Shown here: positions 1 through 39,090 of the stretch, piece by piece
How the letters are laid out: the number at the start of each line of letters is the position of its first letter
How positions within the stretch are numbered: the first letter of the stretch is position 1
Assembly (NCBI GenBank): GCA_017467535.1
Contig: JAFUST010000073.1
Span: forward strand, 1 to 39,090
Origin: Prevotella sp.
GTDB taxonomy: Bacteria > Bacteroidota > Bacteroidia > Bacteroidales > Bacteroidaceae
Length of the DNA: 39,090 nucleotides
Direction: 5' to 3'
Notes under the pieces: generated by a model
What the model was told of the DNA's origin: nothing
The model's database searches: none
What the model saw: the letters and a program-made list of their open reading frames with translations, nothing else
Position numbers and translations under genes: made by a program

Positions 1-252
1 CATCTGCCTTTTGATAGGGGTAAGGCAAAAGCCGAGGAATATAGAATTCTTTGAATTGGAAATAGTGATATCAGTAAGTTCCCTGATGGTTGCACATCCC
101 GTAATATGACCAAACATTATAGCCAGAAGGTGATTCCAGTGAGACATGGCCCATCCTTTGGTTCTGTCCTCGTACTTGGCGACAATGCGCCTGAACTGCC
201 TCAGAGGGAGGAACTGTGTAATTTGCGTGAAAACGTATGCTCCAATATACAT
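1..252 (-). mobile_element. IS4-family (DUF4372-type) transposase, 5' part only
   Basis: An open frame reads leftward from ATG at 252 and leaves the window at base 1 without a stop, giving 84 codons. The start MYIGAYVFTQI followed by QFLPLRQFRRIVAKYED, then HWNHLLAIMFGHIT and TIRELTDI, matches my recollection of the N-terminal DUF4372 region of Bacteroidales IS4-group transposases (YVFxQL..FLPxRxFDxIVAKY...CWNQLLxMxFGQL..RESLRDL). The catalytic DDE domain would lie outside the window. A -7 box (CAAAGGTA on the plus strand, 278-285) sits just upstream and supports the ATG. Several family positions are changed (CW to HW, GQL to GHI), so the copy may be diverged or inactive. The terminal inverted repeat cannot be set because only one end is visible. 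Confidence 0.75.
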
Positions 253-277
253 ATGCACTCCGATTTTGAATCGGATG

Positions 278-285
278 CAAAGGTA
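278..285 (-). promoter_or_regulatory. -7 promoter element of the transposase
   Basis: Read on the minus strand this is TACCTTTG, a perfect match to the Bacteroidetes -7 consensus TAnnTTTG, about 25 nt upstream of the transposase ATG. I see no good TTTG -33 partner. Confidence 0.5.
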
Positions 286-454
286 CGCATTCCAAGGTTC
301 GGACAAGGTGTCGTCCTCCGAAAGTGCTGTGTATAAAGGGCATTCATAATCAATTTAAACAATTTTAAGAGACACTAGTGCACTCAAATAGCTCATTTGA
401 GAAATCATAGTGCTCAAAAACAGTTGCTAAACGAAACTATAAGTTTATTGTGAT

Positions 455-676
455 ATGGAACCATACGATTATATCAAAGACGATTTGGCGGGATATCCGT
501 TTAATGCGAAGTATCCAGTGGCAAACGAAATAGAGATAATAATGGTTGAACTGCCTGACACAGAGTTGGTCGCTATGGCTGAACACTTGGTGGATGGCGG
601 TGTGCTTTAATGGGAAGTGCCGGACTTCGAACGCCACGAAAATCGGTATGTCGTGCGTTCACTCTACTCTTTTTGA
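455..676 (+). pseudogene. Small ORF interrupted by an in-frame TAA, family unknown
   Basis: ATG at 455 opens a 51-codon frame (MEPYDYIKDDLAG...) that stops at TAA 608-610. The same frame then continues for 21 plausible codons (WEVPDFERHENRYVVRSLY...) to TGA 674-676. The composition on both sides of the TAA looks like soluble acidic protein, which suggests one about 73-residue gene with a nonsense mutation. A free-standing 51-aa protein remains possible. I do not recognise the family. It lies between an IS fragment and an inverted-repeat element, fitting an eroded region; the TGA ends exactly where the left arm of the repeat begins. Confidence 0.4.
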
Positions 677-823
677 AATTCACTTCCACTTCCACTTTTT
701 CTTCTGAAATGCCGATAAACACAGGTGTTTCAGGAAGTGGAAGTGAATCGTTTCACTTCCACCGCTTGAAAATACGATAAACACAGGTGTTTTAGTGAAA
801 AAAGTGGAAGTGGAAGTGAATTT
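676..823. repeat. 148-bp inverted-repeat element with perfect 25-bp arms
   Basis: Bases 676-700 and 799-823 are perfect reverse complements over 25 bp, built on a purine/pyrimidine CACTTCC repeat. Between them the 18-mer CGATAAACACAGGTGTTT occurs twice (713-730 and 775-792), and each copy contains the small inverted repeat AAACAC/GTGTTT. Further CACTTCC/GGAAGTG words in the centre (735-761) can pair with each other or with the arms. The element therefore looks like two tandem related units inside a large foldback. No target-site duplication is obvious and no protein is encoded. It ends 36 bp before the promoter of the HAD gene. Confidence 0.8.
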
Positions 824-834
824 GGCTAAATATT

Positions 835-866
835 TTTGGAGATGTCAATCTTATTGCGTATCTTTG
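835..866 (+). promoter_or_regulatory. Promoter of the HAD phosphatase gene
   Basis: TATCTTTG at 859-866 matches the Bacteroidetes -7 box, with TTTG at 835-838 about 20 nt upstream as the -33 element. The predicted start site would leave only a few nucleotides before the ATG at 877. Confidence 0.6.
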
Positions 867-876
867 CAGTTGGAAT

Positions 877-1506
877 ATGACATTTATTAAGAATATTGCC
901 TTCGACCTGGGAGGGGTCGTGCTGGCGCTGAGTTATGAAAATGCCGTCAGGCGGTTTGAGGAGATTGGGCTGAAGGATGCCCGTCGGCATCTGGATGCCT
1001 TCTGTCAGCACGGCATCTTCGGCGACCTGGAGGCAGGCAAGATTACGGAAGAGACGTTCCGCCAAGGACTGTGCGAACTGACGGGCAAGCCGCTGACGCT
1101 GGACGACTGCTACTATGCGTGGCACGGCTACGTGGAGTCGGTGCCGCAGCGGAACCTGCAGATGCTCAATGAGTTGCGCGGCAAGGGCTATCAGGTGTGC
1201 CTGCTGTCGAACACCAACCCGTTCATGATGCGATGGGCCCACAGCAGCGACTTCGACGGACAGGGCCACGCCATCGACGACTACTTCGACAGGCTCTACC
1301 TGAGTTATGAGTGCAAGGCGATGAAACCCTCTGAGGAGATTTTCCGCATGATGCTCGACGGACAGCATGCCGCGGCTGACGAAACGCTCTTCGTTGACGA
1401 CAGCCGGCACAACGTGGAGGTGGCACAGGCACTGGGCATACAGACCCTCTGTCCACAGAACAACGAAGACTGGACGGGCACTCTGCGGACGCTGCTGGGC
1501 ATATAG
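877..1506 (+). CDS. HAD-superfamily phosphatase, YihX-like
   Basis: A 209-aa cytoplasmic haloacid-dehalogenase phosphatase. Motif I is FDLGG with nucleophile Asp10; the usual second Asp of DxD is Gly12, as in YihX-like members. Motif II is Ser111 in LLSNTN, motif III Lys150 in KPSEE, and motif IV is FVDDS with Asp174 and Asp175. Residues about 15-90 form the helical cap expected for subfamily IA. Relatives hydrolyse sugar phosphates such as glucose-1-phosphate, but the substrate cannot be read from sequence. ATG 877 sits directly after a good promoter, so the start is secure. The gene appears monocistronic. Confidence 0.85.
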   Translation: MTFIKNIAFDLGGVVLALSYENAVRRFEEIGLKDARRHLDAFCQHGIFGDLEAGKITEETFRQGLCELTGKPLTLDDCYYAWHGYVESVPQRNLQMLNELRGKGYQVCLLSNTNPFMMRWAHSSDFDGQGHAIDDYFDRLYLSYECKAMKPSEEIFRMMLDGQHAAADETLFVDDSRHNVEVAQALGIQTLCPQNNEDWTGTLRTLLGI

Positions 1507-1572
1507 CGGCACGGGACCATCGCGGAACAAGCGGAAATTGGAAGGCTGCAAGATAAAAACTGATGATTTTAT

Positions 1573-1603
1573 TTTGCAGTCTGACCTTTTTCTATTAACT
1601 TTG
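1573..1603 (+). promoter_or_regulatory. Promoter of the glycosidase operon
   Basis: TTTG at 1573-1576 and TAACTTTG at 1596-1603 are separated by 19 nt, a textbook Bacteroidetes promoter. The 5' leader before ATG 1647 is about 35 nt. Confidence 0.7.
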
Positions 1604-1646
1604 CACCCAATATATACAACCTGAATACTAACTTAAGATTATAGGA

Positions 1647-4600
1647 ATGATTAAGACTGACACTATTGCTGCGCGACTGTCCATCGTGTGTGTGCTGTTG
1701 GCTGCCCTGGTGGGCGAGGCCTTTGCCGCTAACACCAAGACGACGGTCGCTACCGTGGAGAACCTGGTGACGATTGAGAAAGACGTGGACTATATCGTCG
1801 CTTCTGCCAATCCCTTTGGGGATGAGGGCATCGTGAACATAGCCAATACCGACCATGCCGTGCTCATCCTCAACCAGGTGAAGCCTTCGGCAGCCCTCAA
1901 ACTGCTGGCCAACCACGTGCAGATCAACGGCGCGAAGGCCGTGAACAACTCCAACTGCCAGGTGAAACTCTACAACCGCGGCTGCATCATCTTGCCCTAC
2001 GCCGGCGGCGATAACTTCAAGCCCCTGACCGTCTATGCCGGACAGAACTTTGAAGGAGAGTCGTGCAACGACTTCGGGCTGGAGAACTCCGGCGGTTTCA
2101 TGAACACGCTGACGGACAAGAAACTGAACAACCGCATCCGCTCGTTCAAACTGAAGCGCGGCTATATGGTCACCTTCTCGCTGCGGGCCAACGGACGCGG
2201 CTACAGCCGTTGCTTCATCGCGGCCGACAAGGACCTGGAGGTAGGCACGCTGCCCGCCATCCTCGACGAGCGCATCACGTCGTATCGCGTATTCAAGTGG
2301 TACGATACGGGCAAGGCGGCCTTGGCCAACGACACACGCTCTGAGACAGTGTCGGCCCTGAACGTCACATCGTGCTATTCGTTCGGCCCCGGCGAAAGCC
2401 GGTTGCCCGATGCAGAGTGCGTGCCGCATCATATCCACGAAGGATGGCCTTCGCCTGCATCTCTGGGAAGTGTGACTTACTCGCCACACATGAAGACTAA
2501 CAACGAACCGAGAAATCCGAGCGATGACAATCCGAACACTTTGGAACAGATACTGGCCAACTGGGAGAGCCTGATGGCAACGGGCATGCGCCTGTGCTCG
2601 CCCTCATCGTGGGATGGCAGCGACTATGTGGGCAATGCCGGCGGATTCCTGCGTGAGTTCTTCGACTCGATTGATGCCCGTGGCTGGCGCTGCGACATCA
2701 TCGACCTGCACTGCTACTGGGCTGAAGGAACATTCAACCAAATGGGCAACTGGACCAACGCTGTTCACCGCCCCATCTGGGTGTCAGAATGGGTGTGGGG
2801 TGCCTCCTGGAACAACAACGGCATCTTCGGAGAGGCCCAGGGCTCCTATCGCGACAATCCCACGACGGCCCAATTGAACAGGAACAAGGACATGGTGCAA
2901 AGCCTCTGCAACAAGATGAACGGCTACGACTTCGTGGAACGCTACTACTACTGGAACAGCGAGGCTAACTGCTCGAAGATCTACATGAACGGGGAGTTGA
3001 CACCTGCCGGCGAGATGTATGCCAGACTCAACAGCGGCGTGGGCTATAACGGCAAGTACGACTATGTGCCGACAACGCCCCCTATCTACGCCCCCTCGAA
3101 CTTTACCGTGACCATTGCCGACAGCAAGGCAACCTTTAAGTGGCACGATGCCAATGGCGAGTTGAACCAGTTGATGGAGATTCAGAAGAAGAACGAGTCT
3201 GGAGCCTGGGAGACGCTGGCCGTCATTGACCAGAAGGAGACGGCTGCCGACTACACCTATGTGATAGACTCTGACGACACCGATGCCAAATACAGGCTGC
3301 ACGTCGCCGACATCAACGGCAAAGAGTATTTCTCCAGCGACCTGGTGGAGACGGGCGATGCCGTTCAGGTGGGCGAGAAGACCATGTATGCCGGCGGCAA
3401 CCAGATTCTGAACGGCGACTTCGACTACGGCTTTCAGGGCTGGACCAACGGCAAGGGCACCACGCTCAGTCAGCCGCTGTTTCAGGTGGTGAACGACGGC
3501 GGATATGGCGGCGGCACCTATCTGCAGGCTCACGGCAGCGAGGCTAACAACGGCGAGTCTTCCATCCGCACCGTCTTTGCCGTTGAGCAGAACAAGGACT
3601 ACTTCTTCAGCAATGCCATCAGGAATGGCGGCACCTATCAGAAGGTGAGCCTCACCAAGGATGGAAGCGAAGAGAGCAGCGTGATCGCATCGATGACGAA
3701 CACGACGGCCTTGGAGTGCCAGAAGGCGACATTCAACGCCGGCACCTATGAGAAACTGATGCTGTCCTACAGATGGCTGGGTGCCAAAGTAGGACTGGAC
3801 AAGGTGGAACTGCGCCAACTCTTCGACACACGAAAGGAAGCCGATGCCGACGGACTGGCCTGGGCCAAGAAGAAGGCAGAGGCCCAGACGGCCTATTACA
3901 GCCAGTATGCAGCCCTGAACCAACTGCTGAATGCCGAGATAGCCTCAGCCACCAATGCGCTCAGCGCCGAAAAGGCCATCGAGAACCACAAGCAGGCCAC
4001 GCAGGCCATGCAGGTGGCCGACTCGATAGGCAGAGTGCTGGATGCCATCAAGGAGTTGAAGTGTGCCAACTACGACCAGATGGTGGCCCTGCGCACCTCG
4101 CTCTCTTCAGCAGGCTCGCTCTCGGAAGTTGTCAAGACCGTGGACGAACTGAAGGCCCTGCTGAACAAGTATCTGGACTTCAAGGATGCCACCGTACAGC
4201 TCACGTCACCATCATTCGTGACCGCAACAGGCTGGCAGACAAAGGCGGGCACCTACACCGGCGGCGACCAGCGCACCAACACCGTGCTGGGCCAGACGTG
4301 CTGGAATGCCTGGTGGAGCATCACCGCCAAAGACAATCCTGATGCCACAATGGAAATCCGGCAGACGGTGAGCAAACTGCCTGTCGGCATTTATGCCCTG
4401 CAGTGCAAGGCTACCACACAGCACTTCTGCCTGAGCGACCAGCACGGCTACCTGAAAGCGGGCGACCAGACGGCTGTGACGCCTGCCCTGGCGAAAGACT
4501 ACATGGACCTGCCCGTGGACAACGCCTGGCAGACGCTGACCACCACACCTATTTATATTACAGAGGGGAGCGACGCCACGGTGGGCTTCGTCGGTTCCAA

Positions 4601-5348
4601 GAAGGGGGCTACGGATGGGCTGTTTCGCGCATTTGGCAGTACCACTTCTGCCTACGACAATCGCGAGGGATGGTGGTGCGCCACGGACTTCACGCTGAAG
4701 TACCACCCCGTATACAGCAAGACCGTCGCTCCCGGAGACTGGGGCGTTATCTGCCTGCCCTACAGCATGCAGCCGGGCTCTGGCGTAAAGATCTATCAGA
4801 TAGCCGGTCTGAGCAGCGACTACACGAAGGTATGCCTGGAGGAGATCAGGGAGACTGCGGCCGGCGTGCCCTGCATCTACCACTCCGAGGCGGCAGAGGC
4901 TGTCTTCCATGAGTTTGGCGACGCCGTGACAAGCACCAGCGATGGCACGGGCAACCTGCGCGGTTTCCTGAACAATCCGACATTGAAGGCCCAGACCAAC
5001 TCTTTCGTGCTGACAAACGGGAAAAACTGGGAGAAGGTTGGCTCCGACCGCCCCGTCATAGGAGCCTATACGGGCATCATCCGCCCATTCTCTGGTAACG
5101 GTGCCGGTACAGGCTTCACGCTCTACGACAACTGGGACGGCCCCACTCTGCCCATCGTCGGCATCACCGAAGAGGACAAGGAAAGGAACGTGGCACTGGG
5201 CATCGGCACTCCCGCCCACAGGACGATGGCTACCGACGGTGTCTACACCATTGACGGACGCTACGTGGGCGAAGACGACTCTTCGCTCAAGCAGGGACTA
5301 TATATTAAGGTGGCCGACGGCCGTACTTATAAGACTGTAGTAAAATGA
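1647..5348 (+). CDS. Exported multidomain GH128-like glycoside hydrolase
   Basis: A 1233-aa secreted protein. A signal peptide (hydrophobic 11-27, cleavage near AFA-AN at 28) is followed by an N-terminal domain (30-210) I do not recognise. Residues about 215-460 resemble the Asl1/GH128 catalytic domain, whose known members cleave beta-1,3-glucan: Glu287 in NNEP is the likely acid/base, and Glu381 in WVSEW the likely nucleophile, preceded by LHCYW. Then come an FN3-like domain (about 480-575), a carbohydrate-binding-like beta domain opening with NQILNGDF, a helical stretch (about 730-850), further beta modules, and a tail GVYTIDGRYV...GLYIKV typical of Bacteroidales C-terminal sorting-like domains. 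Its stop overlaps the next gene's ATG (ATGA), implying coupling. Substrate is an inference from the family; no SusCD pair is visible. Confidence 0.75.
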   Translation: MIKTDTIAARLSIVCVLLAALVGEAFAANTKTTVATVENLVTIEKDVDYIVASANPFGDEGIVNIANTDHAVLILNQVKPSAALKLLANHVQINGAKAVNNSNCQVKLYNRGCIILPYAGGDNFKPLTVYAGQNFEGESCNDFGLENSGGFMNTLTDKKLNNRIRSFKLKRGYMVTFSLRANGRGYSRCFIAADKDLEVGTLPAILDERITSYRVFKWYDTGKAALANDTRSETVSALNVTSCYSFGPGESRLPDAECVPHHIHEGWPSPASLGSVTYSPHMKTNNEPRNPSDDNPNTLEQILANWESLMATGMRLCSPSSWDGSDYVGNAGGFLREFFDSIDARGWRCDIIDLHCYWAEGTFNQMGNWTNAVHRPIWVSEWVWGASWNNNGIFGEAQGSYRDNPTTAQLNRNKDMVQSLCNKMNGYDFVERYYYWNSEANCSKIYMNGELTPAGEMYARLNSGVGYNGKYDYVPTTPPIYAPSNFTVTIADSKATFKWHDANGELNQLMEIQKKNESGAWETLAVIDQKETAADYTYVIDSDDTDAKYRLHVADINGKEYFSSDLVETGDAVQVGEKTMYAGGNQILNGDFDYGFQGWTNGKGTTLSQPLFQVVNDGGYGGGTYLQAHGSEANNGESSIRTVFAVEQNKDYFFSNAIRNGGTYQKVSLTKDGSEESSVIASMTNTTALECQKATFNAGTYEKLMLSYRWLGAKVGLDKVELRQLFDTRKEADADGLAWAKKKAEAQTAYYSQYAALNQLLNAEIASATNALSAEKAIENHKQATQAMQVADSIGRVLDAIKELKCANYDQMVALRTSLSSAGSLSEVVKTVDELKALLNKYLDFKDATVQLTSPSFVTATGWQTKAGTYTGGDQRTNTVLGQTCWNAWWSITAKDNPDATMEIRQTVSKLPVGIYALQCKATTQHFCLSDQHGYLKAGDQTAVTPALAKDYMDLPVDNAWQTLTTTPIYITEGSDATVGFVGSKKGATDGLFRAFGSTTSAYDNREGWWCATDFTLKYHPVYSKTVAPGDWGVICLPYSMQPGSGVKIYQIAGLSSDYTKVCLEEIRETAAGVPCIYHSEAAEAVFHEFGDAVTSTSDGTGNLRGFLNNPTLKAQTNSFVLTNGKNWEKVGSDRPVIGAYTGIIRPFSGNGAGTGFTLYDNWDGPTLPIVGITEEDKERNVALGIGTPAHRTMATDGVYTIDGRYVGEDDSSLKQGLYIKVADGRTYKTVVK

Positions 5349-8050
5349 TGCGTATGAAAACTTGTAAGAATATTTGGATTCTGGCCGTAGCCACCCTCGG
5401 TGCCGTCAATGCCTCGGCACAGGATGACGTGAGGGCATCGTCGAGCAACTACCTGCCGGCCTATGCGAAAACCGACGTCAATATGCCATTCCTGTTTGCA
5501 TCCGAGGGCAAGCGCTTCACGCCCACCTGGGGTCTCGACTTGGCGTGGTATGAAAATGGCGGCGAGCAGAACATCATGAAAGGCATCAACCACATGGGCA
5601 AGGAAAACATCACCATCGGCCGAACGGCCTACAGGTTCACCAAAGCCCTGACCAACGACTCGATACTCGATACCGCCGATGTGAACTACATGAAGAACCG
5701 CGCCACGCTCTTCAATAAAATCAGCGCCACCCTGCCCCTCACGTTTACGGCTGACCAGGACGCCGGGGCTGACACGTACTTTGTGAAGAACAAGAGCGCC
5801 GACGTAGACCACTGGGCAGCAATGATCAACAGCCACGTGCACTGGATGCAAGCCAACACGAAGCACCCCATCGTCGGCGTGTCGCCATTCAACGAGCCCG
5901 ACTACTGGACCGTGGAGGAAGGTGCCACTGTGCAGAAGCAGTGGCAGGTGGCCAAGATCCTAAAAGAGAAATATCCGCGAATGGCCGACATTCCCATTGT
6001 CGGCGGCAACACGCTGAACAACGACAAAGCACTGGAGTGGTACACCTCAGGCAAGGCCTACTACGACTGGGGGAACACCCATCAGTTGGCTGGGTCATTC
6101 GACAACTTCGTCAAGTTCTACCAACAGTTGCAGATGGACGGCAAGACCGGCTATGCCGACGAGATGCACAATGTGGGCGAGGCTATGGTCGGGCTAGAGT
6201 ATGGCATGACCGTCGGCATCTGGTGGGGATTCGACAGCAGGGCCCGCGGTGAGTTCTGCGACATCAGCCGACACGGAGAGCGTCTGGCCTACGCCGAGCA
6301 TCGCAACAACTGGACGTCGGGCAGCGTGTGGCGCCATGACGACGGACGGGTGAAAGCCTTCTTCGGCTCTTCCGAGCGCCAGGCCAACACCACCTCCTAC
6401 CAGGTGCTGTCGGTAGACCGCGATGTATATTTCGACGGTCACGGCCCCCTGCGCGAATATGCCCTGACGCTGAAGGGAGGCACCGGCTATCAGAACGGAC
6501 AGACCAACGTGGAGCGCGTGGTGGACGTCACCTGGGGCGAGGACGTGCAGCCTTCCGTGATCGACGGCGTCTATCAGGTGGTCAACAAGAGGAGCGGTGC
6601 CGTGCTGACCTATACGGCCAGTGGCACCAATATCGTTATACGCAAGTATACCGGCGACGCCAAGCAGAAATGGGAGATTCATCCTGCCACCCAAAGGTCA
6701 TTGGGCGACATCAGTTTCTACGACTTCGAGGCATCTGACAATCGGAAGATCCGCCCCAACGTCAGAGACTACTCCACTTCCTCCAACGCCAGCATCATCG
6801 CTTGGACGCAGGATGCCCCGACGAGCAACGAGCAGTGGTATCTGGAGTATGCCGGCGACGGTTACTACTACATCCGCAACCGCGAAAGCGCACTCTATCT
6901 GGCTGCATCCAACAACACTGATCAGGCAAATGCCGTACAAAATGCCCTGCAGAAAGAAGGCACCGACGGCAGGAACAGACAGATGTGGCGACTGCTGCCC
7001 GTTGACGTGACCTACGACACTGCGGCTCCCGCTATGCCGCAGGGACTCACCGCTACGGCCGCGGCTGCCTCTGTCAAACTGGAATGGAACGCCAACACGG
7101 AGGCAGACCTCGACGGCTATATGGTGGTGCGCGCAGAACAGGGAACGGATATGTGGAACACCATCGCCCGCAAGGTGAAAGTGAACCACTTCGTGGACAA
7201 CAACTGCGTCCAGGGCCATACATATATATATAAGGTGAAGGCCATTGACAAGTCGGAGAACCAGTCGGAGTGTTCAGAAACCGTGGCAGCCGGCCCCACG
7301 GGCCAACGAGCCTTGGTGGCTCAGTGGCTGATGGACGGCAACCTGAACGACGAGACTGCCAACATGATGGATGCCGTCTGCTCGTCAACGGCTACCTATG
7401 TGGACGGTCACGACTCGCAGGGCAAGGCCATCACGATGACGAACCGCTACGTACAGTTGCCATACGAGGTAGCCAACAGCGAAGCACTAACCGTGGCCAT
7501 GTGGGTCAAATGCACATCGGTGGCTGCCTGGCAGCGCCTGTTTGACTTTGGCCACGATACCGAACACTATATGTTCCTGACGCCTAACAACAGTTACACC
7601 TCCGTGATGCGCTTTGCCATCAAGAATGGCGACAGCGAGCAGACAGTGGACTGCAAGGCCAAGTTGCCCACCTCCCAGTGGAAGCATGTGGCCGTAACGA
7701 TTGGCGGCGGCAGCGTGTGCATCTATCAGGACGGCGAACTCGTGGGCAGCAGTACGGGAATCACCATCAAGCCGTGCGACATTCACCCCGTCCTGAACTA
7801 CCTGGGACGGAGTATGTTCTATTCCGACCCCTACTTCGCAGGCCAACTCGATGATGTGCGCATCTACAACTTTGCGCTGACAGCCGACGAGGTGAAGGGC
7901 GTGATGAGCAATACGTTCAGTGGCATACAGTCACTTCAGACCGAGACGCAGAAGGCATCGGCCATCTACGGAATGGACGGCAAACGGCTCGACGCTCCCA
8001 AGAGCGGCGTCAACATCATCGACGGCAAGAAAGTGCTGCTAAACCCATAA
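5345..8050 (+). CDS. Exported clan GH-A-like hydrolase with ricin, FN3 and LamG modules
   Basis: A 901-aa secreted protein; ATG 5345 overlaps the upstream stop, and ATG 5357 (MKTCKN...) is an equally good start for the signal peptide ending near ASAQ. Residues about 40-395 look like a TIM-barrel glycosidase: Glu184 in FNEPD as acid/base and Glu273 in GYADEMH, or Glu279, as possible nucleophile, followed by GIWWGFD. I cannot place it in a named GH family; GH30 is a guess. Residues about 405-560 form a ricin-like beta-trefoil with repeated QxW-like motifs, 560-655 an FN3 domain, and 665-850 a LamG/concanavalin-like domain. The tail (IYGMDGKRLDAP...GVNIIDGKKVL) resembles a sorting-type C-terminus. 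Being coupled to the GH128-like gene, it probably acts on the same polysaccharide outside the cell. Confidence 0.7.
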   Translation: MMRMKTCKNIWILAVATLGAVNASAQDDVRASSSNYLPAYAKTDVNMPFLFASEGKRFTPTWGLDLAWYENGGEQNIMKGINHMGKENITIGRTAYRFTKALTNDSILDTADVNYMKNRATLFNKISATLPLTFTADQDAGADTYFVKNKSADVDHWAAMINSHVHWMQANTKHPIVGVSPFNEPDYWTVEEGATVQKQWQVAKILKEKYPRMADIPIVGGNTLNNDKALEWYTSGKAYYDWGNTHQLAGSFDNFVKFYQQLQMDGKTGYADEMHNVGEAMVGLEYGMTVGIWWGFDSRARGEFCDISRHGERLAYAEHRNNWTSGSVWRHDDGRVKAFFGSSERQANTTSYQVLSVDRDVYFDGHGPLREYALTLKGGTGYQNGQTNVERVVDVTWGEDVQPSVIDGVYQVVNKRSGAVLTYTASGTNIVIRKYTGDAKQKWEIHPATQRSLGDISFYDFEASDNRKIRPNVRDYSTSSNASIIAWTQDAPTSNEQWYLEYAGDGYYYIRNRESALYLAASNNTDQANAVQNALQKEGTDGRNRQMWRLLPVDVTYDTAAPAMPQGLTATAAAASVKLEWNANTEADLDGYMVVRAEQGTDMWNTIARKVKVNHFVDNNCVQGHTYIYKVKAIDKSENQSECSETVAAGPTGQRALVAQWLMDGNLNDETANMMDAVCSSTATYVDGHDSQGKAITMTNRYVQLPYEVANSEALTVAMWVKCTSVAAWQRLFDFGHDTEHYMFLTPNNSYTSVMRFAIKNGDSEQTVDCKAKLPTSQWKHVAVTIGGGSVCIYQDGELVGSSTGITIKPCDIHPVLNYLGRSMFYSDPYFAGQLDDVRIYNFALTADEVKGVMSNTFSGIQSLQTETQKASAIYGMDGKRLDAPKSGVNIIDGKKVLLNP

Positions 8051-8071
8051 TAAAGATACTGTTTACATACA

Positions 8072-8118
8072 AAAAGGAGGCTCTTTCGGTGCATCAGAGC
8101 CTCCTTTTCTCTTTTTTT
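8072..8118 (+). terminator. Rho-independent terminator of the glycosidase operon
   Basis: A perfect 13-bp stem (8072-8084 with 8096-8108), an 11-nt loop and then a T-rich tail to about 8119. It ends the two-gene operon and isolates it from the tRNA promoter. Confidence 0.9.
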
Positions 8119-8139
8119 TGAAAAAAAATGGCAAAAAGT

Positions 8140-8170
8140 TTTGGCAGTTCGGAAAAAAGTAGTACCTTTG
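8140..8170 (+). promoter_or_regulatory. Promoter of the tRNA cluster
   Basis: TTTG at 8140-8143 and TACCTTTG at 8163-8170 are 19 nt apart. The start site would lie about 35 nt before the first mature tRNA base. No second promoter is seen before the downstream protein genes, so tRNAs and the 8671 gene may share a transcript. Confidence 0.7.
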
Positions 8171-8213
8171 CATCCGCAATCGAGAGAGATGCACTTCTGG
8201 ATGCAGAAGTAAT

Positions 8214-8286
8214 GCGGAAATAGCTCAGTTGGTAGAGCACAACCTTGCCAAGGTTGGGGTCGCGGGTCCGAGTCCCGTTTTCCGCT
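8214..8286 (+). tRNA. tRNA-Gly (GCC)
   Basis: A 73-nt cloverleaf: acceptor GCGGAAA/TTTCCGC, D stem GCTC/GAGC, anticodon stem CAACC/GGTTG with loop TTGCCAA giving anticodon GCC, and T stem GCGGG/CCCGT. Discriminator T; CCA is not encoded. Identical to the copy at 8566-8638. Confidence 0.95.
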
Positions 8287-8333
8287 CACAGATTGAACAA
8301 AAAGAGAGATTAAGGAAGGCCTTAATCGTAAAT

Positions 8334-8415
8334 GCCCAGGTGGCGGAATTGGTAGACGCGCACGTTTCAGGTGCGTGTGCCGCGAGGCGTGCAGGTTCGA
8401 GTCCTGTTCTGGGCA
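8334..8415 (+). tRNA. tRNA-Leu (CAG)
   Basis: An 82-nt class II tRNA with a long variable arm. Acceptor GCCCAGG/TCTGGGC, anticodon stem CACGT/GCGTG with loop TTCAGGT giving CAG, T stem GCAGG/CCTGT, discriminator A. CCA is not encoded. Confidence 0.93.
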
Positions 8416-8450
8416 CTCTTTTTGATCAATGTGTAAACAAAAAATATGTT

Positions 8451-8537
8451 GGAGAGGTGGCGGAATTGGTAGACGCGCTACTTTGAGGGGGTAGTGTCAA
8501 TTGCGACGTGGGAGTTCGAGTCTCCTCCTCTTCACCA
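8451..8537 (+). tRNA. tRNA-Leu (GAG), CCA encoded
   Basis: A class II tRNA: acceptor GGAGAGG/CCTCTTC with one wobble, anticodon stem CTACT/GGTAG with loop TTGAGGG giving GAG, T stem GGGAG/CTCCT, discriminator A at 8534, then CCA at 8535-8537. It is the only one of the four with a genome-encoded CCA. Confidence 0.92.
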
Positions 8538-8565
8538 TTTTGTATCTCCAACACGCATAAGAATC

Positions 8566-8638
8566 GCGGAAATAGCTCAGTTGGTAGAGCACAACCTTGC
8601 CAAGGTTGGGGTCGCGGGTCCGAGTCCCGTTTTCCGCT
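8566..8638 (+). tRNA. tRNA-Gly (GCC), second identical copy
   Basis: All 73 bases match the tRNA at 8214-8286. A T-rich stretch follows directly (8639-8652), which could act as a weak terminator or processing region ahead of the gene at 8671. Confidence 0.95.
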
Positions 8639-8670
8639 CTTTTTTGATTTTTAGGAAAACATTCTCTATC

Positions 8671-9216
8671 ATGAATCTATATTTAAGGTATTTTGACAGC
8701 GAGACACTTGTACAAAGTGTTGACGAAGCCATTGATTTCTTAAAAGGAATTGAAGAAATAGGTATGAATCCCGTACTGGAGGCCGACATACGCGAATATG
8801 CTGCCAGCGACGTGTTCTATCCCAAGAGATATAAGGTTCGCCCACGCGTGTACTTTATTATTATAAAGACAGAGGCGGCCACCATGACCGACTTCAAGGA
8901 GAAGCGCGCCTTGCGCTCTGGTTCCGAGGTCCAGTCGAAAGAGCGTTCTGCAGCCCCTGTCATGCTGAAACTGAACGAGGAGCGTGAGGGCTGGTATGAG
9001 GGTACTGTCGACTTCAAGCGCGTGCTGCTGGTGCCCGGCACAGGCAAGTTCCAATATCGCGACACGCGGTTTGTGGCCCAGGTGAAGGCCATGTCGGGCA
9101 TCGACTGCTACAACCGCATCATCGGCCATCTGCGCCAGCGGGTGGACGAGCGCAGCCAGTTCCCTTCGGCAAAGGGCAAGAACTTCAAGTTTGTCTATTT
9201 AGGTAAGGCCAAATGA
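8671..9216 (+). CDS. Conserved-looking hypothetical protein, 181 aa
   Basis: The frame is open back through the tRNAs, but the first ATG downstream of the last tRNA is at 8671 (MNLYLRYFDSETLV...). The product is a soluble, mixed alpha/beta protein without signal peptide or membrane segment, rich in charged residues and ending in a basic tail (KGKNFKFVYLGKAK). I do not recognise a family or catalytic motif. Its stop overlaps the ssb start as ATGA, so it is probably translationally coupled to ssb. That context hints at a DNA-related role, but this is only an inference from position. Confidence 0.8.
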   Translation: MNLYLRYFDSETLVQSVDEAIDFLKGIEEIGMNPVLEADIREYAASDVFYPKRYKVRPRVYFIIIKTEAATMTDFKEKRALRSGSEVQSKERSAAPVMLKLNEEREGWYEGTVDFKRVLLVPGTGKFQYRDTRFVAQVKAMSGIDCYNRIIGHLRQRVDERSQFPSAKGKNFKFVYLGKAK

Positions 9217-9626
9217 ACAAAGTAATGCTGATAGGCAACGTGGGCACTGACCCGGAGGTGCGATATGTAGACAAAGGTGTCGCCGTGGCCCGTTTCCGTT
9301 TTGCTACGACTGAAAAAGGCTACACGCTGCAGAACGGCACCCAGGTTCCTGATCATACCGACTGGCATAACGTGCTGATGTGGCGTCGACTGGCAGAGAC
9401 GGTGGAGCGCTATGTCCACAAAGGCGACAAACTCTACATCGAGGGGCGCATCCGCTATTCATCTTACGACAACAAGCAAGGGCAGCGCCAGTACGTCACG
9501 GAGATCTGGGCCGACAGCATGGAAATGCTCACCCCCAAGCCGGCACCCGATCCCTCTGCCGCTATCCCCCAGCCTACCACCACTACGGCAGACAATACTG
9601 CCGACAATGGCGCATTGCCATTTTAA
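9213..9626 (+). CDS. ssb: Single-stranded DNA-binding protein
   Basis: A 137-aa SSB. The OB-fold spans about residues 1-108 (MNKVMLIGNVGTDPEVRY, then DWHNVLMWRRLAE, GDKLYIEGRIRY and ADSMEML), followed by a Pro/Thr-rich linker and a C-terminal tip NGALPF. SSB tetramers coat ssDNA and recruit repair and replication proteins through the tip; most tips are DDDLPF-like, so only one acidic residue (D of TADNGALPF) remains near the end here. ATG 9213 overlaps the previous stop. gldE follows 9 nt downstream, an arrangement common in Bacteroidetes. Confidence 0.95.
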   Translation: MNKVMLIGNVGTDPEVRYVDKGVAVARFRFATTEKGYTLQNGTQVPDHTDWHNVLMWRRLAETVERYVHKGDKLYIEGRIRYSSYDNKQGQRQYVTEIWADSMEMLTPKPAPDPSAAIPQPTTTTADNTADNGALPF

Positions 9627-9635
9627 CCTCTTGCA

Positions 9636-10955
9636 ATGGACTATTTCCAACCGATATTAAGTCAAGTGACTTTTCTGCCTGATGGCACCATTGGCTATGG
9701 TCTGATAGCCACGATGGTCTTGGCCTGCCTGCTGCTGCTGGCTTCCGGCTTTGCTTCAGGCTCTGAGATTGCAGTCTTCTCGCTCTCCCCCAACGACCTG
9801 AACGACCTGGACGAGGAGAAGAACAAGTCTGACCAGAAGATCAAGTTCCTGCGTGAAGACTCCGAGCGCACGCTGGCCACGATATTGATCACCAACAATC
9901 TGATTAACGTGACCATCATCATGCTCTGCAACTATATCTTCGCCCATTTGGTGAAATTCGGACCTGGCAGCGAGTGGCTCGAGTTTCTGGTCATCACCGT
10001 TCTGCTCACTTTCCTGCTCCTGCTCTTTGGCGAGATCATGCCGAAGGTCTATTGCGGTCAGCACGCACTGGCCGTATGCCGCGTGTTTGCTCCTGCATTG
10101 ATGGCGCTGCGCAAACTGTTCTATCCCCTGTCAAGCATCCTGATTCGCTCAGGTGCACTGGCCGAGAAGGTGGTGCAGCGGGAGAACCACGTGCTGAGCG
10201 TGGATGATCTGGAACAGGCACTGGAACTAACCGACAAGGCCGACCTGAAAGAGGAGCAGAATATGCTGGAGGGCATCGTCCGTTTCGGCGACGAGACAGC
10301 AAAGGAGGTGATGACGAGTAGACAGGACATCGTGGATCTCGACTTCCGTTCTACCTTCCCCGAGGTCATCCAGTGCATCGTAGAAAACAACTACTCACGC
10401 ATTCCCGTCTATCAGGACTCCATCGACAACGTGCGTGGCATCCTCTACATCAAGGACCTGCTGCCCCATCTGGGCAAGCCCGCCACGTTCCGTTGGCAGT
10501 CGCTCATCCGCCCACCCTATTTCGTGCCAGAGACCAAGAAGATCGACGACCTGCTGCGCGATTTCCAGGAGAACAAGGTGCACATCGCCATCGTGGTCGA
10601 CGAGTTCGGCGGCACCAGTGGCCTGATCACGCTGGAGGATATTCTGGAGGAAATCGTGGGCGAGATCAACGACGAGTACGACGAAGAGGAGAAAAACTAC
10701 GTGCGCATCAATGCCAACACCTATGTCTTCGAGGGTAAGACACTGCTATCCGATTTCTATAAGATTCTGAAACTCGATGACGACGTGTTTGAGGAAGTGG
10801 AGGGTGATGCCGACACGCTGGCAGGCCTGTTGCTGGAACTAAAGGGCGACTTCCCCAAGGAGCACGAGCGCATAGACTACGGGCAGTTTCGCTTCGAGAT
10901 CGTCGAACTGGACGGCCACCGTATCGCTAAGATCAAGGTCATCACCAAAGCATAG
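9636..10955 (+). CDS. gldE: GldE/CorC-family CNNM-CBS membrane protein
   Basis: A 439-aa protein with an N-terminal CNNM/DUF21 membrane domain: hydrophobic segments at about 23-43, 85-110, 112-132 and 138-160. Next come a paired CBS region (about 210-335, including NNYSRIPVYQDS and VVDEFGGTSGLITLEDILEEIVGEI) and a C-terminal CorC/HlyC domain. Flavobacterial GldE belongs to the gliding set; in non-gliding Bacteroidales the homologue is retained next to ssb, and an ion-transport or export-related role is likely but unproven. It is probably co-transcribed with ssb. Its stop lies only 4 bp from the convergent C11 peptidase stop, leaving no room for a terminator between them. Confidence 0.85.
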   Translation: MDYFQPILSQVTFLPDGTIGYGLIATMVLACLLLLASGFASGSEIAVFSLSPNDLNDLDEEKNKSDQKIKFLREDSERTLATILITNNLINVTIIMLCNYIFAHLVKFGPGSEWLEFLVITVLLTFLLLLFGEIMPKVYCGQHALAVCRVFAPALMALRKLFYPLSSILIRSGALAEKVVQRENHVLSVDDLEQALELTDKADLKEEQNMLEGIVRFGDETAKEVMTSRQDIVDLDFRSTFPEVIQCIVENNYSRIPVYQDSIDNVRGILYIKDLLPHLGKPATFRWQSLIRPPYFVPETKKIDDLLRDFQENKVHIAIVVDEFGGTSGLITLEDILEEIVGEINDEYDEEEKNYVRINANTYVFEGKTLLSDFYKILKLDDDVFEEVEGDADTLAGLLLELKGDFPKEHERIDYGQFRFEIVELDGHRIAKIKVITKA

Positions 10956-10959
10956 TCTC

Positions 10960-12114
10960 TTACCAGCCAAAGGTGCTCAGACGGGCGGCCTCATACCACC
11001 CCATCTGACTGATATTGTCGTTGAGTGACTTCAGAAAAGTAGTGCTCGGCTGCTGATAGACAAACATGCTGATGCCACTGTACTTCTCCACCGTGGCCGT
11101 GAAATCACCGAAGTTGACGTGACGACCCACAGCATCTGTCATCCAGACGGGAGCGAATTTATTGTAAACCACCACCTTGTCCAACTGTTCACGCCAGGCC
11201 CTGTAAACCTCATCGGTAGCATTCGTCCTGATATAGTCGTTCATGTCGACCATATTCTTATCGAAATAGTATATCAGCCCGTTTGTCTGCTGATACTCCC
11301 CCGATGCCACAAAAGACCCCATCGCCATGCTGGTGGCAGCAGCCAGTAGATCCAAGTCGCTAGTCTTAATGACAGAAAGCGGAAGGCGATCAGGATAGGC
11401 AGCATAGTAACGATCCACTATGCCCTGATAGAATGTCTCACTGCGACTGAACAGGGCTGGCACCACCGTATTGTAGGGAGCACCTGCATTAGGTATCTCG
11501 GCAGGCGAACCGATGATATAGTCGACTACGTCACGCAGTTCGTAGGCCGTCTCCACACACTGGAACACACAGCAGTCGGCAAAGATGAATCGCAGACGGG
11601 GCAGTCCACTCAGCGCATCAGCCATATCGGGTATATCCATATAATAATAAGAACCGTTCGCACGCTCCTGATCATAGGCCCTTCGGCGACTCGATGCCGT
11701 CTGACCTTTTATCTCCCACCCGGTGGAATGTCCCCAAAGCACCAAGCCATAGTCCTCGGCATCGCTGACCTCACTCATCATCCACGCCAGCGCTCTGTGC
11801 AGCGTGTTCGGATTGCTCGACTGCACGCCATCCTCGAAGGTCTCCCTGCGAATTGTGTCGCCTTTCTCCACCTGGTAAATGCAGGCATTGTTGCGGTGAC
11901 GGTAGAAGACATAGAGGCGATTCTCTGGCGTCAAGGTCTTTGAGCCTTCCATCATCTCCCTCAGGTCACTTGTGGCATAGCCGCCGTCTCCCAGATTGTT
12001 GTTGGCAGCCATATACACCAGTACGGCCCGAGCGGGGCGCACGACATCCTCGTTGTCATCGCTACAGGAAATCAATGCGGCCATCAGACCTATTAGGAAA
12101 AGTAGTCGTTTCAT
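10960..12114 (-). CDS. Clostripain-family (C11) cysteine peptidase lipoprotein
   Basis: A 384-aa protein with a lipoprotein signal MKRLLFLIGLMAALISC (lipobox Cys17). The C11 fold is recognised from VYMAANNNLGDGG, LVLWGHSTGW with catalytic His129, and the block ending CVETAYEL, in which Cys182 aligns with the catalytic Cys of the DxC motif. C11 enzymes usually cut after Arg or Lys and self-process. A longer frame exists upstream from TTG 12138, but that codon lies inside the -7 box, so ATG 12114 is the credible start. Surface-exposed proteolysis is an inference from the lipid anchor. Confidence 0.85.
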   Translation of the reverse strand: MKRLLFLIGLMAALISCSDDNEDVVRPARAVLVYMAANNNLGDGGYATSDLREMMEGSKTLTPENRLYVFYRHRNNACIYQVEKGDTIRRETFEDGVQSSNPNTLHRALAWMMSEVSDAEDYGLVLWGHSTGWEIKGQTASSRRRAYDQERANGSYYYMDIPDMADALSGLPRLRFIFADCCVFQCVETAYELRDVVDYIIGSPAEIPNAGAPYNTVVPALFSRSETFYQGIVDRYYAAYPDRLPLSVIKTSDLDLLAAATSMAMGSFVASGEYQQTNGLIYYFDKNMVDMNDYIRTNATDEVYRAWREQLDKVVVYNKFAPVWMTDAVGRHVNFGDFTATVEKYSGISMFVYQQPSTTFLKSLNDNISQMGWYEAARLSTFGW

Positions 12115-12135
12115 GCTGAAATAAATAAATTTCTG

Positions 12136-12143
12136 CAAAGTTA
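12136..12143 (-). promoter_or_regulatory. -7 element of the C11 peptidase gene
   Basis: The plus strand reads CAAAGTTA, which is TAACTTTG on the minus strand. Its position 22 nt upstream of ATG 12114 decides the start codon. Confidence 0.6.
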
Positions 12144-12188
12144 CGAAGAAAAAGTGAAATACAGACGAGAAAACTCAGATTATTTTTG

Positions 12189-12196
12189 TATCTTTG
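12189..12196 (+). promoter_or_regulatory. -7 element of the GH25 gene
   Basis: TATCTTTG, 24 nt upstream of ATG 12221 and divergent from the C11 promoter 45 bp away. No TTTG at the -33 distance. Confidence 0.55.
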
Positions 12197-12220
12197 CACA
12201 TCGAAACTTAGACTTCCGAC

Positions 12221-13012
12221 ATGAAAAAGATACTTTTGTTGGCGATTTGCCTCCTATTTATTGCTGTTCAGGATGCTGACGCTGCCCCGCGGAAGCGGAG
12301 CCGCTCGAAGGCTCGCACCACCCGTGTAGTCAGGAAAAAACGTGTGGCCGCTAAGCCCAAGCCGCCCACCATCCACGAGAACCCCTATCTGTGCTGCGAG
12401 GACACCTGCGGTCACGTCCACGGCATCGACCTAAGCCATTATCAGGGCGATGTCTATTGGGAGACCGTGGGCCAGAACACCAAGATGTCGTATGTCTACC
12501 TGAAGTGTACCGAGGGTGGCGACCGCATAGACGACCGCTATGAGCGCAACGTGGAGTTGGCCCATCGCCACGGGCTGAAGGTAGGCTCCTATCACTTCTT
12601 CCGTCCGGCCACCAACTTGCAGCAGCAACTCTGGAACTTCACACGTCTGTGCCGCCCGGGCGAGCAAGACCTGATCCCCATGCTCGACGTAGAGACCACC
12701 GGTGGCCTGTCGACACAGGCTTTCTGCGACTCACTCCATCAGTTTCTGCGTATGCTGGAGCACACCTACCACCAGAAGCCGCTGGTCTACACCTTCCGCA
12801 ACTTCTACAACAAGCATTTGCTGGGCAAACTGGACGACTATCAACTCATGATCGCCATGTATACCGACGAGGAGCCCGTGCTGGCCGACGAGCGCGACTA
12901 CATCATCTGGCAATACTCGGCTCGCGGCCGCGTCTCTGGCGTGAGTACCCATGTAGACAAGAGCCGCTTCATGGGCAGTCACAGTCTCCACGAACTACGG
13001 TTCCGACATTGA
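12221..13012 (+). CDS. Exported GH25 lysozyme (N-acetylmuramidase)
   Basis: A 263-aa protein: signal peptide 1-21 (ending DADA), a strongly basic Arg/Lys-rich linker (about 24-48), then a GH25 domain. The family signature GIDLSHYQG has Asp70, and MLDVETTGG has Asp156 and Glu158, the expected catalytic acids; SYHFF and the final IIWQYS strand also fit. GH25 enzymes hydrolyse the MurNAc-GlcNAc bond of peptidoglycan. The basic linker may hold the enzyme on polyanionic envelope. It is divergent from the C11 peptidase; msrA follows 35 nt downstream. Confidence 0.9.
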   Translation: MKKILLLAICLLFIAVQDADAAPRKRSRSKARTTRVVRKKRVAAKPKPPTIHENPYLCCEDTCGHVHGIDLSHYQGDVYWETVGQNTKMSYVYLKCTEGGDRIDDRYERNVELAHRHGLKVGSYHFFRPATNLQQQLWNFTRLCRPGEQDLIPMLDVETTGGLSTQAFCDSLHQFLRMLEHTYHQKPLVYTFRNFYNKHLLGKLDDYQLMIAMYTDEEPVLADERDYIIWQYSARGRVSGVSTHVDKSRFMGSHSLHELRFRH

Positions 13013-13047
13013 CCTGATAAATCTACCGTGTGAATTAGACTTAGCGT

Positions 13048-13614
13048 ATGAAGACAACAAACGACCAACTGATTAATAGTGACATGGAACAAGCAAAGAA
13101 CAAGGACATCTATCTTGCCGGAGGCTGCTTCTGGGGAACAGAGCACTACTTCAAGCAGATTGAGGGTGTAGTGGAAACATCGGTGGGATTTGCCAACGGA
13201 CATACGGAAAATCCTACGTACAAGGAAGTCTATACCGATACGACCGGATATGCAGAGACAGTGCACGTGAAGTACAATCCTGATGTGGTGAGCCTGGAAT
13301 TTCTGCTGCAGATGTTCTTCAAGGCCATCGACCCAACAAGCCTCAACAAGCAGGGACACGACGAAGGCACCCGCTATCGTACCGGCATCTACTATACCAA
13401 TACCGAAGACTTGCCCGTCATCGAGAAAGTGTATGGTGAGGTGCAGAAGGACTATCAAGAGCCTTTGGCCGTAGAAAAGTTACCTCTGGAAAACTACTAT
13501 ACTGCCGAAGAGTATCACCAAGACTATCTCGACAAGAACCCAACGGGCTATTGTCACCTGCCCCAGTCGCTGTTTGAATTTGCAAGGCAAGCAAAAGAGA
13601 AGAGGGAGGCATAA
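13048..13614 (+). CDS. msrA: Peptide-methionine (S)-S-oxide reductase
   Basis: A 188-aa MsrA. The active site is GCFWGTE with catalytic Cys27, followed by EGVVETSVGFANGH, TGYAETVHVKYNPDVV and EYHQDYLDKNPTGYC, all characteristic. It repairs oxidised methionine in proteins with thioredoxin. No signal peptide is present, so it is cytoplasmic. ATG 13084 (MEQAKNKDIY) is an alternative start, because the first 12 residues are not part of the family core. No MsrB domain is fused. It converges on the minus-strand gene at 13706. Confidence 0.93.
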   Translation: MKTTNDQLINSDMEQAKNKDIYLAGGCFWGTEHYFKQIEGVVETSVGFANGHTENPTYKEVYTDTTGYAETVHVKYNPDVVSLEFLLQMFFKAIDPTSLNKQGHDEGTRYRTGIYYTNTEDLPVIEKVYGEVQKDYQEPLAVEKLPLENYYTAEEYHQDYLDKNPTGYCHLPQSLFEFARQAKEKREA

Positions 13615-13635
13615 TCAATCCATGACACAGAAAGA

Positions 13636-13663
13636 CAGGAGGGCGCATCACTGCGGCCTCCTG
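13636..13663 (-). terminator. Hairpin terminator between convergent genes
   Basis: CAGGAGG (13636-13642) pairs with CCTCCTG (13657-13663), and an inner 4-bp helix extends the stem after one mismatch. On the minus strand it is followed by TCTTTCT, so it best serves the 15266-13706 operon; it may also stop msrA. Confidence 0.55.
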
Positions 13664-13705
13664 CAACCCGGGTAGTATTTACTAACTTCACATCATTGCT
13701 CTCTC

Positions 13706-14218
13706 CTAACGATAATTAGGGGTACCCTTCTCGCGATTAAAAATGTCGCGCAAGATTATCTCCTGTATATCCGGGCGAGTTTCAAGAACACGGCACAAGG
13801 ACATGATATAGGTGGTGAACTTCTCCGGCAGATTTTCCACTCTCAGCCATGAGTCTTCCAGTCCGTTCCACTTGCCACGAAATTCTTTCTTGGTAAGTGA
13901 GATAATTTCCCCCTTCCTTCCACACTCCATATACTGCCCGTCTTTATATGACCACTTCCCATAGTCGTGAGGCTTTATGTCCACGGTGCCATCAGGATAG
14001 ATAAAGAACTGCGCAAAGCAATACTCTCCGTCAGGAGTGTATATCTTCACGGCAGAAAAGTTCTTTCCCATATCCAACTTCTCACCTTTCGCATTGGTAT
14101 AGCCATTGAACTTCCATACACCGGCCATCATCTTTTCCTGCTCCGTCTGGGCAGAGGTGTTTGTTACGCCGACAAATGCCATCAGCATCATCAGGCAAAT
14201 TGCTTTTAAATGTTTCAT
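13706..14218 (-). CDS. Small exported protein, lipocalin/DUF4488-like
   Basis: A 170-aa protein starting at ATG 14218 with signal peptide MKHLKAICLMMLMAFVGVTN, cleavage near TSAQ. The body has GVWKFNGYT, a GEKLDMG turn and VKIYTPDGEYCF, then GTVDIKPHDYGKW: the pattern of small Bacteroidales beta-barrel proteins of the DUF4488 or lipocalin-like type. The assignment is by eye and tentative. The same pattern (GTWELHE, GQRVDV, YRFYEDDGTYYVAEL) occurs in the periplasmic part of the regulator encoded just upstream. No promoter is visible in the 52-nt gap, so the two are probably co-transcribed. The frame can be extended upstream to 14323, but that would overlap the regulator and hide the signal peptide. 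Confidence 0.7.
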   Translation of the reverse strand: MKHLKAICLMMLMAFVGVTNTSAQTEQEKMMAGVWKFNGYTNAKGEKLDMGKNFSAVKIYTPDGEYCFAQFFIYPDGTVDIKPHDYGKWSYKDGQYMECGRKGEIISLTKKEFRGKWNGLEDSWLRVENLPEKFTTYIMSLCRVLETRPDIQEIILRDIFNREKGTPNYR

Positions 14219-14270
14219 CGTATCACTGTTTTTTAGTTTTATAAAATTGTTACTCGAGTAATTGCCATCA

Positions 14271-15266
14271 TTAAAGGTTACGGATAAATTCGTCCAGTTC
14301 CTTTGCACCTCCCTTCTCTCCAAACAATTTGTAGTAGAGCCTGCTGCGTATAGAACTGATACTGCTATATTCCCTGTACGTGTGAATGGCTATGGCCGAT
14401 GGAGGAATGCCCAGTTTGGTAAGCATGCAGACGCGTAGTTCCACTTCTGAGAGTTGCCCCATCTCTGCCAGCCTTCTGAAGAACATGGGATAGGCCTCCA
14501 TCATCTGAATCTCCAACTCCTCCCATTCGTCCTGTTTCAGTGCCGGCCCTTCGTATAAGCGCTGGCGCAAAGCCAAGAAATAGTCAGAGTGGATGAATGC
14601 CGTGGATTGTTCGTGCTTGGCTCTCCACCTTATTACTATATATAGTGAACCACCGCAAACAACGGCACCGAGTACAATCAACCATATCCAAATGTTTGCG
14701 CTGCTTGTTTCTGACAATTTCGGCACAATGTATTGAGTTTTTCGACCACTATTTGGCCGAAGTGCACATTCCACAGTTCTCTCGATTTCCGAGACGCTCT
14801 TGGCGGGAAATTTGTCGTTCCTTACATAGATTTCAACATAATCACCGCGATCAATACCTATGGTATGATTGTCCATAATGTTCAAGTTTGTCATCCTACC
14901 ATGTTCTATATAGACTGTATCATATGGCGACATCATAAAGAAATACTCCGACATTTCATGGGGTTTTACAGCCTCCTGGTTGTCGCTACTAGTCAGTTCT
15001 GCCACGTAGTATGTGCCGTCATCTTCATAGAATCGGTACCACACATGTTCGTATCCCGTGTTCACGTCAACTCGCTGCCCGGAGAGAAGCAGAAGTTCAT
15101 GCAGTTCCCAAGTGCCTGTAATTCTGAATTCGTTTCCTTCATCCTGTTGTTCCTCATGTGAAACTCCACACCCGGCAAGCAGGAAAGCAAGCCAAAAGAG
15201 CAGCCTCCCTGTTACCACGACTGCAAGCCGTTTCATTGTCAGTGTGTATACTTTATTCGTTTTCAT
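14271..15266 (-). CDS. Transmembrane one-component regulator with periplasmic sensor and SusR/LuxR-like HTH
   Basis: A 331-aa protein if started at ATG 15266; ATG 15233 gives a tighter signal MKRLAVVVTGRLLFWLAFLL with a lipobox-like LLAGC (Cys33 in the long form). Residues about 45-170 form a beta-rich domain resembling the adjacent exported protein. Residues 190-213 form a single membrane helix (IWIWLIVLGAVVCGG), followed by basic RWRAKHE, the inside signal. Residues about 245-330 match the cytoplasmic C-terminus of Bacteroidales TPR/SusR-type regulators: WEELEIQMMEAYPMFFRRL, then LSEVELRVCMLTKLGI, a helix-turn-helix and a final ELDEFIRNL. The architecture implies direct signalling across the inner membrane without a kinase. 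Target genes and ligand are unknown. Confidence 0.75.
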   Translation of the reverse strand: MKTNKVYTLTMKRLAVVVTGRLLFWLAFLLAGCGVSHEEQQDEGNEFRITGTWELHELLLLSGQRVDVNTGYEHVWYRFYEDDGTYYVAELTSSDNQEAVKPHEMSEYFFMMSPYDTVYIEHGRMTNLNIMDNHTIGIDRGDYVEIYVRNDKFPAKSVSEIERTVECALRPNSGRKTQYIVPKLSETSSANIWIWLIVLGAVVCGGSLYIVIRWRAKHEQSTAFIHSDYFLALRQRLYEGPALKQDEWEELEIQMMEAYPMFFRRLAEMGQLSEVELRVCMLTKLGIPPSAIAIHTYREYSSISSIRSRLYYKLFGEKGGAKELDEFIRNL

Positions 15267-15290
15267 AATGCGATAGTTGAAAATCTGCCG

Positions 15291-15321
15291 CAAAGGTACA
15301 ACAACGCACTGAATCAACAAA
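15291..15321 (-). promoter_or_regulatory. Promoter of the regulator operon
   Basis: On the minus strand, TACCTTTG (plus 15291-15298) and TTTG (plus 15318-15321) are 19 nt apart. The start site lies near 15284, so only ATG 15266 or 15233 can be used, not codons upstream. Confidence 0.7.
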
Positions 15322-15433
15322 ACTTTTGGATTCGCGATTTATTCGCAAATCATTTGCACCACCAGGAATGTTAAACTTTACTAAAGCAAAGCGAAAACTG
15401 ACAAGGAGGAAAGCGTATGTGCCAACTTTTTTG

Positions 15434-15441
15434 TACCTTTG
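15434..15441 (+). promoter_or_regulatory. -7 element of rplU-rpmA
   Basis: TACCTTTG, which places the transcript start near 15448 and leaves a leader of about 85 nt before rplU. Confidence 0.65.
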
Positions 15442-15447
15442 CACCCC

Positions 15448-15531
15448 GAAATGAGTCCGTGGAGGCTGGGTGAAGTGTGCACGAACGTGTACCGCCTCGC
15501 GGAAAAACCCCTAAATACAAACAAAACAACA
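15448..15531 (+). promoter_or_regulatory. Structured mRNA leader of rplU (candidate r-protein autoregulatory element)
   Basis: The leader can fold into two nested helices: an outer stem 15457-15466 with 15494-15502 (9 pairs, one bulged G) and an inner stem GTGCAC (15477-15482) with GTGTAC (15487-15492) closed by a GAAC tetraloop. An unpaired A/C-rich strand follows up to the ATG. The frame through it is open but lacks protein-like character. Ribosomal-protein operons are often autoregulated through such leaders; that this one binds L21 or another factor is inference. Confidence 0.5.
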
Positions 15532-15849
15532 ATGTACGCAATTGTAGAAATTCAGGGTCAGCAGTTCAAGGCCGAGGAAGGCAAGAAACTCTTCGTGCAC
15601 CACATTAAGGACGTGGAGGCCGGCAAGACTGTTGAGTTTGACAAGGTGCTGCTGGTAGATGCCGACGGCGCAGTCAAGGTTGGCGCACCCACCGTAGAAG
15701 GTGCAAAGGTAGTAGTAGAAGTAGTGAACCCGCTGGTGAAGGGCGAGAAAGTGATTGTCTTCAAGATGAAGCGTCGCAAGGACTCCCGCAAGAAGAACGG
15801 CCATCGTGAGCAGTTCACTCAGGTTGAAGTTAAACAAGTAATCGCTTAA
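15532..15849 (+). CDS. rplU: Large-subunit ribosomal protein bL21
   Basis: A 105-aa L21: [17 protein letters not shown] at the N-terminus, the [10 protein letters not shown] and [11 protein letters not shown] strands and the basic [19 protein letters not shown] segment that binds 23S rRNA. The start is ATG 15532; upstream in-frame codons belong to the leader. rpmA follows after 15 nt, the standard bacterial pair. Confidence 0.97.
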
Positions 15850-15864
15850 AGGAGGAACAACAGT

Positions 15865-16128
15865 ATGGCACATAAAAAAGGTGTAGGTAGTTCTAAGAAC
15901 GGCCGCGAGAGTGCAGCCCAGCGACTTGGTGTGAAAATCTGGGGTGGCCAGAAGTGTGTAGCCGGCAACATCATCGTTCGCCAGCGTGGCACGAAGCACA
16001 ACCCCGGCAATGGTGTAGCCATTGGCAAGGACGATACGCTCTATGCCCTGATTGACGGCACAGTGAATTTCCACAAAGGAAAGTTCAACAAGAGCGTCGT
16101 TTCAGTTATACCCGAGGCTGAGGCATAA
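15865..16128 (+). CDS. rpmA: Large-subunit ribosomal protein bL27
   Basis: An 87-aa L27 beginning [16 protein letters not shown], whose N-terminal tail reaches the peptidyl-transferase centre, then [10 protein letters not shown] and [13 protein letters not shown]. No N-terminal cleavage extension of the Firmicutes type is present. AGGAGG lies 9 nt upstream, one of the few clear Shine-Dalgarno-like sites in the window. Confidence 0.97.
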
Positions 16129-16166
16129 CAAAACTTACAAACAGACTTATTCCAAACAAACTACAG

Positions 16167-16207
16167 AGCCCTGTCTCCCAACCGAGAGACAGGGCTTCTG
16201 CTTTCTT
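16167..16207. terminator. Bidirectional terminator between rpmA and the DUF3256 gene
   Basis: A perfect 11-bp stem (16167-16177 with 16186-16196) and an 8-nt loop. It is followed by a T-rich run on the plus strand. The convergent DUF3256 gene ends 11 bp beyond, so the same hairpin may serve both directions. Confidence 0.85.
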
Positions 16208-16660
16208 TTACTTTACCCCATTCAACACATCATCATCGCGGCGGAGCAGCGTGGACTTTCCGATAAGCCTCGACAGCGGACGCCAGTCGGGCGTGAAACG
16301 CTCCTCCACAACCTGGTGCTGACGATCGCTCACCTGATAGGTTCGGCGCAGCGCGACTACCCTACCCGTGTCCACAGGCACGAGCCACAAGTCGAGCAGT
16401 ACACACGGATTCAGACGCAGAGAGAGACTATCGTCGGTCAGGGCCAGCATTTCTGTCTGGCCATCTAGCGAATTAGTGACCACCGACTTCATCCGGGCAT
16501 CCATGAAGTCCATCATGTCCAGACGGTTGTTGGTGGTCAGATAGGGTGCCAGCGAGTCGGGCATTGTGCGGAACACATCTCGGATGTTCAGTGGCTTCTG
16601 GGCGTCCGCAGACATCACCACAAGAAGCGATAGGAGGAGTGCTAAGAATTTCTGTTTCAT
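16208..16660 (-). CDS. DUF3256 family exported protein
   Basis: A 150-aa protein with signal peptide MKQKFLALLLSLLVVMSADA. The mature part has the DUF3256 pattern: RDVFRTMPDSLAPYLTTNNR, then DFMDARMKSVVTNSLDGQTEM and LTDDSLSLRL. The family is confined to Bacteroidales and has no known function. Its ATG overlaps the rsmE stop (ATGA), making it the last gene of the ileS run. Confidence 0.85.
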   Translation of the reverse strand: MKQKFLALLLSLLVVMSADAQKPLNIRDVFRTMPDSLAPYLTTNNRLDMMDFMDARMKSVVTNSLDGQTEMLALTDDSLSLRLNPCVLLDLWLVPVDTGRVVALRRTYQVSDRQHQVVEERFTPDWRPLSRLIGKSTLLRRDDDVLNGVK

Positions 16661-17373
16661 TGTTTTGATAGTTGCATCATCATCACAGCCGCAAGCCCAG
16701 CAGTCTCAGTACGCAGACGGCTCTTGCCCAGGTCTACGGAGACGAAACCACGCTCTACTGCATAGTTCACTTCATCAATGGAAAAGTCGCCCTCAGGCCC
16801 TACCAGCACGAGAGCGTCCTGCTCGTCGCCCAGCCTCAGCAGGTCGAACAGGTTGCGGCGGGGCACCTCATCATAGCAGTGGGCTATGTAGCGGCGGCCC
16901 GTCTGGTGGCAGTCAATGAAGGTGCGGAAAGACGCCATCTCGTTCAGGCGGGGCATCCAGGCCTTGCGGCTCTGTTTGACAGCCGATACCACAATCTTCT
17001 CTATCCGGGGCAGTTTGATGCTCCGGCGCTCAGAGAACCTGCAATCCAGAAACGACAGTTCGTCGACGCCCACCTCGGTAGCCTTCTCCACCAGCCACTC
17101 CATGCGCTCCATCATTTTCGTAGGTGCGATAGCCAAGTGCAGATGTCCTTCCCACGTGCGCTCCTGTGGCATGGTCTCGAGGATGGCATACATGCAGTGC
17201 TTGCTGCTGGCTATCGTCACCTCGGCGCGATAGAACGTGCCCTGCCCGTCCATGAGAATCATCTCGTCGCCCTCCTTCAGCCGGAGCACGCGCAGGGCAT
17301 GCTGGGCTTCTTCTTCAGGCAGTTCATTGCGCTCTGGAGCCTGCGGCACGTAGAAGTATCGCGTCTCTTTCAT
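16657..17373 (-). CDS. rsmE: 16S rRNA m3U1498 methyltransferase
   Basis: A 238-aa SPOUT methyltransferase. The N-terminal PUA-like part (EEAQHALRVLRLKEGDEMILMDGQG) is followed by KMMERMEWLVEKATEVGV, SAVKQSRKAWMP, and the C-terminal knot VLVGPEGDFSIDEV and DLGKSRLRTETA that binds SAM. RsmE methylates U1498 of 16S rRNA in assembled 30S subunits. It lies 9 nt after the transporter gene. Confidence 0.95.
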   Translation of the reverse strand: MKETRYFYVPQAPERNELPEEEAQHALRVLRLKEGDEMILMDGQGTFYRAEVTIASSKHCMYAILETMPQERTWEGHLHLAIAPTKMMERMEWLVEKATEVGVDELSFLDCRFSERRSIKLPRIEKIVVSAVKQSRKAWMPRLNEMASFRTFIDCHQTGRRYIAHCYDEVPRRNLFDLLRLGDEQDALVLVGPEGDFSIDEVNYAVERGFVSVDLGKSRLRTETAGLAAVMMMQLSKQ

Positions 17374-17382
17374 ATCTTGAAA

Positions 17383-18711
17383 CTACCTCTTGCTCTTGGC
17401 ATTAGGATTGAAGACCAGTGCAAAGGCGATGCCCACAACGAGGGCGAAGCCGGCAAAGATGAACCAGCAGGTCTGCCATTCGCCCTGCAGGAATCCACGG
17501 TCATCCCACTGGCAGAAGGTGTTGATCACCTCACCTGCGGCCAGCGTTCCGATGGTTGCACCCAGACCATTAGTCATCATCATGAAAAGTCCCTGAGCCG
17601 AAGCCTTGATGCTGGGCTCGCACTCCTGGTCGACAAAGATGCCGCCCGACACATTGAAGAAGTCGAAGGCCACACCATAGACGATGCACGACAGGACAAA
17701 GAGCAGCACGCCAGGCATGGCCGGATTACCTAAGCCGAAGAAGCCAAAGCGGAACACCCATGCAAACATAGACATGAGCATGACCACCTTAATACCATAA
17801 CGCTTCAGGAAGAAAGGTATCATCAGAATACACAGGGCCTCGCTGATCTGAGAGATAGAGGTGAGCAACGTGGCATTGTTGGCGGCAAACGATGAAGCGA
17901 CAGCCGCGTCGGCACTGCCCTTGAAACTCGTTATGAACGGTCCGGCATAGCCGTTAGTCACCTGCAGGCACATGCCCAACAGGGCCGAAAAGATGAAGAA
18001 GAGGGCCATCTTCTTGGTCTTAAACAACTTGAATGCATTCAGCCCCAGCGATTCGACGAGCGAAGCCTTCCTAGCCTCCCCCTTCTTAAGTTTGCACTCG
18101 GGCAGCGTGAAGCAGTAGGCACAGAGGGCGATGCTCAGGATGCCCGAGACGAAGAACTGCATATAGGTGTACTGGAACTTGTGCGAATTCTCAGCCAGCG
18201 TGAACGAGAATGAACCGTCTTCCCACACAGCGCAGTTGACAAACCACATGGTGGCAATGAAGCCCACAGTGCCCAAAACGCGGATGGGCGGGAAATCCTT
18301 CACGGTGTCCATACCGTTCTCTTTCAGTATGGCGAATGCCGTCGTGTTCGCCAGGGCGATGGTCGGCATGAAGAAGGCCACGCTCAGGGTGTAGAAGGTG
18401 ATGAAGAGCGACTTGTCTGTCAACTCGTTGCCGAATCCGGCCTGCACGCCCATCCACCAGCAAGCCAGCATGAAACCTCCGGCCAGCAGGTGGCAGAGTC
18501 CCAGCAGACGCTGTGGCTGAATATACTTGTCGGCCACAATACCCATCAGCGTAGGCATGAAGATGGAGACGATGCCTTGAATGGCATAGAACCAAGCGAT
18601 GCTCTCACCCAAGCCGGCCCGTCCCAAATAGTTTCCCATACAGGTCAAATAGGCTCCCCACACGGCGAACTCCAGGAAGTTCATCACCGCTAAACGCACT
18701 TTCGTATTCAT
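17383..18711 (-). CDS. MFS transporter, nucleoside:H+ symporter (NupG/XapB) type
   Basis: A 442-aa membrane protein with about 12 hydrophobic segments. The N-terminal MNFLEFAVWGAYLTCMGNYL and later GIVADKYIQPQRLLGLCHLL match the NHS branch of the major facilitator superfamily, which imports nucleosides with protons. A conserved FFNVSGGIFVD stretch lies in the C-terminal half. It starts 40 nt after the 76-aa gene with no promoter-like sequence between, so it likely belongs to the same transcript. The substrate is inferred from family membership. Confidence 0.8.
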   Translation of the reverse strand: MNTKVRLAVMNFLEFAVWGAYLTCMGNYLGRAGLGESIAWFYAIQGIVSIFMPTLMGIVADKYIQPQRLLGLCHLLAGGFMLACWWMGVQAGFGNELTDKSLFITFYTLSVAFFMPTIALANTTAFAILKENGMDTVKDFPPIRVLGTVGFIATMWFVNCAVWEDGSFSFTLAENSHKFQYTYMQFFVSGILSIALCAYCFTLPECKLKKGEARKASLVESLGLNAFKLFKTKKMALFFIFSALLGMCLQVTNGYAGPFITSFKGSADAAVASSFAANNATLLTSISQISEALCILMIPFFLKRYGIKVVMLMSMFAWVFRFGFFGLGNPAMPGVLLFVLSCIVYGVAFDFFNVSGGIFVDQECEPSIKASAQGLFMMMTNGLGATIGTLAAGEVINTFCQWDDRGFLQGEWQTCWFIFAGFALVVGIAFALVFNPNAKSKR

Positions 18712-18751
18712 AATCTTAAACTTTAGGTTTTTACTTATTCCGCTTTTTATC

Positions 18752-18982
18752 TTATTCCAGCATTTTGCCTTGATAGTAGGCTCTCAGTTTGCCTTGCTCA
18801 TCACTCCCTAACTGCACATGGCCTGTTAACCATTCGGTGAATGGTAACTCCTGTGTCAAGGGATAGCATCTGACGACCTCCGAGTCCTGGATTTCCAGGA
18901 CTGAGAGTGTCTGCTGCGTTCCGTCCGGCAACAGAATCTGATGACAGGCTATCCTTCGGAGTCTCTTTGTGTTCGTTTTCAT
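18752..18982 (-). CDS. Small conserved-looking protein (76 aa)
   Basis: A 76-aa soluble protein, MKTNTKRLRRIACHQILLPD, then TLSVLEI and QELPFTEWLTGHVQLG. This resembles, from memory, short Bacteroidales proteins found at this place beside lspA and DUF4296, with a characteristic LPFTEWLGG-like motif. No function is known to me. Its first 182 nt overlap the 3' end of the DUF4296 gene in another frame, an unusually long overlap. Its internal motif argues that it is the conserved reading there. Confidence 0.7.
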   Translation of the reverse strand: MKTNTKRLRRIACHQILLPDGTQQTLSVLEIQDSEVVRCYPLTQELPFTEWLTGHVQLGSDEQGKLRAYYQGKMLE

Positions 18983-19757
18983 TGTTCACCTGCTTCTTGT
19001 GGAAACGTATGAATTGGATATTGCTCAAGAAGAGCAGTCGGGTAGTCGTGGTGCGCTCAGAGCCCTCACCACAGAAGAAATACCCCCTGATACTCTGCAA
19101 TTCAGCATCGTGGCCAGGTATGCGCAGTTGATTCAGGCCCGATGTGGAGATACGCACGGTGCGCGTCATCAGAGTGTCGGTATACTGCAGGGCCAGATAG
19201 CCGATGGCAGTCCTCATGCCATCCTGAAACATGAACTCACTCATGAACTGAAAGAGGAAACTATCGCCCTGCGCAAACGTGGAGTCCACCGCCACTTCTA
19301 TGTTGCGCCGATTGTAGGGTGGCATCGTCAGCAGCATCAACTGGGGCCGGTCTGACCAGATGTTGGCCGTATCGCCTGAAGCATCCAAAGAGGCATACTT
19401 GCCGATGTCGCCCTCTGAGGCACCCATCACGAGTGCCTTCTCCTCCAGCCGTTCAGCCACCCGCTTGTAGATGTCGTCGAAACGGTCTGCCCGTGTGTAA
19501 TAATAGATGAGCGACGAGTCGAACTCGGCCTGCGTGACACCGTGCTTTCGCAGAACAGACTCCAGATAGAGCCCGCAGACGTAGTTGCCCCCGCCGTTCT
19601 GGTTCATCTCCTGATCGCTCATGGCACGAGCCAGGTGGTAGTCCACCAGGATGTCCTCCATATCATCGGGCTGGATATACTGACTGGGTGTGCCTGGCTG
19701 GCAGGAGACCAAGACAAGCACGAGCAGCAATCCTACTATCGTCCGACACCTACTCAC
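18801..19757 (-). CDS. DUF4296 lipoprotein
   Basis: A 318-aa protein with lipoprotein signal MSRCRTIVGLLLVLVLVSC (Cys19). DUF4296 is recognised from DDMEDILVDYHLARAMSD, the LYLESVLRKHGVTQAEFDSSLIYY stretch and DIYKRVAERL. The middle (about 130-245) is a beta domain ending SNIQFIRFHKK, where I would expect the family to stop. The last 60 residues are Ser/Pro/Asn-rich and lie over the 76-aa gene in another frame, so they may be a late extension after loss of the original stop. It overlaps the lspA 3' end by 8 nt. Confidence 0.8.
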   Translation of the reverse strand: MSRCRTIVGLLLVLVLVSCQPGTPSQYIQPDDMEDILVDYHLARAMSDQEMNQNGGGNYVCGLYLESVLRKHGVTQAEFDSSLIYYYTRADRFDDIYKRVAERLEEKALVMGASEGDIGKYASLDASGDTANIWSDRPQLMLLTMPPYNRRNIEVAVDSTFAQGDSFLFQFMSEFMFQDGMRTAIGYLALQYTDTLMTRTVRISTSGLNQLRIPGHDAELQSIRGYFFCGEGSERTTTTRLLFLSNIQFIRFHKKQVNNENEHKETPKDSLSSDSVAGRNAADTLSPGNPGLGGRQMLSLDTGVTIHRMVNRPCAVRE

Positions 19758-20352
19758 GTTTGAGGGAGATTTGCCCCATCTCTTTCCTGTAGAACAGCAG
19801 CAGCACGATGACGCCTATAGTGATGGCGGCATCGGCTATGTTCCAGACAAAGGTAAAGGGCATCTCGAACATATCGACCACCCTACCCTCCAGAAATCCT
19901 GCATAGTGTCCCCAGCCTGCAAAGCCCACATACTGAGCCACCACATCACCTCCGGAAGCCGAGAAGCAGAGACCGTAGAACATACAGTCGATGAGGTTGC
20001 CAGCAGCACCGGCAAAAATCATCGCCATGCAAATGTAGTAGCCCCAGCGCACTGGCTCCTTCTTGGTAGTGAGCAGCCAGATGTAGTAGCCCACAAACAC
20101 GATGGCCACCAGGCGGAACAGCGAGAGGAATATCTTGCTGCCAAACAACTGCAAGCCACCTGCTGCCCCATTGTTCTCCAGGAAGGTCATAGTGAACCAG
20201 TCTACATCGAATGCACTGACCTGAAAGGCCACGTCACCGACGGCCAGATGGGTCTTCACCCAAATCTTGACAATCTGGTCGACAAGCAGGATGGCAATGA
20301 TCAATAGCACTGCCATCCGCCCTTTGGTTATCACGGTCTTTCCCTGCGTCAC
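19750..20352 (-). CDS. lspA: Lipoprotein signal peptidase (signal peptidase II)
   Basis: A 200-aa membrane aspartyl peptidase with four hydrophobic helices. The two catalytic Asp motifs are present: GRVVDMFEM and FVWNIADAAITIG; LENNGAAGG and GAAGNLIDCMF are the other conserved blocks. It removes the signal peptide of lipoproteins at the lipobox, including those predicted in this window. ATG 20352 overlaps the stop of the DksA-like gene (ATGA). Bacteroidetes LspA proteins are longer than the about 165-aa E. coli enzyme, as here. Confidence 0.93.
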   Translation of the reverse strand: MTQGKTVITKGRMAVLLIIAILLVDQIVKIWVKTHLAVGDVAFQVSAFDVDWFTMTFLENNGAAGGLQLFGSKIFLSLFRLVAIVFVGYYIWLLTTKKEPVRWGYYICMAMIFAGAAGNLIDCMFYGLCFSASGGDVVAQYVGFAGWGHYAGFLEGRVVDMFEMPFTFVWNIADAAITIGVIVLLLFYRKEMGQISLKRE

Positions 20353-20735
20353 TTCTTGTTCTTCTCTATCTGTTTTGACTCCACGCTCAGCGTAGCGTGG
20401 GGCACGGCACGCAGACGCTCGGCAGGAATCAGTTTGCCCGTGATGCGGTCGATGCCGTAGGTCTTGTTCTCTATACGAACCAGGGCAGCCTTTAGTCCCT
20501 GTATGAACTTCTGCTGGCGGGCTGCAAACTGGATGAGGTCTTCCTTCGACTGCGTGGCGCTGCCTTCCTCAAGAGCCTTGTATGTGGGCGATGTATCGTC
20601 TACATCGTTCGAGTCCTGATTGGTCAGCGAGGCCATCATCTGGTCGTAGTCGCGCTTGGCAAGTGCCAGTTTCTCATTGATAATCTGACGAAACTCCTCG
20701 AGTTCCTCGTCAGTGTAACGCGTTTTTTCAGCCAT
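20349..20735 (-). CDS. DksA/TraR-like protein lacking zinc-finger cysteines
   Basis: A 128-aa protein of the TraR/DksA family: an N-terminal coiled coil (about 8-100, with acidic NDVDDTSPT near its tip) and the C-terminal globule YGIDRITGKLIPAERLRAVPHATLS. In DksA that region is YGxCxxTGxPI with four zinc-binding Cys; here the Cys is Asp and the protein has no cysteine at all. Family members bind the RNA polymerase secondary channel and modulate rRNA and stress promoters. Lying between ileS and lspA is typical for Bacteroidetes. Confidence 0.85.
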   Translation of the reverse strand: MAEKTRYTDEELEEFRQIINEKLALAKRDYDQMMASLTNQDSNDVDDTSPTYKALEEGSATQSKEDLIQFAARQQKFIQGLKAALVRIENKTYGIDRITGKLIPAERLRAVPHATLSVESKQIEKNKK

Positions 20736-20740
20736 AAGTC

Positions 20741-23700
20741 TTAAGATTTAGTAATATTGATGTTTAGTTTAAAGTCGTCGAACTCTACAGACTGCCCCTC
20801 GTTACTCTCCAGGGCGATGCCATCGGCCAGCACCTGACGGGCCACATAATCGCCAAAGGCCTCAATGGCTTTGCTGACGGTTTCGTTGGGCTCTATCTGC
20901 ACACGGATGCGGTCAGTGATCTCCAGTCCGCTCTTCTTGCGGATGTTCTGTATGCGGTTCACCAGTTCGCGGGCCATGCCTTCATTGCACAGTTCGTCGG
21001 TCAGTGTGATGTCGAGTGCAACAGTCAGGTTACCCTCGTTGCCAACGAGCCAGCCGGGAATGTCCTCGCTGATGATGTCCACATCTTCAGCCTCCACGGT
21101 CAGAGACTTACCTTCCACGGTGATGCCTATGGTACCCTGGGTCTCCAACTGGGCAATCTGCTCCTGAGTCAGCGTGTCCATTGCAGCGGCCACGCCCTTC
21201 ATCAGTTTGCCGAACTTCTTGCCCATCGTTCTGAAGTTGCACTTCACTTTCTTCACCAGGACACCCTGTCCCTCTACGAATTTCACATCCTTCACGTTGA
21301 CTTCCTGCAGGAAAATCTGCTTCACGCTTTCAATGGCCTCGCGCTGAGCGTTGTCCACCGGCGGAATCATCAGCGTCTGCAGGGGCTGCTTCACCTTTAT
21401 GCCCTCCTTGCGGCGCAGGGCCAGCACAATAGTGGTGATGCGCTGGGCCACGTTCATGCGCTCCTCCAAGTCCTTGTCTACCAGTTCACCATTGAATTTC
21501 GGGAACTGCTCCAGATGAACGGAATCCATCTGTCCCCCCAAGTCGCAATAGATGCGGTCGGAGAAGAACGGCGCAAACGGAGCCAGCAGTTTCGACACAC
21601 TCATCAGGCACTCGTAAAGAGTCTGATAGGCAGCCAGTTTGTCCTGATCCATCTCCTTGCCCCAGAAACGCTTCTTGTTCAGACGCACATACCAGTTGCT
21701 CAGGTCTTCATCCACAAATTTGTCAATCAGACGGCCGGCACGCGTGGGGTCGAAGTTGTCCATCTCGGCCTGCACATCCTTGATGAGCGTGTTCAGGCAC
21801 GACAGGATCCAGCGGTCGAACTCAGGACGCTCGCTGACGGGAATCTGCGGCACCGTGGGATCAAAATCGTCCACGTTGGCATACATCGCAAAGAGCGAGT
21901 AAGTATTATACAGGGTGCCAAAGAACTTGCGACTGATCTCGGCCACACCCTCAGGGTCGAACTTCAGGTTGTCCCAGGGCTCTGAGTTGGTCATCATGTA
22001 GAAACGCACGGCATCGGATCCATACTTCTCAATCATCTCGAAAGGATTCACCACATTGCCTACGTGCTTCGACATCTTGTTGCCCTTGGCATCGAGCACG
22101 AGGCCGGTGGAGATGACGTTCTTGAAGGCCACGGAGTCGAAGATCATCGTGGCGATGGCATGGAGCGTGAAGAACCAACCGCGCGTCTGATCGACGCCCT
22201 CGTTGATGAAGTCGGCGGGGAAAGCCTTGTTCTCATCCACGAGTTCGCGGTTCTCGAAGGGATAGTGCACCTGGGCGTAGGGCATTGAGCCGGAGTCGAA
22301 CCACACATCCACCAGGTCGCTCTCGCGCTTCATGGGTTTGCCGCTCTCGCTCACCAATATAATATAGTCGACATAGGGACGATGCATGTCGATGCGGTCG
22401 TAGTTCTCCTTCGACATATCACCAGGCACAAAGCCTTTCTCCTTCAGCGGGTTCGACGGCATCACGCCAGCGCTGACGGCTTTCTCAATCTCGTTGTATA
22501 GTTCCTCCAGCGAACCGATGCACTTCTCCTCACCGTCCTCCGAGCGCCAGATGGGCAGCGGAGTGCCCCAGAAGCGCGAACGCGAGAGATTCCAGTCGTT
22601 CAGGTTGTCCAGCCAGTTGCCGAAGCGGCCACTGCCTGTCGACTCGGGATGCCAGCCGATGGTGCGGTTCAGTTCGCTCATGCGCTCCTTGCAGGCGGAA
22701 CTCTTGATGAACCACGAGTCAAGAGGATAGTAGAGCACGGGCTTGTCGGTACGCCAGCAGTGAGGATAGTTGTGCACGTGCTTCTCAATCTTGAACACCT
22801 TTCCCTGGGCTTTCAGGTCCATGCAGATAGAGATGTCAAGCGTCTCATCCTTGTCAGTGAGGTTCTCGTCGTAAGCATTCTTCACATAGCGGCCGGCGTA
22901 GCGGTTCCACTTCTCCACATCGACATACTGCTCGACAAACTTCTCGTCAAGATCCTCCGTTAAGAAGTACTTACCCTGCAGGTCGACCACAGGGCGCTCG
23001 GCACCCTTCTTGTCAATGAGCACGATGGGACAGATGCCGGCTTTCTTGGCCACGAAGGCATCGTCGGCACCAAAGTTAGGAGCGATATGCACGATACCGG
23101 CACCATCCTCGGTAGTCACATAGTCGCCAGGAATGACGCGGAAAGCATCACCCATTGGCTTGATCATCGGCAGGAGTTGCTCGTACTCCATACCAACGAG
23201 GTCGGTACCTTTGTAGTTGGCAACGACTTTCCAGGGAATAACCTTGTCGCCAGCCTTGTAGGCACCGAAGTCGCCGTCCTTGCCTTCTTCCTTGAAGTAG
23301 GCACTGACGCGGGCTTCGGCCAGAACGACCGTGATGGGCTCGGCGGTATAGGGATTGAAGGTCTCAATGGCCACATAGTCAATCTTCGGACCTACGCAGA
23401 GGGCCGAGTTGGCAGCAAGAGTCCAAGGCGTGGTCGTCCAGGCCATGAAGTAGGGTGTCCCCCACTCGGCCATCTCCGGCTTCGGATTCTTCATCTTGAA
23501 CAGAGCCGTACACGTGGTATCCTTGACGTCACGATAGCAGCCGGGCTGGTTCAGTTCGTGGCTCGACAGGCCAGTACCAGCAGCAGGACTGTAGGGCTGG
23601 ATGGTGTAGCCCTTGTAGAGCAGCCCTTTCTGGTAGAACTGCTTCAGTAGCCACCAGAGCGTTTCAATGTACTTGTTGTCGTAAGTGATGTAGGGGTTGT

Positions 23701-24154
23701 CCAAGTCTACAAAGTAGCCCATGCGCTCGGTCAAGTCACGCCATTCGGCCGTGAACTTCATCACGTTCTCGCGACACTTCTGGTTGTAATCCTCCGTAGA
23801 GATATATTTCTCCGACTCGCGGTTGTCGATGTCAGCCTTGGTGATGCCCAATTCCTTTTCCACGCCCAGTTCGACGGGCAGTCCGTGGGTGTCCCAGCCG
23901 GCCTTGCGCTTCACCTGAAAGCCCTGCATGGTCTTGTAACGGTTGAAGGTATCCTTCAGCGAACGGCCCAGCACATGGTGGATACCGGGATGGCCATTAG
24001 CCGAGGGAGGACCCTCGAAGAAAATGAACTGAGGACAGCCCTCACGCTCGTCTATAGAACGATGAAAGATGTCTTCTTTCATCCACTTTTCCAGAATCTC
24101 GTTGTTCACCTGCGTCAGGTTCAAGCCGCTATGTTCGGCGAATCTTTTTGCCAT
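20741..24154 (-). CDS. ileS: Isoleucyl-tRNA synthetase
   Basis: A 1137-aa class I synthetase starting MAKRFAEHSGLNLTQ at ATG 24154. The HIGH-type signature lies in PPSANGHPGIHH and the KMSKS loop is GNKMSKHVGN; between them are the CP1 editing domain (TTTPWTLAANSALCVG) and DVWFDSGSMPYAQ. The anticodon-binding domain follows, without an obvious zinc-finger tail. The layout and KMSKH loop suggest the eukaryote-like IleS2 type, often mupirocin-tolerant; this is a tentative reading. An upstream frame to 24277 is excluded because the -7 box is at 24194-24201. Confidence 0.96.
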   Translation of the reverse strand: MAKRFAEHSGLNLTQVNNEILEKWMKEDIFHRSIDEREGCPQFIFFEGPPSANGHPGIHHVLGRSLKDTFNRYKTMQGFQVKRKAGWDTHGLPVELGVEKELGITKADIDNRESEKYISTEDYNQKCRENVMKFTAEWRDLTERMGYFVDLDNPYITYDNKYIETLWWLLKQFYQKGLLYKGYTIQPYSPAAGTGLSSHELNQPGCYRDVKDTTCTALFKMKNPKPEMAEWGTPYFMAWTTTPWTLAANSALCVGPKIDYVAIETFNPYTAEPITVVLAEARVSAYFKEEGKDGDFGAYKAGDKVIPWKVVANYKGTDLVGMEYEQLLPMIKPMGDAFRVIPGDYVTTEDGAGIVHIAPNFGADDAFVAKKAGICPIVLIDKKGAERPVVDLQGKYFLTEDLDEKFVEQYVDVEKWNRYAGRYVKNAYDENLTDKDETLDISICMDLKAQGKVFKIEKHVHNYPHCWRTDKPVLYYPLDSWFIKSSACKERMSELNRTIGWHPESTGSGRFGNWLDNLNDWNLSRSRFWGTPLPIWRSEDGEEKCIGSLEELYNEIEKAVSAGVMPSNPLKEKGFVPGDMSKENYDRIDMHRPYVDYIILVSESGKPMKRESDLVDVWFDSGSMPYAQVHYPFENRELVDENKAFPADFINEGVDQTRGWFFTLHAIATMIFDSVAFKNVISTGLVLDAKGNKMSKHVGNVVNPFEMIEKYGSDAVRFYMMTNSEPWDNLKFDPEGVAEISRKFFGTLYNTYSLFAMYANVDDFDPTVPQIPVSERPEFDRWILSCLNTLIKDVQAEMDNFDPTRAGRLIDKFVDEDLSNWYVRLNKKRFWGKEMDQDKLAAYQTLYECLMSVSKLLAPFAPFFSDRIYCDLGGQMDSVHLEQFPKFNGELVDKDLEERMNVAQRITTIVLALRRKEGIKVKQPLQTLMIPPVDNAQREAIESVKQIFLQEVNVKDVKFVEGQGVLVKKVKCNFRTMGKKFGKLMKGVAAAMDTLTQEQIAQLETQGTIGITVEGKSLTVEAEDVDIISEDIPGWLVGNEGNLTVALDITLTDELCNEGMARELVNRIQNIRKKSGLEITDRIRVQIEPNETVSKAIEAFGDYVARQVLADGIALESNEGQSVEFDDFKLNINITKS

Positions 24155-24193
24155 ATCTTTTTGTTCTTTACCTATATTTTTATTATTAGCGTG

Positions 24194-24201
24194 CAAAGGT
24201 A
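24194..24201 (-). promoter_or_regulatory. -7 element of the ileS transcript
   Basis: The plus strand reads CAAAGGTA, i.e. TACCTTTG on the minus strand, 40 nt upstream of ATG 24154. It probably drives the whole run down to the DUF3256 gene. A TTTG (plus 24225-24228) exists at 23 nt, slightly too far for an ideal -33. Confidence 0.6.
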
Positions 24202-24263
24202 AGCATTTTTTTTCGAATACGCCCCAAAAGGAAAGTAAAAAAAACATAATGAACAATTTTACA

Positions 24264-24314
24264 TATTTTTGCATCATTTCCTAAGCAACATATCGGAAAA
24301 ATATATTATCTTTG
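24264..24314 (+). promoter_or_regulatory. Tandem -7 elements upstream of uxuA
   Basis: Two matches to TAnnTTTG: TATTTTTG at 24264-24271 and TATCTTTG at 24307-24314, 43 nt apart. The downstream one leaves a leader of about 40 nt before ATG 24362. Neither has a clear TTTG at the -33 distance, which would fit activator-dependent promoters. Confidence 0.45.
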
Positions 24315-24361
24315 CAGCAAAATCTGAATTTAATATTACTCACAAGAACAAAGAAGCAACT

Positions 24362-25615
24362 ATGGAAAGAACATGGAGATGGTTTGGCAAAAAAGACAAG
24401 ATCACACTTGCCATGCTAAGACAAATTGGAGTAGAGGGCATCGTCACGGCCTTGCACGACGTGCCCCTGGGCCAAGTATGGACACGCGAAAAGATTCGCG
24501 ATCTCAGAGAGTACATCGAGAGTTACGGTATGCGCTGGAGCGTCGTTGAGAGTCTGCCGGTGGTAGAGACCATCAAGTATGGCGGTCCCGACCGCGACGA
24601 ACAGATTGAGGTCTACAAGGAAAGTCTCCGCAATCTCTCGGCCGAGGGCATCCACTGCATCTGCTACAACTTCATGCCCGTGCTCGACTGGGCCCGCACC
24701 GACCTGTTCCACAACAATCCCAATGGTGCTACAAACCTCTACTTCAACTATGCCGAGTTTGCCTACTTCGATATCTACATACTGAAGCGTGAGGGTGCTC
24801 GCGAGGAGTGGGCTCAATTCCAGTTCCCCAAAGGCTGGGGCGAAGGTCGCAATGTGCTGGCTGAGTGCGACGAACTGGCCAAGACCATGACGCCCGAGAA
24901 AGACCACAAGTTGGTAGAGAATATTGTCATCAAGACACAGGGATTCGTCAGCGGTAACTTCAGCGAGAACGACGAGGCTCCCGTACAGAAGTTCCGCGAA
25001 TTCCTCGACTTGTATAAAGGGATTGACAAGAAGCAGTTGCGCGAGAACATGAAATATTTCCTCGAGGCTATCATGCCTACCTGCGAGGAGTGCAATATGA
25101 ACATGTGCGTACACCCCGACGATCCCCCCATCGAGATTCTCGGCCTGCCTCGCATCGTCCGCACCGAGGAGGATATCCAATGGTTCCTCGATGCAGTGCC
25201 CAACAAGCACAACGGCCTCACATTCTGTGCTGGCTCACTGTCGGCCGGTGCCTATAACAATGTGGTGGAACTGGCCAAGAAATTTGCTGACCGCACCCAC
25301 TTTGTCCACCTGCGCTCCTGCCACATCTTCCCCAACGGCGACTTCACCGAGGCCAGCCATCTGGGCGGACGTGCCGACCTCATCGAACTCTGCCGCATCT
25401 TCGAGAAGGAGAACCCTGCCCTGCCCATGCGTGTGGATCACGGCATGACCTTCACCGACCAGCCCGGCGGCATCATGGATGAGTCGAGCCATGGCCACAA
25501 TGCCGGCTACACGCTTCTGGGCCGTATGTTTGCCCTGGGACAGGTACAGGGCATCTTGGCCACCGTCGACCGCGAATTAGGAATTGAATACAAGCAACCT
25601 GGATTCTTCGATTAA
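24362..25615 (+). CDS. uxuA: Mannonate dehydratase
   Basis: A 417-aa enzyme starting MERTWRWFGKKDKITLAMLR, characteristic of UxuA. It dehydrates D-mannonate to 2-keto-3-deoxygluconate in glucuronate catabolism. Conserved metal and substrate residues lie in MNMCVHPDDPP, RTHFVHLRSCHI, and RVDHGMTF. Upstream in-frame codons to 24269 overlap the promoter and are not used. uxuB begins 4 nt after the stop, indicating an operon. Confidence 0.95.
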   Translation: MERTWRWFGKKDKITLAMLRQIGVEGIVTALHDVPLGQVWTREKIRDLREYIESYGMRWSVVESLPVVETIKYGGPDRDEQIEVYKESLRNLSAEGIHCICYNFMPVLDWARTDLFHNNPNGATNLYFNYAEFAYFDIYILKREGAREEWAQFQFPKGWGEGRNVLAECDELAKTMTPEKDHKLVENIVIKTQGFVSGNFSENDEAPVQKFREFLDLYKGIDKKQLRENMKYFLEAIMPTCEECNMNMCVHPDDPPIEILGLPRIVRTEEDIQWFLDAVPNKHNGLTFCAGSLSAGAYNNVVELAKKFADRTHFVHLRSCHIFPNGDFTEASHLGGRADLIELCRIFEKENPALPMRVDHGMTFTDQPGGIMDESSHGHNAGYTLLGRMFALGQVQGILATVDRELGIEYKQPGFFD

Positions 25616-25619
25616 GACT

Positions 25620-27206
25620 ATGAAACTGAACGATATACTGAGCGGCCAGTTCAATGCCGCAGAATGGGAGCAAAAAGGCTACCAACTCCCCAAGTTTGAC
25701 ATCAAGGCAGTGCGTGAGAAAACCGCCAAGGAACCCACATGGGTACACTTTGGCGGGGGCAACATCTTCCGCGCCTTCCCAGCAGCCATCCTCAATGACG
25801 CCCTGAACACAGGCAAATATGACCGCGGCGTCATCGTGGCTGAGACCTTCGACTTCGAAGTTGTTGACAAGGCATACACTCCCTACAACAACCTCTCGCT
25901 GCTCGTCTCACTACAGTCGGACGGCAACATCGAGAAGAAGGTTATTGCCAGCGTCACAGAGGCATTAAAGGCTGATTATCAGTTTGAAGACTGGAATCGT
26001 CTTACGGAGATTTTCAAGAACCCCACACTCCAGATGATCTCGTTCACTATCACCGAGAAGGGCTATGGTTTCAACGAGGCCGATCTGGCTCGCGGTCTTC
26101 AGCCAGTCTTCGCCATGGGCAAGGTGTGCGCCTTGCTTCTGGAACGCTATAAGGCTGGCCTGTTGCCCCTCACCGTCCAGTCGATGGACAACTGCTCGCA
26201 CAATGGCGACAAGGTGAAGGCCGGTGTCTTTGCCTATGCCGAACGCTGGCTAAAGGACGGACTGGTGCCCCAGGGGTTCCTCGATTATCTGCGTGACGAG
26301 TCTAAAGTCACATTCCCCTGGTCGATGATCGACAAGATTACTCCGCGTCCCCACCAGAAGGTGAAGGAACTGCTGGAAGCCGATGGTTTCGATGACAACA
26401 ACTATATTGAAACCGAGAAACACACCTTTACGGCTCCGTTCGTCAATGCCGAAGAAGTGCAGTATCTGGTCATCGAGGACAACTACACCAACGGCCGTCC
26501 TCCACTCGATCTGGGCGGTGCGCTCTACACGACCCGCGAGACAGTTGACAAGGTGGAGACCATGAAGGTGACCACCTGCCTGAACCCACTCCACACAGCC
26601 ATGTCTATCTATGGTTGCATGTTGGGCTATACGCTCATCTCTGCCGAGATGGCCGATGACGACCTGCGTTCGTTCATCCAGAAGATCGGCTACATCGAGG
26701 CTATGCCTGTGGTCACCGACCCTGGCGTGCTGAATCCCTACGAGTTCATTGGCGCCGTGCTGAACAAGCGTCTGCCGAACCCCTTCATGCCCGACGCTCC
26801 CCAGCGCATCGCTATGGACACCAGCCAGAAACTGCCCATCCGCTTCGGCGAGACCATCAAGAAGTACATCGCCCGAGGCCTCGACATGCAGAACCTGGTG
26901 CTCATCCCGCTGGTGCTGGCTGGCTACGCCCGCTATCTGAAGGGCCTCGATGACCAAGGCAAGCCCTTCGAGCCATCACCCGACCCCATGCTGGCAGAAC
27001 TGCAAGCCATCGTTGCTCCGCTCGAGTTGGGCAAGCCCGATCAGGACTGGAGCCCGCTGAAAGCCCTCTACAGCCGCAAGGATGTCTTCGGCCTCGATCT
27101 CTACGAAGCAGGTCTCGGTCAGCAGATTGAGGGCATGGTGAAGGAACTCTTTGCCGCTCCTGGCGCAGTCCGTCAAACGCTTCACAAATATGTCGCTGCC
27201 AGATAG
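25620..27206 (+). CDS. uxuB: Fructuronate reductase (mannitol dehydrogenase family)
   Basis: A 528-aa NAD-dependent polyol/uronate dehydrogenase. The N-terminal Rossmann part has WVHFGGGNIFRAF; the C-terminal domain includes ITPRPHQKVKE and the active-site region KVTTCLNPLHTAMSIYGC with Lys/Asn/His as in the family. Next to uxuA it most likely reduces D-fructuronate to D-mannonate, the step before UxuA; a mannitol dehydrogenase cannot be excluded from sequence. Start ATG 25620 is chosen over an in-frame ATG at 25584 inside uxuA. Confidence 0.85.
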   Translation: MKLNDILSGQFNAAEWEQKGYQLPKFDIKAVREKTAKEPTWVHFGGGNIFRAFPAAILNDALNTGKYDRGVIVAETFDFEVVDKAYTPYNNLSLLVSLQSDGNIEKKVIASVTEALKADYQFEDWNRLTEIFKNPTLQMISFTITEKGYGFNEADLARGLQPVFAMGKVCALLLERYKAGLLPLTVQSMDNCSHNGDKVKAGVFAYAERWLKDGLVPQGFLDYLRDESKVTFPWSMIDKITPRPHQKVKELLEADGFDDNNYIETEKHTFTAPFVNAEEVQYLVIEDNYTNGRPPLDLGGALYTTRETVDKVETMKVTTCLNPLHTAMSIYGCMLGYTLISAEMADDDLRSFIQKIGYIEAMPVVTDPGVLNPYEFIGAVLNKRLPNPFMPDAPQRIAMDTSQKLPIRFGETIKKYIARGLDMQNLVLIPLVLAGYARYLKGLDDQGKPFEPSPDPMLAELQAIVAPLELGKPDQDWSPLKALYSRKDVFGLDLYEAGLGQQIEGMVKELFAAPGAVRQTLHKYVAAR

Positions 27207-27223
27207 ATAAAAACAGATAAAAA

Positions 27224-27255
27224 TTTGGAGGTTTCGGGAATTTGTTGTATCTTTG
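27224..27255 (+). promoter_or_regulatory. Promoter of uxaB
   Basis: TTTG at 27224-27227 and TATCTTTG at 27248-27255 are 20 nt apart, giving a leader of about 40 nt before ATG 27301. The gene can thus be expressed apart from uxuAB. Confidence 0.7.
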
Positions 27256-27300
27256 CACTCAAATATAACCGAACACTTAAATTCTAAAACAAAACAAACA

Positions 27301-28743
27301 ATGTTGAAACCACTAAACAAAAAGTTCGCTCCGAAGAGCGTCATGCCTGAAAAGGTCATTCAGTTTGGCGAAGGCAACTTCCTCCGCGCGTTCGTAGATT
27401 GGATCATCTGGAACATGGACCAGAAGACCAACTTCAATGGCTCTGTTGTCGTGGTGCAGCCGCTGAACGGTGGTATGATTGACTGGCTGAACGGCCAGGA
27501 CTGCCTGTATCATGTCAACCTGCAGGGCCGCGAGAACGGTAAGCCCGTCAACACACTGGAGCGTATCGATGTTATCAGCCGCTGCATCAACCCCTATTCA
27601 CAGAACGATGCCTATCTGGCTCTCGCCGAGCAGCCCGAGATTCGTTTTGTCATCTCCAACACCACAGAGGCTGGTATCGCCTTCGATCCTGCCTGCAAAC
27701 TGGACGACAAACCCGCTTCGTCGTATCCTGGCAAGTTGGTACAGTTGCTCTATCGCCGCTACCAGGCCTTCAATGGCGACCCCACCAAGGGTCTTATCAT
27801 CTTCCCCTGCGAATTGATCTTCCTGAATGGCCACGTGCTGAAGGACTGCATCCGCAAGTACATTGACCTGTGGCAGTTGCCCGAGGGCTTCCGTAAGTGG
27901 TTCGAGGAGTCTTGCGGCGTCTATGCTACACTGGTTGACCGCATCGTACCCGGCTTCCCCCGCAAGGAGATTGCAGAAATCCAGGAGAAGTTGGGCTATC
28001 GCGACAATCTGGTCGTACAGGCCGAGAACTTCCATCTGTGGGTCATCGAGGCTCCGAAGGAAGTGGCTCAGGAGTTCCCTGCCGACAAGGCTGGCCTGCA
28101 CGTGCTGTTCGTTCCCTCAGAGGAGCCCTACCACAAGCGTAAGGTGACCCTGCTGAATGGTCCTCACACCGTGCTCTCGCCCGTGGCTTACCTGAGTGGC
28201 GTGAACATTGTGCGCGACGCTTGTAACCACGAGGTCATTGGCAAGTATATCCACAAGGTACAGTTTGAGGAACTCATGCAGACGCTCGACCTGCCGATGG
28301 AGGAACTGGAGAAGTTCGCCGGCGATGTGCTGGAGCGCTTCGACAACCCGTTCGTCGATCATCAGGTGACCAGCATCATGCTGAACTCATTCCCCAAGTT
28401 CCAGGCTCGCGACCTGCCCGGCGTGAAGACCTACCTGGAGCGCAAGGGCGAACTGCCCAAGGGCCTGGTATTCGGTCTGGCTGCCATCATCACCTACTAC
28501 AAGGGCGGCAAGCGCTTCGACGGTGCCGAGATTACCCCCAACGACGATCCGAAGATCATCGAACTGCTGCAGAACCTCTGGGCTACCGGCGACACGCAGA
28601 AGGTGACCGACGGCGTGCTGGCTGCTGAGTTTATCTGGCAGGAAGACCTGAACAAGATTAAGGGTCTGAACGCTCTATTGAAGCAGTATCTCGACCTCAT
28701 CCAGCAGAAGGGTATGCTGGAGGCCGTGAAGACTATACTGTAA
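27301..28743 (+). CDS. uxaB: Tagaturonate reductase (altronate oxidoreductase)
   Basis: A 480-aa member of the mannitol dehydrogenase family, UxaB branch: IQFGEGNFLRAFVDW at the nucleotide-binding end, ERIDVISRCINPY, IIFPCELIFLNGHVLKDC and HKRKVTLLNGPHTVLSPVAYLSG, the last carrying the catalytic Lys/Asn/His set. It reduces D-tagaturonate to D-altronate in galacturonate catabolism. It shares only distant similarity with the UxuB next door, so this is not a recent duplication. UxaC, UxaA and the KDG kinase and aldolase are not in the window. Confidence 0.92.
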   Translation: MLKPLNKKFAPKSVMPEKVIQFGEGNFLRAFVDWIIWNMDQKTNFNGSVVVVQPLNGGMIDWLNGQDCLYHVNLQGRENGKPVNTLERIDVISRCINPYSQNDAYLALAEQPEIRFVISNTTEAGIAFDPACKLDDKPASSYPGKLVQLLYRRYQAFNGDPTKGLIIFPCELIFLNGHVLKDCIRKYIDLWQLPEGFRKWFEESCGVYATLVDRIVPGFPRKEIAEIQEKLGYRDNLVVQAENFHLWVIEAPKEVAQEFPADKAGLHVLFVPSEEPYHKRKVTLLNGPHTVLSPVAYLSGVNIVRDACNHEVIGKYIHKVQFEELMQTLDLPMEELEKFAGDVLERFDNPFVDHQVTSIMLNSFPKFQARDLPGVKTYLERKGELPKGLVFGLAAIITYYKGGKRFDGAEITPNDDPKIIELLQNLWATGDTQKVTDGVLAAEFIWQEDLNKIKGLNALLKQYLDLIQQKGMLEAVKTIL

Positions 28744-28782
28744 CATTCCTCCTTTCAATATTGACCCCATCATGGGTCAGTC

Positions 28783-28818
28783 AGAGGCTCCTGGCAGTTG
28801 CTATGGAGCCTCTCTTTT
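28783..28818 (+). terminator. Terminator after uxaB
   Basis: AGAGGCTCC (28783-28791) pairs perfectly with GGAGCCTCT (28805-28813), followed by CTTTTATT. A smaller hairpin (TGACCC/GGGTCA) precedes it at about 28762. Confidence 0.85.
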
Positions 28819-28856
28819 ATTCTCATCTATCACATCTGAAAAAGATGGTAGTACTA

Positions 28857-30854
28857 TTATTTCGTGGGACGATATTTCTTGATGAGACTATATGCCGTAT
28901 ATAGTCCTAACTCGCCAGCCTTCGACAGATCGCCGATGCCTTCGGCCTGCTGATTCAGTTTAATGCGACAGATGCCTCGGTTGTAGTAGGCCTCAGCCAT
29001 TGACGGCTCCTGCTGAAGGGCTGCGGTATAGTCGTCGACAGCATGCTGATAGTCTAGGCGCTGGGCATTGATGTTGCCACGATTGTACAGCAGATAGGCG
29101 TTGGTCGGGCTGAAGGCCAAGGCATGGTTCAGGTCACCCAGCACATTGGCAATCTGCAACTCAATATTGGTACCCTCAGAAGCCTGGAACTGATTGATAC
29201 GGGCCTGACAGGCAGCACGCTGCCAGAGGGCCACCACCGAAGAAGAGTCTATCTGCAGATAGGTACTCAGATCGTCGATGGCACCATCGAAGTTTCGAAT
29301 GGTGGAGAGGGCTATCGCCCGAAGCATCAGCAGGTCAGCAGCCTTGCGGGTGACTTTCGACTGGTCGATGGCAATGGTCAGAGAGTCGATATAATCGAAA
29401 TAGGCCTTCGAGCGGGCATCGTCGAGAACGGTATGCTCACTGTTAATATAAATGGGTCGCGCGTGCAGATGGTCGTTCAGGTCATCTACCAGACGGTCGA
29501 AAGGCTGGTCAGACCTGACTTCACCCTTCTGTGCCTCAAACGACAACGCAAACATTGGCAGGAACTCCAGTTCCACCTTATGGTCCTGCACACGGCCACG
29601 ATAGTCGTTCGCATACTCGCGGTCAGGCTCCTGCTCGTCCTCCACGACCAGTTGGTTGTATTTGTCCATATCCTCATCGCTGCGCTTGCGTATCTGGTTA
29701 GGATTGAGGCGCGGCTGAGTGCCGTAGAGGTGCTTGTAGAGGCGGGCCCGATAGACTGTGAACTCGTCTTTCTCTGCCTTGGCCGTCATCCCCAGCCGAC
29801 GATAGCAGGCAGCACGGAACTCCAGTCCTGTCCAGAAGTTGGGATACTCGTCGATGACTTTGGTATAGTCGCGAATGGCTCCTTGCAGGTCACCCGTCTT
29901 GTCGAGCAGCACGGCTCGGTTGAAGAGGGCCATCATGTTGTCAGGTTCCAGACGCAGCACAAAGTCGAAGTCGGTGATGGCGCGGTTGTCATCGCCCACC
30001 TGTGCACGGAGAAGTCCGCGGTTATAGTGCCCCAGGAAGTTGTTGGGCTCCATGTCGAGTGCCATGTCATAGTCAGCCATTGCACCACGCAGGTTGTTGC
30101 GGTTGAAACGCGCCAAGGCACGGTTGATGTAGCAGCCGGCATGCCTGGGCATCAGATGGATGGCATGGTCGAGTTGCACCTCTGCGCTATCCCACTCTTC
30201 ACGCGACAGGCTGATGATGCTTCGCGCCGCCCAGGTCTGCCCGTCGTAGGGGTCGATGTCGAGACTCTTGTGCAGTGCCTCAATGGCCTGGGTGGTGTCT
30301 TTCATCTGCATATAGACATCAGCACGCATGGTATAGGCACGGGCATACTGGCTCCAGCGGCTGTTCATCGTATCGAGTTCAGCCAGAGCGGCATCATACT
30401 CCTTGTTCTGAATGTGGCAGAGCACGCGGTTATGCCACAGTCCTCGGTTCTGAGGGTCATACTTCAGCGCACGAGTATAGTCGCTGATGGCTTCGGCAAA
30501 CTTATTCTGCTGGATGCGCGTCAAGCCTCGCAGTTCGTAGATATTGACCACGTATGGATTACGCTGGATGGCCTCAGTGCAGTCACTTTCTGCCCCAGAA
30601 TAATCGTCAAGGTAGTATTTGGCCACGCCCCTGAAGAACCAGGGCTCATAGAGATAGGGCTTAGCCGATATGGCCTGGTTGAAGTACTGGATGGACAGCA
30701 CGTAGTCCTCATAGTAGAGGGCCGATCGCCCAATCATCAGCAGGCGGTCGGTGTTGTACTGAGCGATTGAAGGTAAGAAAGTAAAAAGGCAAAAAAGTAA
30801 AAGGCAGCCAAGCCTCTTACTCTTTGGTTGAAGCACACAATCCCCCTCCCACAT
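28857..30854 (-). CDS. Exported TPR-repeat protein
   Basis: A 665-aa protein with a hydrophobic export signal (about 15-31, ending PSIAQ) and at least a dozen tetratricopeptide repeats in two blocks (about 35-365 and 500-655). Typical repeat cores are AISDYTRALKYDPQN, AMADYDMALDMEPNN and AVDDYTAALQQEPSM. The middle (about 375-490) is charged and not repeat-like. TPR arrays bind other proteins; a periplasmic scaffold role is plausible. It follows def after 10 nt, as last gene of the SPOR-ruvX-def run. Confidence 0.85.
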   Translation of the reverse strand: MWEGDCVLQPKSKRLGCLLLFCLFTFLPSIAQYNTDRLLMIGRSALYYEDYVLSIQYFNQAISAKPYLYEPWFFRGVAKYYLDDYSGAESDCTEAIQRNPYVVNIYELRGLTRIQQNKFAEAISDYTRALKYDPQNRGLWHNRVLCHIQNKEYDAALAELDTMNSRWSQYARAYTMRADVYMQMKDTTQAIEALHKSLDIDPYDGQTWAARSIISLSREEWDSAEVQLDHAIHLMPRHAGCYINRALARFNRNNLRGAMADYDMALDMEPNNFLGHYNRGLLRAQVGDDNRAITDFDFVLRLEPDNMMALFNRAVLLDKTGDLQGAIRDYTKVIDEYPNFWTGLEFRAACYRRLGMTAKAEKDEFTVYRARLYKHLYGTQPRLNPNQIRKRSDEDMDKYNQLVVEDEQEPDREYANDYRGRVQDHKVELEFLPMFALSFEAQKGEVRSDQPFDRLVDDLNDHLHARPIYINSEHTVLDDARSKAYFDYIDSLTIAIDQSKVTRKAADLLMLRAIALSTIRNFDGAIDDLSTYLQIDSSSVVALWQRAACQARINQFQASEGTNIELQIANVLGDLNHALAFSPTNAYLLYNRGNINAQRLDYQHAVDDYTAALQQEPSMAEAYYNRGICRIKLNQQAEGIGDLSKAGELGLYTAYSLIKKYRPTK

Positions 30855-30864
30855 CTTTTTATTT

Positions 30865-31425
30865 TTACCTTTTCACAGGTTTTGTCCTATACCCGCAGCG
30901 ATAGCGGCCTTGGGTGAGCGCCTTCAGTTTGCTCTTGATGAGTTGACGGCGCAGGGGCGAGATGCGATCGATGAACATCTTGGCATCCAGATGATCGAAC
31001 TCGTGCTGCATGACACGGGCCAGATAGCCTTCCACCCACTCGTCGTGAGCCACAAAGTCCTCATCCATCCACTGCACACGGATACGCGTTGGGCGTGTCA
31101 CTTTCTCATGGATGGCAGGCAGCGACAGACAACCTTCCTCCGACGTGCTGGTATTCGTCTCGTCGTACTCTACGATATGGGCATTGATGTAGACCTGACG
31201 AAAACCTTTATACTCGGGCATATCTTCTGCCAGAGGGTCCAAGTCGATGACCACCAGACGGATGTCGCGTCCAATCTGAGGGGCTGCCAAGCCTATTCCT
31301 TCCGATTCAGCCAGTGTCTCCCACATGTCGCTGATCAGTTGTTTCAGGTCAGGATAGTCGGCCGTGATGTCTTCCGACACCTTGCGCAATACGGGCTGAC
31401 CATATATATAAATAGGTAGTATCAT
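30865..31425 (-). CDS. def: Peptide deformylase
   Basis: A 186-aa deformylase with all three motifs: GIGLAAPQ (43-50), EGCLSLP (97-103, metal ligand Cys99) and HEFDH (141-145, metal ligands His141 and His145, catalytic Glu142). It removes the formyl group from new N-terminal methionines. It lies 13 nt after ruvX on the same strand. Confidence 0.97.
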
Positions 31426-31438
31426 AAATAACTATTTT

Positions 31439-31855
31439 TCATTGTTTTCGGGAGCGCATATAGTCCTCGAGAATGATGGTGGCACTGATCTCATCGACCA
31501 AGGCCTTGTTCTGTCGGGCTTTCTTTTTCAGACCGCCGTCGAGCATCGCCTGATGTGCCAGCACAGAGGTGAAACGCTCGTCGTAGAACTCGATAGGCAC
31601 ATCGGGCACAGCCTTCCGCCAACGGTTGACAAAGGCCTGGACTCGCGCCAGATTCTCGCTCGGTTCACCATTTGGCTGACGTGGCTCACCTATTACGATG
31701 CGCTCCACAGACTCGCGGGTGATGTAGGCCTTCAGCCAGTCGAAGAGTTCAGATGTAGAGACAGTCGCCAATCCTCCTGCTATGATTTGAAGAGGATCGG
31801 TGACTGCCAGTCCGGTACGTTTCCGTCCGTAGTCAATCGACAAGATGCGTCCCAC
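31439..31855 (-). CDS. ruvX: YqgF/RuvX family nuclease (pre-16S rRNA processing)
   Basis: A 138-aa RNase H-fold protein: SIDYGRKRTGLAVTD with the first acidic residue Asp8, VIGEPRQPNGEPS, FYDERFTS and a late Asp in LVDEISATIILEDY. The family is described either as a putative Holliday-junction resolvase or as the nuclease maturing the 5' end of 16S rRNA. It sits between the SPOR lipoprotein and def genes. Confidence 0.93.
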   Translation of the reverse strand: MGRILSIDYGRKRTGLAVTDPLQIIAGGLATVSTSELFDWLKAYITRESVERIVIGEPRQPNGEPSENLARVQAFVNRWRKAVPDVPIEFYDERFTSVLAHQAMLDGGLKKKARQNKALVDEISATIILEDYMRSRKQ

Positions 31856-31865
31856 TCAGAATCGC

Positions 31866-32375
31866 TTAGCGAGTGTAATAGAGCAGCCAGGCATCGCCGT
31901 TGGGGTTGAACTGACCACCGCTGATATTGTTGCGGCTGGCAGCAGCCTCGGCCTTGCTGTCGAATGTGGCGGCGACAACACGATACATGCCACGCTCCTC
32001 GTTCTTCACGATCTGAGCGTCGTAGCCGGCATTACGCAGACGCTGCTGCAGGCCCTCGGCATTGGCAATCACTGAGAACGAGCCAACCACCACGCTGTAG
32101 TTCTTCAGGCCAGAACCATTGACCACGGCCACACGCTCCTGGCGCACCGACACATTGTCGAGATTGTCGACCACCTGAGTCTGGGTGGAAGGAACAGTCT
32201 GCACGGGAGTCACCACAGGCACTTCGGTCTGCTGAACGGGCGTCTGGGTCTGCTGCTGAGCAGCCTGGGCCTGAGCCTTCTCGTAGGCCTTCTTATAGGC
32301 ACTCTCACTTGATTTGCAACCTGTGAAAGACATGGCGAGGCAAAGGCCTGCGCACAACACAATGTACTTTTTCAT
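31866..32375 (-). CDS. SPOR-domain lipoprotein
   Basis: A 169-aa protein with signal MKKYIVLCAGLCLAMSFTGC (Cys20). A Gln/Pro/Val/Thr-rich linker (about 35-70) leads to a C-terminal SPOR domain (about 90-165: NYSVVVGSFSVIANAEGLQQRL, GMYRVVAATFDSKAEA). SPOR domains bind denuded glycan strands at division sites, so a role in envelope or septal peptidoglycan is likely. It is the first gene of the operon with ruvX, def and the TPR gene. Upstream on its strand TAATTTCG is a one-mismatch -7 box. Confidence 0.9.
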   Translation of the reverse strand: MKKYIVLCAGLCLAMSFTGCKSSESAYKKAYEKAQAQAAQQQTQTPVQQTEVPVVTPVQTVPSTQTQVVDNLDNVSVRQERVAVVNGSGLKNYSVVVGSFSVIANAEGLQQRLRNAGYDAQIVKNEERGMYRVVAATFDSKAEAAASRNNISGGQFNPNGDAWLLYYTR

Positions 32376-32542
32376 AATTTCGTATAAATAATTATTTGCT
32401 GTTTACGCTAATTTGGTGCGAAATTACAAAATATCGGAGAATTACAGGCAAAAACAGGGCATAAACTTTGTTAAATGGCCCAAATATCATCATTTTAACA
32501 AAAAATCGCACCCCTTTTCTTCATTTTATCGGAATAAATGCG

Positions 32543-32550
32543 TAAATTTG
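32543..32550 (+). promoter_or_regulatory. -7 element of the YtxH cassette
   Basis: TAAATTTG, 52 nt upstream of ATG 32603. No -33 TTTG at the right distance. The rest of the 227-bp divergent gap (32376-32602) is AT-rich and shows nothing else. Confidence 0.45.
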
Positions 32551-32602
32551 CTCACTGAAAGCAAGACGAATTATTACCACAACAAATAAAACACTTACAA
32601 CT

Positions 32603-32809
32603 ATGAAAGGATTAGGTTATCTGGGCGCATTCCTCGGCGGAGCAGCCGCAGGCGCAGTCATTGGCATTCTGGTAGCACCCGACAAGGGCAGCAACACCCG
32701 TGAGAAGATTTCTGACACGGTGAACGATTTCCTCAAGAAGCACAACATCAAACTGAACCGCAAGGACGTGGGCGACCTGATTGAGGATCTGGAGGAAGCC
32801 GCCGAGTAA
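32603..32809 (+). CDS. YtxH-domain small membrane protein
   Basis: A 68-aa protein with a glycine/alanine-rich membrane segment (YLGAFLGGAAAGAVIGILVAPDKG) and a charged amphipathic tail. APxKG after the hydrophobic segment is the YtxH hallmark. Members are linked to general stress and envelope functions, with no proven mechanism. First of three closely spaced genes. Confidence 0.85.
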   Translation: MKGLGYLGAFLGGAAAGAVIGILVAPDKGSNTREKISDTVNDFLKKHNIKLNRKDVGDLIEDLEEAAE

Positions 32810-32814
32810 GACTT

Positions 32815-33162
32815 ATGCTGTCGAGTGACAAGAACATCGAGACCATCTCGCAACTCATCGAGATGGTGAAGCACAATGTGGAGTTGCGCAAGGAATATGC
32901 GAAACTCGACATCGTGGACAAGGTGGTGCGCCTTATCAGCGCCGCCACCTTGACCCTCGTCATCATCGTCATCGTGGCTGCCGCCCTGTTGTTCGCCTCG
33001 GCTGCCGTGGCCGTCTGGCTGTCGGCCTACACGGGACTGGCGCTGGCGCTGCTTTCGGTGGCTGGTTTCTATCTGCTCGTGCTGCTCGTGGTCTACCTGA
33101 GCCGCAAGTCATGGATAGAGCGTCCGCTGGTGAAGTATCTTTCGAGGCTGTTGTTGAATTAA
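32815..33162 (+). CDS. Phage-holin-X-like membrane protein (115 aa)
   Basis: An amphipathic N-terminal helix (MLSSDKNIETISQLIEMVKHNVELRKEY) precedes two hydrophobic segments (about 45-70 and 76-95) with a short turn, then a basic C-terminus. This is the layout of the Actinobacterial holin-X / DUF1469-like family, found with YtxH genes in many genomes. There is no phage context, so it is probably an envelope protein and not a lysis holin. It starts 5 nt after the YtxH gene. Confidence 0.75.
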   Translation: MLSSDKNIETISQLIEMVKHNVELRKEYAKLDIVDKVVRLISAATLTLVIIVIVAAALLFASAAVAVWLSAYTGLALALLSVAGFYLLVLLVVYLSRKSWIERPLVKYLSRLLLN

Positions 33163-33175
33163 TCCCCCTTTGTCT

Positions 33176-33439
33176 ATGGCAAAAAAAAGAAGAGTAAGAC
33201 CCTACCACTCGCTGGAGGAGATCCAGATGCGCAAGGAGCAACTGGACGAGGTGATCGAGTTGGAGAATCAGGAGATCAAGCGGCTCTGGGGACAACTGTC
33301 CGCCGACGAAGAGGAACTGTCGCGCGGCCAGCAGATTGGTAAGTACATCCAGTACGGCATCATGGCTTTCGATGGTGTGATGACGCTTCGCAAGTTGAAG
33401 CGCAACTATGGCAGCATCCTCAATATCTTCCGCCGTTAG
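33176..33439 (+). CDS. Small coiled-coil protein of the YtxH cassette (87 aa)
   Basis: An 87-aa protein starting MAKKRRVRPYHSLEEIQM at ATG 33176. The basic N-terminus leads into an acidic coiled coil (about 13-50), followed by a mildly hydrophobic IQYGIMAFDGVMTLRKL segment that may lie on or enter the membrane. No family is recognised. It follows the holin-like gene after 13 nt and ends the cassette; no hairpin is visible in the 32-nt convergent gap. Confidence 0.7.
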   Translation: MAKKRRVRPYHSLEEIQMRKEQLDEVIELENQEIKRLWGQLSADEEELSRGQQIGKYIQYGIMAFDGVMTLRKLKRNYGSILNIFRR

Positions 33440-33471
33440 GAAGATTTTTTCTCTCTAAACAATAGCACCTC

Positions 33472-34233
33472 TTACACTTCCAGCACCTGTCCGTCGTAGG
33501 CCAGTTCTACGCCTTCTGGCAGACGGGCGCTGGCTGCATCGAAGAGGCCGATGTCGTGGCACATGTGCGTCAGCAGCGTGCGTCGCGCCCCTACCCTCTG
33601 GGCAAAGCCTATGGCATCGGCGACCAACTGATGCGAGTGGTGGGGCCTGTCGAAGCGCAGGGCATTGACCACCAGCGTGTCCACCCCTTGCAACAGGGCT
33701 GCCTGGTCATCGGCGATAGACTTCATGTCCGTCACATAGGCGAAGCGGCCGAAACGATAGCCCAAGATGGGCAACTGGCCATGCATCACCTCTACGGGCA
33801 GGATGTCTATGTCGCCTATCCTGAAGGCCTGCCCGGCTCGAATCTCGTCGAGTTCAATCTTGGGCACCCCCGGATAGCGGTTCTCCGCAAAGCAGTAGGG
33901 CAGCATCTGGAGCATACCCTTTCGGGCGATGGCATCAGCATAGACGTTGATCTGGCCAAACTGACAGTAGGGACGGATGTCATCCATACCGCCCACGTGG
34001 TCGTAGTGGGAGTGGGTGACCAGTATGCCGTCTATGCGGCGGAAGGGCTGCGGCAGGATCTGCTCGCGGAAGTCGGGCCCGCAGTCCACCAGCAGGCGTG
34101 TGCTGTCGGTCTCCACCAGCGCTGAGCAGCGCAGCCGCCTGTCCCTGGGGTCGGTGCTCCGGCAGACCTCACAGGTGCAACCGATGACCGGCACGCCACA
34201 CGATGTTCCTGTACCCAATAGCGTTATCTTCAT
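33472..34233 (-). CDS. PhnP-like MBL-fold metallo-hydrolase
   Basis: A 253-aa metallo-beta-lactamase-fold hydrolase: LGTGTSCGVPVIGCTC at the N-terminus, the metal motif HSHYDH (74-79), EVMHG, and late HLTH-type LLTHMCHD. The CTCEVC cluster near residue 20 resembles the additional zinc site of PhnP phosphodiesterases. Relatives cleave cyclic phosphodiesters of sugars or nucleotides; the substrate is unknown. ATG 34233 overlaps the murB stop (ATGA), which decides the start against longer upstream codons. Confidence 0.88.
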   Translation of the reverse strand: MKITLLGTGTSCGVPVIGCTCEVCRSTDPRDRRLRCSALVETDSTRLLVDCGPDFREQILPQPFRRIDGILVTHSHYDHVGGMDDIRPYCQFGQINVYADAIARKGMLQMLPYCFAENRYPGVPKIELDEIRAGQAFRIGDIDILPVEVMHGQLPILGYRFGRFAYVTDMKSIADDQAALLQGVDTLVVNALRFDRPHHSHQLVADAIGFAQRVGARRTLLTHMCHDIGLFDAASARLPEGVELAYDGQVLEV

Positions 34234-35246
34234 ATCACGTTGACTTCTGGATAGATATCTATATCGAACCGCTTCTTCACATCCCGTCGGATGGCATCGC
34301 TCAGACGGACGATGTCCTCTCCCTTGGCTCCTCCCCTGTTGACCAGCACCAGGGCCTGACGGTCGTGCACGCCGGCACGTCCCAGCGTGCGCCCCTTCCA
34401 GCCACATTGGTCGATGAGCCAGCCGGCAGGAATTTTTTCATGCGTTACGTCCACAAAGTAATGGGGCATCTGCGGATAGTCGGCCAGCAGATGCTCGAAC
34501 TGCTCACGGCCGACCACGGGGTTCATGAAGAAACTGCCCGCGTTGCCCTCCACCTCAGGGTCAGGCAACTTCTCACGACGTATGCCGATAATCACCTCGC
34601 GCACCTGTTCAGCCGTAGGCTCACTGATGCCGCGGCGCTCCAACTCTGCGCGTATGTTACCGTAGTCGAGCAGCGGCCGATAGGTCTCTGTCAGGCAGTA
34701 GGTGACATGGGTGATGAGGAAGCGGTTCTTCCATTCGTGCTTGAAGCGGCTCTGGCGATAGCCATACTGGCAGTCGGCAGCCGTGAACTCACAGACACGC
34801 CCGTCCTCCAGACTCACCGCCTCCACCTTATATATAATAGAGGCAGCCTCGGCACCGTATGCTCCAATGTTCTGCACAGCCGATGCCCCCACTTCGCCAG
34901 GAATGAGCGACAGGTTCTCGGCACCATGCCAGCCACGAGCCACGCAGAGCGCCACCACATCGTCCCACACCTCGCCGCTGCCCACTCGCAGCAGCACACT
35001 GCCGTCGGCCAGCGTCTCCACCTTGTGGCCCTTGATGGCCGAATGGACCACCGTGCCCTGGAAGTCGGCCGTCAGCAGCAGATTGCTGCCGCCGCCTATC
35101 AGAAGCAAAGGCTCCGAGAGGTCTTTCAGTCGGCGGGCCACCTCCTGAGCCTCCTCCACCGAAGCATATTCGATGAACCTACGGCAACGGGCCTCAATGC
35201 CGAATGTGTTGTGCCTCAGCAGGCTATAGTCTCTCTGCTCGGTCAT
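34230..35246 (-). CDS. murB: UDP-N-acetylenolpyruvoylglucosamine reductase
   Basis: A 338-aa FAD enzyme that makes UDP-MurNAc for peptidoglycan. The FAD motif is LLIGGGSNLLL, followed by SLIPGEVGASAVQNIGAYG, the proton donor Ser in EGNAGSFFMNP, and the C-terminal catalytic Glu in YPEVNVI. The length and loop around YGYRQSRFK mark the E. coli-like type I MurB. ATG 35246 is preferred to GTG 35249; it overlaps the DUF4348 stop by one base (TGATG). Confidence 0.96.
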   Translation of the reverse strand: MTEQRDYSLLRHNTFGIEARCRRFIEYASVEEAQEVARRLKDLSEPLLLIGGGSNLLLTADFQGTVVHSAIKGHKVETLADGSVLLRVGSGEVWDDVVALCVARGWHGAENLSLIPGEVGASAVQNIGAYGAEAASIIYKVEAVSLEDGRVCEFTAADCQYGYRQSRFKHEWKNRFLITHVTYCLTETYRPLLDYGNIRAELERRGISEPTAEQVREVIIGIRREKLPDPEVEGNAGSFFMNPVVGREQFEHLLADYPQMPHYFVDVTHEKIPAGWLIDQCGWKGRTLGRAGVHDRQALVLVNRGGAKGEDIVRLSDAIRRDVKKRFDIDIYPEVNVI

Positions 35247-36103
35247 CACTCCACCAGTTTCTTCAGTTTCCAGCGTCCGTTTCTTCTCACAAAGGTCACC
35301 TCAATCTCCTGACCATTCGAGATGCCGCGTATCACGAAGATCTTCATGTGAGCATCGGCATCCTGCTGCCCATAGACCACATTATATATTATACGCGACG
35401 GCAACTCCGGCGCAAAGGCATCCCAGAAGTCGGGCGTAATCACGCCCTCCATCTGTGCAAAGTCGTCGTCAGGATCAGGGCCCACGAAGTCTATCTCCTC
35501 GCTCAGGCTCTCGTGCTGAAACACCGAGTCGCTCACAAACTGCTGATAGAACTCCAGAAACGAGGCGTTGGGATTGCGTGGAAGCGTCTGATTGCGAATC
35601 TCGTTCAGCATCCAGCGCCCGTTCCGGCGACTGAACAGATACTGACGCACGAAGGCATCGCTGAGGAATATCTTCTCCACAATGGCCTCGCTGACGTCCG
35701 TGCTCTTCACCAGTTCCATCTGCTCCTCGCTGTCGAAGATCAATGTGTATTCGCCCTGGTGCATGAAGAAATGCTCCATCTCCCAGTCGGCCTTGCGGAT
35801 GGTGTCCACCTTCTGGCCAGAGTTGACCAGCAGAGGAAATGCGATACGCTCCAACTGCAGGCGCCGATTGGAGGCAAAGTTGAAGAGAAAGTCGTCGAAA
35901 AGTTCCTCGGCCGACACCGGCATCGGCTGCTCAGAGACCAGTTCCTCAAACTCCTCCTCGGCCTCTTCCTCTGCCGTCAGCGTGTCAGCAGGCTCAGCCT
36001 CTTCCACGCCTTCGCCCTCGTCAGTCACGGCAGGACGGCCGCCTGTCATAGAGCAAGCCGCCAAGCCCAAAACGAGCAGTAGCGATAACAACCACGCTTT
36101 CAT
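35246..36103 (-). CDS. DUF4348 lipoprotein
   Basis: A 285-aa protein with lipoprotein signal MKAWLLSLLLVLGLAAC (Cys17). A very acidic low-complexity stretch (about 28-58) precedes the DUF4348 body: FDDFLFNFASNRRLQLERIAFPL, DWEMEHFFMHQGEYTLIFDSEEQME and the final EVTFVRRNGRWKLKKLVE. The domain resembles NTF2-like or nuclear-transport-fold lipoproteins, with no known role. It heads an operon with murB and the MBL hydrolase, hinting at an envelope function. Confidence 0.85.
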   Translation of the reverse strand: MKAWLLSLLLVLGLAACSMTGGRPAVTDEGEGVEEAEPADTLTAEEEAEEEFEELVSEQPMPVSAEELFDDFLFNFASNRRLQLERIAFPLLVNSGQKVDTIRKADWEMEHFFMHQGEYTLIFDSEEQMELVKSTDVSEAIVEKIFLSDAFVRQYLFSRRNGRWMLNEIRNQTLPRNPNASFLEFYQQFVSDSVFQHESLSEEIDFVGPDPDDDFAQMEGVITPDFWDAFAPELPSRIIYNVVYGQQDADAHMKIFVIRGISNGQEIEVTFVRRNGRWKLKKLVE

Positions 36104-36131
36104 CTCACCTGTATTCTATACTTTCGGGGTG

Positions 36132-36162
36132 CAAAGTTACGAAAAAACGAGTGAAATGCAAA
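36132..36162 (-). promoter_or_regulatory. Promoter of DUF4348-murB-MBL operon
   Basis: On the minus strand TAACTTTG (plus 36132-36139) and TTTG (plus 36159-36162) are 19 nt apart; leader about 25 nt. Confidence 0.7.
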
Positions 36163-36198
36163 AGAAAAACTTGATTTTCTTTTCATTTCCGAGTGCCA

Positions 36199-36223
36199 GT
36201 AACTTCGGCAAAGCCAAAGTTAC
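36199..36223. other. Hairpin in the 36140-36465 gene-free stretch
   Basis: GTAACTT (36199-36205) pairs with AAGTTAC (36217-36223), with GGC/GCC continuing inside and an AAA loop. Its right arm also contains a second minus-strand -7 match (36215-36222). The remainder of the stretch up to the toxin promoter is AT-rich, and I see no gene in it. Confidence 0.4.
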
Positions 36224-36465
36224 GGAAAAAAGTTGTAACCGCTTACAGATTTTGGAGAAAACATGCAAAACTCACTGAAATAAAGGCCGCTCGGCAACAA
36301 TAGGAGACGCTGCAAGGCAAGAAAACGGGGAAAAACGAGGAAACCTAAAATCGGGAATAACGCAAATTGGGGAGGAATGATGAAGGAGTTAGATATAACA
36401 CAGAAAAAAAATGCACTAAGAAGCAAAATTATTCGCAAAAATGCTAATTATTAAGAATTAATTCT

Positions 36466-36473
36466 TATCTTTG
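36466..36473 (+). promoter_or_regulatory. -7 element of the HigBA locus
   Basis: TATCTTTG, preceded by an AT-rich region (AATTATTAAGAATTAATTC, with inverted-repeat character) that could be the HigA operator. No clear -33. Confidence 0.5.
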
Positions 36474-36502
36474 CAGCGTCAAAATCCGATTAAGACTAAT
36501 AG

Positions 36503-36802
36503 AACTCTGCGTTAGAGGAACTATACACAGATGGCTCCACGGAAGACCGCCAGTACAAACGATTGTCGAAAGACATCGTGAAGCGCTACATCAAGGTTGT
36601 CAACTATCTGAAAGCGGCTCGTCGGTTGGAAGACCTCTTTCTCATCAAGTCGCTGCACTACGAGAAGAAGAAAGGCGACCTCAACGGCGTTGATACCGTA
36701 TGGATAAACGACCAGTATCGCCTATTGTTCCATAGTTCGCCTGACGACAACGGCATCATTGTGAACGCATTACTTACAGAAATATCCAAGCATTATGAAT
36801 AA
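36503..36802 (+). pseudogene. HigB/RelE-type toxin with no normal start codon
   Basis: The frame reads N-S-A-L-E-E-L-Y-T-D-G from 36503, directly after an in-frame TAG (36500-36502), and on to a full HigB-like body: KRYIKVVNYLKAARRLEDL, SLHYEKKKGDLNGVDTVWINDQYRLLF and a final EISKHYE. HigB toxins are ribosome-dependent mRNA nucleases of about 95-110 aa. The family N-terminus (typically MIVxF...) should precede LEELY, but no ATG or GTG exists in frame; the first usable codon is TTG 36563, giving only 79 aa. A single-base deletion near 36502 would explain this, since the +1 frame just upstream reads IKTNR. The toxin is therefore probably inactivated. The antitoxin start overlaps its stop by 8 nt. 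Confidence 0.65.
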
Positions 36803-37160
36803 GAAAGATTTTACCCCATTCGTTGCCACGCATCCCAGAGAAATGATAAAGGACGAACTTCGTGAGCGTGGCATGACGCAGAAACAACTCGCCACTGAGA
36901 CAGGAATCAAACCGTCGGTGCTCAGCGAGACTATCAATGGCAAACGCAACGTGTCGCTTAGCGTGGCCGTAGCATTGGAAAAATCCCTCGGCATCCCTGC
37001 CGACATCTGGATGAATCTACAGACTCAATATGACCTCGACACTGCCAACATTGCAGAACGGGACAATCAGCGCGAGACCGTTGCCGTCACTATTCCTGTG
37101 CGTGATCGTAACCTGCTCCGTGAACTGGTCCGCAAGTTTGGGTGGGCTTGCGTTTTTTGA
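36795..37160 (+). CDS. higA: HigA-type antitoxin, XRE family
   Basis: A 121-aa protein: THPREMIKDELRERGMTQKQLA, GIKPSVLSETINGKRNVSLSVA, with a helix-turn-helix at about 26-62, and KSLGIPADIWMNLQTQYDL, all standard for HigA. It neutralises HigB and represses the operon. It follows the toxin, the usual order in HigBA. It looks intact, unlike its partner. Confidence 0.85.
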   Translation: MNKKDFTPFVATHPREMIKDELRERGMTQKQLATETGIKPSVLSETINGKRNVSLSVAVALEKSLGIPADIWMNLQTQYDLDTANIAERDNQRETVAVTIPVRDRNLLRELVRKFGWACVF

Positions 37161-37178
37161 AGATTTCAAGGTAACACA

Positions 37179-37230
37179 AAGAGTGGAAAGCAGAGACCGG
37201 ATGTCGGCACTGCTTTCCACTCTTCTTCTT
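37179..37230 (+). terminator. Terminator of the HigBA locus
   Basis: A perfect 15-bp stem (37179-37193 with 37210-37224), a 16-nt loop, and a CTTCTTTAT tail. The rest of the gap to 37352 shows nothing further. Confidence 0.8.
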
Positions 37231-37352
37231 TATCCCGCCATTCCACGTAACATTTCATGGTTTCGACATACTATATTTTTAATAGGATTGAAAGCGGAGG
37301 AATTGCTCTTTATTATGGGCAGAAATAAGAATACGTTAATCTATATTACTAT

Positions 37353-37384
37353 TTTGTTTCTCACCCTAATTTTTCGTACCTTTG
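37353..37384 (+). promoter_or_regulatory. Promoter of the Crp/Fnr-type regulator
   Basis: TTTG at 37353-37356 and TACCTTTG at 37377-37384 are 20 nt apart; leader about 35 nt. Confidence 0.7.
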
Positions 37385-37427
37385 CACCGTCAAATAAGAA
37401 ATCAGATGCGAAAAGCGATATAATCAA

Positions 37428-38009
37428 ATGGAACAACGCTTCAATACATCAGACAGTAGTATCGACCTGCTGCCGCTGCGCGAGTTCATCGAGCGGGAGG
37501 GCGAGGAGGTGGCTTACCGCAAGGGCGACCAGATGGAGCGCGAGGGCGACCCGACGCGCTGGTTTGCCTATGTCACCGAGGGATGCTTCAAGTACATCAC
37601 CTACGGCCTCAGCGACGAGAGGGCGCACATCACGTGGTTCTCGTTCGAGGGCGAGTACGTGGGCGACTATCCTGCATTTCTTTACGGCCGTCCGGCGCAG
37701 ACCACCATTGAGGCGATGATGCCCAGCCGCGTGCTCAGGGTCACGGGCGAGCAACTGCGTCAGTTCTTCAGCCAGAGCATCGAGACGATGGAACTGCGTG
37801 CCCTCATCGGCGAGCACCTCCTCAGCCAGTACGAAGCCCGCTATCAGGACCTCCACCGCACCACGGCCCGCGAGCGCTACGACTTGCTGATGCAGCGCTG
37901 CCCCGGCATCGTCGACCTGCTCGACTTGCAGGACATCGCCTCGTTCCTGAACGTCCATCCCAACACCATCAGCAAGATACGCCGCGACATCACATTCGAC
38001 GGTCGATAG
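37428..38009 (+). CDS. Crp/Fnr-family transcriptional regulator
   Basis: A 193-aa regulator. The N-terminal cyclic-nucleotide-binding-like beta barrel (about 20-110: AYRKGDQMEREGDPTRWFAYVTEGCFKYI, FEGEYVGDY) lacks a clear cAMP phosphate-binding RxS motif, and there is no Cys cluster for an Fe-S centre. A long dimer helix (about 115-140) and a winged helix-turn-helix (LQDIASFLNVHPNTISKIRRD) follow. This is the common Bacteroidetes Crp/Fnr type with unknown ligand. It appears monocistronic. Confidence 0.85.
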   Translation: MEQRFNTSDSSIDLLPLREFIEREGEEVAYRKGDQMEREGDPTRWFAYVTEGCFKYITYGLSDERAHITWFSFEGEYVGDYPAFLYGRPAQTTIEAMMPSRVLRVTGEQLRQFFSQSIETMELRALIGEHLLSQYEARYQDLHRTTARERYDLLMQRCPGIVDLLDLQDIASFLNVHPNTISKIRRDITFDGR

Positions 38010-38081
38010 CCACAAAAATCGAAAAAGCTCTCAACCTAAGTTCTTTGCAGGGCAAAGCGGCAAAGCCGAGCGGAGAATTTC

Positions 38082-38122
38082 ACCCTCAGCACCCACTTTT
38101 CGGGTTCGCCGAGGGTTTATTT
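38082..38122 (+). terminator. Likely terminator after the Crp/Fnr gene
   Basis: ACCCTC (38082-38087) pairs with GAGGGT (38111-38116) and ACCC with GGGT inside, separated by an internal loop; TTATTT follows. Confidence 0.5.
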
Positions 38123-38135
38123 GTGCGACTTTTTG

Positions 38136-38143
38136 TAACTTTG
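38136..38143 (+). promoter_or_regulatory. -7 element of the thioredoxin-like gene
   Basis: TAACTTTG, 23 nt upstream of ATG 38167. No -33 TTTG at the normal spacing. Confidence 0.55.
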
Positions 38144-38166
38144 CGGCAAAAATCGTATAAAAAGCA

Positions 38167-39090
38167 ATGAATATGAACAAGAAAACTATCATCACCGCAC
38201 TGCTCGCCCTTGCCACGATGACGGGGCAGGCGCAAGAAGAAAGAGAATACAACATCAGCGGCTTTGTTCCTGATGGAATCGAGAAGGTATATCTTTACAA
38301 GACTGAGGGATTGGGAAGCCGTGTGTTCCTCGACAGTGTTACCGTTGCCGATGGAAAATTTGCGATGAAAGGCAACCGACCTGCATACGACCTCGTGAGC
38401 CTGGGAAACAAGGGGCTGCACAACATCATGTTTTTCGTCGACGGCGAACCGATGACGGTGGATTTCGCCAATGATACACTTAGAGCCTCAACGCTTAACG
38501 AAAAGTTCCAAGGCTATATGGCTGAAGACAAAGTATTCACCGACAACTTCTACCGCTTGTTTAGGGCTTCAAAGAAAGCCGAAAGCGAGGCGGAAAAGAA
38601 CGAGATAGAACAGCAGATAGCAGCCAACAACGAGGCAATGATTGAGCAGGCACGGCGCTTTATCCGCGAAAACCGCGACAACATGATAGCGGCCTACTTC
38701 CTCCAATTGGCCAGCGGTTATATGGACTTCGAGGAGTTGTCGGCAGCCATCGACAGCACTACCTACTATTTCAACCACCCCTTGATGAACGAGGCCAAGC
38801 AACGGCTGCAGGTCTTGCAACTTCGACAAGTTGGCAAGCCTTTGACCGATTTGGCATTGGAAGCCCCCGACGGGCAGAGCCACAAACTCAGCGAATGGTG
38901 CGGACAGGGCAAATACGTGCTCATTGACTTCTGGGCCAGTTGGTGCCGTCCCTGCCGAATGGAAATGCCTAATGTCATCCAGAACTATAAGCGTTTCCGC
39001 GACCGTGGCTTCGAGGTGATAGCCGTTTCCATTGATGACAAGAAGAGTGCATGGCTTCGCGGCATCAAAGACTTCGGCACCCCGTTTGTC
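38167..39090 (+). CDS. TlpA-type thiol:disulfide oxidoreductase with DUF4369 domain (partial)
   Basis: The frame runs off the right edge after 308 codons without a stop. A signal peptide (MNMNKKTIITALLALATMTG, cleavage near QAQ) precedes a DUF4369-like beta domain (about 25-110: YNISGFVPDGIEKVYLYK) and a helical linker. From about 222 there is a TlpA/AhpC-like thioredoxin domain, with active site WASWCRPCRMEMP (CxxC). Such periplasmic proteins reduce disulfides or support cytochrome c maturation and oxidative-stress defence in Bacteroidales. About 50 C-terminal residues are missing. Confidence 0.88.
   Translation, partial: MNMNKKTIITALLALATMTGQAQEEREYNISGFVPDGIEKVYLYKTEGLGSRVFLDSVTVADGKFAMKGNRPAYDLVSLGNKGLHNIMFFVDGEPMTVDFANDTLRASTLNEKFQGYMAEDKVFTDNFYRLFRASKKAESEAEKNEIEQQIAANNEAMIEQARRFIRENRDNMIAAYFLQLASGYMDFEELSAAIDSTTYYFNHPLMNEAKQRLQVLQLRQVGKPLTDLALEAPDGQSHKLSEWCGQGKYVLIDFWASWCRPCRMEMPNVIQNYKRFRDRGFEVIAVSIDDKKSAWLRGIKDFGTPFV

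What the first reader, a model, noticed from the sequence alone, without database searches (positions are those of the whole stretch)
13706..15266. Transmembrane one-component regulator paired with a soluble exported protein resembling its sensor domain
The upstream gene encodes signal peptide, periplasmic beta domain, one membrane helix and a cytoplasmic SusR/LuxR-like helix-turn-helix. The gene after it encodes an exported 170-aa protein with similar spacing of GxW, a GE/Q-K/R-x-D turn and a YxxDGxYxxA strand. No promoter separates them. A regulator reading the periplasm without a kinase, co-expressed with a free version of its own sensor domain (decoy, ligand carrier or co-sensor), would be a system I do not know described.
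Basis: partly seen in the sequence, partly recalled or inferred. Interest (0 to 1): 0.7.

Follow-up and report, generated by a model that had tools for sequence, protein, structure and literature searches.

The report
Membrane regulator with exported sensor look-alike
A rumen Prevotella relative carries a gene switch that sits in the inner membrane and probably senses the outside directly, and beside it a gene for a free, exported relative of the switch's own sensing domain; the pair recurs in many related species together with a likely control site, which suggests a small self-contained sense-and-respond circuit.

Summary
The regulator (14271-15266, minus; 331 aa) has a lipobox signal peptide, a predicted lipocalin-like barrel, one membrane helix and a C-terminal LuxR/GerE-like HTH (weak assignment). 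The next gene (13706-14218) encodes a soluble exported protein homologous to that barrel (HHalign E 4.7e-11; both models share their best PDB relatives). In the best 80 of 103 related loci, 80 of 81 exported genes have the regulator upstream on the same strand; the other lies at a contig end. The pair occurs twice in this genome.

New here: in relatives both promoters usually carry 11-bp-spaced TGC[AG]A repeats beside a Bacteroidota promoter. In 398 genus genomes, 48 of 52 matches to that operator-plus-promoter pattern lie at these cassettes. Most relatives give the exported gene its own promoter and operator; in the window they lie only before the regulator, so the genes probably share one transcript.

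Best reading: a self-controlled one-component circuit whose main visible output is a free homologue of its own sensor. Sister regulators precede other exported genes (thioredoxin-like, GLPGLI), which favours 'regulated effector' over 'obligate co-receptor'. Ligand, activation, DNA binding and interaction are unproven.

The parts
14271..15266 (-). Transmembrane one-component regulator, 331 aa (start ATG at 15266; ATG at 15236 also possible)
   Evidence: homologues; model (pLDDT 86.3, pTM 0.52)
15168..15179 (-). Lipobox L-A-G-C (residues 30-33); Cys33 conserved in at least 90% of 68 regulators
   Evidence: 65 of 76 full-length relatives match a lipobox-like pattern
14820..15116 (-). Periplasmic lipocalin-like sensor barrel (residues 51-149)
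   Evidence: AF2 model; Foldseek PDB (best 5byp E 1.1e-3, 4qrl E 1.8e-3; no hit at E 0.001 or below)
14631..14687 (-). Membrane helix, residues 194-212
   Evidence: hydropathy (75 of 76 full-length relatives have one at this place); helix 188-225 in the model
14322..14447 (-). Cytoplasmic LuxR/GerE-like HTH core (residues 274-315), recognition helix SSISSIRSRL
   Evidence: model; HHalign to GerE domains of related genomes E 8.5e-4 (probability only 9.6), reversed control 0.6; no Pfam match
13706..14218 (-). Exported lipocalin-like protein, 170 aa: type I-like signal peptide, 8-strand barrel (residues about 33-126), two C-terminal helices
   Evidence: pLDDT 84.5; best 4qrl E 2.6e-5; homology to sensor
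14219..14270 (-). 52-nt gap without a Bacteroidota promoter motif
14250..14261 (.). Palindrome TTACTCGAGTAA in the gap; occurs once in each of three genome assemblies, always at this spot
15331..15358 (-). Probable operator: TGCAAA, TGCGAA, CGCGAA at 11-bp spacing (two strict repeats and one variant)
   Evidence: same kind of array before the regulator in 72 of 78 rows and in the gap in 65 of 79
15291..15320 (-). Probable promoter: TTG, 19-nt spacer, TACCTTTG
   Evidence: consensus TTTG / TAnnTTTG, passage in PMC7366714

Best explanation
A self-contained inner-membrane one-component circuit. The regulator is anchored by an N-terminal lipid and a TM helix, so its lipocalin-like barrel faces the periplasm and its LuxR/GerE-like HTH the cytoplasm. 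The HTH binds TGC[AG]A repeats spaced 11 bp (one helical turn, same face of the DNA) directly upstream of the -33 box, and on a periplasmic signal activates its own gene and the exported gene. The exported protein is a free homologue of the sensor barrel and is the regulated effector: a periplasmic lipocalin-like binding protein that carries or soaks up a ligand related to the inducer, thereby also damping the signal. In most relatives the operator is repeated in front of the exported gene; in the window lineage that promoter is absent and the two genes share the upstream one. Shown by computation: homology, predicted fold, topology, conserved pairing, operator plus promoter almost confined to the cassette. 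Inferred: lipidation, binding of this regulator to the repeats, activation rather than repression, ligand, feedback.
For: Sensor and exported protein homologous with the same top PDB folds. Pairing: searched with the exported protein alone in 100 genomes, 9 of 11 matches stand beside a regulator and the 2 others are truncated; 80 of 81 exported genes in 80 loci, the 81st at a contig end (73 clusters at 95% identity); 32 of 34 loci with an exported gene among 40 family-level regions, 26 of the 32 new; two cassettes in this genome. Repeats: runs of at least 2 in 65/79 gaps and 72/78 upstream rows, against 0.25-0.38% of shuffles. Operator-plus-promoter pattern: 52 matches in 40 of 398 genomes, 33 within 300 bp before an exported gene, 15 at 0.3-2 kb before one (the place of the regulator's promoter), 4 elsewhere; the backwards control pattern hits 1 genome. 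All 6 scored loci with TGCGA-type operators have an altered recognition helix, against 1 of 70 others; two cassettes within one genome can differ in both (L100/L118 in P. communis, L068/L081). The exported protein is better conserved than the regulator's N-terminal part (mean identity 0.66 against 0.42), and sister regulators without it precede other exported genes: fits an effector role.
Against: On a tree the operator and helix variants changed only 2 and 3 times, giving 2 independent pairs, too few for significance; the cut-off for operator class was set after looking; L045 and L085 have altered helices but too few repeats to score. The window's own array is weak. Ten of 77 gaps lack the full promoter pattern. 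Faster evolution of the sensor than of the effector argues against one shared, conserved ligand. Two extra exported copies in P. communis have neither regulator nor operator. In sister loci part of the repeats lie in inverted repeats followed by T (L012, L273, L274, L276), which look like terminators rather than operators (L274 and L276 again). Sequence cannot tell activation from repression. HTH assignment is weak.
Confidence: 0.5

Rival explanations
1. Co-receptor: the exported protein pairs with the regulator's periplasmic barrel, as VtrC does with VtrA, and the pair senses together.
For: Conserved adjacency; lipocalin-like partner; VtrA/VtrC and ToxR/ToxS precedent (PMC9214523, passages and one section read); single transcript probable in the window.
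Against: The regulator has a predicted barrel of its own. Six sister regulators read stand without the partner beside them. Exported gene usually has its own promoter. No specific sensor-partner co-evolution (r 0.45 against 0.45 for HTH). Two exported copies without a regulator beside them exist.
Confidence: 0.2
2. Decoy or titrating feedback: the exported protein takes the inducer away from the sensor, or blocks the regulator, so that the response is brief.
For: Same predicted fold and homologous domain; probable control by the same kind of operator as the regulator.
Against: No functional data; the exported protein is conserved more strongly than the sensor, which suggests a job beyond titration.
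Confidence: 0.15
3. The TGC[AG]A arrays belong to another, global regulator, and the adjacent membrane regulator only shares the neighbourhood.
For: Phylogenetic support for regulator-operator covariation rests on 2 events.
Against: Arrays with promoter are almost confined to the cassette and to genomes that have it (48 of 52 matches, 39 of 40 genomes); paralogous cassettes in one genome have different operators.
Confidence: 0.1
4. Ordinary operon of an unrelated regulator and an unrelated lipocalin-like protein, with chance similarity.
For: Several solved Bacteroides proteins have lipocalin-like folds.
Against: Sequence homology above shuffles, profile match, conserved pairing.
Confidence: 0.03

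Closest known systems
VtrA/VtrC, ToxR/ToxS and other co-component systems of enteric bacteria (PMC9214523)
   Same: Transmembrane HTH regulator without a kinase, neighbouring gene for a lipocalin-like periplasmic protein, direct membrane-to-DNA signalling.
   Different: Topology is reversed (here periplasmic N-terminal domain, C-terminal HTH; orientation and OmpR-like HTH of VtrA/ToxR recalled, the latter also in the abstract of PMC5693285 seen); the regulator has a lipocalin-like barrel of its own, homologous to the partner; the partner is soluble; host group is Bacteroidota.
BlaR1 and class D beta-lactamases (PMC5957439, passages read)
   Same: Logic: a membrane sensor whose extracellular domain is structurally homologous to a secreted effector of the same ligand class.
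   Different: BlaR1 acts through a protease and the repressor BlaI; here the sensor is fused to the DNA-binding domain and the homologue is the adjacent, apparently regulated gene.
TPR-TM-HTH regulators of Bacteroidota (DUF6377-like; for example G000:C101, locus L003; TPR label recalled from sequence)
   Same: Related HTH, lipobox-like N terminus (weak DUF6377 matches in 9 of 68 regulators).
   Different: Helical repeats instead of a lipocalin-like sensor; no exported-family neighbour seen in L003.
Bacteroides lipocalin-like proteins 4qrl and 5byp (PDB)
   Same: Predicted fold.
   Different: No detectable sequence relation in the PDB sequence search; a tie to a regulator was not looked for.

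Membership tests
Co-component (VtrA/VtrC, ToxR/ToxS) superfamily | Adjacent gene encodes a lipocalin-like periplasmic protein | tested here: met
Co-component (VtrA/VtrC, ToxR/ToxS) superfamily | Regulator with N-terminal cytoplasmic HTH and C-terminal periplasmic domain (orientation recalled) | tested here: not met
   order is signal peptide, barrel, TM, HTH
Co-component (VtrA/VtrC, ToxR/ToxS) superfamily | Partner with a membrane anchor (abstract calls the two-protein sensor membrane-tethered; TM of VtrC/ToxS recalled) | tested here: not met
   0 of 81 exported relatives have a TM beyond residue 30; 80 of 81 fit a loose type I signal-peptide pattern, 4 of 81 a lipobox-like one
Co-component (VtrA/VtrC, ToxR/ToxS) superfamily | Heterodimer of the two periplasmic domains | not testable with these tools
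   no complex prediction on hand; distance correlation shows no excess
Lipocalin-like (calycin) fold | 8-stranded barrel like known lipocalins | tested here: met
   predicted models only; Foldseek 4qrl E 2.6e-5 for the exported protein; 5byp E 1.1e-3 for the regulator
Pfam Lipocalin_4 (PF13648) | Score above the curated cut-off | tested here: not met
   15.7 bits against 22.4 for P0002; 7 of 75 members match at E up to 0.1, best 0.0015
LuxR/GerE HTH (PF00196) | Pfam match above cut-off | tested here: not met
   none for P0001 or 5 HTH tails including the window's; GerE is not among the 25 of 72 families shown for 68 regulators
LuxR/GerE HTH (PF00196) | Colinear profile match over the HTH core | tested here: inconclusive
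   HHalign E 8.5e-4 but probability 9.6; reversed control E 0.6
SusR | Homology to SusR of B. thetaiotaomicron | not tested
   no SusR sequence was fetched
DUF6377 / TPR-TM-HTH regulators | TPR sensor domain | tested here: not met
   sensor is a predicted beta barrel

The most novel reading that the evidence does not exclude
A class of one-component signalling cassettes in Bacteroidota, doubly anchored by lipid and TM helix, in which a lipocalin-like domain was duplicated into a membrane sensor and a secreted effector. The circuit's only detectable targets are itself and the free copy of its own sensor; cassettes multiply in a genome and gain orthogonal operators by matched changes in recognition helix and repeat.
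Probability: 0.4. Interest if true: 0.75.

Novelty: new variant of a known kind. Interest (0 to 1): 0.62.

Why it matters
For membrane-bound one-component regulators, targets and ligands are often unknown (own knowledge). Here the probable target, the probable operator and a soluble homologue of the sensor come in one small cassette, so ligand, DNA binding and feedback can be tested directly. It would extend the idea of lipocalin-based transmembrane regulators from enteric pathogens to rumen Prevotella relatives with a different architecture, and gives a natural series of paralogous cassettes with different operators. If the ligand is a rumen lipid or another small hydrophobic compound it would open a sensing route in an abundant rumen group.

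Tried and rejected
Pfam and NCBIfam on both proteins gave no assignment; on the relatives only scattered weak matches. Profile searches of PDB sequences found no convincing relative (best E 0.067). Mirror-tree test for a specific sensor-exported link: negative. Wider regulon, two-repeat pattern: in this genome 12 hits, 5 at the two cassettes; of the 7 others 4 look like the reverse complement of a -7 box (TGCAAAGRTA), 3 remain (G000:C9:8215, C93:1986, C99:14766), the first noted as a lead. In P. communis 14 hits, 7 at two cassettes, 7 others all -7-box-like; in five more genomes many off-cassette hits are not of that kind and were not followed. The 4 off-cassette matches of the stricter pattern: three (G129, G047, G197) were read and show no common gene; G151 was not read apart. 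Recurrent neighbours exist only in minorities of 80 loci (receptor-like 13, M56/BlaR1-like 11, GLPGLI 8; names by motif or recall, not searched). Extra exported copies in P. communis checked for an operator: none. Literature searches for a described system; their listings show no such pair (two were for promoter and BlaR1 background). Truncated exported remnants without regulator (L041, L043) are told apart from the 9 paired of 11. L046 lies at a contig end. Of 80 pairs the 77 with a gap under 400 nt gave the gap statistics (others 659, 1178, 2429 nt). L047 and L096 (cut by contig ends) and L108 (split) have only part of a regulator in the frame. L066 is counted twice among the 78 upstream rows. 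Near-identical loci were not removed: 81 exported genes form 73 clusters at 95%.

Full report
The observation. The regulator starts with a lipobox signal peptide (LAGC; Cys33 at least 90% conserved in 68 rows), then a beta domain, one TM helix (194-212) and a C-terminal helical region; the exported protein has a type I-like signal peptide and no internal TM. The shared motifs reflect homology: BLASTP of the two E 7e-8; an HMM of eight sensor domains hits 80 of 81 exported relatives at E<1e-3 and none of 1620 shuffles (1305 reported at E up to 10); profile-profile E 4.7e-11 over 126 columns.

Fold. AlphaFold2 models with 75 and 68 sequences reach pLDDT 84.5 (exported) and 86.3 (regulator; pTM 0.52, so the placement of domains is uncertain). 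Foldseek against the PDB gives the same Bacteroides lipocalin-like entries for both: 4qrl E 2.6e-5 and 5byp E 3.3e-4 for the exported protein, 5byp E 1.1e-3 and 4qrl E 1.8e-3 for the regulator, which has no hit at 0.001 or below. TM-scores by target length are modest (0.53-0.60). The two models were not superposed directly.

Conserved pairing. With the exported protein alone, 100 relatives gave 11 matches in 8 genomes: 9 stand beside a regulator, 2 are truncated and do not. One scan of genome contigs with the exported family (an alignment of 9 such paired proteins) found 103 relatives, of which the best 80 loci were returned, mainly ruminant Prevotella-type MAGs plus the complete genome of P. 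communis E15-14. Of 81 exported genes there, 80 have the regulator (in three cases only a part of it in frame) upstream on the same strand; the 81st lies at a contig end. Median gap 140 nt, 77 of 80 under 400 nt. In 398 genomes of the genus, 49 carry a match to the exported profile, a few of them only through a regulator's sensor or weakly; in 301 genomes of the family 65, in 11 of 30 genera; in 247 of the order 5, of which one besides the window's own is strong. From the 79 places of the family list I took 40 regions (covering 41 places): 34 hold an exported gene, 32 of them with the regulator near it (L269 in reversed order with a 4-nt overlap; L251 and L253 about 1.7 kb apart; L264 split) and 2 without (both on the P. 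communis contig, by its length); 5 more hold a regulator alone and 1 neither. Six of the 32 are loci already among the 80, so 26 are new. The window genome has a second cassette on contig C16.

Sister regulators. The exported-family profile also hits the sensor of some regulators directly (E about 5e-10 to 3e-17), which bridges the two families. Six of this kind were read (L012, L273-L277). None has the exported partner beside it; three precede thioredoxin-like genes and two GLPGLI genes (named by visible motif); L275 has two other genes before a GLPGLI gene. TGCAA-type repeats lie in several of these gaps, but in L012, L273, L274 and L276 part of them form inverted repeats followed by T, which look like terminators. 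So the exported lipocalin is one of several exported genes that stand after such regulators.

Probable operator. Printing the gaps showed repeats TGCAAA-N5-TGCAAA just before a promoter. At least two TGC[AG]A at 10-12 bp spacing are in 65 of 79 gaps and 72 of 78 upstream rows, against 0.25% and 0.38% of shuffles. A Bacteroidota promoter (TTG, then TAnnTTTG; consensus in PMC7366714, passages read) lies in 67 of 77 gaps against 0.15 expected. Two repeats plus promoter give 52 matches in 40 of 398 genus genomes: 33 within 300 bp before an exported gene, 15 at 0.3-2 kb before one, 4 elsewhere; 39 of those 40 genomes have an exported-profile match; the backwards control hits one genome. In the window, the array (15331-15358) and promoter (15291-15320) lie only before the regulator; the gap has neither, but has a palindrome TTACTCGAGTAA that occurs once in each of three related assemblies, always there.

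Does this regulator bind these repeats? Of 76 loci scored, 69 have neither a TGCGA-type operator nor an altered recognition helix, 6 have both, 1 has only the helix change (L115). Two cassettes in the same genome can differ in both (P. communis L100 TGCAA with STISTVRSRL, L118 TGCGA with STISTMRSRL; L068 and L081). On a tree there are only 2 operator changes and 3 helix changes, 2 independent pairs, which cannot reach significance. This is suggestive, not proof; the cut-off of 0.3 for the operator class was chosen after seeing the data.

What the exported protein does. It evolves more slowly than the N-terminal part of the regulator (mean identity 0.66 against 0.42 over 74 loci without the window clade), and its distances follow that part no better than the HTH (0.45 and 0.45; 0.76 and 0.78 with the window clade). 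With its own operator-bearing promoter in most relatives, and with other exported genes after sister regulators, the simplest reading is a regulated effector: a periplasmic binding protein. A co-receptor or decoy is possible. The different rates also warn against assuming the same ligand.

Known systems. VtrA/VtrC and ToxR/ToxS combine a transmembrane HTH regulator with a lipocalin-like partner (PMC9214523: passages and the section on functional implications read; that Bacteroidota are rich in transmembrane regulators is said in PMC10269533, passages read). 'Bacteroid' and 'Prevotella' do not occur in the main text of the former. Topology, sensor barrel and soluble partner differ here, so this is not a member by the features tested, though it may work alike. 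BlaR1, whose sensor domain resembles class D beta-lactamases (PMC5957439, passages read), is a precedent for a sensor built from an effector fold. The literature searches named in Tried and rejected showed no description of the present pair in the held library.

Verdict. New variant of a known kind; interest 0.62.

Noticed in passing
window 14250-14261: 12-bp palindrome TTACTCGAGTAA between the two genes, present once per assembly in this and two related genomes (those of L044, L045), always in this gap.
   Followed up: partly
L002 (G000:C16) 811-2470: Second full cassette in the same genome with its own operator-bearing promoters.
   Followed up: yes
L239, L240 (contig of 3551722 bases, the length of P. 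communis NZ_CP091794.1): Two extra exported copies without a regulator beside them and without operator.
   Followed up: partly
L012, L273-L277: Sister regulators with exported-like sensors near thioredoxin-like or GLPGLI genes.
   Followed up: partly
L282 / G000:C9:8215: TGCAAAC-N4-TGCAAAC site before a lipoprotein gene and an outer-membrane receptor-like gene (labels by eye); possible distant target.
   Followed up: partly
L043 1498-2097: ORF in which a Crp/Fnr-like N terminus (label recalled) runs into the C-terminal half of the exported family; remnant, chimera or assembly error.
   Followed up: no
L003 1483-3114: Paralogous protein with helical-repeat-like N-terminal part, lipobox-like start and a related HTH.
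   Followed up: no
   Followed up: no
L283 / G796:C16: Strong exported-family match outside the family (E 7e-83); transfer or contamination of an assembly.
   Followed up: no
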